From an uncultured Flavobacteriales bacterium (GTDB lineage Bacteria; Bacteroidota; Bacteroidia; Flavobacteriales_D; Crocinitomicaceae): 64,000 nt of DNA. Position numbers and translations under genes: made by a program. Within the stretch, counting starts at the first letter, position 1, and every line of letters begins with the position of its first letter. The stretch covers positions 1 to 64,000 of the forward strand of contig CAJXMN010000005.1 in NCBI GenBank assembly GCA_913056215.1, given 5' to 3'. This document shows positions 1 through 64,000 of the stretch, piece after piece. The notes under the pieces are model-generated. The model was not told the DNA's origin. It searched no databases and saw nothing but the letters and a program-made list of their open reading frames with translations.

Positions 1-1428
1 CGTACCTTCCTCATCGTATTCGTAGGCCGTGCCTTCTCCCATGTAATTGAATCCTGAATAGCGCAATCCATACATCAATGCCCAACGATTACCGATTTTC
101 TGTTCATTCTGAATGTAAGCTCCTAATTCGAGGCCTCTTCTCTTATCCAGTTCGATTTGATTGAACCCCACATTCTCTCCACTTTCCAAAACACCTGGCT
201 CAAAAGTATGATGAATGGTATTCACTCCAAATTTGATTGTATTATTGCTGTTATAGAAATAAGAGAAATCTTGTTTTACGTTGTAATCGCGAATTGATGA
301 ACGTATTCCGAAACCATCTGCTCCACTACCAATTGAAAACTGATAATCAAATTTACTATAAATCAAAGAGGTGTTAGAAAATAACTTATCCGAATAAACG
401 TGATTCCATCTCAAGGTTCCCGTTTGATTTCCCCAATCGAAACCAAATTGATCGTCCAGCATAAAATCATCACGACCAAAATATCCTGAAATATAGAGAC
501 GATCTTTATCCCCTAAATCAATGTTTGCCTTCGCATTCAAATCGTAGAAATACAGCGTCGTATTGTCAAGGTCTTGATTGGGCGCCAACGGCAAAAATAT
601 ATCTGCGTAACTTCTTCTTCCTGATACAATGAATGAACTCTTATCTTTTATAATGGGACCCTCTAAGGTCAAACGTGAAGAAATTAGTCCAATACCTCCT
701 GAGAGGTTGTAGCGTTTACTATTACCATCGCGCATTTTAACATCCATGACTGAAGAGGCACGACCACCATATTCAGCTGGAATTCCTGACTTGTATAAGG
801 CTACATCTTTTATAGCATCCGAATTAAATATAGAAAAGAATCCCAACAGATGTGAAGCGTTGTAAACAGTAGATTCATCCAATAATATCAAGTTCTGATC
901 TGCACCACCACCACGCACAAAAAAACCGGCGCTACCTTCTCCAGCTCCTTTAACTCCTGGTGTCAATTGAAGGGTTTTCATAACGTCCTGTTCGCCAAAA
1001 AGGATTGGTATCGTCTCGATATCTTTCGGATCCAAACGAGTTACCTCCATCTGAGCCGATGTAATATTATCATTTTCTTTTTTAGAGGTTACGACGACCT
1101 CTTCCATCTCCTGGACTTCGCGAGGTACACCGAGCTCTACATTGATCGTTGTATCCTTTTGTAATTGTACTTGAATCACCTTATTCTCGTATCCCGAACT
1201 CCGGTATATCAAAGTATATTCACCAGGTTGAACTGTTAACGAATAAAAACCGTACGCATTCGTTCGTGCCCCTGTATTTTGGAGTTCTTTGACCACAACT
1301 GAGGCACCAAATAGGTCCTCTCCATTCGAACCATCTTTGATCGTTCCACTGATTGAAACCTCTTGGGCAGTAAAACTAAATGCTATTATTAAGGTGGTGA
1401 TAAAACTAATTATGTGCTTTAAATTCAT
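1..1428 (-). CDS. TonB-dependent receptor, N-terminal 476 residues (cut by window edge)
   Basis: Outer-membrane receptor for TonB-energised uptake of an unknown ligand. The frame is open from an ATG at 1428 to base 1 (476 codons), so the C-terminal barrel is missing only because the window ends. Residues 1-22 form a signal peptide ending FSFTAQ. Residues about 25-105 are a carboxypeptidase-regulatory-like beta-sandwich (VSISGTIKDGSNGE, then GARTNAYGFYSLTVQPGEYTL). A TonB-box-like stretch (EEVVVTSKK) and a plug domain follow (LQLTPGVKGAGEGSAGFFVRGGG, split here only for reading; GIPAEYGGRASSVMDVKMRDG), then beta-strands of the barrel (GRDDFMLDDQFG, NHTFEPG-type strands). This domain order is typical of Bacteroidota receptors without a SusD partner. 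No SusD gene lies beside it, so a polysaccharide substrate is not implied. The substrate cannot be told from the sequence. Confidence 0.93.
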   Translation of the reverse strand, partial: MNLKHIISFITTLIIAFSFTAQEVSISGTIKDGSNGEDLFGASVVVKELQNTGARTNAYGFYSLTVQPGEYTLIYRSSGYENKVIQVQLQKDTTINVELGVPREVQEMEEVVVTSKKENDNITSAQMEVTRLDPKDIETIPILFGEQDVMKTLQLTPGVKGAGEGSAGFFVRGGGADQNLILLDESTVYNASHLLGFFSIFNSDAIKDVALYKSGIPAEYGGRASSVMDVKMRDGNSKRYNLSGGIGLISSRLTLEGPIIKDKSSFIVSGRRSYADIFLPLAPNQDLDNTTLYFYDLNAKANIDLGDKDRLYISGYFGRDDFMLDDQFGFDWGNQTGTLRWNHVYSDKLFSNTSLIYSKFDYQFSIGSGADGFGIRSSIRDYNVKQDFSYFYNSNNTIKFGVNTIHHTFEPGVLESGENVGFNQIELDKRRGLELGAYIQNEQKIGNRWALMYGLRYSGFNYMGEGTAYEYDEEGT

Positions 1429-1480
1429 TGGAAGCTAAAATTTGATCATGTTACAAGTACAATCTTTACATAGGAATGTT

Positions 1481-1488
1481 CAAAAATA
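1481..1488 (-). promoter_or_regulatory. Predicted -7 box of the TonB receptor gene
   Basis: On the minus strand this reads TATTTTTG, an exact match to the Bacteroidota -7 consensus TAnnTTTG, 52 bases upstream of the receptor ATG. A TTG lies about 24 bases further upstream, which is slightly long for a -33 element. Prediction only. Confidence 0.5.
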
Positions 1489-1610
1489 CAGATAACATTC
1501 AGTTTTGATGAACAAAAAACGTATTTTTTATACTAACGGTAATTTGCTTTACGCATGTCTTACAGGCGTTTAGTCCAACGTTTCCTTTCTTTTAAGAACT
1601 TTAACACACT

Positions 1611-1636
1611 AAAACTCAATATTCTCATAAATTGAG
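1611..1636 (-). terminator. Weak hairpin after the his operon
   Basis: On the minus strand CTCAAT and ATTGAG form a 6-bp stem with a 10-base loop, followed by TTTTAGT. It lies about 90 bases past the hisIE stop and is the only terminator-like structure there. The stem is AT-rich and the T-run is short, so termination may be weak. The rest of the 300-base gap 1429-1728 shows nothing else clear. Confidence 0.3.
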
Positions 1637-1728
1637 AGCAACTAAGACGAGAATTGAACCAGACTGACTATATTATAACGTTTCCTTCAGGGTTTCTAAT
1701 GATTTTTACACCAACGTACTTAAAGCAA

Positions 1729-2322
1729 TTAATTTCTTCTGTCTTTTAGCACCTCTAGTACATTATTTATACTGAAGCCTTTAGCGCGCAACAATATGAG
1801 GTAGTGGAATAATAAATCCGCACTTTCATTTAAAAACAGCTCCTCATTATCATCTTTTGATTCGATAACAACTTCTACAGCTTCCTCACCAACCTTTTGT
1901 ACGATCTTATTCATACCCTTTTCAAACAAACTAGAAACATAAGAGGCTTCTGAAGGATTGATCTTTCGATCGTTAATGATTCTTTCAAGTTGTTCGATCA
2001 CTCCAAATTGATTAGAAGCAGTATCCCCCCAGCAAGTAGTTGTTCCTGTGTGACAAGTTGGACCATTTGGACGTGCTTTTACTAAAAGTGTATCATTGTC
2101 GCAATCAACCTCAATGCTATGAAAATCAAGTGTATTACCACTCTCTTCTCCTTTTGTCCAGAGTCGTTGCTTAGAACGCGAATAAAATGTCACAAGTTTT
2201 GTTTTAAGCGTTTCTTCGTAGGCCTTTTCATTCATATACCCAAGCATGAGCACATCCATTGTATCCACATCTTGGATAATTGCGGGAACTAATCCATCTC
2301 CTTTTTCGAAATCTATTTCCAT
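1729..2322 (-). CDS. hisIE: Bifunctional phosphoribosyl-AMP cyclohydrolase / phosphoribosyl-ATP pyrophosphatase
   Basis: Carries out steps 2 and 3 of histidine synthesis, turning phosphoribosyl-ATP into ProFAR. Residues 1-105 are the HisI cyclohydrolase, with the metal-binding motif region DCDNDTLLVKARPNG followed by CHTGTTTCW, which supplies the conserved zinc cysteines. Residues about 108-197 are the all-helical HisE pyrophosphatase (KVGEEAVEVVIESK, ESADLLFHYLILL), with the acidic Mg-binding residues. The length of 197 fits the fused HisIE of enterobacteria and Bacteroidota. The ATG is 1 base from the hisF stop, so it is translated as the last gene of the his operon. The E-domain-first step precedes the I-domain step in the pathway although I comes first in the protein. 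Confidence 0.97.
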   Translation of the reverse strand: MEIDFEKGDGLVPAIIQDVDTMDVLMLGYMNEKAYEETLKTKLVTFYSRSKQRLWTKGEESGNTLDFHSIEVDCDNDTLLVKARPNGPTCHTGTTTCWGDTASNQFGVIEQLERIINDRKINPSEASYVSSLFEKGMNKIVQKVGEEAVEVVIESKDDNEELFLNESADLLFHYLILLRAKGFSINNVLEVLKDRRN

Positions 2323-2323
2323 A

Positions 2324-3082
2324 TCAAACGGTTCTTACGGGTATATTTTCTTGTGCTAATTTATGTTTTAATTCTGGAATTTCAATTGTCTGAAAGTGAA
2401 AAACACTGGCAGCCAGTGCCGCTGAAATCTCTGTTTGTTGAAAGAGATCAGAAAAATGCTCTTCTTTTCCCGCTCCTCCAGAGGCAATGACAGGTATAGA
2501 TACTAGTTCATCTACTTTCTGAAGTGCTTCCAGTGCAAATCCACCTTTAGTTCCATCATGATCCATAGAAGTGAAAAGGATTTCCCCTGCTCCGAGTTGT
2601 TCTGCTTTTTTCACCCAATCAAATAAATCAATGTCTGTTCTTTCACGTCCTCCTACTAAATGAACTTTCCAACCATCCTCAGTGTTTTTTGCATCCACAG
2701 AAAGCACTACACATTGATTCCCAAATTTATCTGCTAGTTCAGTGAGCAGTTCGGGTCGCTTTACTGCCGCTGAATTAACAGCAATCTTATCCGCTCCGGC
2801 ATGCAACAGAACATCTGCATCTTCAACACTTCGCACTCCGCCTCCAACCGTGAAGGGAATGCTCACATTTCGCGCAATGCGTTCTACAAGTTTTGCAAGT
2901 GTCTTTCGCTTTTCATGTGTAGCTGTAATATCTAAAAACACCAGTTCATCAGCACCGATATCAGAATATTTTTTAGCTAATTCTATCGGGTCACCAGCAT
3001 CCTGAAGATCAACAAAGTTTACTCCTTTCACAGTTCTTCCATCCTTAATATCTAAACACGGTATAATTCGTTTACGTAACAT
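2324..3082 (-). CDS. hisF: Imidazole glycerol phosphate synthase, cyclase subunit
   Basis: Uses ammonia delivered by HisH to convert PRFAR into imidazole glycerol phosphate and AICAR. The 252-residue protein is a (beta/alpha)8 barrel. The start [20 protein letters not shown] carries the first catalytic Asp (CLDI, D11). [10 protein letters not shown] and VIASGGAGK are the two phosphate-binding loops, and DHDGTKGG contains the second catalytic Asp region. It abuts hisA directly (the hisA stop ends at 3083 and the hisF ATG starts at 3082). HisF and HisA are related half-barrel duplicates and lie side by side here. Confidence 0.98.
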
Positions 3083-3817
3083 CTATTTATAGAAATTTGC
3101 AATATCGATTAAACTGATCTGTCCTTCATAGATTGCTTTGCCTACAATTGCTCCGAATAAGCCTTTACCTTGTAATTCAATCACCTCTTCCATCGAAGAG
3201 ACTCCGCCACTGGCGATAAGTTGAAGATCAGGAAACTCTTCCAAAATAGCTGAGTAAAGTTCGATGGAAGAACCTGACATCATACCATCTTTGGAAATAT
3301 CGGTACAAATGGAAGTAGAAACTCCTCGTTCCGTAAATTTTTCCAAAAACTCAAAAAGCTCCAGACCGCTATCCTCTTTCCAGCCATTGATGGCAATCTT
3401 TCGGTCACGCACGTCAGCTCCAAGGATGATCTTTTCAGGTCCGAAATCCTGTATCCAACGATAGACAGTTTCAGGATTTTTCACCGCAATACTTCCTGCC
3501 GTCACATGATTCGCTCCAGATTCCAATACCTTTTTTATATCCTCATCTGATTTCACCCCGCCTCCAAAGTCAATCTTAAGATTAGTTTGTCCCGCAATCT
3601 TTTCCAAAACTGCATAATTAATCACCTTGGCTGATTTCGCTCCATCAAGATCTACCAAGTGTAAATGCTCTATTCCATGATCTTCAAACGATTTAGCAAC
3701 TTCCAACGGATTTTCGTTGTATACTTTCTTCTGATTATAGTCACCTTGAGATAAGCGTACACATTTTCCTTCAATGATATCAATGGCCGGGATAATTTTA
3801 ATCGTTGAATTGCTCAT
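3083..3817 (-). CDS. hisA: ProFAR isomerase (HisA)
   Basis: Isomerises ProFAR to PRFAR, step 4 of histidine synthesis. The protein has 244 residues and is a (beta/alpha)8 barrel. [20 protein letters not shown] places the catalytic Asp in the first strand (AIDI). [11 protein letters not shown] is a phosphate-binding loop, [12 protein letters not shown] holds the second catalytic Asp, and LIASGGVSS is the second phosphate loop. The ATG lies 1 base from the hisH stop. No TrpF-like dual-function signature was looked for. Confidence 0.98.
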
Positions 3818-3818
3818 T

Positions 3819-4394
3819 TTATTGATTTAAAAAGTTTAAGATGATCTCCTCTCCTACCTTACCACTCTTTTCCGGATGAAATTGACACCCGAAGAAGTTA
3901 TCTTTTGCCAAAGAAGCAGAGAACTTTATTCCATATTCACATGAGGCGATCGTTTCCTGATTAATCGGAACGTAGTAACTGTGCACAAAATAGGTTTGTC
4001 CTGTTACTCCCTTCATAATCGATGAACAATCAAGCACATCATTCCATCCCATATGCGGAACTTTCAACTGATCATCAAATTTCTTTACATCCATATCGAA
4101 AATCCCAAGTCCATTAACGTCTCCCTCTTCTGAAAATCGACACATTAACTGCATCCCTAAGCAAACACCAAGAACAGGTTGTTTAAGATTTCTAATCACC
4201 TCCGAGAGTCCTTTCGCCTCAATGGTTTCCATGGCTGCTTTCGCATGTCCCACTCCTGGGAAAACAACATAATCTGCAGTCTTGATCGTTTTAGGGTCAT
4301 CCGTTAAAACGGGGTTATATCCTAAGCGCTGAAAGGCAAAATTTACCGATTTGACATTCCCTGCACCATAATCAATAATGACAATATTCTTCAT
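3819..4394 (-). CDS. hisH: Imidazole glycerol phosphate synthase, glutaminase subunit
   Basis: Class I glutamine amidotransferase that hydrolyses glutamine and channels ammonia to HisF. The protein has 191 residues. GVCLGMQLM contains the nucleophilic Cys, and CQFHPEKSG supplies the His and Glu of the triad. [12 protein letters not shown] and VFPGVGH are the conserved N-terminal and oxyanion-strand motifs. It sits 11 bases after the hisB stop and directly before hisA, so the HisH-HisF pair is split by hisA, the usual Bacteroidota order. Confidence 0.98.
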
Positions 4395-4405
4395 CTTCAG
4401 CTCTT

Positions 4406-5542
4406 TTATAGCACTCCTTTTGTACTTGGCAAGAACGCTTCGTTGACGTCTCTTTTCTTGGCCATTTTGATCGCTTTTGCAAAGGCTTTAAAAATACTTT
4501 CGATCTTGTGGTGCTCATTCTCTCCCTTCGCTTTGATGTAAAGGTTTGCCAGAGCAGCATCTGAAAAGCTTTTGAAGAAATGCATAAACATTTCTGTTGG
4601 CATATCTCCTACCATCTCACGATTGAACTTTGCTTTCCACACAAGCCAGTTTCTACCTCCAAAATCAAGTCCTACTTTTGCATTACAATCGTCCATCGGT
4701 AAAAAGAATCCATAACGCTCCACACCGATTTTGTTTCCCAATGCGTTTCTAAAGCATTCTCCCAGTACAATCGCCGTATCTTCAATGGTATGATGTTCAT
4801 CTACTTCTAGATCACCTTTCACCTGAATGGAAAGATCTAATGCTCCGTGTCGTGCAATTTGCTCCAACATGTGATCAAAGAACTTCAATCCTGTTGAGAT
4901 TTCAGCTTTACCCGATCCATCTAGATCCAAAGAAATATCAATATCCGTTTCTTTTGTGGTTCGTTTTACTTTCTCTGTTCGCTGTCCCAATCGCAAATAG
5001 GTATAGATTTCCTTCCAGTCACGTGTTTCAAGGACAACAGATTTCAATATCTCTTCTTGATGAGTTGAGACCTCTCCTGTTCCAGGATCATTTGGATTTT
5101 TCATGTAGATCCCTTTCGCCCCTATATTTTTAGCGAGCTCCATATCCGTCAGGCGATCACCTATCACATAAGAGTTTTGTAGATCATAGTCTCCTTCCAT
5201 ATACTTCGTCAACAAACCTGTTCGCGGCTTTCTTGTTGGTGCATTATCCTCCGGAAAGGAACGGTCAATACATTGTTCTGCAAAGACGACACCCTCTTTC
5301 TCTAACGTTTGAATCAATAAGTTATGTGGACCTTCAAAAGTCTTATAAGGATAAGCATCCGTTCCTAAGCCATCTTGATTGGTAACCATGACCAATTCAA
5401 AATCTAACTCATTGGCTATTCTTGCCAAATTGCTGATCATTCCAGGATAAAAAGCGAACTTTTCAAATGAATCCACCTGATAATCTACAGGTGGCTCTTC
5501 CAACAAAACCCCGTCTCTGTCTATGAATAATACTTTCTTCAT
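4406..5542 (-). CDS. hisB: Bifunctional histidinol-phosphatase / imidazoleglycerol-phosphate dehydratase
   Basis: Fused enzyme for two non-adjacent steps of the pathway: dehydration of imidazole glycerol phosphate and dephosphorylation of histidinol phosphate. Residues 1-165 are the HAD-type phosphatase, with [12 protein letters not shown] giving the Asp nucleophile pair and [14 protein letters not shown] the later acidic residues. Residues about 185-378 are the dehydratase, with metal-binding [11 protein letters not shown] and [15 protein letters not shown], and a conserved STKGVL end. The 378 residues match the two-domain E. coli type. The gene is 2 bases after hisC. A 62-residue frame inside it on the same strand is a shadow. 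Confidence 0.98.
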
Positions 5543-5544
5543 TG

Positions 5545-6585
5545 TTAAATATTAATGGTGTCAAACACCTCCATAAATCGATTATTTTCCTCTTTGGTTC
5601 CTACTGATAGTCGCAAGCAGTTCTCACATCCAAAAGCACTTGTTCTATTGCGTACGATCACTCCTTTTTCTACCAAACGATCGTAATATTTGTTTGCATC
5701 ACTCACCTTGAAAAGTACAAAGTTAGCATCTGTGGGGTAAACTCGAATCACAGCGTCTTGATGTTCAAGGAAATTGATGAGTCGCGATCGTTCGAGTTTT
5801 AACTGCGTAATCTCGGATGCGACCTCTTCAATTCTTCCTAAACGATTCAACGCCATTTCCTGAGAAATACCATTGACATTATAAGGCGGTTTGATCCGAT
5901 TGAGAATATTGATGATCTCTTCATGCGCTATCCCAACACCTACTCTAATACCTGCCATTCCAAATGCTTTTGAGAAGGTTTGGCTGACCATCAAGTTTTG
6001 ATAATTCGTTAATTCATCTAACATCGATGCTTTATCTGCAAAATCGATATAGGCTTCATCTACCAATACTAAACCATTGAATTTTTCCAGGATTTCTTTA
6101 ATACTATCCTTGTTTAACAAATTACCTGTTGGATTATTAGGAGAGCAGAGAATAATCATTTTCGCTCCTTCTGACGCAGCAAGGATCGCATCAACGTCAA
6201 GGTCGAAATTGTGATCTAACGCGACCTCAGACAATTTCACATCGTTCATATTCGCAAGAACTTTGTACATGCCATAAGAAGGTTTGATCGTCACAACGAA
6301 ATCCTTTCCAGGCTCACAAAAAGCGCGGAAAACAAGATCTAAGATTTCATCCGATCCATTTCCGATGATCAACTGATCTTTTCGAACCCCTCTAAGGTCA
6401 GCAAACTTACTTTTTAATTCACGTTGCTGCGGATCAGGATAACGATTTACTTTAGAAGGAAAAGGATTCTCATTGGCATCTAAGAATACGCCTTCAGCCC
6501 CGGTAAATTCATCTCTGGCAGAGGAGTAAGGAGTCAGCCTCCTTACATTGTCACGTGTTAAGGCTTCGATATTAATTGCTTTCAT
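5545..6585 (-). CDS. hisC: Histidinol-phosphate aminotransferase
   Basis: PLP-dependent class I/II aminotransferase converting imidazole acetol phosphate and glutamate into histidinol phosphate. The protein has 346 residues. [10 protein letters not shown] is the conserved N-terminal substrate loop. CSPNNPTGN and VDEAYIDFA are the PLP-ring and Asp-Tyr motifs. [16 protein letters not shown] carries the Schiff-base Lys, and the substrate-carboxylate Arg region is NCLRLSVG near the C-terminus. It starts 1 base after the hisD stop. Confidence 0.97.
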
Positions 6586-6586
6586 C

Positions 6587-7864
6587 TTAGATTGCTTTTA
6601 ATCGTAAGGTTACTGCATTCTTGTGCGCTGTCAACTCCTCGGCAGCGGCCATTTCTTCAACAACAGGACCTAACTTTGTCAATCCTTCTTTCGTCGCTTT
6701 CTGGAAGGTGATCTTTTTCACAAAACTATCCAGCGATACACCGCTGTGCATTTTGGCAAATCCGTTCGTCGGTAACGTATGATTGGTACCACTGGCATAA
6801 TCACCTAAACTTTCAGGGGTATAATCGCCAATAAAAACAGATCCAGCATTCCGAATTCCATTGATCAATTTTTGATTTTCACGGGTACTTAGAATTAAAT
6901 GCTCCGGTGCATATTCATTGATCACGTCTATAAATTGATCACTTTCGACACGAATGAGTTTAGCATATTTAAGAGACGCTGCCGCTAGATCCGCTCGAGA
7001 AAGCTCTTTTAACTGAGCGTTGATCTCTGTTTCCACACCGTCGATTAATTCTTCACTATCAGAAAGCAACACTACCTGACTATCGGCACCATGTTCCGCT
7101 TGAGATAAAAGATCTGCAGCTATAAATGCGGGATTTGCCGCATCATCTGCAACGACCATTACTTCTGATGGACCAGCAGGCATATCTATTGCAACTCCGT
7201 TCTGCTGAGCGAATTGTTTAGCCGCTGTTACAAATTGATTCCCTGGACCAAATATCTTATAGACGCTTGGAATTGATTCAGTACCATAAGTCAAACCTGC
7301 GATCGCTTGAATTCCACCAACTTTAAATATCTTATCAATTCCGATCAAATCGGCAGCGTATAGAATTGCCGGGTATATTTCTCCTTCACTGTTTGAAGGC
7401 GTACAAAGCACAACCTCTTTGCATTCAGCAATTTTTGCAGGAACACCTAACATCAATACGGTAGAAAATAAAGGAGCTGTTCCTCCTGGAATATAGAGTC
7501 CAACTTTATCTATCCCAATTGACTTCCTCCAACATGTGATTCCTGGAAAGGTCTCTACTTCTTTTACAGGTTCTTGTTGCGATTCGTGAAAAGCTCTAAT
7601 GTTTTCTGCAGCGCGCATGATAGCACTTTTTAACTTATGTGACACCTGTCTTTTGGCCTCGTCAATTTCTTTCTTTGTTACACGCAGTTCAATCAGCTCA
7701 ACCTGATCGAACTGCCTGGCATATTTCATAATTGCTGCGTCACCATTCAACTTGACATCGGCGAATAGATCAGAAACTGTTTTTGTCAAATCTCTTTGAT
7801 CGAGCGCAGGACGTTGCAGTGCTTTATTTAGCTCCTCTATGTTCGGATCAATAATTTTATTCAT
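6587..7864 (-). CDS. hisD: Histidinol dehydrogenase
   Basis: Zinc enzyme that oxidises histidinol to histidine with two NAD+, the last step of the pathway. The protein has 425 residues, the usual length. Visible motifs are IGLYIPGG-type dinucleotide-loop sequence (VGLYIPGGTAPLFSTVLMLG), IFGPGNQFVTAAKQ, DMPAGPSEVMVVAD, LLSQAEHGADSQV with zinc-binding Gln/His, and EYAPEHLIL and GTNHTLPT towards the C-terminus. There is a 56-base gap to hisG upstream without clear structure. Its downstream neighbour hisC follows after 1 base. Confidence 0.98.
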   Translation of the reverse strand: MNKIIDPNIEELNKALQRPALDQRDLTKTVSDLFADVKLNGDAAIMKYARQFDQVELIELRVTKKEIDEAKRQVSHKLKSAIMRAAENIRAFHESQQEPVKEVETFPGITCWRKSIGIDKVGLYIPGGTAPLFSTVLMLGVPAKIAECKEVVLCTPSNSEGEIYPAILYAADLIGIDKIFKVGGIQAIAGLTYGTESIPSVYKIFGPGNQFVTAAKQFAQQNGVAIDMPAGPSEVMVVADDAANPAFIAADLLSQAEHGADSQVVLLSDSEELIDGVETEINAQLKELSRADLAAASLKYAKLIRVESDQFIDVINEYAPEHLILSTRENQKLINGIRNAGSVFIGDYTPESLGDYASGTNHTLPTNGFAKMHSGVSLDSFVKKITFQKATKEGLTKLGPVVEEMAAAEELTAHKNAVTLRLKAI

Positions 7865-7920
7865 AACTCTAAAATCTAAATTTCAAACTTTCACTCTGAG
7901 CTAGACGAAGTGCTAAATTA

Positions 7921-8781
7921 TTATTTAACCATCTTTTCAATCGGCACGATCAAGATCCCTTCTGCACCAGCATCTTTGAGCGCATCAATATTCTCCCAAA
8001 ACTTATCTTCGTTGATCACTGAATGAATAGAGATCCAGCCTTTTTGAGCCAGAGGGATCACCGTAGGACTCTTAATCCCGGGTAAGATATCTGTAATTTC
8101 ATCCAGTTGAGATTCTGGAGCGTTCAGTAGCACATATTTACTGTTCTTTGCAGAAAGTACACTTTGAATGCGGAAGATCAACTTGTCCAGCACTGCTCTT
8201 TTGTCATCAGAAAGATTTGAATTGCTGATCAAGACCGCCTGTGACCTCAACATCACTTCCACCTCTCGAAGTCCATTCATGAAAAGGGTATTTCCGGTAC
8301 TCACAATATCACAAATACCGTCTGCCAGACCAATTGTTGGAGCGATCTCAACAGAACCCGAAATGGTGTGAATCTCTGCATCAATATTTTGTTCCACCAA
8401 ATACTTTTTCAATGTCACTGGATAAGAAGTGGCAATCTTTTTCCCCTCAAAATCCATGACCGACTGTATATCTGAATTCTTAGGAGCTGCCAAAGAGACC
8501 TTGCACTTAGAGAACCCAAGTTCCATTTCCGTTCTTACTTTCGGTTCTTGCTCAATCAATATATTTTCTCCGATAATGGCAATATCTGCCACCCCATCTT
8601 CAACGTATTGGGGAATATCGCTATTTCTAAGGAACAGCAGATCGAGCGGAAAATTATCCACAGAAGCTTTCAATTGGCCTTGAGCTTTGGGAACTTTTAT
8701 TCCACATTCTTTCAAGATCTCCAGCGAACCATCAAGTAATCTTCCAGATTTTTGTACGGCAATTTTAATTCTTTCCATCAT
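7921..8781 (-). CDS. hisG: ATP phosphoribosyltransferase, long form
   Basis: Commits ATP and PRPP to histidine synthesis and is normally feedback-inhibited by histidine. The chosen start is the first ATG at 8781 (tandem ATG ATG, giving MMERIKIAVQKSGRL); a TTG three codons earlier is less likely. At 286 residues this is the long form. The catalytic part ends near residue 210 and includes DGICDIVSTGNTLFMNG, the PRPP-binding loop. The last 75 residues (LPGIKSPTVIPL, WISIHSVINEDKFW, GAEGILIVPIEKM) are the regulatory ACT-like domain, so no HisZ subunit is needed. It is the first structural gene of the operon, 35 bases past the attenuator terminator, so it is subject to the leader control. Confidence 0.97.
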   Translation of the reverse strand: MMERIKIAVQKSGRLLDGSLEILKECGIKVPKAQGQLKASVDNFPLDLLFLRNSDIPQYVEDGVADIAIIGENILIEQEPKVRTEMELGFSKCKVSLAAPKNSDIQSVMDFEGKKIATSYPVTLKKYLVEQNIDAEIHTISGSVEIAPTIGLADGICDIVSTGNTLFMNGLREVEVMLRSQAVLISNSNLSDDKRAVLDKLIFRIQSVLSAKNSKYVLLNAPESQLDEITDILPGIKSPTVIPLAQKGWISIHSVINEDKFWENIDALKDAGAEGILIVPIEKMVK

Positions 8782-8815
8782 AGTTATCAATTAGTGCCTG
8801 CATTCGAACGAAAAC

Positions 8816-8847
8816 AAAAAACCCGCTCGAATCAACAAGCGGGTTTT
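8816..8847 (-). terminator. his attenuator: intrinsic terminator
   Basis: Read on the minus strand, AAAACCCGCT (8847-8838) and AGCGGGTTTT (8827-8818) form a perfect 10-bp stem with a 10-base loop, running into TTTTTTG. This is a classic intrinsic terminator placed between the leader peptide and hisG. Its 5' arm overlaps the segment used by the alternative antiterminator, which makes it conditional. Confidence 0.9.
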
Positions 8848-8888
8848 AAAATATGTTTTATTATTCACATACAAAATCACCTCGCCTG
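8836..8888 (-). promoter_or_regulatory. his attenuator: alternative antiterminator pairing
   Basis: On the minus strand CAGGCGAGGT (8888-8879) can pair with ACCCGCTTG (8844-8836): nine pairs including one G-U, with one bulged A. This uses the terminator's 5' arm, so the two structures exclude each other. The antiterminator arm lies over the end of the leader peptide and its stop codon. A ribosome stalled at the His codons would leave it free (read-through), while a ribosome reaching the stop would cover it (termination). A further ATCAC/GTGAT pairing of the His-codon segment could act as the protector stem. Pairing was found by hand, without energy calculation. Confidence 0.75.
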
Positions 8889-8930
8889 ACGCGATGAAAT
8901 GTGATGATGATGTGTTTTGTTCAAATTCAT
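8877..8930 (-). CDS. hisL: Histidine operon leader peptide (17 residues, four consecutive His)
   Basis: Encodes MNLNKTHHHHISSRQAR, then TGA. The codons CAT CAT CAT CAC are consecutive, seven codons after the ATG. The peptide lies 96 bases upstream of hisG, between a promoter box and a terminator hairpin. Four consecutive His codons in 17 are not expected by chance, and they are placed where a sensor of charged tRNA-His must be. The role is translation-coupled attenuation, as in the enterobacterial his leader (which has seven His), not a working protein. A longer frame overlapping this place in another reading frame (8791-8988) is a shadow. Confidence 0.85.
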   Translation of the reverse strand: MNLNKTHHHHISSRQAR

Positions 8931-8935
8931 GGTGA

Positions 8936-8966
8936 CAAATATAATCAAAGAATATAAACAAAAATA
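8936..8966 (-). promoter_or_regulatory. Predicted his operon promoter (two candidate -7 boxes)
   Basis: On the minus strand TATTTTTG (8966-8959) and TATATTTG (8943-8936) both match TAnnTTTG. Use of the first gives a 5' leader of about 20 bases before the leader-peptide ATG at 8930. The second lies only 5 bases before that ATG and would give a nearly leaderless transcript. A TTTG lies 15 bases upstream of the second box. Which is used cannot be decided by reading. Confidence 0.55.
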
Positions 8967-9019
8967 GTCGGTTGACGTGAAAATACATTTTAGCTTTTTA
9001 TTGTCGTATAATAAACAAC

Positions 9020-9991
9020 TTAAGACTGATTGAATTGCGCAAAATCTTTAGCAAAATAGGTAAGAATTCCTTTAGCACCAGCTCTACGAATGCTTAACAG
9101 CATCTCTGTCATTGTTGCTTCATAATCCAACCAACCTTTCTCCACAGCTGCATGAAGCATCGCGTATTCACCAGAAACATTATAGGCTGTAACAGGAAGT
9201 GTTACATTTTCATCGATTGTTTGGATCACGTCCAAATAGGAAAGTGCAGGTTTTACCATCAACATATCCGCGCCTTCCTCTATATCTAAAAATGCTTCTC
9301 TCAACGCCTCCTTCTTATTCGCTGGATCCATCTGATAGGTCTTTTTATCTCCACTTTTCGGTGCAGAATCAAGTGCTTCTCTGAATGGACCATAAAATGC
9401 ACTCGCATATTTAGCACAATAAGACATAATACTGGTGTTTGAGTATCCATTTTCATCCAACACCTCACGAATATATCCCACACGACCATCCATCATATCA
9501 GAAGGTCCGATAATATCAATTCCTGCTTGTGCCTGAGCGAGGCTCATATCCGCGAGAATTGGAAGGGAAGGATCATTGAGGATTTCTCCATTTTCAACAA
9601 CTCCATCATGACCGTCCGTACTGTATGGATCCAGTGCAACATCACTCATGAGACTTATATCCGGAAACTCACTTTTGAGCGTTGCGATCACTTCGAGATA
9701 AAAATTATCACTCTGAAAACTATATGATGCTTTGCCATCCTTGAAAGCTTCGGGCACAACAGGAAAAAGAACAAAACTTTTAATCCCAAGAGCAATACAG
9801 CGTTCCACCTCTTTTATAACAACATCTTTACCCCAACGATAGATGCCAGGTAAAGCGTCAATTCGCGATTCTTCACCCAAATTATTGGTTACAAATAATG
9901 GGTAAATTAGATGGTCGACGTGTAAGTGCGTCTCCTGAACCATTTTCCGAATGGCATCATACTTCCGATTTCTTCGAGGTCTTGCGTACAT
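9020..9991 (-). CDS. hemB: Delta-aminolevulinic acid dehydratase (porphobilinogen synthase)
   Basis: Condenses two 5-aminolevulinate molecules to porphobilinogen in haem synthesis, in the cytoplasm. The start is the ATG at 9991 (MYARPRRNRKYDAIRKMV). The frame extends to a TTG at 10018, but a promoter box overlaps that codon, so the extension is rejected. The protein has 323 residues, the usual length. Motifs: LFPVVPEAFKDG, LMSDVALDPYSTDGHDG (metal or allosteric region; the Cys cluster of zinc-type enzymes is replaced by the Asp/Ala-type DVALDPY), SYCAKYASAFYGPFR with the first active Lys, and LMVKPALSYLDVI with the Schiff-base Lys. The absence of the zinc cysteines suggests a Mg-type enzyme. 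It lies upstream of the his leader but has its own promoter. Confidence 0.97.
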   Translation of the reverse strand: MYARPRRNRKYDAIRKMVQETHLHVDHLIYPLFVTNNLGEESRIDALPGIYRWGKDVVIKEVERCIALGIKSFVLFPVVPEAFKDGKASYSFQSDNFYLEVIATLKSEFPDISLMSDVALDPYSTDGHDGVVENGEILNDPSLPILADMSLAQAQAGIDIIGPSDMMDGRVGYIREVLDENGYSNTSIMSYCAKYASAFYGPFREALDSAPKSGDKKTYQMDPANKKEALREAFLDIEEGADMLMVKPALSYLDVIQTIDENVTLPVTAYNVSGEYAMLHAAVEKGWLDYEATMTEMLLSIRRAGAKGILTYFAKDFAQFNQS

Positions 9992-10015
9992 AATCACTCT
10001 ATTGGTATTAACAAA

Positions 10016-10023
10016 CAAAAATA
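10016..10023 (-). promoter_or_regulatory. Predicted -7 box of hemB
   Basis: TATTTTTG on the minus strand, 24 bases upstream of the ATG at 9991. It overlaps the alternative TTG start at 10018 and so supports the shorter hemB. The gap to the divergent lipoprotein gene (10140) is about 115 bases. Confidence 0.5.
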
Positions 10024-10139
10024 ATAAGATCCGTCCATTTCATTGTCAAGAAGAGAAAATTTCACGAAAAACTGATAAAATTCATACGCAGCCATTAATT
10101 TTTATTATTTTAGCCTACGATTTAAACAATTTAAGCACA

Positions 10140-11069
10140 ATGAATTCTAGAAAAAATCTATTAGTTATCGGAAGTCTAGCCTCTTGTCTGATTTTCTCTG
10201 CATGTGGAGAGGACGATTCGACAGTTGACAAAGACGGCGAGAAAAAAGGTAAAAAGCAAGTCGACGAAACTTTATTAGATCCTGATCGATCATTCAACAC
10301 TACTTTTGACGGCAAATTATTCTCTGTACCTTCACCTGTTCAAACAGCCCTGTTGATTAAGTCATTGGAAATCCCTTTTGATGCAACATTATTGAACGAC
10401 AAAGAAAATGTAGGTAACTACTCAGAAGAGAATGCAAAAGCCATCAATTTAGGAGTTTATGGAGCTGACTTAGGATATGTAACGCTTTACGATCAAAATG
10501 CGAAAGCGATCTCTTATTTGAGTACTGTTGAATCATTAGCCAATGATCTTGGTATTTCAGGAGCTTTTGACAAAACGTTTTTGAAACGCTTTGAGGCCAA
10601 TAGTGATAATGAAGATAGTATGTTGGTTATCTTGTCTGATGCATTTCGAAAAGGCGATAATTTCTTAAAAGAAAATGAGCGCAAAAACACTTCCGCCTTA
10701 ATTCTAACTGGAGGTTGGCTCGAGTCGATGCACTTAGCAACTAAACTTTATCAAGAAAGTGAGGAAGATAAGATTTTACAACGCATTGGGCAACAAAAGC
10801 AATCATTAGGAACGATCATTGAATTGATGGAGAAATACAACAAGGATGGTCGCAATGACAATTACATTGCACAATTTTCGTCGTTGAATGATTTATTCAA
10901 ACAAATCAAAGTTTCTTACGAGTACGTGGAGCCCACGACAAATGAAGATAAGAAGTTGACAACGATCAAGAACAAGATGAATATTGACTTGTCAGATGAA
11001 CTAGCTACAAAGATTATTGAACAAGTCGCATCCATTAGAAAAAATATAGTTGAAACACAAGAAAGCTAG
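10140..11069 (+). CDS. Predicted lipoprotein of unknown function
   Basis: Function not recognised. The ATG at 10140 gives 309 residues; an upstream in-frame extension overlaps the divergent hemB and lacks a signal, so it is rejected. Residues 1-21 are a lipoprotein signal peptide with lipobox-like IFSAC (Cys22) followed by acidic GEDDS. The linker up to about residue 45 is charged (KDGEKKGKKQ). The remainder is mostly helical: LGVYGADLGYVTLYDQ, ISYLSTVESLANDLGISGAF, LTGGWLESMHLATKLY, LGTIIELMEKYNKDG. It resembles a conserved Flavobacteriales lipoprotein type that I know only as hypothetical. It is followed at 29 bases by a small secreted protein gene and then the ABC fusion, all on one strand, so the three may form one operon. 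A near-match -7 box (TATTTTAG) lies about 30 bases upstream. Confidence 0.85.
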   Translation: MNSRKNLLVIGSLASCLIFSACGEDDSTVDKDGEKKGKKQVDETLLDPDRSFNTTFDGKLFSVPSPVQTALLIKSLEIPFDATLLNDKENVGNYSEENAKAINLGVYGADLGYVTLYDQNAKAISYLSTVESLANDLGISGAFDKTFLKRFEANSDNEDSMLVILSDAFRKGDNFLKENERKNTSALILTGGWLESMHLATKLYQESEEDKILQRIGQQKQSLGTIIELMEKYNKDGRNDNYIAQFSSLNDLFKQIKVSYEYVEPTTNEDKKLTTIKNKMNIDLSDELATKIIEQVASIRKNIVETQES

Positions 11070-11098
11070 TTAAGAATTAAGTAGAAAAGCATATTACC

Positions 11099-11530
11099 AT
11101 GAAAAAAGGAATTATAATAGGTGTTTTATTCGCAATCGTCAGTGCATTTTCTGTTAACGCGCAAGATTGTGATTCAATTTATCGGGTCGTAGAAAATTAT
11201 TTGGTATCCAACGAAGAAGGACGAACTTTCGTTTCTGACGGTCAGGTTTACACGGCATTTTTGGATAATGAAAAAGCTGAGTTCACGACCACTTTGTATG
11301 GAGGATCTGTATATCGCATAGCTGCTTCTGCAGGAATAAAAGATGATTATGCTTTATTCACTGTACGCGATATGGATGATAATATACTATACACGAATGA
11401 GGACCATCTCAATAGTCCATATTGGGATTTCAAAGTTGAATCGACAATCCCAGTAAAAATTCAGACTGAATTAGACACCAATAAGAAAATCACAGGTTGT
11501 GTCGTGATGATGATTGGATTCTTGAAATAG
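11099..11530 (+). CDS. Small secreted protein of unknown function
   Basis: Function not recognised. 143 residues with a clear signal peptide (MKKGIIIGVLFAIVSAFSVNA, cleavage before or after Gln22). The mature part is predicted to be mostly beta-strand (FTTTLYGGSVYRIAASAG, YALFTVRDMDDNILYTN, YWDFKVESTIPVKIQTEL) and ends in a hydrophobic strand with one Cys (ITGCVVMMIGFLK). There are two Cys in the mature protein, near the two ends, that could form a disulphide in the periplasm. It lies 29 bases after the lipoprotein gene and 27 bases before the ABC fusion, suggesting a shared envelope role. Confidence 0.83.
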   Translation: MKKGIIIGVLFAIVSAFSVNAQDCDSIYRVVENYLVSNEEGRTFVSDGQVYTAFLDNEKAEFTTTLYGGSVYRIAASAGIKDDYALFTVRDMDDNILYTNEDHLNSPYWDFKVESTIPVKIQTELDTNKKITGCVVMMIGFLK

Positions 11531-11557
11531 CACTGCCCGCTAATTGTTTGACGCCCT

Positions 11558-14500
11558 ATGAGTGAACGAATTCTTCGTGCTTTAATGCAACTTTTTGCAA
11601 TCATTGCAAAAGTCGATGAGATTTCTGAAGATGGCGAAGCAGACGAGATCACCAGTTCTAAGGGGCGCAAAATTGTTAAACTTTTTCTCAGTCAAGAACT
11701 GAACGCAGAACTCGTAGAGGAATATTTGCAAGTTTTCGACGAGTTTCTCAATACACACCATGGTGTCAAACGCAAAAAGGATGGTCGCCGGAAAAGAACA
11801 TCGGTTAATTCTGTAAAAATTTTACGTATTTGCTCTGAGATTAATCAAGAGCTTACGCAAAGACAGAAGTTCATTGTGCTCATTCGTATCGTTGAATTTA
11901 TTCAGGCGAATGAAGACATTACAGAACAGGAACTGGAGTTCGTTAATACAGTTGGTGAAGCGTTTAATGTGAAGCCAGAGGAGTACGATCAAATCTATAA
12001 ATTTGTTGAGGCTGATCCCAATATACTATTGGACATTCCCAACGTCATGTATTTGCGGTCAGTCACATCTGATCGATGGGAGCATGCCAAGCAAATGCAA
12101 GTCGAGGGACTTGATGGTACGATTGGTATCTTGCGAATAGAGAGAATCAATTTGTTTTTCTTTCGCTATTTAGGCGAAGACCAAGTTACATTAAATGGAC
12201 AAATTGTCCCGAATGATCGCCAGCATATATTTACTCCTGGATCAACTATTCGTACCCCTAAAATCAGTCCAATATATTATTCTGATGTCATTTCTCAGTT
12301 TTTAACGGACGAATCCTCTGAAAAGCTACTCTTCAGATGCGAAGATGTGGAATACCGTTTCCCCAATGGTGATTTGGGGCTACATAAAATTGATTTTGCT
12401 GAAAATAACGGTGGCCTAATTGGCATTATGGGAGGATCCGGTGCTGGAAAATCTACGCTACTCAACGTCCTGAATGGTAATTACATTCCTTCCGACGGGA
12501 AAGTCACTATCAATGGAATTGATATACACCGTGAAAAAGATGATATTGAGGGTGTCATTGGCTTCATCTCTCAAGATGATTTACTGATTGAAGAACTCTC
12601 TGTGTTCGAAAATTTATTCTTTAATGCCCAGCTCTGTTTTAAAGACCTTAACAAAAAACAAATAGCGCGTAGGGTTATTAAAATACTTAAGGCTATAGGA
12701 CTTTATGAAAGTAAAGATCTCAAAGTCGGGAACCCATTAGATAAAACGATATCCGGTGGACAACGCAAGCGACTAAATATTGCGCTCGAACTTATTCGTG
12801 AGCCGAGTGTACTTTTCGTGGATGAACCAACATCAGGTCTAAGTTCGCGCGATTCTGAAAACATCATGGATCTGCTCAAAGAACTAGCCCTGAAAGGCAA
12901 ATTGGTCTTTGTGGTTATCCATCAGCCTTCGTCCGAAATTTTCAAGATGTTCGATCGACTCATGCTGCTTGATCAAGGTGGATATCCTATCTTTTATGGT
13001 AACCCCATCGATAGTGTCGTTTACTTTAAAACCGAGATTGACCATGCGAACTGTGAGGAGCGCGAGTGCCCCGTCTGTGGTAATGTCAACCCCGAACAGA
13101 TCTTTAATATTATAGAAGCCAAGGTAGTCGATGAATTCGGCAACCAAACAAGCAAGCGTAAAATTAGTCCGAAAGAATGGAATAGAAGGTATCTTGAATC
13201 ACGCCCAGAACCAGACACTGAAGAAGTGAAGGAAAAGCCACATGTGATTCATAAAATACCCAATAAATGGAATCAATTTAGAGTTTATTTCACGCGCGAT
13301 GTACTATCAAAGCTAACGAATAAGCAATACATTTTAATTAATACAGTTGAAGCCCCTGCCCTCGCTCTTATTCTTGGTTTCTTTGTCAAATATTTCGGAC
13401 ATTCCAAAAAGGGCGTGACGTATACTTTTGAAAATAGTGAGAATTTACCCCAATTTTTATTTATTGCTGTGGTAGTTGCACTTTTTCTAGGACTCACTGT
13501 TGCCGCAGAAGAGATTATCAAAGACCAGAAAATTCTTAAACGTGAATCGTTTCTGAACCTTTCCAAAGGAAGCTATCTATTTTCAAAGATTTCGATCATG
13601 TTTATTATTTCGGCAATACAAACATTGCTTTTCGTGCTTATCGGTAATTTCATTTTAGAGATTCGAGGAATGTGGTTCGAATACTGGTTTATCTTGTTTT
13701 CCACCTCTTGTTTTGCCAACCTGTTGGGTCTCAACATATCTTCTACATTCAATTCAGCCAAGGTAATTTACATTCTGATTCCGATCATGATTATTCCGCA
13801 ATTATTATTTAGTGGAGTCATCGTTAAATTTGATAAATTACACCCTATATTTTCGCAAGAAAATAGCGTTCCCTGGATCGGGAATGTAATGGCTTCACGC
13901 TGGGCGTACGAGGCACTAGCTGTTTCACAATATAAAAGGAATAAATTCGAGGAACCCTTTTTTGATATTAATCAGCAGGAGAGCGAAGCGTCATGGAAAC
14001 GCGATTATTGGTTGCCCGAAATGCGAAATCAATTGAATATATTGAGTAATTATTACAACGATTCTTTAAAGCAATCGAAAGTTTCTCAAGCTCAAGCTAT
14101 TCTCGCCCATGAAATCAAAAAAGAAGAAAATCTGTATGATCCTTCGCTCGATTTTACTTGTGGAAATTGTGTCGAACAGCTTAAAAATGACCAATGGAAC
14201 ACTGACTTGAAAAGCGCTATCGACTCCTATTTAAAGATATTAAATGACGTTTACAAAGCTGAAGTCAATGAAGCTATTGAACGCCACTCTTCCAAGCTTA
14301 AATCTATTGGTTCAGATAAATACAGATCGTTAAAAAAGCACTATTACAACGATGCTCTTAGTGATTTTGCTACTAATCGAAACGATTTAGATAAAATTGT
14401 AATTGCCAACCATCAACTCATTCAAAAAGCAGATCCAATCTATAAAGTTCCGCGATATTCAGATTTCATGAATGCGCATTTTTACGCACCTGGAAAATTA

Positions 14501-14644
14501 CTTTGGGGACAATATATTCCTACGTTATGGGCAAATATTCTCATGCTATGGTTTATGACCTTAATCTTAGGGATCACACTTTATTTTGATCTGTTCCGTA
14601 AAATTATTGAAGGAACGGGCAAGCTTCTGGGCCGATTGCGTTAG
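11558..14644 (+). CDS. TerB / FHA-like / ABCG-type ATPase / ABC-2 permease fusion protein
   Basis: A 1028-residue one-chain half-transporter. Residues about 5-165 look like a TerB-type helical domain (AIIAKVDEISEDGEADEI, IQANEDITEQELEFV). Residues about 185-245 resemble a degenerate FHA fold (LNGQIVPNDRQHIFTPGSTI). The ATPase spans about 255-490: Walker A GGSGAGKST (292-300), signature SGGQRKR (from Ser399), Walker B VLFVDEPTSGLSSRD and switch His in FVVIHQPSSE, all of the ABCG class. A Cys motif CX4CX2C starts at Cys499. Five membrane segments lie about 590-770, then a long soluble loop with CGNC (868-871), and a last membrane helix near 1000. ABCG proteins usually move lipids or hydrophobic molecules. 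The substrate is unknown. The next gene starts 73 bases after its stop. Confidence 0.9.
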   Translation: MSERILRALMQLFAIIAKVDEISEDGEADEITSSKGRKIVKLFLSQELNAELVEEYLQVFDEFLNTHHGVKRKKDGRRKRTSVNSVKILRICSEINQELTQRQKFIVLIRIVEFIQANEDITEQELEFVNTVGEAFNVKPEEYDQIYKFVEADPNILLDIPNVMYLRSVTSDRWEHAKQMQVEGLDGTIGILRIERINLFFFRYLGEDQVTLNGQIVPNDRQHIFTPGSTIRTPKISPIYYSDVISQFLTDESSEKLLFRCEDVEYRFPNGDLGLHKIDFAENNGGLIGIMGGSGAGKSTLLNVLNGNYIPSDGKVTINGIDIHREKDDIEGVIGFISQDDLLIEELSVFENLFFNAQLCFKDLNKKQIARRVIKILKAIGLYESKDLKVGNPLDKTISGGQRKRLNIALELIREPSVLFVDEPTSGLSSRDSENIMDLLKELALKGKLVFVVIHQPSSEIFKMFDRLMLLDQGGYPIFYGNPIDSVVYFKTEIDHANCEERECPVCGNVNPEQIFNIIEAKVVDEFGNQTSKRKISPKEWNRRYLESRPEPDTEEVKEKPHVIHKIPNKWNQFRVYFTRDVLSKLTNKQYILINTVEAPALALILGFFVKYFGHSKKGVTYTFENSENLPQFLFIAVVVALFLGLTVAAEEIIKDQKILKRESFLNLSKGSYLFSKISIMFIISAIQTLLFVLIGNFILEIRGMWFEYWFILFSTSCFANLLGLNISSTFNSAKVIYILIPIMIIPQLLFSGVIVKFDKLHPIFSQENSVPWIGNVMASRWAYEALAVSQYKRNKFEEPFFDINQQESEASWKRDYWLPEMRNQLNILSNYYNDSLKQSKVSQAQAILAHEIKKEENLYDPSLDFTCGNCVEQLKNDQWNTDLKSAIDSYLKILNDVYKAEVNEAIERHSSKLKSIGSDKYRSLKKHYYNDALSDFATNRNDLDKIVIANHQLIQKADPIYKVPRYSDFMNAHFYAPGKLLWGQYIPTLWANILMLWFMTLILGITLYFDLFRKIIEGTGKLLGRLR

Positions 14645-14704
14645 GTTATATCCCTCGGAAAATCTAATTGGCGATTGGTTTTCAAATCACCGAAACAAAA
14701 TCCG

Positions 14705-14712
14705 TATTTTTG
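14705..14712 (+). promoter_or_regulatory. Possible -7 box directly before the LtaS-like gene
   Basis: TATTTTTG ends 5 bases before the ATG at 14718. A transcript from it would be almost leaderless. The last bases of the box and spacer (TTTGTGACCATG) closely resemble those before the his leader peptide (TTTGTCACCATG). Co-transcription with the ABC gene is the alternative. Confidence 0.35.
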
Positions 14713-14717
14713 TGACC

Positions 14718-16607
14718 ATGCTGAAAAATGCAGTTATACCGAAACATGTCCAATCGCTACTCTTGCGATTAGGTACCGTTTTGTTATTTATGACAATAGC
14801 ACGGATCATTTTTTTTGTTTCAAACTCCCATTCCTTTATTGAAGTCACGATCATTGATTTTTTAGGCGGTATATGGATGGATGCCATAGCTATTGGAATT
14901 TGGTATATGCCCTTTTATTTACTATCTCTTCTTCCCTTTCCTTTTACGTCTTCGCGATTCTATCGTATTTTTCTAAGAGGCTTGTTCTTGTTGACCACCG
15001 CCTGTGTTTTAGGATTGAACCTCATGGACGTGGAATATTTTAAATACACAAGTAAGCGCAGTACGAGCGATATCTTTGATCTCATTACTGCAGGTAATGA
15101 TTTCAACCAACTATTCACCACCTTTTTAACGGATTTCTGGTGGTTGATCGCATTGTATATTGGTTTATTACTATTGATTAATAATATTTACAGTTTTTTT
15201 TCACCTCCCTCAACCCGCACCAAACCTTACCCCTATATAAAGAGAATTGCTCATTTTTTTATTGTCGGTACTTTCTTATTTATTGTAGGTAGGGGGGGAA
15301 TCGGATATCGACCGGCAGATATGCTAACAGCCTCTAAATTAACGCGACCAGAAAATACAGCGCTAGTCAATAATACTCCGCTTTCAATTATTAAAACGAT
15401 TGGGAAATCTGCGCTACAACCAAAAAAATATTATAAAACAGATAGCTCTAAAATTTATAATCCTATTCACCGCGGAAGCCGAACCCATCAAATTGGGGAT
15501 AATTTGAATGTCGTGGTGATTATCTTAGAAAGTTTTGGCAACGAATGGTTGGGGAAAGTGAACGGGAAGCCATTTACGCCTTTTTTAGATTCGCTACTCG
15601 ATGAATCATTATACTTTTCAAATGCTTTTGCAAATGGCAAAAAGTCTATAGAGGCAGTGCCTGCTATCTTTGCAGGGATTCCAAGTCTAATGGAAAACCC
15701 ATACATTTCTTCCCCTTATGGCATGAACAGTATTCAATCGTTGCCTCATTTGCTTAAGTCCCAAAATTATGAGAGTGCATTTTATCACGGTGCTACAAAT
15801 GGATCTATGAAATTTGATGTCTTTGCAGCACACGCGGGGTTTGATCATTATTTTGGCCGAAAAGAATATGATAACGATAGTCATTTCGATGGTACGTGGG
15901 GTATAATGGACGAATATTTCATGCCCTGGGCAGCTCAATCAATGACAGAAGCATTAGAAGAACCCTTTCTTGCAAGTCTTTTCACCATCTCTTCACATCA
16001 TCCATATTTTGTTCCTGAGAAGTATCGTCAGAAACTTCCTGCTGGATCTTCTCCTCTTGCCCAGTCAACGGCTTATGCAGATATGAGTTTAAAATATTTT
16101 TTTAATCGCGCCCAAGAACAGCCTTGGTACAAAAATACAGTCTTTGTGCTCTGTGCTGACCACACCCCTGCCGGAACCTCTCCTTATTATACACGTCGTA
16201 TTGGTATGTACCGCATTCCAATTGCGCTTTACGATCCTCAAGGACGTCTACCCAAGGAAAGAAATGACGAACTTTTCAATCAAATTGATATTACTCCTAC
16301 CTTACTCGATATAATCGGTTGGGAAAATGATGTTTATACATTCGGGAATTCTTATTTTAAGAATAAGAGGCAACCATTTGTCGTTAATTATATCAGTAAT
16401 ACCTATCATTATTTGCAAGGTGATTATATGATTAATTACATCGATGATCAGGTAACTGGGTTGTACAATTATCAAAAAGATAGTTTGATGCGCCACGACT
16501 CATTATCATATTATTCAGATCGAGCTCAATCGCTGAAGGAAAAACTACAAGGATTCATTCAACGGTACAACCATGATCTCATTTACAATACGATGAAATT
16601 AAAATGA
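14718..16607 (+). CDS. LtaS-type membrane sulfatase-fold phosphotransferase
   Basis: Alkaline-phosphatase-superfamily enzyme anchored in the inner membrane with its active domain in the periplasm. The ATG at 14718 gives 629 residues; an extension to 14586 would overlap the ABC gene and lacks support. Residues 1-235 hold about five membrane helices. The catalytic domain starts near 260: VVVIILESFGNEW (metal-binding Glu271), NGKKSIEAVPAIFAGIPS with Ser310 at the place of the nucleophilic Thr of LtaS, SSHHPYF (His427/428) and CADHTPAG (Asp481-His482). LtaS, MdoB and EptA relatives move phosphoglycerol or phosphoethanolamine from a phospholipid. The Ser in place of Thr is common in Bacteroidota relatives as far as I recall. 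It overlaps the next gene, a DAG-kinase homologue, by 4 bases, which would fit recycling of released DAG. Substrate unproven. Confidence 0.9.
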   Translation: MLKNAVIPKHVQSLLLRLGTVLLFMTIARIIFFVSNSHSFIEVTIIDFLGGIWMDAIAIGIWYMPFYLLSLLPFPFTSSRFYRIFLRGLFLLTTACVLGLNLMDVEYFKYTSKRSTSDIFDLITAGNDFNQLFTTFLTDFWWLIALYIGLLLLINNIYSFFSPPSTRTKPYPYIKRIAHFFIVGTFLFIVGRGGIGYRPADMLTASKLTRPENTALVNNTPLSIIKTIGKSALQPKKYYKTDSSKIYNPIHRGSRTHQIGDNLNVVVIILESFGNEWLGKVNGKPFTPFLDSLLDESLYFSNAFANGKKSIEAVPAIFAGIPSLMENPYISSPYGMNSIQSLPHLLKSQNYESAFYHGATNGSMKFDVFAAHAGFDHYFGRKEYDNDSHFDGTWGIMDEYFMPWAAQSMTEALEEPFLASLFTISSHHPYFVPEKYRQKLPAGSSPLAQSTAYADMSLKYFFNRAQEQPWYKNTVFVLCADHTPAGTSPYYTRRIGMYRIPIALYDPQGRLPKERNDELFNQIDITPTLLDIIGWENDVYTFGNSYFKNKRQPFVVNYISNTYHYLQGDYMINYIDDQVTGLYNYQKDSLMRHDSLSYYSDRAQSLKEKLQGFIQRYNHDLIYNTMKLK

Positions 16608-17470
16608 AAAAAACTATTCGCTTCATAATAAATCCAATATCAGGAGTGGGTCAGAAAAACAAACTCCCTGATATGATCCAAAAATACCTGGAACAAGATC
16701 AGTTTGATTATGAAATTGTTTTTACAGAGCATCGCGGGCATGGCAAACAACTTGCCCAGGAAGCCGTGGATCAATCGGTCGATATTGTGTGCGCTGTTGG
16801 AGGCGATGGATCAGTGAATGAAGTGGGAAGTGTCCTCGCTCATACCTCCACCATTTTGGCCATCTTACCAACCGGTTCTGGAAATGGACTGGCGCGTCAC
16901 CTCGGTCTGCATTTAAAAGTGAAAAAAGCAATCAAAAATATCAATCGATTCAACCATCAATCAATTGATACCGTTTCGATTGACAATAAAACATTTTTGA
17001 ATGTTGCCGGATTTGGTTTCGATGCACTCGTGGCTAATCGATTCGACCAATACCACTCGCGTGGATTTTTGAGTTATGCAAAACTCGTCTTTCATGCATT
17101 TAAAAGCTATAAGGGAATTAATATAACAATCAATGATGAACATACCTTCAACGGATTGTTGTTTTGTAGTTTTGCGAATGGTTCGCAATTTGGCAATGGA
17201 TTTATGATTTCCCCCCAATCAAACATAGAAGACGGTCAGGTTGAAATTGTCTGTATCGAATTACCGCACTTATTCGGTTTATTAATTCTAATTATACGGT
17301 CATTTTTCGGAACGATTCATAAATCATCAAGATATCATATGATGTCTGTTTCGCAAGCAACTATTTCGAGTTCTACTCAAATTGCACATCTTGATGGCGA
17401 ACCTATTACCATTGATAAATCTGCAATAACAATCAAATGTCATTCTGCTCCACTAAAAGTAATTATATAA
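16604..17470 (+). CDS. Diacylglycerol-kinase-type lipid kinase (DgkB/YegS family)
   Basis: ATP-dependent kinase expected to phosphorylate diacylglycerol or a related lipid at the cytoplasmic face. The protein has 288 residues. N-terminal INPISGVGQKNKL is the conserved start of the DAGK catalytic fold, VCAVGGDGSVNEVGS holds the GGDG nucleotide motif (66-69), and LPTGSGNGLARHLG is the following GSGN motif. LDGEPI near the C-terminus is the usual end motif of the family. No transmembrane segment is needed. The ATG overlaps the stop of the LtaS-like gene (ATGA), which implies translational coupling. Sphingolipid (long-chain base) phosphorylation is an alternative, since some Bacteroidota make sphingolipids. 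Confidence 0.93.
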   Translation: MKKTIRFIINPISGVGQKNKLPDMIQKYLEQDQFDYEIVFTEHRGHGKQLAQEAVDQSVDIVCAVGGDGSVNEVGSVLAHTSTILAILPTGSGNGLARHLGLHLKVKKAIKNINRFNHQSIDTVSIDNKTFLNVAGFGFDALVANRFDQYHSRGFLSYAKLVFHAFKSYKGINITINDEHTFNGLLFCSFANGSQFGNGFMISPQSNIEDGQVEIVCIELPHLFGLLILIIRSFFGTIHKSSRYHMMSVSQATISSSTQIAHLDGEPITIDKSAITIKCHSAPLKVII

Positions 17471-17922
17471 TGAACTATATTACGCCCTCACTTGAAGAAG
17501 CACTAAAATATCTTGACCAATTAAACCCAGAAAAGCAACCTCAATGGGGAAAATTGAATGCTCAAGGTATGGTTGAACATTTAACAGATACTTTAATCAT
17601 AGCGACTGGTCAAATCAAGTTACCACAAGTCACGTCCGATCAAAACTTAGACAAGACCTATGCATTTCTCATGTCAGACCGTCCTTTCCAACAGGAATTA
17701 AAAGTGGAATTCGCTCCTGAGCAACGGGAGTTACGCTATGAACATATTGCTGACGCCATTGATGAATTTGCGGAAGTATGGATTACTTTCGAGGCGCATT
17801 ACGAAAATCCAGATCAACGCGAACTTCACCCTTATTTTGGTAATTTAAACTTTGAAGAGTGGCAACAACTCAATAAAAAACACCTCTCACATCACTTTTT
17901 ACAATTTGGACTTATAAAATAG
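17470..17922 (+). CDS. DUF1569-type (DinB-like) protein
   Basis: A 150-residue cytoplasmic protein. The start MNYITPSLEEALKYLDQL at 17470 overlaps the TAA of the kinase gene by one base; a start 11 codons upstream is disfavoured. WGKLNAQGMVEHLTDTLIIATG near residues 27-50 (quoted in two parts: WGKLNAQGMVEHL, TDTLIIATG) and HPYFGNLNFEEWQQLNKKHLSHH-like text near the end (split: HPYFGNLNFEEW, LNKKHLSHH) place conserved His at positions used for metal in the DinB four-helix fold. Function in this family is not known. Placement directly before ung may be chance. Confidence 0.75.
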   Translation: MNYITPSLEEALKYLDQLNPEKQPQWGKLNAQGMVEHLTDTLIIATGQIKLPQVTSDQNLDKTYAFLMSDRPFQQELKVEFAPEQRELRYEHIADAIDEFAEVWITFEAHYENPDQRELHPYFGNLNFEEWQQLNKKHLSHHFLQFGLIK

Positions 17923-17929
17923 ATCGACC

Positions 17930-18595
17930 ATGAACGTGGATATTGCACCTTCCTGGAAAAATGTTTTAAACGACGAATTCGAAAAACCTTATTTTAAAGA
18001 ACTCGCGGAATTCATAAAGCAAGAATACAGTTCGAATACTTGCTTTCCTCCCGGTAAATTGATCTTTTCTGCTTTTGATCACTCGACATTTGACAAAACC
18101 AAAGTGGTGATTATAGGACAAGATCCTTATCATGGTTTTAATCAGGCAAATGGTCTCTGCTTTTCAGTAAAAAACAGCATACCCTTTCCTCCATCACTGG
18201 TGAACATATTCAAGGAGATCAAAAACGATCTTGGTAAGCCCATTCCACAAAGCGGTGACCTATCCAGGTGGGCAGATCAAGGTGTATTACTGTTGAATGC
18301 TACTTTGACCGTTCGCGCTCATCAAGCGGGTTCTCATCAAGGAAAGGGCTGGGAGCAATTCACCGATGAAGTGATTCGCACCCTTTCTGATGAAAAAGAA
18401 GGTTTAGTATTCCTACTTTGGGGTGGATTCGCTAAAAAGAAAACAAAATTGATCGACGCCAAAAAGCATCATATTCTCACAAGTGGTCATCCTTCTCCAC
18501 TCAGTGCGAATCGCGGCTACTGGTTTGGAAATAAACACTTCAGTCAAACAAATGCGATTCTGGAAAATCAAGGTCAAAAATCGATCAACTGGTGA
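17930..18595 (+). CDS. ung: Uracil-DNA glycosylase
   Basis: Excises uracil from DNA to start base-excision repair. The protein has 221 residues, normal for family 1. GQDPYHG (63-69) contains the catalytic Asp65. The Ser-Pro and Leu-insertion loop region is FPPSLVNIFKEI, LLNATLTVRAHQAGSH is the uracil-recognition Asn region, and HPSPLSANRGYW carries the catalytic His and the DNA-intercalating Leu loop. The ATG is 7 bases after the DUF1569 stop, and the gene converges on radC with only 2 bases between the stops. Confidence 0.98.
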   Translation: MNVDIAPSWKNVLNDEFEKPYFKELAEFIKQEYSSNTCFPPGKLIFSAFDHSTFDKTKVVIIGQDPYHGFNQANGLCFSVKNSIPFPPSLVNIFKEIKNDLGKPIPQSGDLSRWADQGVLLLNATLTVRAHQAGSHQGKGWEQFTDEVIRTLSDEKEGLVFLLWGGFAKKKTKLIDAKKHHILTSGHPSPLSANRGYWFGNKHFSQTNAILENQGQKSINW

Positions 18596-18597
18596 AA

Positions 18598-19290
18598 CTA
18601 AAGATCTCCGGCTTCCAACAAACTGTAGTGCCCTTCGTCCGTAAGGATTATATGATCCAGTACTTTCAGCTCGATCATCTTTCCAAAATCAAATAGTTGT
18701 TTGGTGAGTCGAATATCAGAATCTGAAGGTCGTAAGGTACCTGAAGGATGATTATGGCAAAGAATACAAGCAGATGCTTTCATATCGAGGAGCTCCTTAA
18801 AAATCATTTTCCCATCAGCGATTGTACCTGTTCGGCCACCTTTGGAAATAAGCTTATGAGCAATAACGTGATTCGCTCTTGACAGACCAATTACCCTAAA
18901 CTCTTCGTGTTGAAGATCGGCAAAATATGGACGCATCAAGCGATCAACATCCCTACTATGTGCGATCTTAAATTTCTTTTCAGGTAGCTCTTCAGTGCGT
19001 CTTCTTCCAAGCTCTAATGCTGCCATTAAAGTTATGGCTTTGGCTGTCCCTATTCCTGAAAAATTCATTAGTTCGGCTTGAGAAAACTTCCCCAACTTAT
19101 AGAGGTTATTACCTCCTGCCTGAAGTACTTCTTGAGCTAAATCAAGTGCTGTTTTTGATCGAGTACCTGAACCGATCAGGATCGCAAGTAATTCTGCATT
19201 ACTGAGTGCTTTCCTTCCCTTCACCTGCATTTTTTCTCGTGGGCGATCATCCTCAGCCCACGACTTAATTGTTGATTGTGATGTATACAT
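18598..19290 (-). CDS. radC: RadC-family JAB-domain protein
   Basis: A 230-residue protein with a helix-hairpin-helix region at about 45-85 (LMNFSGIGTAKAITLMAALE) and a JAB/MPN metalloprotease-like domain after residue 105. The metal motif is complete: HNHPSG followed by PSDSD (His, His, Asp). The old role in DNA repair is not well supported in the family, and the true function is uncertain. N-terminal PREKMQVKGRKALSNAELLAILIGSG is the standard family start (split: PREKM, GRKALSNAELLAILIGSG). It has no partner genes beside it. Confidence 0.96.
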   Translation of the reverse strand: MYTSQSTIKSWAEDDRPREKMQVKGRKALSNAELLAILIGSGTRSKTALDLAQEVLQAGGNNLYKLGKFSQAELMNFSGIGTAKAITLMAALELGRRRTEELPEKKFKIAHSRDVDRLMRPYFADLQHEEFRVIGLSRANHVIAHKLISKGGRTGTIADGKMIFKELLDMKASACILCHNHPSGTLRPSDSDIRLTKQLFDFGKMIELKVLDHIILTDEGHYSLLEAGDL

Positions 19291-19384
19291 GTGGTTAATT
19301 TTAAGTTTCCTAATAAACTAGCAAAAAAGAATATATAACACAAATGTTTAGCATGCTATTTTAAATATGCATATTAGCTATCAC

Positions 19385-20062
19385 ATGGCAGCTAAGGTTT
19401 AACAATTACAACAAGCCGAATCCAAGGTATCACAACTCTTTAAAGTGATCGAATCGAGAGCATTGATTGTTCCAACTATTGCGTAAAAGAGCTGAATTCT
19501 TCTATTTATGGGTTAGCTTTTGAATTGTATAACGTACAAAAGTTCTGGCACAAATGTATTGTCCGATCTTGGTAAGAATACGCTTCAGCCCTATCGAGAA
19601 AACCCACCTGACCTTGTGCTGCAAAATGATGACATACTCTTTCTTGACTTTGTCTCGTATTCGATGATTGGGAAGCTGATTTTGGACGGACATACATTAT
19701 TGGTGATGCGGCAGGAAAACATCAGCTTAAATCGGACATAGAGCAAGCTTAGCAGGAGGGAAAAAGCATATTCTGAAGCATCATGAAAGCATAACTGGTG
19801 CAGCATTATATAATTACACTAAGCATCTTGCAAAAAATAATATGGCTGGGATTACGGTAATGAGCACTGCGGTCACCTCATCGGAAACTTTGCACACGAG
19901 AGGATCGTTGGCCGAGAGGTCGTCAAATACATTCATCCTGACAACCATTTAAAAATGCATAGAAAAGATAAAGATGGTCAGCCACTTCACTGGATTTATG
20001 ATATCCACTTTATAGATGAAGACCAACAAATTGGTGGATTTTTTGAGCAATTGATGGTATAG
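19385..20062 (+). pseudogene. Decayed M24-family metallopeptidase (aminopeptidase P-like)
   Basis: No single frame is open, but consecutive fragments in different frames read as one M24 peptidase. In order: ATG at 19385 with QAESKVSQLFKVIESR, then VKELNSSIYGLAFELYNVQK with FWHKCIVRS, then GKNTLQPYRENPPD with LQNDDILFLDF, then EADFGRTYIIGDAAGKHQL, then GHLIGNFAHERIVGREVV, IHPDNHLKMHRKDKDG and WIYDIHFIDEDQQIGGFFEQ to TAG at 20062. There is an early TAA six codons in and at least three frameshifts. The order, spacing and C-terminal IGGFFEQL match intact relatives that I recall. A few short frames here (for example 19520-19741) are pieces of it, not genes. Confidence 0.8.
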
Positions 20063-20345
20063 AGGGATTGTTACCATAAACGTTATCAACTTCACGCTTA
20101 TTATACAAACTGACTGATTATTATAATTTTATATATTCTCCATTTAAGCTAGTTTTGATGTTTTAAATCAGTTTATTTCAAAGCATTTCGAGTTAGTATA
20201 ACTTTAAAATGCAAAAAGCCCTAACGTTATATGCTTATTACTGATAATAATCTTCTTTATCTTTTTAAAACCAATTTAGAATTTGATGGAAGGTTTCAAC
20301 ATAGTTGAATATTCTTTACATTAAAAACAACTGAATACGCGACAC
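20063..20345. other. AT-rich intergenic DNA
   Basis: Between the M24 pseudogene and the aconitase terminator I see no frame, RNA gene or repeat. It is very AT-rich and may be eroded sequence like its neighbour. Confidence 0.5.
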
Positions 20346-20380
20346 AAAAAAAGACTGCCCTTTCGAGCAGTCTTAAAAAA
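20346..20380 (-). terminator. Intrinsic terminator of the aconitase gene
   Basis: On the minus strand AAGACTGC (20374-20367) and GCAGTCTT (20358-20351) form a perfect 8-bp stem with an 8-base loop followed by a T-run. It lies 27 bases past the aconitase stop. A-runs on both sides mean that it could also work on the plus strand. Confidence 0.85.
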
Positions 20381-20406
20381 CTAAGCTATATTGAATGTGC
20401 TATCTA

Positions 20407-22671
20407 TTAATTTGATTGTTTACGAATTAAGTTAAGGGCACTTCCAGCTTTAAACCATTTGATTTGTACATCGTTGTAAGTATGATTCAACTTGATTTCA
20501 TCTTTCGAATCATCCGCGTGCACAATTTCAAGCGTAATTGGCTTGTCTGGCGCAAATTCGTCCAAATCCAAGAAGTTGAAGGTGTCATCTTCTTTTATTT
20601 TATCATAGTCATCTTCATTTTCAAATGTCAAGCCTAACATACCTTGTTTCTTGAGATTTGTTTCGTGGATACGAGCAAAAGACTTCACAATAACCGCTAT
20701 TACGCCCAAGTGTCGGGGCTCCATTGCAGCATGCTCTCGAGACGATCCTTCACCATAGTTGTGATCTCCTACTACGATCGTCGGTACATCTGCAGCCTTG
20801 TATGCTCTTGCTGTCTCAGGTACCTCTCCAGTTTCACCCGTCAACTGATTGGTTACTTCATTCGTTGCCTTGTTGAAAGCATTTACTGCACCAATCAGGC
20901 AGTTGTTAGAAATATTGTCCAAGTGTCCACGATAACGCAACCAAGGTCCGGCCATAGAAATATGATCTGTTGTACACTTACCGTGCGCTTTAATCAATAA
21001 TTTCATTCCAGTAATATTTTCTCCATTCCATGGTTCGAAGGGCGTCAATAGTTGGAGACGATCTGATTCTGGATCTACATCAATGTTCACCGAACTACCA
21101 TCTTCTGCAGGAGCTTGGTAGCCATTATCTTCTACGTCAAATCCTTTTTCAGGCAATTCAATTCCAGAAGGTTCTTCCAACTTCACTTCTTCTCCATCTT
21201 CATTAGTCAAGGTATCCGTTAACGGATTAAAATCTAAACGACCTGCAATCGCCATAGCCGCTACCATCTCAGGAGAAGTTACAAATGCATGCGTGTTGGG
21301 GTTACCATCCGCACGTTTCGAGAAGTTTCTGTTAAACGAATGAATAATTGAATTTTTCTTGTTTTTATCCTCTCCAGCACGATCCCACTGACCGATACAA
21401 GGTCCACAGGCGTTCGTAAATATAGTGGCATCAAGATCTTCAAATACTTTTAATAAACCATCTCGTTCAGCTGTGTAGCGTACTTGTTCTGAACCTGGAT
21501 TAATTCCAAAATCCGACTTCGTTTTCAAGTTTTTATCTACAGCCTGCTTAGCAATCGAAACCGCCCGCGTTAAATCTTCATAGGAAGAGTTGGTGCACGA
21601 ACCAATCAATCCCCAATCTAATTCCATAGGCCAACCACCTTCTTTCGCAGCTTTTCCAAGCTGATCGATGGGCGTAGCCAAATCAGGGGTAAACGGACCA
21701 TTGACGTGCGGAACTAACTCATCGAGATCAATTTCAATCACCTGATCGAAATATTCTTCAGGGTTCTCGTAAACTTCGTCATCACCAGTCAGGTGCTCGG
21801 CAACACCATCGGCTAACTCAACAATATCTTCACGATCCGTCGCTTTCAAATAACGGCGCATTGAATCGTCGTAGCCAAATGTAGACGTGGTCGCACCAAT
21901 TTCAGCACCCATGTTACAGATCGTACCTTTACCAGTTGCTGAAATAGATTTAGCTCCTTCTCCAAAGTACTCAACAATACAACCCGTACCGCCCTTCACG
22001 GTAAGAATACCTGCTACTTTAAGGATGACGTCTTTTGCGGCTGTCCAACCACTCATTTTACCAGTAAGCTTAACCCCAATAAGTTTGGGGAATTTGAGTT
22101 CCCAGGGCATTCCCGCCATCACATCAACTGCATCAGCACCACCTACTCCAATTGCTACCATTCCAAGTCCACCAGCATTAACAGTGTGTGAATCGGTACC
22201 AATCATCATTCCACCAGGAAAGGCATAATTCTCAAGTACAACCTGGTGAATAATACCAGCACCAGGTTTCCAAAAACCAATTCCGTACTTATTACTTACT
22301 GAACTTAGAAAGTTAAAAACCTCATTGTTCTGATTAAAGCTTTCTTGTAAGTCTTTGTCAGCTCCTAATTTCGCCTGAATAAGGTGATCACAATGTGTAG
22401 TTGAAGGAACCGCTACATCGTCTTTTCCGGCTTGCATAAACTGCAATAAAGCCATCTGAGCGGTAGCATCCTGCATAGCAACGCGATCAGGGGCAAAATT
22501 CACGTAAGACTTACCTCGAATATACTCTTCATCCGCGGCACCGTCCCATAAGTGTGTATATAGTATTTTTTCAGATAATGTTAAGGGTTTATCTACTGCT
22601 TTTCGCACAGCGGCAATACGTTCCGGATAACGATCGTATACCGCCTTTATCATATCAATATCAAAGGCCAT
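20407..22671 (-). CDS. acn: Aconitate hydratase (mitochondrial-type)
   Basis: TCA-cycle enzyme isomerising citrate to isocitrate through a [4Fe-4S] cluster. The 754 residues match the mitochondrial-type aconitase rather than AcnA (about 890) or AcnB. Cluster cysteines lie in [13 protein letters not shown] and [12 protein letters not shown]. Early [16 protein letters not shown] and [14 protein letters not shown] are substrate-binding His regions. The swivel domain has [21 protein letters not shown] with the active Ser. It is a single gene with its own terminator; upstream, 456 bases separate it from the divergent cco operon. Confidence 0.97.
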
Positions 22672-22771
22672 AATACTTAATTAATTGTTTTTATGTTTTT
22701 ATCTAATGCAGGCGAATATAAGAAAATCAAGTGATATAAAGAAGGCTATTGTACAGAAATATTAGGCTTGA

Positions 22772-22836
22772 ACCTTATAATACGCATCAGATTTTATAAA
22801 TGACTGATGACACCAATTTTTAGATCGTTATAAGGT
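22772..22836. repeat. Nested inverted repeats between acn and cco
   Basis: The arms ACCTTATAA (22772-22780) and TTATAAGGT (22828-22836) are perfect 9-base reverse complements, and inside them CATCAG (22785-22790) and CTGATG (22804-22809) pair as well. This could be a structured RNA, a cruciform or a regulator site for either divergent gene. There is no T-run, so a terminator is unlikely. The rest of the 22672-23127 gap holds the FNR-like site and nothing else I can name. Confidence 0.5.
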
Positions 22837-23079
22837 CTTTAGCCTCAAAAGCTGGCTATCCTGTATTGAAGTATCTAAATTTGAACCAAAAATTCAAAAA
22901 AACGTTTGGATATAATCCTTTAAAAAAGGAGTCATTCGTAGTTTAAATGATTACCGCTTTTCAAAACACCTCATCATTCTCTTTTTTTGATTTTTTCAAC
23001 AAGATCTTAACCGTGAATAGTCCAGAATACATAAGGATCTTGAACAATTTAAAAAAACTGACAAAACTCATGTTTCAGC

Positions 23080-23093
23080 TTGACCGTGGTCAT
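23080..23093 (+). promoter_or_regulatory. FNR/CRP-type operator before the cbb3 oxidase operon
   Basis: TTGACCGTGGTCAT has the form TTGA-N6-TCAa with one mismatch at the last base, and its inner arms TGACC/GGTCA are perfectly symmetric. CRP/FNR-family regulators bind this pattern. Its centre (23086.5) is 41.5 bases before 23128, the A of the ccoS ATG, which is the class II activator distance if transcription starts at or next to that ATG. A weak -7 box TTAATTTG (23116-23123) lies in the matching place. Confidence 0.55.
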
Positions 23094-23127
23094 GTTTCTA
23101 AAAGAATTCCTATATTTAATTTGCAGT

Positions 23128-23295
23128 ATGGGAATTATATACATAATGTTAGTCGTGAGTCTGCTCTTAGCGCTCTTCTTTCTATTCTCTTTTATATGGG
23201 CGAATAAAAGTGGACAGTATGATGATGATGTTACTCCAGGCATCAGGATTCTCTACGATGATGAAGAAATTAATGAAAAATCAAACGAAGAATAA
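23128..23295 (+). CDS. ccoS: cbb3-type oxidase assembly protein CcoS
   Basis: Small membrane protein needed for cofactor insertion into the cbb3 oxidase. The start at 23128 gives MGIIYIMLVVSLLLALFFLF, one membrane helix, then FIWANKSGQYDDD, the conserved CcoS motif following the helix. The 55 residues are the normal length. An upstream extension begins inside the FNR-like site and is rejected. Its stop overlaps the ccoNO start (TAATG). Usually ccoS follows ccoI, a copper P-type ATPase gene, but none precedes it here. Confidence 0.92.
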   Translation: MGIIYIMLVVSLLLALFFLFSFIWANKSGQYDDDVTPGIRILYDDEEINEKSNEE

Positions 23296-25490
23296 TGGAA
23301 GTATCGCGTATTAATTATGACAACAAGATCGTCAAGTATTTTGCTTATGCAACGATCACCTGGGGAGCTATTGGAATGCTCGTGGGACTTATTGCCGCAT
23401 TGCAACTGGCTTTTCCCAACTTTTTCAACGATTATCTCGGTTTTAAGTACCTTTCGTTTGGTCGGATTCGTCCCTTACACACCAATGCTGTGATTTTCGC
23501 ATTTGTAGGGAATGGTATTTTTACTGGTGTTTACTATTCCATGCAGCGGCTGTTGAAAACGCGCATGTGGAGTGATAAATTGAGTTATATTAATTTCTGG
23601 GGTTGGCAATTGATTATTTTATCCGCTGTAATCACGCTACCTATGGGGTACACAACGAGTAAAGAATACGCTGAACTTGAATGGCCCATTGATATTGCAA
23701 TCACTCTACTTTGGGTTGTATTCGGATGGAATATGTTCGCTACTATTCTTGTGCGACGGGTACAACACATCTACACAGCAATCTGGTTTTACATCGCAAC
23801 ATTTGTGACAGTAGCCGTGTTACATATTTTCAATTCTTTTGAGTTACCCGTTCATTTCTTGAAAAGCTACTCCTGGTATGCTGGTGTACAAGACGCATTG
23901 GTACAGTGGTGGTATGGACACAATGCGGTGGCCTTCTTTTTGACCACCCCCTACCTGGGATTAATGTATTATTTCGTACCTAAAGCAGCCAACCGACCTA
24001 TTTACTCCTATAAGTTGTCGATCATACACTTTTGGGCGTTAATTTTCATTTATATCTGGGCTGGACCACACCACCTTCTCTATACTAGCTTACCGGATTG
24101 GGCTCAGTCACTTGGTGTAGTATTCTCTATCATGTTGATTGCTCCTTCTTGGGGTGGTATGTTGAACGGTTTACTTACGCTGCGTGGTGCCTGGGACAAA
24201 GTGCGCGACAACGTCGTATTAAAATTCATGGTTGTCGCCCTCACAGCTTACGGTATGGCTACATTTGAAGGTCCTTTGCTCTCCCTAAAAAGTGTAAATT
24301 CTATATCACATTTTACAGACTGGACCATTGCACACGTACACGTCGGTGGTCTTGGATGGAATGGTATGCTCACCTTCGGTATGCTCTATTTTCTATTTCC
24401 TCGGTTGTTCAAAAGGGAATTGTATTCAAAACGACTAGCCAATGCTCACTTCTGGATTGCAACGCTTGGAATCATATTGTGGGCTGTTCCCATGTATTGG
24501 GCAGGTTTTAGCCAAGGCTTAATGTGGCAAGAGTTTAATCCAGATGGTACGCTTGCCAACCCTGACTTTCTAGAAACAGTGAATGCGCTTGAACCTTTCT
24601 ATATCATGCGTGCTTTCGGTGGATTAATCTATATTATCGGGGTGTTGATGATGTCATACAATTTGTTTAAGACGGCTAAAATGGGATCATTTAGTAACAA
24701 TGAAACTGTAGAAGTCACAAATTCTCGTAATCAAAAAATACCTAAAGGTGAATATTGGCACCGTCCTATTGAGCGTAAACCTGTTCAATTGATGATTTTG
24801 AGTATTATTGTTATACTCATTGGAGGAGCTGTAGAAATCATACCTACACTAACCGTAAAATCCAACATCAAAACCATATCCCAAGTAAAACCTCTCACTC
24901 CGCTTGAGCTAGAAGGTCGAGATATCTATATTCGAGAAGGTTGTAATAATTGTCACTCTCAAATGGTGCGCCCACTTCGTTTCGAAACTGAACGATATGG
25001 AGAATACTCCAAAGCGGGTGAATTCGTATATGACCACCCTTTCTTATGGGGGTCAAAACGTACGGGACCTGACCTTGCTCGAGAAGGTGGTTTACGCAGT
25101 GACTCATGGCATTATGGGCACCTGCTGATCCCAAAGCAATGGTCTCCAGGATCAATAATGCCAGCCTATCCCTGGTTGGCGGAGGATGCTTTAAACACCT
25201 CAGACTTGAAGACCAAAATTGCTGTCATGCGTGATTTGGGTGTACCTTATCCAGAAGGTTACGAAGAGGAAGCTCATAAGGACTTGAAGAAGCAAGCCAA
25301 CGAAATTGCTGGACGTATTGTTAAAGATCTTAGTCAACAAAAAGGAAGTGTCAAAGTAGAAACAGTATCAGACAAAGAAATTGTTGCCATAATAGCCTAC
25401 TTACAGCGACTGGGTACAGATATTAAAGCTGTTCCTGAAAATGATCAAGAGCAAGAAAAATCAACTGAACTCACTGAAAAAACAGAGTAA
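23295..25490 (+). CDS. ccoNO: Fused cbb3 cytochrome c oxidase subunits I and II (CcoN-CcoO)
   Basis: Catalytic subunit of a high-affinity terminal oxidase in the inner membrane. Residues 1 to about 475 are the CcoN haem-copper core with 12 helices; LHTNAVIFAFVGNG, WYGHNAVAFFLT, WAGPHHLLYTSLPDW and DWTIAHVHVGGLGWNG contain the haem and CuB histidines. After a linker, one helix near 505-525 anchors CcoO, and its haem c site is CNNCH (550-554) with later Met ligand candidates in PGSIMPAYPW. In proteobacteria these are two genes; the fusion is known in Bacteroidota. The glutamate-rich C-terminal tail is not part of the core fold. Confidence 0.97.
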   Translation: MEVSRINYDNKIVKYFAYATITWGAIGMLVGLIAALQLAFPNFFNDYLGFKYLSFGRIRPLHTNAVIFAFVGNGIFTGVYYSMQRLLKTRMWSDKLSYINFWGWQLIILSAVITLPMGYTTSKEYAELEWPIDIAITLLWVVFGWNMFATILVRRVQHIYTAIWFYIATFVTVAVLHIFNSFELPVHFLKSYSWYAGVQDALVQWWYGHNAVAFFLTTPYLGLMYYFVPKAANRPIYSYKLSIIHFWALIFIYIWAGPHHLLYTSLPDWAQSLGVVFSIMLIAPSWGGMLNGLLTLRGAWDKVRDNVVLKFMVVALTAYGMATFEGPLLSLKSVNSISHFTDWTIAHVHVGGLGWNGMLTFGMLYFLFPRLFKRELYSKRLANAHFWIATLGIILWAVPMYWAGFSQGLMWQEFNPDGTLANPDFLETVNALEPFYIMRAFGGLIYIIGVLMMSYNLFKTAKMGSFSNNETVEVTNSRNQKIPKGEYWHRPIERKPVQLMILSIIVILIGGAVEIIPTLTVKSNIKTISQVKPLTPLELEGRDIYIREGCNNCHSQMVRPLRFETERYGEYSKAGEFVYDHPFLWGSKRTGPDLAREGGLRSDSWHYGHLLIPKQWSPGSIMPAYPWLAEDALNTSDLKTKIAVMRDLGVPYPEGYEEEAHKDLKKQANEIAGRIVKDLSQQKGSVKVETVSDKEIVAIIAYLQRLGTDIKAVPENDQEQEKSTELTEKTE

Positions 25491-25492
25491 TT

Positions 25493-25702
25493 ATGTTAAG
25501 ATATATCAAACACAACATGTCTGAAATAGCAGGGATTGAAATATACCCGATCATTTCACTGTTGATTTTTGTGGCTTTTTTTGCGATCGTGATTTGGAGA
25601 ACATACCGTATTTCAAAAAGTGAAACAGCTCGCTTTAGCCAAATACCCTTAGATGAAGATGAAAAATATTTAAACGATAACGAAGATAATCGGAAATCAT
25701 GA
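25493..25702 (+). CDS. ccoQ: CcoQ-like small subunit of cbb3 oxidase
   Basis: A 69-residue protein with one membrane helix (IYPIISLLIFVAFFAIVIW) and an acidic cytoplasmic tail (DEDEKYLNDNEDN). Size, topology and the place between ccoNO and ccoP identify it. It stabilises the oxidase in other bacteria. It starts 2 bases after ccoNO and overlaps ccoP by 4 bases. Confidence 0.88.
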   Translation: MLRYIKHNMSEIAGIEIYPIISLLIFVAFFAIVIWRTYRISKSETARFSQIPLDEDEKYLNDNEDNRKS

Positions 25703-27165
25703 AAACAACGAACAGAAAAACATTAGCAGCGCTGATTTTCACTTTTTCATGCTTGTTTTTTGCAAGCGCATGGTCACAAGATGGAGAAGCTCTCTTTAGC
25801 GCAAAGTGTAGTGCCTGCCATATTCTTGGAAAGGACGCAACTGGTCCAAATCTTGTGAATGTGAAATCGCGTTGGGAAGGTGAGGAAGAACAACTTTTCG
25901 AATGGGTCAAAAATCCTGCAAAGGTGATTGCACAAGGAAACAGTGATCGCGCTCAGGAAGTGAAAGGCTACAGTCCTACTGAAATGCCTGTGCAGAACGT
26001 TTCCCTGGATGAAGCTAAAGCGATTATAGAATATGTAGACGCTTGGACGCCGCCCCAAAAGGAAACGGCAGATAATCCTAAAGAATCAACAACAGTAGTT
26101 GTACCTGATTATGATAAGAATCTCTCATTGTTTTATGGTCTTCTTGCTGTAATTGGTTTTCTCTTACTCGCAATTTTCATTGTTTCGAGAAGTACTGCTT
26201 CTCTCATTAAGTCTGATTTATTCAAGAAAAAAGTCGCTGCACTTCACGACAAGAGTAAAGGTACTGGTGATACTGTACGCGCAATTATACTCCTTGTAGG
26301 AATGAGCTTTATCTCAAGCAATGTTGATGCATTTAGTTTTGAAGCACCGGCAATTGCTAAGGATATCAATGTTTGGGTGTATATCGAACAAATCGATCTG
26401 TATGTTTTGCTAATTATAGCGCTACTGTTACTCGGCTTTTTAATGCACATGATTAACATGTTCTATAAAGTGTTGCGTATCATGAAGCCAAAGAAAAAAG
26501 CGAGCGCAGCGGAAGAATCGCAGAGTTCAATCACCCGGGTTCTCACCGGTGCCACACCTATAGAGGAAGAAGATAAAATTGATACGGGTCACGAATACGA
26601 CGGGATCCGTGAACTGGATAATCCTATGCCTCCCTGGTGGCTTGCAGGATTCTTTATTTCTATTGTCTTTGCAGTAATTTACATGTTCCACTATCATGTT
26701 TTAGGAACAGGTGATCTCCAAACGGCTGAATACAATAAGTCTATGGAAAAAGCGCAAAAAGAAATCATGGAATACCGTAAAAAGATGGCTATGAACATTG
26801 ATGAGACCAATGCTACTCTCATGGTAGACGATAGTGATCTTATGAAAGGGAAAACGTTGTTCAATAATAATTGTACAGTTTGTCATACAGAGTCAGGCGG
26901 AGGGGATACTGGACCTAACCTTACAGATGACTATTGGATATACGGCAATGACATTAAAGATGTCTTCAAGGTGATTAAATACGGTACTCCTAATGGAATG
27001 CCTAAGCATGAATCGAAGTTTAACCCTGTACAGCTTCAGCAAGTCGCCTCGTATGTATTACATCTTGAATTAGTCACGATGGACCAAGGTGGTCTCGAGC
27101 CTCAGGGAGATTTATACGGAGAAGCATCGAATTCAGAGCAAGAAAAAAACGATTCGATACAATAA
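25699..27165 (+). CDS. ccoP: Long CcoP: cytochrome c domain fused in front of FixP/CcoP
   Basis: Subunit III of cbb3 oxidase, passing electrons to CcoO. At 488 residues it is longer than common CcoP (about 300). It starts with a signal peptide (1-26) and a cytochrome c domain with CSACH (37-41) and a Met ligand candidate in YSPTEMPVQN. A membrane helix follows near 140-160, two further hydrophobic helices lie about 190-260, and the regular FixP_N segment is MPPWWLAGFFISIVFAVIYM with HYHVLG, then the C-terminal cytochrome with CTVCH (392-396) and NGMPKHESKF. The protein thus has two c-type haems, one at each end. The ATG overlaps the ccoQ stop. Confidence 0.93.
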   Translation: MKTTNRKTLAALIFTFSCLFFASAWSQDGEALFSAKCSACHILGKDATGPNLVNVKSRWEGEEEQLFEWVKNPAKVIAQGNSDRAQEVKGYSPTEMPVQNVSLDEAKAIIEYVDAWTPPQKETADNPKESTTVVVPDYDKNLSLFYGLLAVIGFLLLAIFIVSRSTASLIKSDLFKKKVAALHDKSKGTGDTVRAIILLVGMSFISSNVDAFSFEAPAIAKDINVWVYIEQIDLYVLLIIALLLLGFLMHMINMFYKVLRIMKPKKKASAAEESQSSITRVLTGATPIEEEDKIDTGHEYDGIRELDNPMPPWWLAGFFISIVFAVIYMFHYHVLGTGDLQTAEYNKSMEKAQKEIMEYRKKMAMNIDETNATLMVDDSDLMKGKTLFNNNCTVCHTESGGGDTGPNLTDDYWIYGNDIKDVFKVIKYGTPNGMPKHESKFNPVQLQQVASYVLHLELVTMDQGGLEPQGDLYGEASNSEQEKNDSIQ

Positions 27166-27175
27166 GAGCTTAAAG

Positions 27176-28588
27176 ATGATGAATGAGAAGGAGCAAGAGG
27201 AAGAAACTTTTAGAGATCATATTTCAACGGTAGATGATACTGGGAAACGCATTTGGGTATACCCCAAAATGCCGAAAGGTATATGGCACAATCGAAGAGT
27301 AATTCTGAGTATTATTTTACTGGCCTTTTTATTTGGAGCTCCTCATATATACATCAATGGAGAGCCACTTATTCTGCTAAATATCATAGAACGCAAATTC
27401 GTACTTTTTGGTCAAGTGTTCTGGCCACAAGATCTCTACATTTTCGCATTTACGATGATTATAGCTATTGTATTTATCGTACTGTTCACAGTGGTTTTCG
27501 GCCGATTATTCTGTGGGTGGGTTTGTCCACAAACGATCTTTATGGAAATGGTTTTTCGAAAGATTGAATATTGGATTGAAGGAGACTGGACACGCCAGAA
27601 AAAACTGAACAAACAAGCCTGGAATCGAGAGAAGATCATAAAGAAAACATCTAAGCACGCGATATTTCTGCTCATCTCATTCTTAATTGGTAACACCTTT
27701 TTAGCATATATCATTGGTGCTGAAGAACTTTGGGAAATTCAGACAGAACCTATAGGAGCGCACGTTGTTGGGTTTTCCGCGATGATCGTCTTCTCTGGAT
27801 TATTTTATGGAGTTTTCGCCTTTTTGCGTGAACAAGTTTGTACTACGATCTGTCCTTACGGTCGATTACAAGGTGTGCTTCTCGATGAGCACTCTATTGT
27901 TGTAGCTTACGACCACGAGCGCGGTGAAGAACGTGGACGTTTAAAAAAAGATGAAGACCGCGAGGCAGAAGGGAAAGGTGATTGTATCGACTGTCATCAA
28001 TGTGTAAATGTTTGTCCTACTGGCATAGACATTAGAAATGGAACGCAATTGGAATGTGTGAACTGCACAGCTTGTATTGATGCGTGCAACGACATCATGG
28101 AAGGTATTAATAAGCCTAAAGGTTTGATCAGATATGCTTCTGAAGCAAATATTCAAGGTGGTAAAAAGTTCAAATGGACTCGTCGAATGACCGCTTATAC
28201 AGTGCTTTTATCTGTATTACTCATCATTTGGGGAACGCTGATTGGCACGCGTTCTAACTTTGAGGCAGAGGTACTTAAAAGTCGTGGTTCTACTTATACT
28301 GTTCTGAATAGTGGTTATTTAAGTAATATATATGAACTCAATCTCACCAACAAGACAAAAGATCATTACGACGTGCAACTAAAACTAGAAGATGATGTTG
28401 ACGGTCGGGTGGAGTTAAATACTTCTTCACTTGACCTCGGACCTGAACAACAATCAACAGAGAATTTCATTATTAAACTTCACCCCGACGAATTGCAGCG
28501 CGGACAAAAGAAATTAACAATCGTTATTCTCGGAGATGGCAAGCCGATCCAACGCGTAAAGACAAGTTTTGTCGGTCCATTATTGTAA
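27176..28588 (+). CDS. ccoG: cbb3 oxidase accessory iron-sulfur membrane protein CcoG
   Basis: Polyferredoxin-like membrane protein that reduces copper for cbb3 assembly in other bacteria. The start is one of two adjacent ATGs at 27176/27179, 10 bases past ccoP; longer in-frame sequence overlaps ccoP. 470 residues with membrane helices at about 40-60, 85-110, 160-185, 195-220 and 340-360. GRLFCGWVCPQTIF, CTTICPYGRLQG, CIDCHQCVNVCPTGID and CVNCTACIDACND carry the cysteines for two 4Fe-4S clusters and the copper-linked CxxxCP motifs. A C-terminal immunoglobulin-like domain (about 385-470) completes the RdxA/FixG family layout. Confidence 0.96.
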   Translation: MMNEKEQEEETFRDHISTVDDTGKRIWVYPKMPKGIWHNRRVILSIILLAFLFGAPHIYINGEPLILLNIIERKFVLFGQVFWPQDLYIFAFTMIIAIVFIVLFTVVFGRLFCGWVCPQTIFMEMVFRKIEYWIEGDWTRQKKLNKQAWNREKIIKKTSKHAIFLLISFLIGNTFLAYIIGAEELWEIQTEPIGAHVVGFSAMIVFSGLFYGVFAFLREQVCTTICPYGRLQGVLLDEHSIVVAYDHERGEERGRLKKDEDREAEGKGDCIDCHQCVNVCPTGIDIRNGTQLECVNCTACIDACNDIMEGINKPKGLIRYASEANIQGGKKFKWTRRMTAYTVLLSVLLIIWGTLIGTRSNFEAEVLKSRGSTYTVLNSGYLSNIYELNLTNKTKDHYDVQLKLEDDVDGRVELNTSSLDLGPEQQSTENFIIKLHPDELQRGQKKLTIVILGDGKPIQRVKTSFVGPLL

Positions 28589-28601
28589 AAACAATTAAGG
28601 T

Positions 28602-29024
28602 ATGAATTGGGGAAAAGGAATTATAATAGCATTAATCGCATTTATTGGATTTATATCTACGCTTGCCGTATTTATGATGAATGCCAATACAGAGCTCGTT
28701 AGTGAGGAGTATTATTTGGAAGAGATCGAGTTCGGCACTGAAATTAAGGCTCAATCCAACGCACTCTCAGACTCATCTTCAGTGAACTCTGAAGTATCAG
28801 ATGCTGGCGTTTATCTAACGATCGAAACGCCAACAACAATAGAGGAAGGAGTAGTTCACCTCCATCGACCCAATAATAAAGAATTAGACGTTCAACAACC
28901 TCTCGAAGGTAAGCATATCTTCATTGACAGAGCAGTGCTCGAAACAGGAAAGTATCGCTTAACAATTGACTGGAATGACGGTCAAAAACAATTTCAATTG
29001 CGCAAAGACTTATGGATTCAATAG
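28602..29024 (+). CDS. ccoH: CcoH/FixH-type cbb3 assembly protein
   Basis: A 140-residue protein with one N-terminal membrane helix (IIIALIAFIGFISTLAVFMM) and a periplasmic beta domain. N-terminal NWGKGI and the following EEYYLEE motif are the family signature. It acts in late assembly of the oxidase in other bacteria. Its last 13 bases overlap the start of the next gene. Confidence 0.9.
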   Translation: MNWGKGIIIALIAFIGFISTLAVFMMNANTELVSEEYYLEEIEFGTEIKAQSNALSDSSSVNSEVSDAGVYLTIETPTTIEEGVVHLHRPNNKELDVQQPLEGKHIFIDRAVLETGKYRLTIDWNDGQKQFQLRKDLWIQ

Positions 29025-29794
29025 TTCAAACCATAATTCTAGGGCTAACTTTTGGACTCGTATCCAATCTCCACTGTATTGGAATGTGCGGTCCGATAGC
29101 CATGGCTTTACCTCTACAGCGCGACTCGAAGTGGAAATCTGCTTTAGGCATATCTACATACACGCTGGGCCGAAGTGCTGGTTATGCTACATTGGGTGTT
29201 ATCGCAGGTTTCATAGGACTCAGTGCTCAAACTTTGGGCGTATTACAATGGTTGAGCATCATCTCTGGATTAGTCATCATCATTTTTGCCTGGGGCGGTT
29301 ACTTGAACCATGTAAAGGGTTCTCAGTTTATTCAACGCACTCTCATTCGCGGAATGGGACGATTGATGCAGTCAAGAGGTAGAAAAACACAAGTCGGAAA
29401 GTTACTGGCTATTGGATTAATCAATGCCTTTCTACCTTGTGGGATGGTTTATGTGGCCTTGGTCTCAGCCATTAATACAGGTAGCATTTCTGGATCTGTC
29501 GCGCATATGATCAGTTTTGGGGTGGGAACCTTGCCTGGCTTTTTATTTCTGGGAGTTTTAAAAAATTATTTTCAACGTTTTCAATTGTTTAACAGAAAAA
29601 TTGTGCTAGCTAGCTTGATCACAGTTGTTGGTAGTGCAATGGTTCTCAGGGGGCTCAATCTCGGCATCCCCTATTTGAGTCCAAAAGTTGAAATGATGTT
29701 AACAGCTGATAACAAAGATCAGGATTCAAATACCAAGCCAGTCAGTGCGAAAATGGAATGTTGTTCAACTTCTAATAAATGTTCTGATAGATAG
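29012..29794 (+). CDS. TauE/SafE (DsbD_2-like) membrane protein of the cbb3 cluster
   Basis: A 260-residue protein with six or seven membrane helices. The first helix has SNLHCIGMCGPIAMALP, an HCxGMCGP motif that recurs in this family and could bind copper. Glycine-rich helices (SISGSVAHMISFGVGTLPGF, LINAFLPCGMVYVAL) fit the DsbD_2/sulfite-exporter-like fold. The C-terminal tail MECCSTSNKCSDR has three Cys. The start overlaps ccoH out of frame, so it is part of the operon. I infer a role in metal or reductant supply to the oxidase rather than sulfite export. Family assignment is firm, function is not. Confidence 0.85.
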   Translation: MDSIVQTIILGLTFGLVSNLHCIGMCGPIAMALPLQRDSKWKSALGISTYTLGRSAGYATLGVIAGFIGLSAQTLGVLQWLSIISGLVIIIFAWGGYLNHVKGSQFIQRTLIRGMGRLMQSRGRKTQVGKLLAIGLINAFLPCGMVYVALVSAINTGSISGSVAHMISFGVGTLPGFLFLGVLKNYFQRFQLFNRKIVLASLITVVGSAMVLRGLNLGIPYLSPKVEMMLTADNKDQDSNTKPVSAKMECCSTSNKCSDR

Positions 29795-29816
29795 TAACGA
29801 AAAGAAATTTTTCAAT

Positions 29817-29824
29817 TAATTTTG
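29817..29824 (+). promoter_or_regulatory. Predicted -7 box of the rhodanese gene
   Basis: TAATTTTG matches TAnnTTTG and ends 14 bases before the ATG at 29839. No clear -33 TTG. It would separate the rhodanese/DUF2892 pair from the cco operon. Confidence 0.4.
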
Positions 29825-29838
29825 AATAAATTGCGCTT

Positions 29839-30153
29839 ATGAAAAATCTCGATCAAAATACTTGGAAAGAAAAATTAACAGCATCAGAAAATGCAGTAAT
29901 ACTTGACGTCCGTACACCTAAAGAGTGGTCTGAAGGTATCATTCCAGAAGCAGAGAAATTAGACATCATGGATACCGATGCTTTTCTTGAAACACTCAAG
30001 GAAATGGACAAATCTAAAGAGTACTTCGTCTATTGCCGCAGTGGAAATCGTAGTGGTCAGGCCTGCCAGGTTATGGATCAACTCGGTTTCGAAGTTGCCT
30101 ACAACCTTGAAGGTGGTATATTGGAATGGAGTGGTGAAACAATTTCAGAATAA
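29839..30153 (+). CDS. Single-domain rhodanese-like protein
   Basis: Cytoplasmic sulfur-carrier type protein of 104 residues. AVILDVRTPKEWSEGIIPEA is the N-terminal rhodanese motif, and YCRSGNRSGQA contains the active-site Cys in the six-residue loop. GGILEWSG is the conserved end. No signal peptide. The stop overlaps the next ATG. Sulfur-transfer activity is inferred from the intact active-site loop; the partner is unknown. Confidence 0.94.
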   Translation: MKNLDQNTWKEKLTASENAVILDVRTPKEWSEGIIPEAEKLDIMDTDAFLETLKEMDKSKEYFVYCRSGNRSGQACQVMDQLGFEVAYNLEGGILEWSGETISE

Positions 30154-30365
30154 TGAATAACAACCTAAGTAATATAGACCGCATCATCCGATTTTTACTA
30201 TTTGTAGTAGCTATCGTGTTATTTGCAACTGATATTCTAAGAGGGTGGTTAGCCTATACTGCAGTGATTGTTGGAACCGTCTTTTTATTAACTAGTTTAA
30301 TGAGTTTTTGTCCCGTTTACAAAGTACTCGGTATTCGAACTTCTGGAAAAGCGAACAGCAAGTAG
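30153..30365 (+). CDS. DUF2892 membrane protein (YgaP C-terminal-like)
   Basis: A 70-residue protein with two membrane helices (IIRFLLFVVAIVLFATDIL and a second centred on GTVFLLTSLMSFCPVYKVLG). N-terminal NIDRIIRF and the CPVYKVLGI motif are those of DUF2892. In E. coli YgaP rhodanese and DUF2892 are one polypeptide; here they are adjacent genes overlapping by one base, so they may work together as a membrane-bound sulfur transferase. Confidence 0.88.
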   Translation: MNNNLSNIDRIIRFLLFVVAIVLFATDILRGWLAYTAVIVGTVFLLTSLMSFCPVYKVLGIRTSGKANSK

Positions 30366-30444
30366 TCGTCCTTGGCATCTTGTAAATTTTTGAGTAAATG
30401 CTATTCAAGGATATTGAGTTCTAATGGTTTAATGATATATTCCT

Positions 30445-30475
30445 AAAAAAATGGTGCACTGTTGAGTACACCATT
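30445..30475 (-). terminator. Intrinsic terminator after the DUF1573 gene
   Basis: On the minus strand AATGGTG and CACCATT form a 7-bp stem, with inner pairs, followed by TTTTTT. It lies 32 bases beyond the stop at 30507. Confidence 0.75.
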
Positions 30476-30506
30476 AAATTCTTGTCAAGCATTGAAGTTA
30501 TCCTCG

Positions 30507-31031
30507 CTACTCCTCTACTCTTCCCTTTATGGAAACACGTTGTGTAGATCCAGGAATGTTCGCCGTTACAGTAACCGTTTTTGAAATCGGACTCCCTGCT
30601 TGATTCGGCTTAGATGTAAAGGTAACTTCCAATTCACCCTCTTCTCCTGGCATTATAGGTTCTTCCGGCTTTCGCGGTACCGTACAACCACATGAAGCTT
30701 TTGCATCATTAATAACCAAAGGTTTGTCTCCCGTATTTTTTACTGTAAAAACTGTAGATACAGGCTCTCCCTTTGGAATAGCACCAAAATCATGCGTTGC
30801 AGGTGACAACTCCATTGTCGTTTGTTTGGCACGACGTTCTTGCTCCTGCTTTTCTTTTTCCTTTCGACGCTTTTCTGCTTGTTTCTTTAGTGCTTCCGAA
30901 CTTTCGGAACCAGCAGCAAGTTTCGAGCGTTTTTCACCTTCTTTGGTCTCAATATCGACTTCTGTTTCATTCGTACAAGCAACCGCTAAAGCGATCACAG
31001 AAAACATCAAAATCAGTTTTTTCATTTTCAT
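30507..31031 (-). CDS. DUF1573-domain lipoprotein
   Basis: A 174-residue protein. Residues 1-18 are a lipoprotein signal with lipobox ALAVAC (Cys19). Residues 35-70 are a highly charged Lys/Glu/Arg helix (EALKKQAEKRRKEKEKQEQE), probably a coiled coil or a spacer. The C-terminal 95 residues are DUF1573: THDFGAIPKGEPVSTVFTVKNTG, split here as HDFGAIPKGEPV and FTVKNTGDKPL, and KASCGCTVPRKPEEPIMPGE, an Ig-like fold with the CGCT motif. Role unknown. It has its own promoter box and a terminator. Confidence 0.9.
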   Translation of the reverse strand: MKMKKLILMFSVIALAVACTNETEVDIETKEGEKRSKLAAGSESSEALKKQAEKRRKEKEKQEQERRAKQTTMELSPATHDFGAIPKGEPVSTVFTVKNTGDKPLVINDAKASCGCTVPRKPEEPIMPGEEGELEVTFTSKPNQAGSPISKTVTVTANIPGSTQRVSIKGRVEE

Positions 31032-31046
31032 TAATTTTAGTTTTTA

Positions 31047-31054
31047 CAAATATA
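31047..31054 (-). promoter_or_regulatory. Predicted -7 box of the DUF1573 gene
   Basis: TATATTTG on the minus strand, 15 bases upstream of the ATG at 31031, in the 38-base gap behind the S41 protease gene. No clear -33 TTG. Confidence 0.4.
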
Positions 31055-31069
31055 AAAAATGGTTTATAT

Positions 31070-32650
31070 CTAATCCTCTACTAATTCCATTTCATCATAT
31101 TTCCCGTTTTTGAGTGTACCATACGCTTTCATAAATGCCTCATTTTTTACATTGTAAATTTCATAAAATGCCGAGTAATCCCAAATATTCTGTGCAATCA
31201 GTGCTTTGAGGCGAATTTGCATTAAGTCTTTGCTGATTGCATAATCCTCTTTCACAAAAGCCAGCGATGAATCCTCTTTAACAGCATAGTCAAAAAATGA
31301 CTGCATAAATGCTTCATCCGTTTTGAAATTTTCTTTGAAACCTTGAACATCATCATACTGCTCCAGGATATCATCTCGCTCTTCATTGGCGAATTTGAGC
31401 GAATATTCGTTGAAAATACCGCTTCTTGAAAGCTTTTTATAATATTGTGAATATTCGAGGGTGTCAAGAGGAACGAACACATCCGGCATTATTCCACCGC
31501 CACCATATACATTTCGTTCTTTCTTCAATGTTTTATGAACGAGGGAATCGGGGAGGTCTATACTATCGCGGTGCATCATTTCACCATGCTCATAACGATC
31601 GATATAATCGCTGCGATAAGCGTCTAGATCATCATAAGGTTTTTGAATAAAGCGTCCACTTGGTGTGTAATATCGTGCAATCGTAAGTCGCAGTTGTCCA
31701 CCGTCTGACAGTTCTATAGGTCTTTGTACGAGCCCCTTTCCAAAAGATCGACGACCAACGATGAGTCCTCGGTCCCAATCTTGAATAGCTCCGGAAAGTA
31801 TTTCACTGGCAGATGCAGATGCTTCGTCAATCAACATAATGAGGCGACCTTCTTCAAAATCTCCTTTTTTATCTGCTTTTAATTCACTTTTTGGCTGTCT
31901 GCGACCTTCCGAATAAACGATGAGTTTCTCATCTGAAAGAAATTCATCAGCGACATGCTTAGCACCGTAAAGTAGTCCTCCTCCATTTCCTTGCAAATCA
32001 AAAATAAGGTCTTTCATCCCTTCCTTTTTAAGCTGCTTCAATGCCTTGTCTACCTCATCTTCTGTAGTTCTCGAAAAATTCGTCAATTTGATGTATCCTG
32101 TTTGATCATCTACCATATATGCACTCACTACCGAATGAACGGGGATTTTATCCCGTGTAATCGTAAATTCTAACAATTCACCTTTACCGCGTTTGATCTT
32201 CACTTTCACTTTTGTTCCTTTCTCACCAAGCAGTCGCTCGCGAACACCAGAGTTCCGCAAACCAACACCAGCAACATTTTCTCCATCAATCTCAATGATC
32301 TGATCCCCTGCCTGAATACCAAGCTTTTCAGAAGGACCGCCTGGAATGGGATTCACTACCAAAAGGGTATCCTTCAAGATATTAAAGCGTACGCCTATCC
32401 CCTCAAAACTACCGTTAATACGCTCATTGGCTTGTTGAACCTCTTCAGCAGGAATATATGTGGAATGCGGATCGAGCTCTTCAAGCATAGCATTAATAGC
32501 AGCCTCACTGATCTTTTTGCTCGGGACCTCATCTACATACATACGTTCCGCGTAGGTATAAACTTCATATAACCGTCGCATATCAGGATCATCCTGAGCG
32601 ACTACAATATTTATAAGAAAGATAAAACTTAAATAAAATAACTTTTTCAT
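31070..32650 (-). CDS. S41-family C-terminal processing peptidase (CtpA-like)
   Basis: Periplasmic serine protease with a PDZ domain. The ATG at 32650 gives 526 residues and a signal peptide (MKKLFYLSFIFLINIVVAQ). An upstream extension of 14 codons would spoil the signal and is rejected. The PDZ domain covers about residues 85-165 (GSFEGIGVRFNILKDTLLVV, LGIQAGDQIIEIDGENV). The catalytic core has LQGNGGGLLYGAKHVADEF, DEASASASEILSGAIQ with the Ser nucleophile and SFGKGLVQ with the Lys base. The C-terminal 150 residues form the extra domain common in Bacteroidota S41 peptidases. It may process C-terminal tails of secreted or lipid-anchored proteins. Confidence 0.95.
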   Translation of the reverse strand: MKKLFYLSFIFLINIVVAQDDPDMRRLYEVYTYAERMYVDEVPSKKISEAAINAMLEELDPHSTYIPAEEVQQANERINGSFEGIGVRFNILKDTLLVVNPIPGGPSEKLGIQAGDQIIEIDGENVAGVGLRNSGVRERLLGEKGTKVKVKIKRGKGELLEFTITRDKIPVHSVVSAYMVDDQTGYIKLTNFSRTTEDEVDKALKQLKKEGMKDLIFDLQGNGGGLLYGAKHVADEFLSDEKLIVYSEGRRQPKSELKADKKGDFEEGRLIMLIDEASASASEILSGAIQDWDRGLIVGRRSFGKGLVQRPIELSDGGQLRLTIARYYTPSGRFIQKPYDDLDAYRSDYIDRYEHGEMMHRDSIDLPDSLVHKTLKKERNVYGGGGIMPDVFVPLDTLEYSQYYKKLSRSGIFNEYSLKFANEERDDILEQYDDVQGFKENFKTDEAFMQSFFDYAVKEDSSLAFVKEDYAISKDLMQIRLKALIAQNIWDYSAFYEIYNVKNEAFMKAYGTLKNGKYDEMELVED

Positions 32651-32990
32651 AGTATGAACTTTTGCAGAATTCCTGAACAAAAACAAGTCCAAAAAAAGAA
32701 ACTTGCCTTATTCGGGAACGCCCAATATAGTGAAATGTTTGGTGATGGATATACAAAAAAGTTTAAAATGGCACTCTTATCGCGTTCTTATCTCCTGTAT
32801 GCGTAATTTATTTAGGTTTTCGCTTGCTGCAATTTCAACCTGCAAATTGATAGTTGTTCAACACCGAACTGTTGAATTAAACTATGCAACATCTCTATTC
32901 CTATCTAATATTTCCATTACTTAGCAACTTAAAACACCATGGATCGGCATACTCGTTGGTTATTAAAGAGTAGATGATTTTATAAAGGTT
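32651..32990. other. Intergenic region between divergent S41 and NlpC genes
   Basis: 340 bases without a convincing gene. A 73-codon frame (32703-32924) shows no known motif or start signal and I do not call it. Promoters for both flanking genes should be here, but I see no exact TAnnTTTG box in a good position. Confidence 0.45.
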
Positions 32991-33938
32991 ATGGATAGTA
33001 GTAATATTAATTTTCGCATTTTCCTGATCAAAGGCTTACTCCTTTTGACATTTGTACCACTTTTACATCTAAAAGGACAGGCACAGGTACTCGCTTTTGA
33101 TCAACTGGAAATGCGATATGACCAAGGACACTATCGAAGTGTTTACAGAAAGTCTCGAAGATTACTTGATAAACCCGATTACGACTTTTCACTAATACCT
33201 ACATATTATTTAGCATTAGCGAAACTTCAACTTGCTCAAAATGAAGGCTGGTTGCGCCGTCATAAATACGCTATTGTGGAGGCGAAAAGAACATTTGAAC
33301 GACTACAGCGGACGCATGAAGGACGAGCAGTATTAAAAACTCACGAATATGAAGTAAGCGCTCTAAAAAAAGATTTGAGGTCCTGGCTAGAAACACTTAA
33401 AGATCAAGGAAAGAAAGACCGATTTGAGTTAGTTGAGCACCTGATTACAGATCTTTTTGCTGATGTTCCAGAAGTCACCTCGCTTCCAGAAGATGAAGCT
33501 CAACCCGAACCTTCAGAAAAGATTGAAATAGAACCAAATAAATCGGCTGCCTCGAATGTTCGTCAACAACTTTTGAGTCGTGGTGAAGAACTATTGGGCG
33601 TGCCGTACAAGTGGGCTGGTGAAACACCAGAAGGTTTTGACTGCAGTGGCTTTACACGTTATTTAATGACGTCAGAATTGAATAAAAGTATCGATAGACG
33701 TGCCGTGGATCAATATAAGTCTGCAAATAAAGTAAAACGTAAAAATGTTCAACCTGGCGACTTTGTGTTTTTCGACAACGGAAGTGGTATTTCACATGTT
33801 GGCATCGTCTACTCCACCAACAATCGCAGCATTCAAATGATTCACGCCAGCTCTTCTGTAGGCATCTCAATTGTGGATATCTATCAGTCGACTTATTGGA
33901 AAAGCAGAATAGCGGGCTTTGGAACTTATTTGGATTGA
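32991..33938 (+). CDS. NlpC/P60-family cell-wall hydrolase
   Basis: A 315-residue exported peptidoglycan endopeptidase. Residues 1-31 are a signal peptide (FLIKGLLLLTFVPLLHLKGQ). Residues 32-150 are helical (ALAKLQLAQNEGWLRRHKYA, TLKDQGKKDRFELVEHL), perhaps a TPR-like targeting part. The catalytic domain starts near residue 195: LGVPYKWAGETPEGFDCSGF with Cys218, VQPGDFVFFD, and SHVGIVY with His269. Its usual cleavage point is the D-Glu to diamino-acid bond of the stem peptide. The next gene is convergent with 16 bases between. Confidence 0.94.
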   Translation: MDSSNINFRIFLIKGLLLLTFVPLLHLKGQAQVLAFDQLEMRYDQGHYRSVYRKSRRLLDKPDYDFSLIPTYYLALAKLQLAQNEGWLRRHKYAIVEAKRTFERLQRTHEGRAVLKTHEYEVSALKKDLRSWLETLKDQGKKDRFELVEHLITDLFADVPEVTSLPEDEAQPEPSEKIEIEPNKSAASNVRQQLLSRGEELLGVPYKWAGETPEGFDCSGFTRYLMTSELNKSIDRRAVDQYKSANKVKRKNVQPGDFVFFDNGSGISHVGIVYSTNNRSIQMIHASSSVGISIVDIYQSTYWKSRIAGFGTYLD

Positions 33939-33954
33939 ATGAAAAGTTCTTCTG

Positions 33955-34515
33955 TCACTTTACTATTCTATTTATTTTAAATAATTTAAAAACGATTGAG
34001 AGCGTTGTAAACCCTGCCACAACAATATATGCTGTATAGTCGAACGGAATAAAAAAATCAAAGATCACATTTCCTCCAATAAGAAAAAACAACAATGAGG
34101 AAAAAACCAGGAATATATGATCTAGTTTTAAGCTTAACTTACCAGATATCAAACGATTTAGAAGTAGTAAATCCAAACCTACCAGCACTATCATTCCAGC
34201 GTAAAATACCTTCCATAAACTTTCAAATAAGGAGGTTTCGAATACTCCAACTAATGGAATGAGAAGAAGCGCGATGTTGAACAAAGTAAATAACGTCAAC
34301 ATTAATGAAGAAGGTGAGGTTCTAATATACATTCGAACTGAGAGAAAGATTAACAATGATACTCCATTGAGCAACCAATAGCGTGCAAAAGAAAAAATAT
34401 TTACAGGCTCAATGAGAACTGCTCCGCTCAAAAAAACAAAAAGTATACAAAGAATCAGAAAGATGACTCTGCCCCAAGGGATTTTTTTTACTAATGACAT
34501 TCTCTCCAATTTCAT
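33955..34515 (-). CDS. Integral membrane protein of unknown function
   Basis: Not recognised. 186 residues with about six hydrophobic helices (VIFLILCILFVFLSGAVLI, YWLLNGVSLLIFLSV, LMLTLFTLFNIALLLIPL, VFYAGMIVLVGLDLLLLN, HIFLVFSSLLFFLIGG and YIVVAGFTTLSIVFKLF) and positive ends. A -7-like TAATTTTG lies about 20 bases before the ATG. No partner gene suggests a role. Confidence 0.75.
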   Translation of the reverse strand: MKLERMSLVKKIPWGRVIFLILCILFVFLSGAVLIEPVNIFSFARYWLLNGVSLLIFLSVRMYIRTSPSSLMLTLFTLFNIALLLIPLVGVFETSLFESLWKVFYAGMIVLVGLDLLLLNRLISGKLSLKLDHIFLVFSSLLFFLIGGNVIFDFFIPFDYTAYIVVAGFTTLSIVFKLFKINRIVK

Positions 34516-34619
34516 TGACGAATAATTACTAGCGACAAAATTAATAAAACATCAAACTCGAAACACATTAGAAGTATTTCCTACAAATTTCGTTATCATC
34601 ACGTGCCGCGTCTAAGTTA

Positions 34620-35630
34620 TTATTCCTTAATAACTTTTCCTGTAAGATCTCTATCGTTTTTTGAAGAAATTCTAAAAAAATAAACTCCAGGTTTAAGGCC
34701 TGATAAATCAATTGAATGATTTATAGATGTGATTTTTCCCCGTAAAACAGATCTACCGTGCGTATCATAAAAAACAATAGTTACATCATCTTCTAACATC
34801 AACCCGTCAAAATTCAGTCTATCTTCTGTTGGATTAGGGTAGTACGCTAAATTTGATGTATCATATTGAGCATCGACATTCAAGCGGTCACATATACTCT
34901 TTACGTACCACGAACATCCATTTATTTGACCATCGTAGTTATTATTGCTGCTATCCGTGGCTACAAATCCAGAATTTTCATTAAAATTCCATAATCCAAT
35001 AGTAGAAGCCTGAATCGCAAGGCTAGGACATGGAGGGGTGAAATCTGACAAGTATAATGCATCTGTTGAAGTTCTCAAATCATCTATATAGCCTTCAAAA
35101 TAACGGTCAAAAGTACGTTGTCTTCCGATTTCCAAATTATATCCGTTGGGCATTAAAGCAGCAGTAAAACTAGGCTCTACTATGTTTTGTTTAACACCAT
35201 CGACAAACATCATCATTCCTTGACTGGGATCGATAACAACAGCCACGTGATACCATCTATTAGCATCCCATGAATCACTATCACTATACACCTGTGATAC
35301 AACCCCTACTTCATCGACATAAACAAACCTTAAAGTACCGGCAGGATGAGGTGTTCCGCTTCTTGTCAATGTTAAATGCCATTCATCTACATTGGAGTAA
35401 GGTACCTCTGTACCAAATAGAAAAATTTCTTTTTGCAAGCTTGCATCAACATCATTGGACAGCTGAAACCAGAACTCAATAGTTCTAGCATTCATTGCTG
35501 CATCAGCACCAAGATTAACGTAATCATCTAGACCATCAAAATACAAAGTCGGTGTTTGAATTTGCGACAACAAATTAGACGTAGATGAACTCAATAAAAT
35601 GATCAGGAGTATAAGAAGGTTTTTTTTCAT
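34620..35630 (-). CDS. LamG-domain secreted protein with type A T9SS sorting domain
   Basis: A 336-residue exported protein. The ATG at 35630 is chosen because it gives a signal peptide (MKKNLLILLIILLSSSTSNLL); the frame upstream contains the promoter. Residues about 25-225 are a concanavalin-like LamG/laminin-G_3 fold (LYFDGLDDYVNLG, IEFWFQLSND, WYHVAVVIDPSQGMMMFVDG, EGYIDDLRTSTDALY). Residues about 262-336 are a type IX sorting domain (LAYYPNPTEDRLNF, YDTHGRSVLRG, LKPGVYFFRI). It is expected to be carried across the outer membrane by T9SS and to bind carbohydrate. It lies beside the glycan cluster, on the opposite strand to the flippase. Confidence 0.92.
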   Translation of the reverse strand: MKKNLLILLIILLSSSTSNLLSQIQTPTLYFDGLDDYVNLGADAAMNARTIEFWFQLSNDVDASLQKEIFLFGTEVPYSNVDEWHLTLTRSGTPHPAGTLRFVYVDEVGVVSQVYSDSDSWDANRWYHVAVVIDPSQGMMMFVDGVKQNIVEPSFTAALMPNGYNLEIGRQRTFDRYFEGYIDDLRTSTDALYLSDFTPPCPSLAIQASTIGLWNFNENSGFVATDSSNNNYDGQINGCSWYVKSICDRLNVDAQYDTSNLAYYPNPTEDRLNFDGLMLEDDVTIVFYDTHGRSVLRGKITSINHSIDLSGLKPGVYFFRISSKNDRDLTGKVIKE

Positions 35631-35645
35631 GATTTTTGTTTGCTC

Positions 35646-35676
35646 CAAATATAATATTTTAAACTCGAACAACAAA
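35646..35676 (-). promoter_or_regulatory. Predicted promoter of the LamG gene
   Basis: TTTG (35676-35673) and TATATTTG (35653-35646) on the minus strand, separated by 19 bases, match the Bacteroidota TTTG-N19-TAnnTTTG promoter exactly. It lies 15 bases upstream of the ATG. The best promoter match in the window. Confidence 0.7.
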
Positions 35677-35793
35677 TACAATAGAGATATGTTGAATAAG
35701 TAATAGTCCGTTTTAGAGAAGAATGCCCCAGCAAAATCAATCATCTTTTTTAATAGAAATAAAATTACAACACATTCTTTCTAATTGCGATTG

Positions 35794-35822
35794 TTTGACT
35801 TTACGGTATATTGTTATTTTTG
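35794..35822 (+). promoter_or_regulatory. Predicted promoter of the flippase gene
   Basis: TTTG (35794-35797), 17 bases, then TATTTTTG (35815-35822), 27 bases before the flippase ATG at 35850. It diverges from the LamG promoter. Confidence 0.55.
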
Positions 35823-35849
35823 AATTTGATTTCGTTTGGTGTATAAACA

Positions 35850-37328
35850 ATGGGCATAATTGAAAGACAAAGTATTAAGGGAAGCCTGGTAAACTACCTC
35901 GGAGTCTTTATTGGCTTTTTTGCCACACTCTTTATTTATCCACTCGACTGGGAGCTCTACGGTACTATTCAATATTGGATATCGAGTGCTGTTATTTTAA
36001 CACCCATCTTACGTCAAGGAAGCACGGCTTTATTGAATAAATTTTATCCACATTTTAAGAAGAAAGAAATTAGCGGATTATTAGGTCTTGTTTTGATTAT
36101 TTCCACCTTGACCATTATGGCAATGTCATTGTTGCTATTTCTGTTCATCTTTATTTTTAGGGATTTTTCATTCATCCAACAGATGAATATTCAATCGCAA
36201 TCCGTTGTCTATATTTATCTATTAGCTGTAGTTATGATTTATTTTTCAATATTTCAACTGCATGCAGCAAATGTGCGCAGAATAGTCGTACCAGAAATTA
36301 TTTCGAAGGTTGGATTTAAGCTTTTTTTAATACTCCTCATTGTTTCATCTTATTTTGGAATACTCGATAATCAATGGGTTGGAGTTTTACTCGTTTTATT
36401 CTACCTATTGGCTTGCCTGACCATGTATTTTTATTTAATCATTCTCGGAGGTTTAGACCTCAGTGGATGGAAATGGAAAAAATTACCGCGCAACTTAAAA
36501 AAGAAAATGGTTAGTTTTTGGGTGTTTGGCGGACTTAATTATCTGGGTGTCTTGCTCGCCTACAAAATTGACTTGTTCATGATTGGTACACTCGTGGACA
36601 AAGTGTCTGTGGGTTATTACAGTATATTTTTGTTTATGGTCAACCTAATGATTATACCCATGACATCCATTAATCAAATTGCTGGTCCTATCGTATCAGA
36701 AAGCTTCGAGAATAATGATCTCTTAAAAATAGAGCAGATATATAAGAAGAGTTCCAACACTATTTTTTCTTTTGGAACGCTCGTAATCATCATCATTTGG
36801 ATGAATATCTTTTTTTTATTGGGCATTATGCGTAATGGAGAAGATTTGATTCCTTATGTTTCCGTGATTCTTTTTCTAGGGTTAGCCAAAGTTTTCGATC
36901 TTTTGACGAGCATTAATAACCTGATCATTATTTACTCCCGTTGGTATCAATTGAATCTTGTTTTCCTCGCTATCATGTCAGTCATAAACATTTTGCTCAA
37001 CCTTTATTTTATAGACGTCTATGGCATTATTGGTGCTAGTTATGCTACATCCATTTCTCTATTTGTATTCAATGGAATAAAAAGCCTTTTTATTTACATC
37101 AAGTTCGGTATCCATCCTTTTTCAAAACATACCATTTATATTGTTTTGATGCTTGCAGCCGGAATATTGATTGCTTCTACGATACAAGATTATCCAATTA
37201 TCAACGAAATTTTAAGTATGATCATATACAGTTCTTTGACCGCAATTATCTATACCTACTTAAACTATAAGCTTGGTACTTCACCAGAGCTAAACCAATG
37301 GGTTGATAAAAGAATCTTTAGAAAATAA
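35850..37328 (+). CDS. Oligosaccharide flippase (Wzx/MOP superfamily)
   Basis: A 492-residue membrane protein with about 14 helices across the chain. The start IERQSIKGSLVNYLGVFIG is the standard opening of Bacteroidota polysaccharide exporters, and TPILRQGSTALLNKFYPHF matches the loop after helix 2. FWVFGGLNYLGVLLAYKIDL opens the second half. It should move lipid-linked glycan units to the periplasmic face. It is alone on the plus strand between two promoters and converges on the GT4 gene with 6 bases between the stops. Its AT content is high, as is common in glycan-export genes. Confidence 0.92.
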   Translation: MGIIERQSIKGSLVNYLGVFIGFFATLFIYPLDWELYGTIQYWISSAVILTPILRQGSTALLNKFYPHFKKKEISGLLGLVLIISTLTIMAMSLLLFLFIFIFRDFSFIQQMNIQSQSVVYIYLLAVVMIYFSIFQLHAANVRRIVVPEIISKVGFKLFLILLIVSSYFGILDNQWVGVLLVLFYLLACLTMYFYLIILGGLDLSGWKWKKLPRNLKKKMVSFWVFGGLNYLGVLLAYKIDLFMIGTLVDKVSVGYYSIFLFMVNLMIIPMTSINQIAGPIVSESFENNDLLKIEQIYKKSSNTIFSFGTLVIIIIWMNIFFLLGIMRNGEDLIPYVSVILFLGLAKVFDLLTSINNLIIIYSRWYQLNLVFLAIMSVINILLNLYFIDVYGIIGASYATSISLFVFNGIKSLFIYIKFGIHPFSKHTIYIVLMLAAGILIASTIQDYPIINEILSMIIYSSLTAIIYTYLNYKLGTSPELNQWVDKRIFRK

Positions 37329-37334
37329 TGATTA

Positions 37335-38531
37335 TTAATTTTTCAGTTCAATAGTCGATTCTATAAATTCAACTAGTTTCTCTTCAAAATTTCGTGAAAG
37401 GTATTTCTCGCGAACAACACTGTAAGCTCTTTTCCCCATTTCCTCTCTCTGCTTCATATTTGTTAGAAAAAATAAAATACCCTCTTTTAATGAGGATTGA
37501 TCATGAAAAACATATCCAATATCATGCATTTCAATCATTTCGCGTTGTGGTTGGCAATTCGAAACAAGTAGTGGTAGTCCTCCATACATATACTGAAATA
37601 TTTTATTGGCCAGTCCTGATTCGTGTTGAGGATTGACATGTATTGGTGATAAACCAACATCAGCTATTGCCATGTACTGATCGAGTTCATGCGCAGGTAT
37701 CCAACTTTTGTAAGTAACAACCTCATCATTGAGTTTATCCAAAGCATCAAAAAACACCTCCCTATCGGCCTTATCTACAGGACCTAACAACAGTAGTCTA
37801 ATATCTTTGCGGACATCTTGTAGAGCTTCAAAAGCTTGTATAACATCAATCACACCTCTCCTTAAGGCTATGCCTCCGAAGTACAAAAAGGTAATGCGAT
37901 CATCTGTTCGTTTCAACGTACGGTCTCCTGATAAACTTGATGGATCAATAATATTGGGTAAAACGAATATTTTAGAGGCTTCCAAAAAAACATACTTTTC
38001 CAGAAGCTTATTTTTAAATGTATTGCTCAGTACTATAATTCTATCAGCATAACCCAAATAGTGTGATTCTAACTTTATCCATTTTTTTGGACGCGTGAAA
38101 ATGCTGTTAGGAAATTTATTAACCCACGAATAAAGTTGATACGCATAGGGATAGTTTTCGTGTAAATCCAGTATAAGTGGAATATTTTTATTCAATCTTT
38201 GTTTTGATCGATATACAGCTTTAGACATATAAAGGTCGTGAACGTGTATAGCATCAAAGTCATACTTACTTAATACACGCGATACATGACGTGTCCAAAG
38301 CCATTCATAAAAAGGAGTGATCAAGTTAAAAAAGTAGAGTATGTTCTTCAACTTTCGCTTAATATTTAAACGATGAACAGGAAATGAGTGCTTTTGTTGA
38401 TTTTCGCCTTTGAAACCAAAGCACAAAACATGAATTTCAAATTCGTGCTCCTTAACCATATTGATTTCCTTGAGCACGCGAACATCATTATCCAACTCAT
38501 TATCAACGACTATAGCTAACCGTTTTTTCAT
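37335..38531 (-). CDS. Glycosyltransferase, GT4 family
   Basis: Cytoplasmic GT-B glycosyltransferase of 398 residues. The N-terminal half contains DNDVRVLKEINMV, DAIHVHDLYMSKAVY and LILDLHENYPY. The C-terminal half has FLYFGGIALRRGVIDVIQAF, LLLLGPVDK and the donor-site loop DVGLSPIHVNPQHESGLANK with KIFQYMYGGLPLLVSN, the GT4 EX7E-like region (the first Glu in PQHESGL; the second position is not a clear Glu). The donor and acceptor sugars are unknown. The start overlaps the sulfotransferase stop by 4 bases. Confidence 0.92.
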   Translation of the reverse strand: MKKRLAIVVDNELDNDVRVLKEINMVKEHEFEIHVLCFGFKGENQQKHSFPVHRLNIKRKLKNILYFFNLITPFYEWLWTRHVSRVLSKYDFDAIHVHDLYMSKAVYRSKQRLNKNIPLILDLHENYPYAYQLYSWVNKFPNSIFTRPKKWIKLESHYLGYADRIIVLSNTFKNKLLEKYVFLEASKIFVLPNIIDPSSLSGDRTLKRTDDRITFLYFGGIALRRGVIDVIQAFEALQDVRKDIRLLLLGPVDKADREVFFDALDKLNDEVVTYKSWIPAHELDQYMAIADVGLSPIHVNPQHESGLANKIFQYMYGGLPLLVSNCQPQREMIEMHDIGYVFHDQSSLKEGILFFLTNMKQREEMGKRAYSVVREKYLSRNFEEKLVEFIESTIELKN

Positions 38532-39412
38532 ATAGAATAGTTAAGATGAGTAGCCATTTCTGAGCACAACCGTCGAACTTTTTCTTGATCTTCCTGATTC
38601 CAGTCCCTAAAAGGTGGAATGGCTACAGATTTTTGTCGATTAACACTAACATTAAGTCGACGCTCGATCACTTGATCTGATATTTGTACTTCACAAAATG
38701 AGCAGAGTGACTGAATCGTATCTACGCTCCAGTCATTGAACGATAAACTCATTTTCTGCCGCTCTGGCACTTGTTCCAGAAAAGCGGAAATCCAACGGTT
38801 GGTTTCATTCCATAACCACGCATTTTTCTCTATGGAATCAAATTCCTCCCATTGCTGATGAAAAGAGGAATGAGGAAGCGGTTCTATTCTATTGAGGTCT
38901 GATTGATTCTCTTCTACATACCATCTTCTTCGCAACCCAGAGCGAACTACTTCACCCGGGTGCCGATGCAAGTGAACAAATTTTGCTTTAGGAAAAATGG
39001 ATCGAATTACCTCAGCAAAAAACGTCATGCGACTATCCGTAAATATTAAATTCTTCTTTGATTTTTCAGCGCGCAAGAACAACTCCTCTCTACCTCCAAG
39101 AAACATCTCCTGCAACAGTAGTTGTTCATTGTCTGAACACTTGGCAAATTCGAAAGAATAGGCTACTTTAGCTTGTGATCGCATCACGGGAATAGGATGG
39201 TGAAGTGATACACTGGATTTCTCTTTACTAAAAACAGTATTTAACCATTTCGTCCCACATCTACCGGTCGATAGAAAAATAACAGGAGCCAATTGATCCA
39301 GGTTATCTCTCAGCTCAAGTAAATCAACATCTTTTACTTTTTTTCCGAAAATTCTCCGTAAGAATAAATGATAATAAAACCATTCATCAAATAATTGTAA
39401 AAGAGTCTTCAT
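38528..39412 (-). CDS. Sulfotransferase-family protein
   Basis: A 294-residue protein. VIFLSTGRCGTKWLNTVF at about 42-60 is the 5'-phosphosulfate-binding loop of PAPS-dependent sulfotransferases. KFVHLHRHPGEVVRSGLRRRW is the 3'-phosphate motif (Arg and Ser), read as KFVHLHRHPGEVV then RSGLRRRW. The catalytic-base His may be that in VSLHHPIP. C-terminal PFRDWNQEDQEKVRRLC is the usual end helix. It is translationally coupled to the GT4 gene. I infer sulfation of the glycan made here. Confidence 0.85.
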   Translation of the reverse strand: MKTLLQLFDEWFYYHLFLRRIFGKKVKDVDLLELRDNLDQLAPVIFLSTGRCGTKWLNTVFSKEKSSVSLHHPIPVMRSQAKVAYSFEFAKCSDNEQLLLQEMFLGGREELFLRAEKSKKNLIFTDSRMTFFAEVIRSIFPKAKFVHLHRHPGEVVRSGLRRRWYVEENQSDLNRIEPLPHSSFHQQWEEFDSIEKNAWLWNETNRWISAFLEQVPERQKMSLSFNDWSVDTIQSLCSFCEVQISDQVIERRLNVSVNRQKSVAIPPFRDWNQEDQEKVRRLCSEMATHLNYSI

Positions 39413-39438
39413 ATCCTATTACTTGGTTTAAAATTAAC

Positions 39439-40161
39439 CTATGTAAATTCTGAAATTTCATTTAATAGGCGTTTCGCTATAATTTGATGCCCCTCGAGGT
39501 TGTAATGAACACCATCAGGAAAATAATCATCCGTAAGATCACTAACCTCTACAAAATCCCCTCCCTCATTTTGAACTATTGATGACAGTATTTGGTTGTA
39601 TTCACTGTATTTCTCCATGGTACCAGGTAGTTGTCTTTCTATCCGTTGATTTCCTGCATTCACTCCAAGAACAATCAATTTAGAACGAGAATCCCGCTGA
39701 ACACAACGAATCAAATCGACAACATCTTTTTTAAATTGGCTTTTCTTCGTCCATGAACGCCTTCCTCTTAACACGACCAGGGTTCGACGCAAAGACTTCT
39801 TAATAACATAGTGATTCAATGCATTTAAAAGTCGGTAAAACATAAAACCTCTTTTACGATGCAGAATATCCGAAAACCATAGAGGGATATCTCTATTTGG
39901 AGCATCTACAGCTCCAACATTCAGTATAACATATTCAGGATTTACACGACCAATTTCATCCTTCTCTTTAATAACATCTCTTGTTACAGCTCTTGTCGAC
40001 GCACGATTAATAACAGACCAAAATTCATCGTTCCTCCTCTGGTTTAAGGCATCTTCAATTATCTGACCATAGTTTTTGTTTTTCGAATGGTCAGAAGCAG
40101 GAGGTCGCACTCGAAGAGCTACAGAACAACCCAAAATCAATATCTTTTTATTACTTGTCAT
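39439..40161 (-). CDS. SGNH/GDSL-like hydrolase
   Basis: A 240-residue protein. Block I is LILGCSVALRVRPP with Ser13 as nucleophile (Cys in place of the Asp of GDS). Block III is VILNVGAVDAP (Asn). Block V is YFPDGVHYNLEGHQI, with the catalytic Asp-X2-His. No signal peptide, so it may act in the cytoplasm, like some glycan O-acetyl enzymes. It is 26 bases from the sulfotransferase and 24 from the YfhO gene on the same strand. Acetyl ester transfer or removal is a guess. Confidence 0.85.
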   Translation of the reverse strand: MTSNKKILILGCSVALRVRPPASDHSKNKNYGQIIEDALNQRRNDEFWSVINRASTRAVTRDVIKEKDEIGRVNPEYVILNVGAVDAPNRDIPLWFSDILHRKRGFMFYRLLNALNHYVIKKSLRRTLVVLRGRRSWTKKSQFKKDVVDLIRCVQRDSRSKLIVLGVNAGNQRIERQLPGTMEKYSEYNQILSSIVQNEGGDFVEVSDLTDDYFPDGVHYNLEGHQIIAKRLLNEISEFT

Positions 40162-40185
40162 GCCTTATAGTTAGTGCACATAAAA

Positions 40186-43134
40186 TCAACGTTTCTTTCG
40201 AAGATCAAAAAATGCAAACAATACCAGCAAACCAAACAACACGATCGAACCAATCATTGCTATGGTGTTAGAACGTTCAAAACGTGGTTCTTTAAATTCA
40301 AATCTCAATTCGTATTCGCCAGCGGGGAGCATGACTCCACGTAACAAATAATTAACACGATGAATTTCGACTGCTTCCCCATCAACGTATGCTTTCCATC
40401 CGTCGGGATAATAGACCTCTGAAAATACGCCAAACTGCTTACCGTCAGCATTAACATGATATACTATCTTGTTTGGAGCGTAATCTTTCATCGTAATTGA
40501 TCCCTGACCTGAATAAGTCAATGATGGCAGCTTTTCAGCTACTTCTTCCGAAATAATCGCCTCACGTCCTGGTTCAAAATCGTGAATTTTATGAATCGAC
40601 AGTAAGGTTGTAAAACTATTCAAGGTGTCTTTTTTCAACTCACTTTCTGGTATCCACGATCGCTTACCTTTTACATCCTCTACATATTTGGCAGTAACAC
40701 CAGAACGAATCGCATCATCGATATTTACAGGTATGCTGTCGCCACCATAAAGTACAATTCTTTCTAGTCCCGAAATGGTATCCTCAGATCGCTTTTCACC
40801 ATTTACAAAAAGTGTTTTTTCTCCTTTATCACTAATCAAAAATAGATTCCCCAGCGCCAATAATTCCTGGTTCGGGTGGGGTTGAACATTTAATTCCTGA
40901 ACCATCCAGCCATTACCAAGCGCTCCAGGGTTTTCTCTTGCACCATCACGTTGAATAAAATACTTGACATTCATCATATTGAACACATCCATATTACCTT
41001 CATCGATATGGAAATTCTTTACATTCTGAATGCGACGTAATTTCGCACCGTGATAACCATTCAACGCTTTATGAAAATAAGCATCGCGTGAAGAATTAAA
41101 TCCACTGGATGGATTGTACACCCGATAATTGGAATTCAAATTCAGAGTTTGAAACTTTTTTGACCACAATTTATTCGGATTACTGCGCGAGCGCCGACCT
41201 CTAGACTTATCAGCACGAATCGCATCAATCTTTTGTTTCAATTCCGGACGGTTCGACAACTCTTTGTTAAAAATTTGCTTGTCGGCCTGTTTCGGCTGAA
41301 GCGGATAATCAAATTCGCTTTCATCCATCCAGTGTACAAAACCACTCCGACCAGCTTTTTCATTATTAAGGTAGTTCAAATCTACCAAAACAAGGTCGAT
41401 AATGGTAAATATTCCCATTCCAGCGATAATCCATTCCTTGCGTACTTGAATTCGTAAATAGATTAAAACTAAAATAATACCAATCAGCAAAAACAAAATC
41501 GAACGCCCCATACTCGAACGGTAAATAGACTTTCTTACATCTACTAAAGCATCAAACTGCTTATCCACACGCTGCATCTGCTGTTGAACAACTTGATTCA
41601 CCTGCTGCGGATTGTTTACATCAATCCCATTTTGCTTTAAACGTTGCGGATCTTCATTCATAATTTGATTGCGCACCTGATCCTCGTAATTATAAATGTA
41701 ATCACGCTCCCGGGGAGATAAATAACCATCCCCCAAACCGGTAAAAGTCAAAATAACCATAACAGCAAGTAACCCCCCTGCTCCTATATAAAATGGACGA
41801 ATATTCGCTTTAATACGCTCCCGTTCTTTAAATAATTTACGTAAAAACAGCACCGCGAGTAGAGGAATGACCAATTCGACTATAGATAGAATGATTGTAA
41901 CAGCCCGAAACTTATTATACCCCGGAATATAGTCGAGGAAGAAATCAGTGAGCCCCATGAAATTCTTACCCCATGAAAGTAATAATGCTAGAATAGCCAC
42001 TCCTGCCAAAGACCACTTCAGTGGACCTTTAAGGTAAATCATTCCCATAAGCGCCAAAAAGAAAACGATAATCCCAAGATAGACAGGTCCTGATACAAAG
42101 GGTTGCCCCCCCCAATACACATCATTTTCAGCCACTAAGCTCGCCTTTCTACGCATTTCTTTATCCTTAAGAATATCCGCAAAGGGGCTGTTTTTGATCG
42201 CATTATTCGATCCTCCTTTGACGTAAGGAGAAAGTAATGTCATCGATTCACTGACGCCATAACTCCATTGTGTGATATAATCTTTATCCAACCCTGTATT
42301 CGTAGATGATTTCGCTGGCGTACCGTCAGGGTTAATCGTAATATCATTGCCACCCCGAATGGTATGTTTTGCGTAATCGTTGGTTAATGAAATATTTCCG
42401 TAATTAATCCCAAGAGCGAAAAAATAGGCTAAAAGGATACCACCAGTGGCCTTGAAAAAACGTTTCCAGATTTGTTTCTGAAAACCACGCACCACTTCAG
42501 CTATCCCAAATCCGATCAATACTATTCCTAAGTAATAAGTAATTTGAAAGTGGTTAGCACTTAGCTGTAACGTCATGAATAACGCAGATAATAGTAATCC
42601 CCATTTCAGATTATAGCGATAGGCCATATAAAAAGCACCAATCACTGGCCCCATAAGACCAATAGCAGCCGCCTTAGAATTGTGTCCAGCTTGAAGTATA
42701 ATGATATAGTAGGAAGAAAATGCAAAGGCAAAAGCACCAAAAATAGCAAGTTTTGGTCCCACCCGCATGCAAAGGAGCATAATATAAAAACCAATTAAAT
42801 AAAGGAAAAACAATCCGGCGGGCGACTTCATCCCTAAACTAAGGACATCAGTCACGTTGTCAATCCAACGCCCCTCATAATTCGTAGATATTTGGTAAGT
42901 GGGCATTCCTCCAAACATAGAATTCGTCCAGAGAGGCTCTTCATTCTCCGCTGCTCTAAAGTGGTAAATCTCGTTGGACATCCCTTTAAATTGCTCGATA
43001 TCGTGCTGTTTGAGTCGGTGACCACTAAACTGTGGTTGGAAATAAATAAATGTTACAAGAAAAAATAAACCGACTGCGAGCAAGTGCACCCAGTGCTTCG
43101 AAAACAATGTCTTTAAATCTAATTTACCCGCCAT
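40186..43134 (-). CDS. YfhO-family membrane protein (GT-C-like)
   Basis: A 982-residue multi-pass membrane protein. About 12 helices occupy residues 15-470, one lies near 540 and one at the C-terminus (IAMIGSIVLFGLLVLFAFF). YFQPQFSGHRLKQHD, then TNSMFGGMPTYQIS, is the start signature of the family. A large extracytoplasmic domain is at about 610-950 (FSEVYYPDGWKAYVDGEAV, YLLRGVMLPAGEYELRFEF near the end). In Bacillus and Listeria, YfhO adds sugars to teichoic acid from lipid-linked donors. In Bacteroidota the family is common and its task is unknown. It begins the glycan-cluster run toward GT4. Confidence 0.92.
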   Translation of the reverse strand: MAGKLDLKTLFSKHWVHLLAVGLFFLVTFIYFQPQFSGHRLKQHDIEQFKGMSNEIYHFRAAENEEPLWTNSMFGGMPTYQISTNYEGRWIDNVTDVLSLGMKSPAGLFFLYLIGFYIMLLCMRVGPKLAIFGAFAFAFSSYYIIILQAGHNSKAAAIGLMGPVIGAFYMAYRYNLKWGLLLSALFMTLQLSANHFQITYYLGIVLIGFGIAEVVRGFQKQIWKRFFKATGGILLAYFFALGINYGNISLTNDYAKHTIRGGNDITINPDGTPAKSSTNTGLDKDYITQWSYGVSESMTLLSPYVKGGSNNAIKNSPFADILKDKEMRRKASLVAENDVYWGGQPFVSGPVYLGIIVFFLALMGMIYLKGPLKWSLAGVAILALLLSWGKNFMGLTDFFLDYIPGYNKFRAVTIILSIVELVIPLLAVLFLRKLFKERERIKANIRPFYIGAGGLLAVMVILTFTGLGDGYLSPRERDYIYNYEDQVRNQIMNEDPQRLKQNGIDVNNPQQVNQVVQQQMQRVDKQFDALVDVRKSIYRSSMGRSILFLLIGIILVLIYLRIQVRKEWIIAGMGIFTIIDLVLVDLNYLNNEKAGRSGFVHWMDESEFDYPLQPKQADKQIFNKELSNRPELKQKIDAIRADKSRGRRSRSNPNKLWSKKFQTLNLNSNYRVYNPSSGFNSSRDAYFHKALNGYHGAKLRRIQNVKNFHIDEGNMDVFNMMNVKYFIQRDGARENPGALGNGWMVQELNVQPHPNQELLALGNLFLISDKGEKTLFVNGEKRSEDTISGLERIVLYGGDSIPVNIDDAIRSGVTAKYVEDVKGKRSWIPESELKKDTLNSFTTLLSIHKIHDFEPGREAIISEEVAEKLPSLTYSGQGSITMKDYAPNKIVYHVNADGKQFGVFSEVYYPDGWKAYVDGEAVEIHRVNYLLRGVMLPAGEYELRFEFKEPRFERSNTIAMIGSIVLFGLLVLFAFFDLRKKR

Positions 43135-43221
43135 TGGTCAATGATTTTTTGAATGAAACCGTGAATATAATAAAAGAGAAGAATTCTTGAACCATTAGAA
43201 AAGTGATTTCAAAAAAAAGAC

Positions 43222-43809
43222 TTATCCGTGCATCGTTTCTTTTTTTCCGTATTGTTTCATTAATTCGGCCTCAAAATTAAGAAATTCCTGCCAACGCCGC
43301 TCTACATCAATTTTCTGGGCATATTTTCGCGCAAAATTCAAGAACATGATGTAATGCCTTGCTTCACTCTCCATTAATTCTTTGTAAAAAACACGTAACT
43401 CAGGATCAGAAATATGTTGTGATAAAAGTCTAAAACGTTCACAACTCCTTGCCTCAACCATTGCACCAAAAAGCATACGTTCAACAAATTGCTGTTCTTC
43501 GTTCCCCCCTTTTCTGATGAAAGCTAATAAATCGTGGATATATTCATCCCTGCGTTCTCTCCCCAATTTTAAATTACGTTTTCGTAATTCACGATGTACC
43601 ATCTGAAAATGCTCCATCTCTTCCTTAACCAACTCCCCCATTGCCTCAACAACATCAGGGTATTGCGGGAATTTAACAATAACAGTAATAGCGTTTGATG
43701 CAGCCTTTTGTTCACAATAAGCATGATCCGTTAGGATTTCCTCTATATTTTTCTCAACAATATTCACCCACCGTGGATCAGTCGGTAATTTAAGTCCTAG
43801 CATTGTCAT
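43222..43809 (-). CDS. miaE: tRNA-(ms2io6A)-hydroxylase MiaE
   Basis: Non-haem di-iron monooxygenase that hydroxylates the isopentenyl group of ms2i6A at tRNA position 37. The start ATG at 43809 is preferred to the GTG just before it; a third candidate is the ATG two codons later. 195 residues. The ligands are visible in the pattern of a ferritin-like bundle: ADHAYCEQKAAS-like TDHAYCEQKAA, KEEMEHFQMVHRE, EARSCERF and SEARHYIMFLNFA. It requires MiaA/MiaB products, which are not in this window. Confidence 0.95.
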   Translation of the reverse strand: MTMLGLKLPTDPRWVNIVEKNIEEILTDHAYCEQKAASNAITVIVKFPQYPDVVEAMGELVKEEMEHFQMVHRELRKRNLKLGRERRDEYIHDLLAFIRKGGNEEQQFVERMLFGAMVEARSCERFRLLSQHISDPELRVFYKELMESEARHYIMFLNFARKYAQKIDVERRWQEFLNFEAELMKQYGKKETMHG

Positions 43810-43823
43810 CACTTTTTTTTTTA

Positions 43824-43831
43824 CAAAAATA
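43824..43831 (-). promoter_or_regulatory. Predicted -7 box of miaE
   Basis: TATTTTTG on the minus strand, 14 bases upstream of the ATG at 43809. The spacer is a run of A on that strand. Confidence 0.45.
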
Positions 43832-44032
43832 ATAATTGCCTACATGCATGCAGAAAACTTATGCTCCAAAATCTTATCCATCCACTCGTTATCATACAGT
43901 TCTTGACTTAAACGACATAATTAACTATCAATAAATAGTTTATCACTATCAAAAAAGATCACGTAATACCTCCGTTTTTGCGTATTCCTACAAATCAACA
44001 TTGAATAATTTAGTTAAATAAAGAAAATTACT

Positions 44033-44040
44033 TAGTTTTG
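44033..44040 (+). promoter_or_regulatory. Predicted -7 box of the PKD-cargo/PorP operon
   Basis: TAGTTTTG matches TAnnTTTG, 36 bases before the ATG at 44077. No good -33 TTG within range. Confidence 0.4.
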
Positions 44041-44076
44041 GAACTTAGTATAGTACAACCAAGAATCGTATTTATT

Positions 44077-46020
44077 ATGAAAAGACTAATTACACTCCTA
44101 TTGTTGAGCCTAACTTTCGGAGCTTCATCACAATCCCAGATATGGAGTGATGACTTCGAATCAACTGCTGGTGATTGGAACCTCTCCATTCAGACAGGGC
44201 AAAATGATAGTGATGCAAATATTTGGGTTATCAGTGATGAAGAAGGTGGCGAAGTGCCTCCGAATTGTGGTACGGCTAACAATGGTGATCAGACACTCCA
44301 TGTTTCCTGTCAAGGACCTGCTTGTCCAGGATCTGGCGCCATATACAACGCTGGTGATAATGGTGGCGGCTTTGCTCCGTCAACAACCAACTTGCGCGCT
44401 GCATTAACATCCCCCATTTCGACTGTTGGAGAATCGGGATTGGAATTAGTATTTGACTGGATAGGTGTAGGACAAGCCAATACAGATTTTACAGAGTTGG
44501 AATATAGTGTAGACGGAGGTACTACCTGGAATATTATATGGACACAATCACCTGGAAACACATGTGGTGGTGGTCAAGGTTTATGGGCTGAAGAAACTGT
44601 TGCACTGCCTGTTGGAGCTGAAAATCAAGCAGACTTGAGATTTGCATTTCATTGGCAAAATAATAATGACGCCAATGGTTCTGACCCGTCCTTTGCTGTC
44701 AATAATCTTCGATTAAATGCTGCAAGTGCTCTCGGGCCAACAGCAGATTTCACGCCAAGTGCAACTGATATTTGCGAAGGTGATTGTATCGATATCACAG
44801 ACAATTCAACGGGTAACAATCTTAATGCGTGGAACTGGACATTTAATGGCGGTACTCCAGCTAGTTCAACAGATCAAAACCCTACAAACATCTGTTTCAA
44901 TACAGCAGGATCGTATGATGTCACCTTGGAAGTGACTGATGATGATGGCACTGATTTAGCTACGCAGACAATTAATGTAGCTACATGCAATAGCGGTCCT
45001 TCTGCTGACTTCACACCAGGGTCCAACAATTTGTGTGCTGAAGATTGTATTGACTTTTCTGATAATTCAACTGGAAACGGAATTACCGATTGGAATTGGA
45101 CATTTAACGGTGGAACACCTGCAACATCTACAGATCAAAATCCAACCAATATTTGTTTTGACACTCCTGGCACTTATGATGTAGTTTTAGAGGTCACTGA
45201 TGCAGATGGAACTGATCAAATTACTAAATCGCTAACTGTAGATACTTGTGGTAGTGCACCAGAAGCTAGCTTTTCAACGGATACGTTATCGATCTGTAGA
45301 TTTGATTGTATCAGTTTTACAGATTCTTCTTCAGGTAATCCAACCAATTGGAATTGGACATTTGAAGGTGCTTCCCCTGCATTTTCAACGGAACAAAACC
45401 CTACAAATATTTGTTTTGACACAACAGGTACATTCGACGTAACGCTGACCGTTTCAAACGATTTTGGAACTGATGATACAACACAAACGATTCAAGTAAT
45501 GGTACTCCCCGCGATTGATGCATGGGGCGACACGACAATTGATATAGGCGGTGCAGCATCCATTGAATATCAACAAATTGACCCGGGTACCTTTTTCTGG
45601 GATCCCGACGACAATGTGGAGTGCATCACTGCTAATTGTGATAGTGCGCTTGCTACACCATTATTAACGACACCTTATTACGCATCAGTTGAAGGAATGA
45701 ATGGATGTATTGGGAGAGATACTGTTCTTGTTACCGTCAACTTCGAAGATGTAGTAGATGTTCCTTCTGCCTTCTCACCAAATAATGACGGAGTAAATGA
45801 TTCACTCAAAGTACTCGGTCTAGGAATTGTATCAATCGATTTCAAAATATATAATCGATATGGACAGCTGGTTTACGAATCCGAAAAACTAAGTGAAGGA
45901 TGGGGTGGAACTCTCAATGGTGAACCGTTGAACCAGGGCGTTTTCGTCTGGACACTCAAATATGATCTCATCGACGGCACGAGCGGTGAAAAGAGTGGTA
46001 ATACAACCTTAATTAAATAA
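44077..46020 (+). CDS. PKD-repeat protein with type B T9SS (gliding-associated) C-terminal domain
   Basis: A 647-residue exported protein. The ATG at 44077 gives MKRLITLLLLSLTFGASSQ as signal; the frame upstream starts with TTG inside the promoter. Residues about 25-220 look like a lectin/MAM-like beta-sandwich (WSDDFESTAGDWNLS, AALTSPISTVGESGLELVFDW). Three similar PKD repeats of about 85 residues follow, each with WNWTFNGG or WNWTFEGA and NPTNICF. Paired Cys (ICEGDCIDI) probably give disulphides. The last 90 residues are a type B sorting domain: FSPNNDGVNDSLKV, IYNRYGQLVYES, GVFVWTLKY. It is followed by its likely partner PorP/SprF. Confidence 0.94.
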   Translation: MKRLITLLLLSLTFGASSQSQIWSDDFESTAGDWNLSIQTGQNDSDANIWVISDEEGGEVPPNCGTANNGDQTLHVSCQGPACPGSGAIYNAGDNGGGFAPSTTNLRAALTSPISTVGESGLELVFDWIGVGQANTDFTELEYSVDGGTTWNIIWTQSPGNTCGGGQGLWAEETVALPVGAENQADLRFAFHWQNNNDANGSDPSFAVNNLRLNAASALGPTADFTPSATDICEGDCIDITDNSTGNNLNAWNWTFNGGTPASSTDQNPTNICFNTAGSYDVTLEVTDDDGTDLATQTINVATCNSGPSADFTPGSNNLCAEDCIDFSDNSTGNGITDWNWTFNGGTPATSTDQNPTNICFDTPGTYDVVLEVTDADGTDQITKSLTVDTCGSAPEASFSTDTLSICRFDCISFTDSSSGNPTNWNWTFEGASPAFSTEQNPTNICFDTTGTFDVTLTVSNDFGTDDTTQTIQVMVLPAIDAWGDTTIDIGGAASIEYQQIDPGTFFWDPDDNVECITANCDSALATPLLTTPYYASVEGMNGCIGRDTVLVTVNFEDVVDVPSAFSPNNDGVNDSLKVLGLGIVSIDFKIYNRYGQLVYESEKLSEGWGGTLNGEPLNQGVFVWTLKYDLIDGTSGEKSGNTTLIK

Positions 46021-46037
46021 AGTTAATTGCGATAGTC

Positions 46038-47039
46038 ATGAAATATATAGCTGCGAGTATAATTCTATTTTCCATTACTTTTACCTGGGCACAGCAAGGT
46101 AGGAATTTCAGTATGTGGTTCCATAATAATATGCAACACAACCCTGCTGCCGTTGCTACAAACGACAACGACATGCAAATCTTCACCAACTTCCGGTATC
46201 AATACTTTACGGTTACAGATAAACCTTACCAAACCATTTCTGGAAGTATTGAAGGTAAGCTATTTCGTTCTAATACGAGAAACGGATACCTGGGTATTGG
46301 TGGCTCGTTTATGAATGATATGAGCGGAGATGGTCGATACAGCAATAATCAATTGACAATCCCTATTGCTTACCACCTCTTTTTCAATGAAAATAACTTT
46401 ATGTCTGTAGGTGTTGCGCCTGGCATGTATCAGCGTTCTCTATCGCCAGGTAATTTGACATGGGAATCACAATGGAATGGATATGAATTTAATAATAGTC
46501 AACCTTCCGAAAACGTGGCCAATGCAAGTGTTGCTAACTTTGATTTAGGCGCAGGCATTTTCTATAATTACAAAGAAGATAATACCCGGAGAATCTATTT
46601 TGGTTTCGCAACACAACATATCCTCCAACCCAAATTAGACTTTAACATTCGCGACAATCTAGCGCGTCGATTCACTGCCCAAGCTGGTGCCAATTATAAG
46701 TTTAGTAACAGTACTTTTGGTATTTCTCCGCAGGTGATCGCTATGTTCCAGGGTCCCAATCGTAACGTGATGTTTGGATCAAATTTTGACTTTTACTTGC
46801 AAGAACCGTCGAAACGTACGTTGTTCTTCCAACCCACTATTTTCTCATTTGGAGTTTATCATCGTATAAAAGATGCTGTTGTAGCAAACTTCCAATATAC
46901 CTTCCAGGGGCTCACGATTGCCTTGTCGTATGATTCCAATATTAATACGATGCTGCCAGTCTCTAAATCAGTTGGTGCTCTGGAGCTTGCATTGAAATAT
47001 GACATCATTTGGGATAAAAAAGGTAAATTCATTTATTAG
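46038..47039 (+). CDS. PorP/SprF-family outer-membrane protein
   Basis: A 333-residue outer-membrane beta-barrel of the type IX system. Signal peptide 1-18 (IILFSITFTWAQ), then the family start FSMWFHNNMQHNPAAVA. The remainder alternates short strands (YLGIGGSFMNDMSGDG, RIYFGFATQHILQPKLDF, VVANFQYTFQGLTIALSYD). SprF is needed for surface display of SprB, a type B cargo, in Flavobacterium. The gene starts 17 bases after the PKD/type B cargo, so the pair is the usual cargo plus dedicated partner. Confidence 0.95.
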   Translation: MKYIAASIILFSITFTWAQQGRNFSMWFHNNMQHNPAAVATNDNDMQIFTNFRYQYFTVTDKPYQTISGSIEGKLFRSNTRNGYLGIGGSFMNDMSGDGRYSNNQLTIPIAYHLFFNENNFMSVGVAPGMYQRSLSPGNLTWESQWNGYEFNNSQPSENVANASVANFDLGAGIFYNYKEDNTRRIYFGFATQHILQPKLDFNIRDNLARRFTAQAGANYKFSNSTFGISPQVIAMFQGPNRNVMFGSNFDFYLQEPSKRTLFFQPTIFSFGVYHRIKDAVVANFQYTFQGLTIALSYDSNINTMLPVSKSVGALELALKYDIIWDKKGKFIY

Positions 47040-47051
47040 TGGAGTGAGCCA

Positions 47052-47654
47052 TTGAACTACCTGGGACATCTCTACTTCTCGGATGATCAGCATGCTCTAA
47101 TGTTGGCCAACTTATATGGAGATTTTTTTAAAGGCGGTAAGTTTAACACACTCCCCTCAATCGTGCGTGATGGAGTCATCTTGCACCGTGAGATTGATGA
47201 TTATTTCGATCATCACCCCGCAATTAAGGCCCTCCGCAAAAGTTTATCTAAACACCTTCCTAAAATAGCTGGTATTGCTATCGATTTATTTATTGATCAC
47301 CTACTAGCTCAGCATTGGTCCAAATACTGCAGTCAGGAGCTCGATTACTTTTTACATGATTTTTTCCGTTTTACTCATATCGAAAGCAATCTCCATTTTT
47401 TAACGACTCCTCCAAAATTCATTTACCCAAAGGAGTTCATTCTTCTCATCCGTTTGATCGAAGATAAAGATTGGATACTTCGATATCGCAATTTAGAAGG
47501 ACTGGATATGGCGTGTTATGGTCTATCCAAAAGGATCAGTTTTTCGAACAATCTACAGAAAGCTCCAATCGTTTATTATGATTTTAAACAGGAAGTTTTT
47601 GCTGCATTCGAAGCATTTATGGAGGATGCACGGCGCCATTTCCCACATAGTTAA
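47052..47654 (+). CDS. Acyl carrier protein phosphodiesterase-like protein (TTG start)
   Basis: A 200-residue protein of the AcpH family, which removes the phosphopantetheine of ACP. MNYLGHLYFS is the conserved N-terminus of the family, and it is only reached by using TTG at 47052. The next ATG would delete it. LMLANLYGDFFKGGK, DGVILHREIDDYFDHHP and IDLFIDHLLAQHW are HD-type metal-binding motifs with conserved His and Asp. It starts 12 bases after porP. Activity on ACP in Bacteroidota is unproven. Confidence 0.9.
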   Translation: MNYLGHLYFSDDQHALMLANLYGDFFKGGKFNTLPSIVRDGVILHREIDDYFDHHPAIKALRKSLSKHLPKIAGIAIDLFIDHLLAQHWSKYCSQELDYFLHDFFRFTHIESNLHFLTTPPKFIYPKEFILLIRLIEDKDWILRYRNLEGLDMACYGLSKRISFSNNLQKAPIVYYDFKQEVFAAFEAFMEDARRHFPHS

Positions 47655-47721
47655 CTGAATTCAACTCCCAAAAAGCAACAATAATCATATATTTTACGTA
47701 TATTTAAGAAAGACATCACTT

Positions 47722-49182
47722 TTGAGGAAAATTACTTATAGAAATATAGCCTTTTTATTGACGCTTTCAATTGCGGTAATTTCTTATCGGTGTCAACACT
47801 CGCAAACAAAAGAAAAAACGATTGTTGGGAGCGTACCAAAAGAAAAACACAACGATCTTAATGACATTCTCAAACAAAACAAATTAACCGTTCTGGTGGA
47901 GAATAGCGCGAATAGTTATTTTATCTATCGTGGCCAAAAAATGGGCTTAGAGTACGAAATACTGAATGAATTTGCACGCGAAATTGGCGTTAAATTACAC
48001 ATAAAAATTGTCAAAGATTTAGATGAAATAACTGATAAGCTCAACAATGGTGAAGGAGATCTAATTTCATGTAATTATACCGTGACCAAGGACAGAAGAC
48101 AAGCTATCGATTTTTCTATTCCTTACATCCGTACGTCTCAGGTTCTCGTTCAACGTAAACCAGAAAACTGGAGGAAACTCAGAAAGCGGGAATGGCAAAA
48201 AGAAGTCATTCGCGACCCTGCTGAACTCGCTCAAAAAGAGATTCATGTTTGGAAGAATTCAAGCTATTATGATCGTCTTATCAACTTACAAAATGAACTC
48301 GGTGATACTATTTTTTTAACCCCCCTGGACGGTAATGTTATCCCTGAAGATGTGATTGAAATGGTCGCCAACAACTTTATTGATTATACGGTAACTGACA
48401 GGAATGTTGCCTTACTCAATCAACGCTTTTACCCTAATATTGACGCTGAATTGGAGCTGAGTGTGAAACAAAAAATTGCCTTTGGTGTTCGCAAAAGCAG
48501 CCCGTTATTGCGTAAAAAACTAAATGCTTGGCTGAAAGACTTTATGAAAACGTCTACCTATCGCTACATCAAACATAAATATTTAAATATCTCCCAGTTT
48601 TCGCGTAAGTCTAAAAATCAATATTCCTCGATTGGAGGAAATAAAATTTCTCCTTATGACAATATTATCAAAAAGGTTGCTGCTCAATATAACTGGGACT
48701 GGCGACTTATTGCGGCACTCATGTTCCAGGAGTCTAAATTTCGCTTAAAACAAGAGTCTTGGGCTGGTGCTTATGGGCTCATGCAATTCATGCCAAGTGT
48801 GGGACCTGCCTACGGTGTATTCCCTGATTCTCCGCCAGCCGTTCAAATAAGAGGCGGGGCCAAAAAACTCGCCCACGATTACAACCAGTGGGAAACAGTA
48901 CCAGATAGTATTCAACGACTGAAATTTACATTAGCTACTTACAATGCAGGTCGTGGACATATTTTAGATGCGCAGCGATTGGCCAAGAAATACGGCAAAG
49001 ATCCGTTGGTTTGGGACGATAACGTTGAAGTCTTTATACAACGACTCTCTCAACCTAAGTACTATCATGATCCAAAATGTTATTATGGATACCTGAGAGG
49101 CACAGAAACTTACAATTACGTTCGTGATATATTTATACGATATGACGAATATCAATCAGCATTTCCAGATAAGGAGGTCTAA
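47722..49182 (+). CDS. MltF-like lytic transglycosylase with solute-binding domain (TTG start)
   Basis: A 486-residue membrane-associated peptidoglycan lyase. The TTG at 47722 gives MRKITYRNIAFLLTLSIAVI with a lipobox-like ISYRC (Cys24); the next ATG would remove the signal. Residues about 50-285 are a periplasmic-binding (SBP_bac_3) domain (LTVLVENSANSYF, GEGDLISCNYTVTKDRR). Residues about 310-450 are the SLT domain, with catalytic Glu337 in ALMFQESKF and SWAGAYGLMQFMPSVG, YNAGRGHI. The architecture equals MltF of proteobacteria, but here the N-terminal domain may sense muropeptides. Confidence 0.93.
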   Translation: MRKITYRNIAFLLTLSIAVISYRCQHSQTKEKTIVGSVPKEKHNDLNDILKQNKLTVLVENSANSYFIYRGQKMGLEYEILNEFAREIGVKLHIKIVKDLDEITDKLNNGEGDLISCNYTVTKDRRQAIDFSIPYIRTSQVLVQRKPENWRKLRKREWQKEVIRDPAELAQKEIHVWKNSSYYDRLINLQNELGDTIFLTPLDGNVIPEDVIEMVANNFIDYTVTDRNVALLNQRFYPNIDAELELSVKQKIAFGVRKSSPLLRKKLNAWLKDFMKTSTYRYIKHKYLNISQFSRKSKNQYSSIGGNKISPYDNIIKKVAAQYNWDWRLIAALMFQESKFRLKQESWAGAYGLMQFMPSVGPAYGVFPDSPPAVQIRGGAKKLAHDYNQWETVPDSIQRLKFTLATYNAGRGHILDAQRLAKKYGKDPLVWDDNVEVFIQRLSQPKYYHDPKCYYGYLRGTETYNYVRDIFIRYDEYQSAFPDKEV

Positions 49183-49216
49183 AAAAATGCCGTTTACCAA
49201 CATAGCAAACGGCATT
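49180..49216 (-). terminator. Intrinsic terminator between convergent mltF-like and DUF2911 genes
   Basis: AATGCCGTTT (49186-49195) and AAACGGCATT (49207-49216) form a perfect 10-bp stem with an 11-base loop. On the minus strand it is followed by TTTTTTT and serves the DUF2911 gene. On the plus strand the following sequence is only mildly T-rich, but it may serve the mltF-like gene too. Confidence 0.85.
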
Positions 49217-49239
49217 ATATTCAATTGAAAAGCAAACTT

Positions 49240-50088
49240 TTATTCCTGCTCCCATTTATCAATAGATGATTGATTCATCTGAATATATCTCGAATTTTCT
49301 GCCTTCTTAGCACTTTCTAATGATCTTTTCGCCGTTTTAATAGCGTTCTCCTTCATACCTAATTTATGCTCAATAAGCGCTTGCTTGCGCAAATACCAAA
49401 AAGCTTCTTCACCGCGCATTTTAACAGCCATCTTGATATAATTTAAGGCGGATTCCAGCTCTTTTCCAGCATTCAAGTAGTAAGATGCAGCGCCATAATA
49501 ATCGCGCTCACTGATTGTATCCCCTTCCATGGTCTCAAGAATACTCGCTTCTGTCAGTTTTTCGGTTGGAAACTCCATAGGAAGCACAACTTTTGAATTT
49601 TCCCAGGCAATTGAGAAATCACACGTCGAAGTAGTGAGATTTTCAAATCCAAGTGTTAATGATTCTACATGATCAACTTCTGTTATATTCGTTTGAAATG
49701 TAGCAATAACTTTACTATCGTCCCATTCATCAGGTACTCCCCAGTTTTCTGATTCACTATAGAGATATATTTCCCACTTCTTTTTTTCAGGACGGGCATA
49801 TAACGCATAAGTTCCGGACTCTACAGATTTACCAGCTATTGTTGCATCCGTCGACAGCGTAATTGTCGTATTTTTGTTTGCTCCTAAGCGCCACAACTCA
49901 CCATGAGGAATGAGCGAACCAAAAATAGCTCTGTCTCGCACTGATGGCCGCGAATATTCAATCTCTACCTCAGAAAGCCCGATTGTTTGCTCCACCTCCG
50001 CTTTTGGACTCAAAGCAGGTACCTCAACCTGAGCACTTGCATACGAAGCCATTAAAAACAATCCTAATACACCAATAATTTTTTTCAT
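49240..50088 (-). CDS. DUF2911 secreted protein
   Basis: A 282-residue exported protein. The ATG at 50088 gives MKKIIGVLGLFLMASYASAQ as signal; the longer GTG frame is rejected. Residues about 25-175 are DUF2911: ALSPKAEVEQTIGLSEVEIE, PSVRDRAIFGSLIPHGELWR and LGANKNTTITLS are its usual motifs. The last 80 residues look like TPR helices (AASYYLNAGKELESALNYI, AIKTAKRSLESAKKAEN). Role unknown; the family is frequent in Bacteroidota secreted proteins. Confidence 0.93.
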   Translation of the reverse strand: MKKIIGVLGLFLMASYASAQVEVPALSPKAEVEQTIGLSEVEIEYSRPSVRDRAIFGSLIPHGELWRLGANKNTTITLSTDATIAGKSVESGTYALYARPEKKKWEIYLYSESENWGVPDEWDDSKVIATFQTNITEVDHVESLTLGFENLTTSTCDFSIAWENSKVVLPMEFPTEKLTEASILETMEGDTISERDYYGAASYYLNAGKELESALNYIKMAVKMRGEEAFWYLRKQALIEHKLGMKENAIKTAKRSLESAKKAENSRYIQMNQSSIDKWEQE

Positions 50089-50345
50089 AATACTATATTT
50101 TTTTATCACCGTAAATGTAAGAGTATTATAGAATACTTAAAGGAATGATTTCTTATTCTTGACTCGTAAATAAAGGTCATAAGCCTATTAAAGCCAATAA
50201 CAACCACAATTCAAAACAAGATGCCCTGGATTAAATGTCGCTTATTTGACTTTATATCTCTTCAAATGAGATAAAGGTTCCTTTTAACATGCTCATTCAC
50301 CGCTCAGCATTGTATTTTAAAATTCTCTTCAATAAATTATAAGTT

Positions 50346-50353
50346 TATGTTTG
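50346..50353 (+). promoter_or_regulatory. Predicted -7 box of the subtilase gene
   Basis: TATGTTTG matches TAnnTTTG, 24 bases upstream of the ATG at 50378. No obvious TTG at the -33 position. Confidence 0.4.
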
Positions 50354-50377
50354 CTAAACTTTGTTAAATTTAATTAT

Positions 50378-53300
50378 ATGCTAAGAAAAATATTCTCAAT
50401 TTGCATTTTATCGGTTTTAATGCTCCAATTTTCATTTGGGCAAAACAACCATTCTGAAAAACCCTACGTCCCCAATCAAGTTATTGTGCGTATGCAGGAT
50501 GGACACGACCCCTATTTAGTAGAAAAGCAAATGCCTCAGCACTACGGTGTAAAATTAGATCGCGTCTTGTCTAAACGGACCGACATCTGGTTATTTAATT
50601 TTGATGATGAAGAAACAGATGTACCTGGTGTTTTAGCTGAACTAAAAAAAGTACAAGAGGTTTTTCTAGCTCAAGCCAACCATGAAGTACAAATGCGAGT
50701 AGCTCCCAACGATCCCAACTACGGGAATCAATGGCAACATCAAAATATTGACTCAGAACTCGCATGGGACATCACCACTGGAGGAACCACTGCGAATGGC
50801 GACGACGTCGTGGTGTGTGTCATAGAATCTGCCGATGTTATGGGGCATCCTGACTTGCAGAATAATCATTGGATTAATACCAATGAGACCCCAAACGATG
50901 GTGTAGATAATGATGGAAATGGTTATGTCGATGATTACAACGGTTGGAATGCTCAAAGTAATGACGACAACATTGGTTCAGGTAATCACGGAACAGCAGT
51001 TGCCGGAATGATAGGTGCTCAAGGCGATAATGGTCAAGGCGTAGCAGGTGCCAACTGGAATGTGAAAATTATGGTAGTTGCAGGACATACGCCATTAACA
51101 GAAGCCAACGTTATCGCTGCTTATGACTATCCATTAAATGCCCGAACAATCTGGAATCAGTCCAATGGTGCCGATGGTGCCTTCGTAGTGGCGACAAATG
51201 CATCATGGGGTATAAACCAAGCAGATCCCTCTAGTTACCCAATATGGTGTAGCTTCTATGACGATCTTGGACAAGCTGGTATTCTGAATTGTGGTGCGAC
51301 AGCTAACAGTAGCTATGATGTTGACGTTCAAGGAGACATGCCTACTGGTTGTGCCTCTGATTATATGATTGGTGTGACGGCTACTGATAATACGGACCAA
51401 GTTACTTTTGCCGCTTATGGCGACCAAACGATAAATGTTGCCGCACCAGGAGATAATATCTACTCTACTGATGGTAGTGGTGGATACAGTTATACGAGTG
51501 GAACATCTTTTGCAAGTCCTCTAACTGCAGGGGTTATTGGTTTGATGTACAGTATCCCATGCCCAAACTTCATGTCTTTGGTACAATCAGATCCCCAGGG
51601 AACTGCAGATATTGTTAAATCCGCCCTGATGAATGGTGTAGATCAATCAACTCATCTGCAAGCAAGAACTATATCAGGTGGCAGAATTAATGCAAAAAAC
51701 TCAATTGACCTTTTGATGAATCAAACTTGTAGCTCGTGTACTCCTCCTCAGAATCTAACGACAAATACAGTCAATGATTTCGATGCTTCAATTGCTTATG
51801 ATGATGTTCCCGATGCGAATAGTTATGACATTTTCATCCAGGAACAAGGTTCAGGAAGCTGGTCTAGCTACAATACGGCTAATTTATCCTATACATTTAA
51901 TGGACTCACATCTTGTACCGTTTATGAGGTTTATATTGAATCTGATTGCGGTAATGAGACGAGTTTTGCATCTGACACCCTTACTTTTACCACTACGGGA
52001 TGTGGAACTTGCATTGAACTACCTTATTGTGCTACAGGAACTGATGCAGATCCAGGAGAAACATTCACTTTGCACTCGCCAAGCGGAATAGCTGGAAGTT
52101 ACAGTTATGATGGAACGAATGGATGGGGAGGTGACCCAAGCCAACTTTTCGCCTATGGAGAACTCGTGCTTGTTGACGACGGTACAGCTGCAGGAGATGA
52201 AGGATGTAATGCGCTGGTTAACGGCGCTGCAATCAACGGTAATATTGCTGTAGCAATGCGCGGAAATTGTACTTTTACGAGTAAAGCGCTCAATGCTCAA
52301 AATGCGGGAGCTCGAGGTATCGTTATTATTAACAATGACCCCAATGGAACGATTGTCATGGGCGGATCTGATCCTAATGTGACTATCCCAGCCATCATGA
52401 TTAGTCAGGCCGATGGAAACACAATTCTCAATGAAATTAATGGAGGAAACAGTCCTATGGCGCTCCTCGGTGCTCAAAATGAATGGATTGAGTCTATGGA
52501 AATTGATGGAAACCTAGTAAATAGCGGCGATAACAATGGTTACCGTCCACCAGACCTCGCCCCCATCAACCTCAATATTGGTCAAAGTGTACCATTTACC
52601 ATGACACCCGGTTTTAATAATGGTCAGCCTTTACAAGAATATACCCGCATTTGGTTAGACCTTGATCAAAACGGCACATTCGATACAGGAGAACTTATTT
52701 ATGATCAAGGCAATACGAGTCAGGGGGTACTAACGGATGTTATGAATATTCCCGGCACGGCAACAGCTGGTAATACGAGAATGCGCGTACAAATGGCCTA
52801 TCAAGGTTATGCTGCCGATCCACTCCCCGGTGCTTGTGGTAACTTTACTTCTGGAGAAGTGGAAGATTATTGTGTCGAATTAAGTTCAGGAACTCCTTGT
52901 AACTTAAATGTTGCCAGTACAGTGGAAGCCCCTAAATGTTCTGAAGCGCAAGATGGATCCATCAGTTTGAATGTTAGTGGTGGCACGCCGGGTTATACGT
53001 ACCAATGGAACAACGGAGCTGGAAATGTCAGTTCCATCAATAATCTCAATGCGGGAACGTATAATGTGACGATCACTGATGGAAGTGGATGTGATACAAC
53101 TATTAGCTACTCACTCACTTATTCAGTTACCAACATTCAAGTCAATGGAAATATTACTGATCCAAGCTGCCCAGGGCAAAATGACGGTTCTATAACGGCC
53201 AATGCCACAGGAAGTACCAACTTTTCCTACCAATGGTTAAATGGTCCCGCTACAGCTCAATATAACAATCTCGATGCGGGTACGTACGAAGTTACTGCAA

Positions 53301-54076
53301 CAGATAATTTCGGGTGTACCGCAACTGAAAACTTTACCTTAGATTACAGTGTGAACCTCTCGATGACCGAAACGCTGGTCCAACCGACATGTAATGATAC
53401 GCAAGATGGTGAAATCACAGTTAGCGTTTCAGGTGGTACAAATGTGACTTACCAGTGGAATGGAGGTCCGGCTTCGTCAACGTGGAGTGGACTTGGAAAT
53501 GGTACCTATTCGGTGACCGCTACAGATGCTTCTGGATGCCAGATCACTGACTCGTATACGCTCGTAGCAAATCCAGATACGCCAGCGGCAGGCTTCAACG
53601 TTACCACAAACTTCCTTGACGTCAGTTTCTTTAATTTGACTACCAATGCAAACAGTTACGAATGGGATTTTGGTGACGGGAACACTTCGACAGATTTCAA
53701 CCCAACGCATACTTATTCAGAACCTGGAACCTACACTGTTTGCCTTACCGCTTTTGGTGATTGCGAAGCGTCTATCGTCTGTAAAGAAGTTACTGTGTCA
53801 GAAGATGATGCTAGTTTGAACCAGGAATCATGGGAAAATGCGGTTGTTGTTTATCCAAACCCATCAAGTGGTGATGTTCACTTCTCGATTACCTCAACAG
53901 AAGCTAATAATATCGTCATCTTTGACGCTACGGGTAAAGAAGTGGCACAAACAGAAGTGGTTGAGAAAGAAACGACGATTTCAACGACACAGTGGAACAA
54001 TGGAGTCTATTATTTTCATATCCAAAATGATGCAGGTCAAACATTATACACAGACCGCATTAGTATTGTAAAATAA
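50378..54076 (+). CDS. Multidomain S8 subtilase with PA, GEVED, SprB-type, PKD and T9SS sorting domains
   Basis: A 1232-residue secreted peptidase. The ATG at 50378 starts a signal peptide (1-21), with a TTG 9 codons earlier rejected. A prodomain lies at about 28-110. The S8 domain (115-445) has His204 in NHGTAVAGM, Asn274 in TNASWG and Ser377 in GTSFASP. The place of the catalytic Asp (usual IDTG) reads VIESADVMGHPDL, i.e. Glu150. FN3-like part 455-545, PA insert about 550-700 (VAMRGNCTFTSKALNAQNAG), GEVED domain about 707-835, three SprB-type repeats 840-1065 (NNLNAGTYNVTITDGSGC), a PKD domain to about 1142, and a type A sorting domain 1156-1232 (VVVYPNPSSGDVHFS). Cargo of T9SS, acting outside the cell. 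Confidence 0.96.
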   Translation: MLRKIFSICILSVLMLQFSFGQNNHSEKPYVPNQVIVRMQDGHDPYLVEKQMPQHYGVKLDRVLSKRTDIWLFNFDDEETDVPGVLAELKKVQEVFLAQANHEVQMRVAPNDPNYGNQWQHQNIDSELAWDITTGGTTANGDDVVVCVIESADVMGHPDLQNNHWINTNETPNDGVDNDGNGYVDDYNGWNAQSNDDNIGSGNHGTAVAGMIGAQGDNGQGVAGANWNVKIMVVAGHTPLTEANVIAAYDYPLNARTIWNQSNGADGAFVVATNASWGINQADPSSYPIWCSFYDDLGQAGILNCGATANSSYDVDVQGDMPTGCASDYMIGVTATDNTDQVTFAAYGDQTINVAAPGDNIYSTDGSGGYSYTSGTSFASPLTAGVIGLMYSIPCPNFMSLVQSDPQGTADIVKSALMNGVDQSTHLQARTISGGRINAKNSIDLLMNQTCSSCTPPQNLTTNTVNDFDASIAYDDVPDANSYDIFIQEQGSGSWSSYNTANLSYTFNGLTSCTVYEVYIESDCGNETSFASDTLTFTTTGCGTCIELPYCATGTDADPGETFTLHSPSGIAGSYSYDGTNGWGGDPSQLFAYGELVLVDDGTAAGDEGCNALVNGAAINGNIAVAMRGNCTFTSKALNAQNAGARGIVIINNDPNGTIVMGGSDPNVTIPAIMISQADGNTILNEINGGNSPMALLGAQNEWIESMEIDGNLVNSGDNNGYRPPDLAPINLNIGQSVPFTMTPGFNNGQPLQEYTRIWLDLDQNGTFDTGELIYDQGNTSQGVLTDVMNIPGTATAGNTRMRVQMAYQGYAADPLPGACGNFTSGEVEDYCVELSSGTPCNLNVASTVEAPKCSEAQDGSISLNVSGGTPGYTYQWNNGAGNVSSINNLNAGTYNVTITDGSGCDTTISYSLTYSVTNIQVNGNITDPSCPGQNDGSITANATGSTNFSYQWLNGPATAQYNNLDAGTYEVTATDNFGCTATENFTLDYSVNLSMTETLVQPTCNDTQDGEITVSVSGGTNVTYQWNGGPASSTWSGLGNGTYSVTATDASGCQITDSYTLVANPDTPAAGFNVTTNFLDVSFFNLTTNANSYEWDFGDGNTSTDFNPTHTYSEPGTYTVCLTAFGDCEASIVCKEVTVSEDDASLNQESWENAVVVYPNPSSGDVHFSITSTEANNIVIFDATGKEVAQTEVVEKETTISTTQWNNGVYYFHIQNDAGQTLYTDRISIVK

Positions 54077-54091
54077 AATGCTCTTGAGCGA

Positions 54092-54123
54092 AAAGGCTGG
54101 ATCTGAGGGTTCAGCCTTTTTTT
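54092..54123 (+). terminator. Intrinsic terminator of the subtilase gene
   Basis: AAAGGCTG (54092-54099) and CAGCCTTT (54112-54119) pair perfectly with a 12-base loop, followed by T-run to 54123. It lies 15 bases past the stop. A short frame (54078-54311) across it is a shadow. Confidence 0.9.
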
Positions 54124-54244
54124 GTGAGATGGTGTTCACGATTGAAAGCAAATTTCAATGGGTAAGAATCGAATCGATCTTCTCGATGAATAGCTGCTGT
54201 CAACTTTCGATCCTTGGATGCTATACAAATTACACACGAACCTT

Positions 54245-55981
54245 TCAGTCATGTCGTCTTGACTCGGGAAGGATTCGAAAAACTGGAATTCTCAAGTGCT
54301 CGCGTTCGTGATAAGGCGAATTTTCGTAAATGTACTGCAGTTGGGCACGGCGATCAACAGCAAAATCTTCATCATTTGCAACTTTCTTTTCAAAGCGTTT
54401 CCTCAGCGTATCGTTTTGATTTAAATATTCCTTTGCCAGATCTTCAAAAACATAAGGAGAAAAATGTTCTTTTTGTTGTAAATAACTGTCGAAAAAATTC
54501 CAGGCGAAATAGCTATCGCAATATTGAGGTGAGAGCACATGAGCCAAAAATCGCTTATTTCTGGGCTGAACTCTAATCATGACATCCCCCTTCTTTAATG
54601 CAACTTTATTCCTCACCGTTCGCTTATCGATATCATAATGCAAAAAATGTCCCTCATAAGGAGAAGAAGTAGTCTGCCATTCCTTCATATAATCTACTTT
54701 TACATCAAGAGTGGTATTTTTATCGACAGAAATCATTTCAATACCATTTGATGCCAGTCGTTCAATTACCTCCTTCTCTTGTCTTCCAACTATGTAGAAT
54801 TTCGGTACGACAAGTGAATCTGTGGGGTACATTTTATGAAACCATGGTATGTTTCGCTCAAAAGGTTGTGCTTTGTCATATAACAATCGATCGGCATCGG
54901 CAAAAGCACTTTTTTCATTACTCCACTCATACCCTTTGAAGAGCACGCTATCAGGAATAGTATCCAACACGAAATTTGCAGGAAAATAATCCTGAAGTGC
55001 ATCGTAGCTAAAAGCCTTTCGGCGCGCTTCTTCAACAATTTCTTTCTGGGTGGTGGCAAAACCAATTATTTCCAAGATAAAAGCATAAGTCGATCGCACA
55101 CGTTCCTCAAAAGCTTTGAGCATGTGCGTTTCGGTCGTAAAGCTGATGGTATGAAATAAATCTGCATACCCCATGGAATAGCGCGGGGTAGCATTGAACT
55201 TGGTCAATCCGCCCTCAGGCGTTCTTCCTTTCAAATTGACATAACGAAATGGCTCATAGTCCCATTTTTTCGGTAAAGTTTTATGGAGATGAGGAATAAT
55301 GCTCTGCTTATATATTTCCTTTATTGAAGGGGCTAGTTTCTCCAGAATAGGAGTTATATAAGTGAGGGTATACTGATAATCTGCCCCGTTGCTCGTATGC
55401 GTATCAATAAATATATCAGGGTCAAGTCCATGAAATATGCTGGAAAAAGTGAACATATTCTTACTATCCATTTTTATAAAATCCCTATTGAGGTCGAGAT
55501 GTTGTGCATTACCACGAAATCCGTGTAACTGTGGTCCTTTTTGGTTCGCACGACTATAACCTCCGCGTTTGTGCATACCTCCAACATTGTAGGCCGGTAT
55601 GATTGCGATTACCGGATCATCTTTTCTCGCTGCTGATGATTTCTCAGAATAATCCAACGCGACTTGCATAGAGGCATTTATACCGCATGGTTCTCCTGGG
55701 TGTATCCCATTATTAATCAATATCGTTGTCGAGTTTCGAGCTGTTTTAAATTGACGGGCACTATCTCCTTTCGCATTTATTAAACATAAATAAATTGGAA
55801 CTCCGTAATCAGAGTCTCCCATTTGATACAGTGTGATGGCCTCATTGTCCTTAGATAAATTGAGGTAAAAATCAATCAACTCCTCGTATGTCGGCGTTTG
55901 ATTGCTCTCCATTATCGCATCTATCGGATACTGTCCAAATGCCTGTGAACCTAACAAAAGGAGTACTAATAGTTGTTTCAT
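54245..55981 (-). CDS. M14-family zinc carboxypeptidase
   Basis: A 578-residue exported metallopeptidase. Signal peptide 1-16 (MKQLLVLLLLGSQAFG). The M14 domain spans about 25-320. NNGIHPGEPCG holds the zinc His and Glu. FIDTHTSNG provides the second zinc His, LDLNRDFIKMD the substrate-binding Asn-Arg, and TTETHMLKAFEERV the catalytic Glu. The C-terminal 250 residues (WFHKMYPTDSLVVPKFYIVG, FSPYVFEDLAKEYLNQNDTL) match an extra domain seen in Bacteroidota homologues. A role in peptide or cell-wall scavenging is likely; it lacks a sorting domain so it may stay in the periplasm. Confidence 0.94.
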   Translation of the reverse strand: MKQLLVLLLLGSQAFGQYPIDAIMESNQTPTYEELIDFYLNLSKDNEAITLYQMGDSDYGVPIYLCLINAKGDSARQFKTARNSTTILINNGIHPGEPCGINASMQVALDYSEKSSAARKDDPVIAIIPAYNVGGMHKRGGYSRANQKGPQLHGFRGNAQHLDLNRDFIKMDSKNMFTFSSIFHGLDPDIFIDTHTSNGADYQYTLTYITPILEKLAPSIKEIYKQSIIPHLHKTLPKKWDYEPFRYVNLKGRTPEGGLTKFNATPRYSMGYADLFHTISFTTETHMLKAFEERVRSTYAFILEIIGFATTQKEIVEEARRKAFSYDALQDYFPANFVLDTIPDSVLFKGYEWSNEKSAFADADRLLYDKAQPFERNIPWFHKMYPTDSLVVPKFYIVGRQEKEVIERLASNGIEMISVDKNTTLDVKVDYMKEWQTTSSPYEGHFLHYDIDKRTVRNKVALKKGDVMIRVQPRNKRFLAHVLSPQYCDSYFAWNFFDSYLQQKEHFSPYVFEDLAKEYLNQNDTLRKRFEKKVANDEDFAVDRRAQLQYIYENSPYHEREHLRIPVFRILPESRRHD

Positions 55982-56014
55982 TGCGTCGTAATTTGAAATT
56001 AAATAACACTATAT

Positions 56015-56836
56015 TTAGCCTAGCGCTACATCGAGCATCATCATAATAACAAAACCGAGTATAAATCCCATAGTAGCGATATCGGTAAATCGATCTTGTT
56101 GTGTCTCGGGAATCACCTCCTCCACGACCACAAAAATCATGGCTCCCGCGGCAAAAGCCAAAGCGTATGGCAACATTGGTGTGAAAAAAGAAACCGCTAC
56201 AGCACCCAGGACTCCAAATATGGGTTCTACTACAGCAGATAATTGCCCGTACCAAAAGCTGCGGCGCCGTGAAGCACCTAATCCGCGCATAGGCATTGCT
56301 ACAGCAATTCCTTCAGGAAAGTTCTGAATACCAATTCCCATCGCCAGAACGACTGCTCCCCCAATCGAAGCTTCAGGGACTCCCGCTGCCGCACCACCAA
56401 AAATTACTCCTACCGCTAAACCTTCGGGAATATTGTGCAGTGTAATAGCTAAAAACAAAAGCGTTGAACGACGCCAGGAAGTATCGAGCCCCTCTTTTTC
56501 ACTTTCTTTAAAGTTGATGTGAAGATGCGGTAAAATCTTGTCTAATCCGAAAATAAAAAAAGCACCTAACACAAAACCAATAGCAGAAGGTATCACTTTC
56601 ATAAAGCCTTCACCTTCGGACATTTCTATTCCCGGTGCCAGCAAACTCCAAAAACTGGCGGCCACCATCACACCACCTGTAAAACCAAGCATCCCGTCAA
56701 GCAAAGCGCGATTCATGCCTTTAAAAAAGAATACAAAAGCAGCTCCTAAAGCAGTGAGGAACCATGTAAATAATGTTGCTATCAAAGCACCAGTAACAGG
56801 GTGTAACTCTTCAAAAAAAGCTATAATTGTTTCCAT
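56015..56836 (-). CDS. ZIP-family metal transporter
   Basis: A 273-residue inner-membrane protein with about eight helices, of the ZupT/GufA type. LHNIPEGLAVGVIFGG in helix 4 and GIQNFPEGIAVAMPM in helix 5 form the metal site; VVVEEVIPETQQ is the later conserved segment. The family carries zinc, manganese or iron. It is 1 base behind the gene of a metal-dependent regulator, so its likely metal is the one sensed there (manganese or iron). Confidence 0.93.
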   Translation of the reverse strand: METIIAFFEELHPVTGALIATLFTWFLTALGAAFVFFFKGMNRALLDGMLGFTGGVMVAASFWSLLAPGIEMSEGEGFMKVIPSAIGFVLGAFFIFGLDKILPHLHINFKESEKEGLDTSWRRSTLLFLAITLHNIPEGLAVGVIFGGAAAGVPEASIGGAVVLAMGIGIQNFPEGIAVAMPMRGLGASRRRSFWYGQLSAVVEPIFGVLGAVAVSFFTPMLPYALAFAAGAMIFVVVEEVIPETQQDRFTDIATMGFILGFVIMMMLDVALG

Positions 56837-56837
56837 T

Positions 56838-57509
56838 TTATTGTTGTTTTTGAACGGTGATTTTTTGTGTAGCGGCGGCAGATAGATTGACGGTTTCTCC
56901 GTGAATTTCTATAGCGCGAGAATCATCAAATGCATAGATTTCTTTTATCTGAATGCAGGTTCCAATATTGATCTTGTAACGGTCCAGAAAACGTAAAAAT
57001 GAAGCTGAACTATCTGCAACACCTATTACAACACCTTCCGCTCCGATTTCGAGTTCGTTCAACAAGAACGATTGATCCCGTTGAACTATTGCTCCAGTCT
57101 GGTCGGGTATCGGATCGCCATGAGGATCAAATTTAGGATAATTCAAAAATGCATCAAGTTGATCCGTCAATTTTACCGATTGAATATGCTCCAGTTGTTC
57201 AGCAATATCGTGCACCTCATCCCATCCAAATTTCAATTTTTCCACTAGAAAAGTCTCCCATAGTCGATGCTTACGTATCGTTTTTAGTGCTGTGCGAATT
57301 CCTTCTTCCGTTAATTCACAACCCTTGTACTTCTCGTATTGAATCAGTGATTTTTCCGACAATCGTTTGATCATATCAGTGACAGAACTCGCTTTAGTGT
57401 CCATGCGTTCGGCCAGTTCATTCGTCCCAACAGATGCTTGATGATGCTGTTGCAAAGCATAAACCGCCTTAATATAATTTTCTTCGCTCTGTGTTAATAA
57501 TATTGCCAT
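56838..57509 (-). CDS. DtxR/MntR-family metal-dependent repressor
   Basis: A 223-residue transcription factor. Residues 1-70 are the winged helix (SEENYIKAVYALQQHH, ASSVTDMIKRLSEKSL), residues 70-145 the dimerisation domain with metal ligands (WETFLVEKLKFGWDEVHDIAEQLEHI, split as WETFLVEKLKFGW and DEVHDIAEQLEHI; LNYPKFDPHGDPIP) and the last 75 the FeoA/SH3-like domain (EIGAEGVVIGVADS). The DPHGDPIP motif is typical of the family. Whether it answers to Mn or Fe is not shown by sequence alone. It is expressed with the ZIP gene, and its promoter carries a palindrome, so autorepression is likely. Confidence 0.95.
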   Translation of the reverse strand: MAILLTQSEENYIKAVYALQQHHQASVGTNELAERMDTKASSVTDMIKRLSEKSLIQYEKYKGCELTEEGIRTALKTIRKHRLWETFLVEKLKFGWDEVHDIAEQLEHIQSVKLTDQLDAFLNYPKFDPHGDPIPDQTGAIVQRDQSFLLNELEIGAEGVVIGVADSSASFLRFLDRYKINIGTCIQIKEIYAFDDSRAIEIHGETVNLSAAATQKITVQKQQ

Positions 57510-57525
57510 ACATGTAAGTCTTCCG

Positions 57526-57558
57526 CAAAATTAAATTTTATTTTTAGACAAGACTAAA
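57526..57558 (-). promoter_or_regulatory. Promoter and operator of the MntR-ZIP pair
   Basis: On the minus strand a -7 box TAATTTTG lies at 57533-57526, 16 bases before the regulator ATG. Ten bases behind it is the palindrome TTTAG-N6-CTAAA (57543-57558), covering the -33 region. A DtxR-type regulator binding there would block the polymerase. Confidence 0.55.
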
Positions 57559-57773
57559 CAATAACCAGGATTTTATTTGATCTTGGGCTTTTTAAATGAA
57601 ATAACTCAACCACTCCAATCACTTAACAAGATATACAGAAATGCGATGATATCACACGTTATACAATCAAAATGAAATTCGAAAACTGAACGCTAACGAG
57701 CAATTTATAGTTTAGTATCACAGCGTGATCTTCCAAAGTGATAATTGTTACAAACTATATAGTATACATTCAG

Positions 57774-57781
57774 TATATTTG
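57774..57781 (+). promoter_or_regulatory. Predicted -7 box of the M28 peptidase gene
   Basis: TATATTTG, only 8 bases before the ATG at 57790, so the transcript would have a very short leader or none. No good -33 TTG. Confidence 0.4.
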
Positions 57782-57789
57782 TTATATAA

Positions 57790-59001
57790 ATGACAAAGTA
57801 TTTACTTATATCGCTACTACTGTTAATGTGGAGTTCGGCATACACCCAACCACCCTCTGCTACCCTATTCCTCAAAGAACAAGTTCAGTACCTATCATCA
57901 TCTGATATGAAAGGACGTAGAGCAGGTTCCAAAGAGGCTCATAAAGTTGCAATTTTTTTATCTAAAAAACTGGAAGATAATCATATTAAACCGCTGAACA
58001 ATAGTTATTTACAATCATTCCAATTCAAGGACATAGCAGATACCATTAAAGATGCAAATATGGCTGTTGGACAAAACATAACAGGTTATATAAATAACAA
58101 ACGTTCAAGAACTATAGTTATCGGTGCTCATTACGACCACCTCGGTACAGGAGCACACATCAACAGTCGCTCAACGATTGACCACCCTATTCACCATGGT
58201 GCTGATGATAATGCGAGTGGTGTTGCTGCCGCATTGTTACTCGGAAAAAAATTGGCAGAGAATGGTCTTAGAGAATCCTTCAACTTTATCATCGCTTTCT
58301 TTTCTGCTGAAGAAATTGGTTTGTTGGGCTCAAAAGCGTGGTTAAAACATTACAGCAGCCAAACAACCATCGCAGCCATGATTAATCTCGATATGATCGG
58401 TAGAATGCACGATCAAGGTTTAGAGGTATTTGGTGTTGGCAGTTCTCCTGACTGGAATTATGTTACGGAAAAACTGACAGCAAAATTTCAAGTCACCATA
58501 GATAATTCTGGTATCGGCCCTAGTGATCATGCCAGCTTCTACCTCGATTCTATTCCTGCTATTCACCTTTTTACAGGTCAGCACGAAGACTATCACAAAG
58601 CAACTGATATTGAAGCGAAAATTAATTATGCTGGTATGAACACGTTGACTGAACTTTTGTATGCATCACTGGCAATCATTCCTGAAGATCTGAAATTTGC
58701 CTTTTCAGCAACAAAAAATGCTCGAAAGCGTGAAAGACCTTCTCTTAAAGTAACCATGGGGATTATGCCAAGCTATACATCCAATAGTGAAGGTTTAAAA
58801 ATTGATGCCGTCATTGAGGGAAAGGCAGCAGATCAAGCCCAACTCCTGAAAAAAGATATCATCATTGCGATTGATAATCAACAGGTAAAAGATATTTACG
58901 ATTATATGGAGGTGCTGTCCCTATATAACCAGGGAGATACCGCCAAAGTTCAAATCCTGCGAAAACACAAAACAAAAACATTAACAATTCACTTTAAATA
59001 A
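57790..59001 (+). CDS. M28-family zinc aminopeptidase with C-terminal PDZ domain
   Basis: A 403-residue exported peptidase. Signal peptide 1-19. A propeptide-like part with DMKGRRAGSKEAHKVA follows. Zinc site: GAHYDHLGTG (His), HHGADDNASGVA (Asp), SAEEIGLLGS (catalytic Glu and zinc Glu), NLDMIGR (Asp), and HLFTGQHEDYHKATD (final His). Residues about 315-403 form a PDZ domain (MPSYTSNSEGLKIDAVIEGK, LLKKDIIIAIDNQQVKDIYD). PDZ fusions of M28 are known in Bacteroidota. It precedes a type IX cargo gene by 6 bases. Confidence 0.95.
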   Translation: MTKYLLISLLLLMWSSAYTQPPSATLFLKEQVQYLSSSDMKGRRAGSKEAHKVAIFLSKKLEDNHIKPLNNSYLQSFQFKDIADTIKDANMAVGQNITGYINNKRSRTIVIGAHYDHLGTGAHINSRSTIDHPIHHGADDNASGVAAALLLGKKLAENGLRESFNFIIAFFSAEEIGLLGSKAWLKHYSSQTTIAAMINLDMIGRMHDQGLEVFGVGSSPDWNYVTEKLTAKFQVTIDNSGIGPSDHASFYLDSIPAIHLFTGQHEDYHKATDIEAKINYAGMNTLTELLYASLAIIPEDLKFAFSATKNARKRERPSLKVTMGIMPSYTSNSEGLKIDAVIEGKAADQAQLLKKDIIIAIDNQQVKDIYDYMEVLSLYNQGDTAKVQILRKHKTKTLTIHFK

Positions 59002-59007
59002 TTTACG

Positions 59008-60603
59008 ATGAAACAACTTTTATTACTCTTAGGAATGGCTTTAGGCCTAAATACAGCTGCTCAGGATTCATTCCTGTATCACGTCGAACTCGAACCCGTA
59101 ACAATTCCCAATATGCCTGGTGTTCATTCATATGCCAAGGCAGAGCACAATGGAAAATGGCTGATTATTGGTGGAAGACGTGATGGACTGCATGCGCGCC
59201 AACCATTCAATGCTTTTCCAGAAAGCCAGAACAATACTGAAGTAATGGTCGTAGATGTTAATACCGAGCAATATTGGTCAACCAGTATTAATGTATTACC
59301 CACAACTATCGAAGAACAAATGCAGTCCACCAATATGAATTTTACACAGCGAGAGGATACGCTTTACTTTGCAGGAGGATATGCCTTTTCAGCGACTCAG
59401 CAAAGTCATATTACATTTCCATACCTCACAACGATTGATGTTCCCAACTTGATGGACGCTGTGATCAATGGCAACGATATCACTCCTTATTTCAAACAGG
59501 TCGAAGACGATATTTTTGCAGTCACTGGCGGACATTTGGACGTCTTAAATGATACACTTTACCTTGTCGGTGGCCATCGATTCGATGGTGCCTATAATCC
59601 CATGGGAAATAATACTTACACGCAAACGTACGTGAATGGAATTCGTAAATTTACAGTAAACAATTCAGGAGCGCAACCGACCTTCGGAAACTATTCGGAA
59701 ATCATTGACCCCGTACACCTGCGACGTCGTGATTATAATCTCGTTCCGCAAATATTCCCCGATGGAAGCGAAGGTTTTATGATCTCCTCTGGAGTATTTC
59801 AACAAAATGCAAATCTTCCTTTCCTTTATCCTGTTGATATTGACAAAGATGGCTACTACCCCAATACCGCTTTCAATCAGTACCTAAGTAACTACCATAG
59901 TGCAAAGTTAGCTCTTCACCATGCAGACAGCAACGATATGCACGCGCTGTTTTTTGGGGGAATGAGTCAGTATTATTATCAAAATGGAAGCCTTATCGAA
60001 GATACTGAAGTTCCTTTTGTAAAAACGATCAGTCGGGTTACCCGTTACTCCGATGGCACAATGGTAGAATTCCAAAACCCAACAGAAATGCCCGGACTTA
60101 AAGGAGCGAGTGCAGAATTCTTCACCAACCCAAATCTTCCTCAAAATAGTCACGGCGTAATTCACCTCGAACAAATTAATGATGACACCATTGTAGCTGG
60201 TCACATTGTGGGCGGTATCTTGAGTCAAACGGAGAACCCATTCTCCAACAATAATACGAGCGTTACAGCGGCTGACCCAACTATTTATCGCGTAAAGTTG
60301 ATCTACGACAAGTCATTGAAATTAGACCAAATAGATGGCAAAAACCCCTATAAGCTTACTGTTTTTCCAAATCCAGCAAAAGAAAATATCAGTGTCGATT
60401 TTGAATTGGATCAGCCGAATCAAGTTGATTATTTTATCACCAACGTTTCCGGAGAAATCGTCTCAGAAGGATCTTTCAAGAACACTGTTAGTGGCAAGAA
60501 CTCATATCCGATTCAACTGAAAGGCATCGCCGCCCAATCGTTGACTATAACACTCATCATCAATCATCACTATTATTTAACAAAACAAATTATTAAGCAA
60601 TAA
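59008..60603 (+). CDS. Kelch-like secreted protein with type A T9SS sorting domain
   Basis: A 531-residue exported protein. Signal peptide 1-18 (LLLLGMALGLNTAAQ). Beta-propeller-type repeats occupy about 25-435: GKWLIIGGRRDGLHARQPF, DTLYFAGGYAFSATQQS, DTLYLVGGHRFDGAYN and MHALFFGGMSQYYYQNG carry the Gly-Gly after strands typical of kelch. The last 80 residues are a type A sorting domain (LTVFPNPAKENISVDFELD, YFITNVSGEIVSEGSF). The gene lies 6 bases after the M28 peptidase, so both may be produced together for the cell surface. Ligand unknown. Confidence 0.92.
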   Translation: MKQLLLLLGMALGLNTAAQDSFLYHVELEPVTIPNMPGVHSYAKAEHNGKWLIIGGRRDGLHARQPFNAFPESQNNTEVMVVDVNTEQYWSTSINVLPTTIEEQMQSTNMNFTQREDTLYFAGGYAFSATQQSHITFPYLTTIDVPNLMDAVINGNDITPYFKQVEDDIFAVTGGHLDVLNDTLYLVGGHRFDGAYNPMGNNTYTQTYVNGIRKFTVNNSGAQPTFGNYSEIIDPVHLRRRDYNLVPQIFPDGSEGFMISSGVFQQNANLPFLYPVDIDKDGYYPNTAFNQYLSNYHSAKLALHHADSNDMHALFFGGMSQYYYQNGSLIEDTEVPFVKTISRVTRYSDGTMVEFQNPTEMPGLKGASAEFFTNPNLPQNSHGVIHLEQINDDTIVAGHIVGGILSQTENPFSNNNTSVTAADPTIYRVKLIYDKSLKLDQIDGKNPYKLTVFPNPAKENISVDFELDQPNQVDYFITNVSGEIVSEGSFKNTVSGKNSYPIQLKGIAAQSLTITLIINHHYYLTKQIIKQ

Positions 60604-60659
60604 GTCAACCATTGAAAGATCGTAGTAAGAATGATTGGCATGAAGCATCAGTATTTGTA

Positions 60660-60708
60660 GCTTGGAGGACAAGCGGAGCGAGCTCTCTACCTGTCCCAAG
60701 AATCGGGA
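60660..60708. repeat. Small GC-richer palindromic element
   Basis: GCTTG-N5-CAAGC (60660-60674) and TCCC-N7-GGGA (60694-60708) stand close together in a GC-richer patch within an AT-rich gap of 273 bases. It resembles a REP-like intergenic repeat. No tRNA fold can be made of it. No second copy was seen in this window. Confidence 0.35.
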
Positions 60709-60876
60709 AACACCTTTGAAAAAAATAGGAGTGAATTAAGAAAAGTAAAAAAAAGCTTCTCTACATACTTATAAAACATCGGGTTCTCAATAAAATATTG
60801 ATGCTTCGTTTCATTTCAATCAGTATTACTCAATCACCTGCATTATTGTATATCAATAAAGATGTTAGCACAAAGC

Positions 60877-62751
60877 TCAAACACAATCAGCTAAATGCAT
60901 CGATCGCTCCGACTTCTTATCAATCATTCCAACCACTTCAGAAAGTCTTTTGCTCGCGGCATTCAGTTCCTCTGAGGAACTCTCATTTTTCGATAAAATT
61001 GCCGTAAGTTCTTCCTTCTCTGTCTCGAGTTGCACTATTTCCTCATCCAGCGATTCAAATTCTTGCTGCTCCTTAAAAGTGAGTTTTTTCTTCTTTTCAG
61101 GAGCTTCTGTAGTGGGTTTTTCCACCTTTTTCTCTGCCGCTACTGCCCTTTTCTCAGCTAGTCGCTCCTGATGCAGATCTTTCTGTAGCGCTCGATAAGC
61201 AGTATAATTACCAGTAATATCTTTGATGTCTCCATTCCCTTCAAATACGAAGATATGGTCTACCATTTTATCCATAAAATAACGGTCGTGCGACACAACA
61301 ATTAGACATCCTTGAAAGTTGCGCAAATAATCCTCAAGCACACTCAATACAAAAATATCGAGATCATTGGTAGGCTCGTCCAAAATGAGAAAGTTGGGAT
61401 TCGCCATTAGCACTTTCATCAATTTTAAACGTCGTTTCTCACCACCACTCAATTTGTACACATAATTGTAATGCATACTTCTTGGAAATAAAAATTGTTC
61501 CAGAAACTGCGCCGCTGACATCTCTCGACCTTTTTCAAGCGGAATAAATTCAGCAACGTCACGGATGACATCTATAACCTTCATGTTTTCATCAACATGA
61601 ATATTTTGCTGCGAATAATAACCAAAAACAACCGTTTCTCCGATAACAATTTTGCCGCGATCAGGATTTTCTTCGCCCATTATCATCTTCAATAATGTCG
61701 ATTTACCAGCACCATTGGGCCCAACAATACCTAGCCTTTCTTTTCGTTTAAAAGTGTAATCGAGTTGATTGATGATCGGCTTGTCAGGATAGGATTTCTG
61801 AATATTATGCAATTCTAAAATCTTGGTGCCCAACCGTTCCATTTTTGTAGGAATATCCAGTGAATCTTTTTGTAAATTTTGTTGAGCTACTTTTTTTGTG
61901 GACTTAAAGTTTTCGATACGAGCTTTCTGCTTAGTTCCGCGGGCTTTAGGTTGTTTACGAATCCACTGAAGCTCTTTTTTAAACTGCCTCCTAGCCTTTC
62001 CAACGGTGGTCGCCTGATGCTCTTCACGCTCCGCTTTCTTTTCTAAATAATACGAAAAATTGCCCTTGTACTTAAAGAGTTCTGCATCTTCAAGTTCATA
62101 GATAACGTCTGTGATAACCTCTAAAAAATAGCGGTCGTGGGTCACCATCAAAAGCGTAGATTTCGAAGTCGAAAGATAGCGTTCTAACCATTCAATCATG
62201 TCAAGATCTAAATGATTGGTGGGCTCATCTAAGATCAGGAAATCAGGTGAAGCAATCAACACTTTTGCCAGTGCTACACGCTTGCGTTGTCCGCCCGATA
62301 GCTTTTCAATACGCTTGCTGGAATCGTCGAGTTTTAACTCCGTTAAAATTTGCTCAATCGTACTGTCGAGGTCCCAAGCATCCATCTCCGATACTTCCTC
62401 GAACAGCCCTGCCATTTTTTCCTCGTCATTTGCTTCTACAGCCTTCGAATATGCTTTAAAAACATTCAATCGTGGTAAATCATGATTGAGTACTTCCTGA
62501 TAAATCGTATTAGTTGGATCTAATTCATCCGCTTGTTGCAAATATCCGATCGATATATCATTCCGAAAAACAATGCGACCATCGTCGTAGGGCTCCTTCC
62601 CCATAAGACAGCGGAGTAACGTCGACTTTCCACTACCGTTTTTGGCCACCAGAGCAACTTTCTGTCCTTGATCGATGCCAAAGGTTAGATCTTGGAGAAT
62701 AAGGCGGTCACCGTAAGATTTGGTCAGTTGTTCTACAGATAAAAAGTTCAT
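60877..62751 (-). CDS. ABC-F family ATPase (Uup-like)
   Basis: A soluble 624-residue protein with two ABC domains. First domain: VAKNGSGKSTLLRCL (Walker A), LSGGQRKRVALAK (signature) and LILDEPTNHLDLD (Walker B). The linker includes RKQPKARGTKQKARIE at about 260-290. Second domain: VGPNGAGKSTLLKMI, LSGGEKRRLKL, LILDEPTNDLDI. Residues about 530-624 form a C-terminal coiled coil (FKEQQEFESLDEEIVQLETE, ELTAILSKNESSSEELNAAS) of the Uup type. Such proteins act on the ribosome E-site or structured DNA. No membrane part and no permease gene nearby. It is 1 base behind the DUF4293 gene, so both are probably one operon. Confidence 0.95.
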   Translation of the reverse strand: MNFLSVEQLTKSYGDRLILQDLTFGIDQGQKVALVAKNGSGKSTLLRCLMGKEPYDDGRIVFRNDISIGYLQQADELDPTNTIYQEVLNHDLPRLNVFKAYSKAVEANDEEKMAGLFEEVSEMDAWDLDSTIEQILTELKLDDSSKRIEKLSGGQRKRVALAKVLIASPDFLILDEPTNHLDLDMIEWLERYLSTSKSTLLMVTHDRYFLEVITDVIYELEDAELFKYKGNFSYYLEKKAEREEHQATTVGKARRQFKKELQWIRKQPKARGTKQKARIENFKSTKKVAQQNLQKDSLDIPTKMERLGTKILELHNIQKSYPDKPIINQLDYTFKRKERLGIVGPNGAGKSTLLKMIMGEENPDRGKIVIGETVVFGYYSQQNIHVDENMKVIDVIRDVAEFIPLEKGREMSAAQFLEQFLFPRSMHYNYVYKLSGGEKRRLKLMKVLMANPNFLILDEPTNDLDIFVLSVLEDYLRNFQGCLIVVSHDRYFMDKMVDHIFVFEGNGDIKDITGNYTAYRALQKDLHQERLAEKRAVAAEKKVEKPTTEAPEKKKKLTFKEQQEFESLDEEIVQLETEKEELTAILSKNESSSEELNAASKRLSEVVGMIDKKSERSMHLADCV

Positions 62752-62752
62752 A

Positions 62753-63328
62753 TTAGCGAATGCGGTCTATGGATTCAATTAATTTAATATCACGACGAAT
62801 ACCAATATTCGCCAAAAAAGAAAATGCTGTCGCTGTGACAATGCAGTAAAAACCAATCCCAAGTTGATGACTCGTCACGAATGAATCACTGAGGCCAGCT
62901 GTTTCTTGTCGTAACAGGTAATAAAGAACGAGAACAGTTCCAAATCCAATAAAATTCACAACAAATAGTATTCGACCAAGTCTTAGTTGTCGCTTCAATT
63001 TTTTAAAGCTCAACACAGTTGCCGCAGTTATTATACACATAAGAATGGTAATCGAAAAGAAGGGGAAATAAAAAGTAGGAATACCCTGCAAGTTTTCACT
63101 GGGAACTTCCACTTTTTCAGTGATCGTTTTAATATATTCCGCTGATGCCTCGGAAACATCGCCTTCAATCGAAATATCCCTTTGAACACCGTAAACATTA
63201 GCGTGAGTAATCGCTGTAAAGGAATTTGGTTCAGTTACTGTAGATACAAATACGTCAGTGCCGATCGTTAAAATGACGAGTGCAATGAACACCAGAATTA
63301 AATATAGGTTTTGAACACGCTGAATCAT
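62753..63328 (-). CDS. DUF4293 membrane protein
   Basis: A 191-residue protein. The start ATG at 63328 gives MIQRVQNLYLILVFIALVI, the conserved opening of DUF4293, and a promoter box lies in the longer frame. Four membrane helices: about 8-28, 95-117, 125-145 and 160-180 (TFYFPFFSITILMCIITAAT, ILFVVNFIGFGTVLVLYYLL). The loop between the first two helices is extracytoplasmic. The family is found only in Bacteroidota as far as I know and has no known function. It precedes the ABC-F gene by 1 base. Confidence 0.88.
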   Translation of the reverse strand: MIQRVQNLYLILVFIALVILTIGTDVFVSTVTEPNSFTAITHANVYGVQRDISIEGDVSEASAEYIKTITEKVEVPSENLQGIPTFYFPFFSITILMCIITAATVLSFKKLKRQLRLGRILFVVNFIGFGTVLVLYYLLRQETAGLSDSFVTSHQLGIGFYCIVTATAFSFLANIGIRRDIKLIESIDRIR

Positions 63329-63343
63329 AAATTTACTTTTTGA

Positions 63344-63351
63344 CAAAGATA
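63344..63351 (-). promoter_or_regulatory. Predicted -7 box of the DUF4293/ABC-F genes
   Basis: TATCTTTG on the minus strand, 15 bases upstream of the ATG at 63328. No clear -33 TTG in range. Confidence 0.4.
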
Positions 63352-63548
63352 GTAATCTTTCATCGGTGAATTTAAACAAAACTTCAATAAAGCATTCAGG
63401 CAAAACATAACAAGGAAAAATTATTTCCAAAACCTTCTTTCATTTATAGAATATTCTTATTATTGCAGTGTCGCACTTTTCATGCGGCTTTCTCAAGATA
63501 TTTGAACAATCGAATTATAATTATTTCTTATCTTATTATTTCAGGTAA

Positions 63549-64000
63549 ATGAACAAAGAAGATTTAGCAGGAAAAAAACTTCCTGAATTACGAGTAATCG
63601 CGAAAACAATTGGTGTAAAGCGTGTTGAAAAATACCGCAAAGCCGAGTTGATAGATCTCATTGTAAATGGGGATAAAACCAATCAACAAACAACTTCCAA
63701 AAAGGAGTATCAACCAGACCGCTCCAAGAAAGAGAATAAAAAGTCCGACGATAAGAGCGAAAAGAAAAGCGATGATGCGCGTAAATCAGAAAAACGCCCT
63801 CGAGCTAAAAAATCGGATGATAAAGGCACAAATCTATTCAGTGGCGAAGAAGCAAAACAGCAAAAAACAGAAAGTTCGCATACCAAAGAGCATAAAAACG
63901 ATAAAAATCAGAATAATAAGTCACAATCGCGTTCTTCGAAATTTGATCCTCGCGATAAAAAGCAGTCTAAGGGTGGTCATCATCAAGGTAATGACCGCAA
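63549..64000 (+). CDS. rho: Transcription termination factor Rho, N-terminal 150 residues (cut by window edge)
   Basis: The start MNKEDLAGKKLPELRVIAKT begins the Rho_N SAP-like helical domain (LPELRVIAKTIGVKRVEKYR, KAELIDLIV). From residue about 45 to the window end (150) the chain is a low-complexity stretch rich in Lys, Ser, Asp, Gln and Asn (KKSDDKSEKKSDDARKSEKR), almost without hydrophobic residues. Bacteroidota Rho proteins carry such a long disordered insert between the N-terminal domain and the RNA-binding core; in Bacteroides it drives phase separation. The RNA-binding and motor domains lie beyond the window, so identity rests on the N-terminal domain and the insert. It diverges from the DUF4293 gene. 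Confidence 0.85.
   Translation, partial: MNKEDLAGKKLPELRVIAKTIGVKRVEKYRKAELIDLIVNGDKTNQQTTSKKEYQPDRSKKENKKSDDKSEKKSDDARKSEKRPRAKKSDDKGTNLFSGEEAKQQKTESSHTKEHKNDKNQNNKSQSRSSKFDPRDKKQSKGGHHQGNDR

Follow-up and report, generated by a model that had tools for sequence, protein, structure and literature searches.

The window, i.e., the whole 64,000-nucleotide stretch of DNA that was analysed here, from contig CAJXMN010000005.1 of an uncultured Flavobacteriales bacterium, carries on its minus strand a complete his operon in the order hisG-hisD-hisC-hisB-hisH-hisA-hisF-hisIE. The first gene, hisG (7921–8778; a further in-frame ATG lies at 8781), matched TIGR00070 with 190.3 bits against a cut-off of 75.75; hisD, hisC, a bifunctional hisB, hisH, hisA, hisF and hisIE occupy 1729–7864, and each scored above its NCBIfam equivalog cut-off. 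A short leader frame precedes hisG, and the gene called upstream of the leader, on the same strand, is hemB (9020–10018), whose end is 89 nt (8931–9019) from it. No terminator was found within this gap in a search of positions 8700–9100, so that the his attenuator described below may also end hemB transcripts, as a side effect.

The leader frame (8930–8877, minus strand) has 17 codons between the ATG at 8930 and the TGA at 8879–8877, and encodes the peptide MNLNKTHHHHISSRQAR; its codons 7–10 (CAT CAT CAT CAC, 8912–8901) are four consecutive His codons. The 98 nt between the leader stop codon and hisG contain an intrinsic terminator of 12 pairs with a 6 nt loop, formed by arm 3 (8847–8836) and arm 4 (8829–8818), both placed by terminator search and alignment, and a T-tract at 8821–8811 with one G within it. 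The terminator search over 8700–9100 returned this one site, compared with 0.2 sites of such kind expected. Part of arm 3 (8844–8836, ACCCGCTTG) doubles as the antiterminator partner of arm 2 (8888–8879, CAGGCG-A-GGT), which covers the codons for Q-A-R plus the first base of the stop codon; the antiterminator has 9 pairs with one bulged A. Folding of the leader gave –35 kcal/mol (z = –4.0), and none of 200 shuffled sequences equalled this value.

The fold also disclosed a third helix between arm 1 (8914–8901), which covers the His codons, and 8880–8866, a partner overlapping the end of arm 2. In the E. coli his leader the hairpins follow the scheme 1:2, 2:3 and 3:4, and the helix 8914–8901 x 8880–8866 is the 1:2 hairpin of classical attenuators; it hides arm 2 in the ribosome-free RNA.

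A preliminary description of this region had reported the 17-codon frame with its four His codons and an antiterminator arm over the end of the frame and its stop codon, both of which are present, and its arm coordinates were correct to within a few bases. The terminator and T-run that it listed are there as well, with the arm shared with the antiterminator, although the stem has 12 pairs and not 10; the operon that it placed downstream is complete with all genes above their NCBIfam cut-offs; and the energy calculation that it proposed for the leader gave the stable fold above, including the third helix, which it had not mentioned.

Recurrence of the leader upstream of hisG

We collected 223 Bacteroidota loci, of which five with less than 200 nt upstream were removed before counting. 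The sample is biased to genomes with a HisG resembling that of the window (of the named relatives, Flavobacteriales bacterium UBA2104 has the most similar HisG at 92%, followed by Fluviicola sp. NORP2 at 85%), and retrieval was mostly one per genus among the matches listed, with weaker matches left out; from 252 genomes of the phylum with HisG, 29 were added as new loci and 59 more came in a further retrieval. A leader was scored as a frame of 8–40 codons that opens with ATG or GTG, contains three His separated by no more than one residue and stops well short of hisG, and a terminator as a hairpin plus T-tract after the leader. By this rule a His-rich leader stands upstream of hisG in 202 of the 218 loci; these are 191 distinct leaders because some loci overlap and one genome may be retrieved in two ways (e.g., L002 and L033). 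Loci with a leader include those of Chitinophaga, Marinifilum, Crocinitomix, Reichenbachiella and Saprospiraceae. The leader was followed by any terminator in 183 of the 218 loci and by a strong one in 175. Shuffled sequences (n = 4360) gave 24 leaders, four with any terminator and none with a strong one; reverse strands (n = 218) gave two leaders and other segments of the window (n = 548) gave seven, again none with a strong terminator.

The 16 loci without a leader by the rule are of several kinds. Four (L018, L058, L118 and L144, the last with an N gap) have, on visual inspection, a terminator and a His run that is shortened or interrupted, L043 has a terminator without a leader, and in several G+C-rich stretches nothing was recognised. 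Nineteen leaders lack a detected terminator (L105, L123, L126, L132, L182–L184, L204, L205, L214–L223); in L105 an imperfect hairpin is visible by eye. In two Phaeodactylibacter MAGs the his leader is immediately preceded by a tRNA-Phe gene called by ARAGORN (L055:1732–1807 and L056:1647–1722), and in a third (L043:1762–1835) there is a tRNA-Phe gene and a terminator, the leader being undetected.

That the terminator merely ends hemB transcription, with the His run a chance ORF, is hardly credible: hemB does run in the same direction and ends upstream, at 9020, and 8700–9100 yielded a single terminator, but the pair of leader and terminator is found ahead of hisG in the 183 loci above, a hemB end was recognised by a strict pattern in just six of the 223 upstream stretches (two being one genome), and a chance ORF is rejected by the shuffle, reverse-strand and window-segment controls.

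Comparison with Rfam families

The window was scanned with Rfam models. The enterobacterial His_leader, RF00514, gave 25.6 bits (E 0.02, full model), the top bit score in a permissive scan in which an unrelated family on the other strand reached E 0.016; the curated cut-off of 49 bits was missed. None of 20 relatives, at least nine of which carry hisG, exceeded the cut-off; weaker matches occurred in four of the 20, up to 39.8 bits, and none was listed for the window's genome. A control search with the same model found matches in E. coli and C. glutamicum, over the cut-off in one of them. Membership of the window element in the enterobacterial family is rejected on these scores. No T-box match exceeded the Rfam cut-off in the window and none was listed to E 10, and RF01692 (Bacteroid-trp) gave no match there at its cut-off.

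These scans bear on the idea of direct sensing of histidine or tRNA-His, whether by a T-box, by some other ligand-binding riboswitch or by a protein. In other phyla his genes are indeed under the control of T-boxes and of the repressor HisR (PMC9413887), but neither the window nor any of 20 related loci had a match above cut-off to any Rfam family, T-box included, and what relatives conserve is an open frame of His codons, its flanks being variable; direct sensing is thus highly improbable.

Pairing and covariation of the arms

For covariation, loci were filtered by arm type, length and likeness from 168 to 78 candidates, and 59 leaders of one arm type were hand-picked from these to give alignment A1. 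On A1 the terminator is paired in 94.4% of cells with 57 double-change cells, and its covariation was 0.313 against 0.171 for shuffles (0/500 equal), with a maximum of 0.098 when slid. The antiterminator core of six pairs (columns 58–63/122–127) is kept in 57–59 of the 59 leaders, and the three outer pairs in 39, 27 and 28; the whole helix has 25 double-change cells. Covariation of the antiterminator was 0.197 against 0.148 shuffled (0/500; slid maximum 0.124), and 83.1% of its cells were paired compared with 81.6% in shuffles (5/500). Four of its pairs have a double change against 2.1 in shuffles (32/500), a count also reached when the helix was slid by –3, and the number of pair types was not above that of shuffles (344/500).

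Pairing energies were compared with those of shuffled partners. The 1:2 pairing averaged –13.2 kcal/mol over the 59 leaders, against –6.6 kcal/mol for shuffled partners, and at most five of 100 shuffles equalled it in 49 of the 59. In the 168 unique loci with a strong terminator, the antiterminator averaged –10.4 kcal/mol against –6.1 kcal/mol for a shuffled post-His segment, and in 115 of them at most three of 60 shuffles equalled it. Two arm types are common in this wider set, CAGGCG with CGYYTG, and GGTAAGC with GCTTACC. A duplex with a strength of at least –7.5 kcal/mol was found in 91 of 97 loci, with arm 2 at a median of 12 nt past the last His codon; over these loci, the distance of arm 2 had a standard deviation of 3.5 nt when measured from the last His codon and of 7.9 nt when measured from the stop codon. 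The spacing to the His codons is thus the steadier one, as expected if the edge of a stalled ribosome sets it. The contrast is weaker in the wider set (157 of 168 loci; sd 5.2 from His against 7.7 from the stop). When arms were swapped between loci they paired at –8.57 kcal/mol compared with –10.85 kcal/mol for each locus's own arms, and in just 29 of the 97 loci did fewer than 10% of foreign arms pair better; since swapped arms still pair fairly well, much of the arm conservation is lineage-wide identity.

The preliminary description had likened the region to the logic of the enterobacterial his leader, and had made its reading depend on conservation of the His run and the paired arms in relatives and on a response of read-through to histidine. 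The likeness gains backing from the His run, antiterminator and terminator that recur in relatives, and with the recurrence of the run and arms the sequence half of that test came out in its favour.

A search of the window's genome with the covariance model R1 found one site at E 0.001, the window attenuator itself, and listed no further copies. Ten regions of relatives with weaker R1 matches were inspected by eye, of which eight had no amino-acid leader and two had Ile-rich ones. One of the two (L244; G109:C8:115000–116500, minus strand) has two tandem Ile/Val-rich leaders before ilvE, MNVGLNIIIISIIVIIPDEQQ and, upstream of it, ...ITISISVIIIMM, followed by terminators; the other (L250; G541:C4:160900–162200, minus strand) has a single Ile/Val-rich leader before ilvE, MKNANIISIINHRQ, and then a terminator. 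Both ilvE genes score over the TIGR01122 cut-off. The leaders with their terminators suggest branched-chain attenuators within the same taxonomic order.

Computed states of the leader RNA

The leader was folded with the ribosome modelled as a 28-nt block, its size and place being assumed. With the block at each of codons 7–10 and polymerase near nt 98, the antiterminator formed at –16.9 kcal/mol; moving the block to the stop codon left no competing antiterminator (–0.1), and the terminator formed once it was complete. The ribosome-free fold held the 1:2 hairpin plus the terminator. In the complete leader RNA the terminator was the more stable in every case, that of the stalled ribosome included; the switch must therefore be kinetic and be decided during transcription.

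From these states the following course may be proposed. RNA polymerase would start on the leader ATG or one base upstream, and a ribosome would initiate on this (nearly) leaderless RNA and translate the peptide. Should charged tRNA-His be scarce, the ribosome would stall on codons 7–10 and leave arm 2 (8888–8879) free to capture arm 3 (8844–8836) ahead of the synthesis of arm 4, so that no terminator would form and hisG would be transcribed. With plentiful His-tRNA, the ribosome would reach the stop codon and cover arm 2, and arm 3 would pair with arm 4 and terminate transcription. Were no ribosome present, the His codons would pair with the arm 2 region, and termination would follow too. In this model the start site, the stalling and the response to histidine are the parts that we infer.

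Another reading has translation of the leader controlling translation of hisG, by masking of its start site or by reinitiation, rather than its transcription. Reinitiation has been proposed for leader genes near structural genes (PMC4833913), and the 19 His-rich leaders elsewhere in the phylum without a detected terminator would suit such a control; at this locus, the 98 nt that separate the leader stop codon from hisG hold a covarying 12-bp terminator and T-tract, which makes translational control very unlikely. The sequence and the computed folds together show a short ORF in the leader that carries consecutive codons for the amino acid made by the operon, exclusive antiterminator and terminator structures sharing one arm, and an operon for making His (hisG, D, C, B, H, A, F and IE); they argue strongly that the his operon is controlled in cis by a ribosome-mediated transcription attenuator, a reading we hold with high confidence.

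Promoter box and start of the leader RNA

A sigma-A type –7 box (TAnnTTTG), TATATTTG, lies at 8943–8936 on the minus strand, and a box is found at the same place in near relatives: 9 of 12 near loci besides the window (L002, L003, L006, L008, L011, L012, L013, L016 and L017) have it 4–5 nt before the leader start, as does the window; in L007, L010 and L014 the box is 8, 16 and 8 nt from the start, respectively. The promoter box of the preliminary description, for which it gave no coordinates, is probably, to judge by the span described, TATTTTTG at 8966–8959; that box does exist in the window sequence, but only the window has one there (0/12 near loci), and it is rejected in favour of the box common to relatives at 8943–8936. 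Neither box of the window has a –33 TTG at the usual spacing. A TTG at 8961–8959 is a weak candidate, and its 15-nt spacer to the box at 8943, compared with 17–22 nt in relatives, makes it doubtful as a –33 element.

Over the wider sample, the 40 nt preceding the leader contain TAnnTT[TC]G in 78 of 97 cases, compared with 3.5% for shuffles, and a TTG stands 17–22 nt upstream of 85 of 120 of the relatives' boxes, against 10.2% of shuffles; because of this enrichment the relatives' boxes look, as a set, like real promoters. With the sigma-A box at –12 to –5 (PMC9723704), a gap of 4 nt between box and leader puts +1 on the start codon. A box was found within 30 nt upstream of 131 of the 191 distinct leaders, and the gap from box to start has a spike at 4 nt (25/131; one leader at 3, four at 5 and one at 6 nt). 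The 31 of the 131 leaders with a gap of at most 6 nt are mutually non-independent, seven of them coming from one genus (g7). A makes up 23% of positions –4 to –1 in these 31 leaders and 60% in the remaining 100; the 31 also include every one of the five GTG starts found in the 131 leaders (12/191 overall). The gap in the window is 5 nt, and 4 nt in its two closest relatives.

Given the shared box 5 nt before the ATG (box end 8936), the transcription start is predicted at 8931–8930 and the 5' UTR at 0–1 nt, a prediction from sequence by which the leader RNA of the window probably starts at the first codon of the leader. For comparison, leaderless transcripts make up 5.5% of mapped F. psychrophilum mRNAs (PMC9723704), and in B. 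thetaiotaomicron 5' UTRs of less than 10 nt account for about 3.7% of the total (PMC7366714).

The same attenuator might instead have an ordinary 5' UTR, its RNA starting upstream, either from the box at 8966–8959 or by read-through from hemB. This would fit with the lack of a –33 TTG at 17–22 nt from the box at 8943–8936, and with the absence of a detected terminator between hemB and the leader, which would permit read-through. Against it are the position of the box in near loci (9/12 at the place of 8943–8936, 0/12 at that of 8966–8959), the spike at 4 nt, and the low A content before the start of short-gap leaders. We regard an upstream start as a possible but rather unlikely variant, nested within the attenuator reading and not exclusive of it, and retain the leaderless start as the probable one.

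Discussion

Attenuators of this kind are already known; the parts that deserve attention are the probable leaderless design and the spread through the phylum. Vitreschak et al. are said to have counted Bacteroidetes/Chlorobi, in 2004, among the groups with candidate attenuators. According to PMC2965389, the only groups with demonstrated leader-peptide systems in 2010 were Proteobacteria and Actinobacteria, and PMC9413887 in 2022 gives his RNA attenuation as proteobacterial plus three Firmicutes lineages. PMC8305728, which deals with his genes of the superphylum, mentions attenuation once, in general terms, and PMC7366714 describes short ORFs in the 5' UTRs of Bacteroides that resemble leader peptides.

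Nearest to the present case, PMC9723704 (2021) reports clues for leader-peptide attenuation before amino-acid operons in Flavobacterium, and a structured 5' element upstream of hisG that is conserved in Flavobacteriaceae. That element agrees with ours in gene, in taxonomic order (by the names of relatives) and in having no Rfam match; the lines of that paper that concern hisG name no leader peptide, describe neither arms nor covariation and report no occurrence outside the family. The preliminary description had called the enterobacterial leader family unexpected in this phylum; the window element does fall outside RF00514 by its Rfam scores, but the statement was too strong, since those clues and the hisG element had been reported (PMC9723704).

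The enterobacterial his leader (RF00514) and the window element are alike in placing a His-codon leader peptide, a set of alternative hairpins and a terminator ahead of the his genes. They differ in that the E. coli leader encodes an 18-residue peptide with seven His (PMC3896937), whereas the window has four His, other arms and a Bacteroidota-type promoter and is probably leaderless. The His attenuators of Firmicutes likewise lie outside Proteobacteria and have 3–5 consecutive His codons (PMC9413887), but belong to another phylum and to small species groups, with hisS/hisZ genes in those treated in PMC2965389. Sinorhizobium meliloti trpL is also a leaderless attenuator, with a transcript beginning at the leader ATG, but of a Trp operon in Alphaproteobacteria, its 5' end being taken from earlier work (PMC7298713). 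The Bacteroid-trp motif RF01692 is a candidate cis-regulatory RNA of Bacteroidetes, of trp genes by its name (PMC2864571), and differs in leaving the window unmatched at the Rfam cut-off.

Two families of His-rich leaders before hisG depart from this pattern. Family f23 (L205, L212, L215–L218 and L220–L223), outside the class of the window, has longer leaders, some with GTG starts 3–4 nt after the –7 box; nine of its ten members are without a detected intrinsic terminator and L212 has a weak one. In f23 the spacer between leader and hisG has a C/G ratio of 2.99, and in the terminator class one of 0.98; the high ratio of f23 would be in keeping with Rho-dependent termination. No terminator was detected in family f3 (L182, L183, L184 and L204), and the predicted fold of L182 and L204 puts most of the leader within one long hairpin; perhaps the ribosome in f3 sits inside the terminating stem.

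An evenly balanced proposal, for which we see equal chances of being right or wrong, is that the his attenuator of Bacteroidota is old and phylum-wide and falls into two separate designs, the first having an A-rich 5' UTR that is short (3–8 or 11–17 nt by prediction) and the second being leaderless, with the box locked 4 nt before the start, and that the window is of the leaderless design; at least one lineage (f23) would have swapped the intrinsic terminator for a C-rich, G-poor and possibly Rho-dependent output.

In the whole genome of the window, searches with Homoserine_dh and ILVD_EDD_N found nothing and Anth_synt_I_N had no hit above the cut-off, compared with 14 of 14 control genomes that have each of the three, and an ilvE query met only proteins of 27–29% identity in it. 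By its gene content the organism probably cannot make Thr, Ile/Val and Trp, yet keeps a regulated his operon.

A His leader before 202 of the 218 sampled Bacteroidota hisG loci fills a gap in RNA annotation, and alignment A1 together with model R1 could seed an Rfam family. The leaderless design poses the question of how ribosomes would load in time, in a phylum without Shine-Dalgarno, on an RNA whose terminator is complete after about 113 nt.
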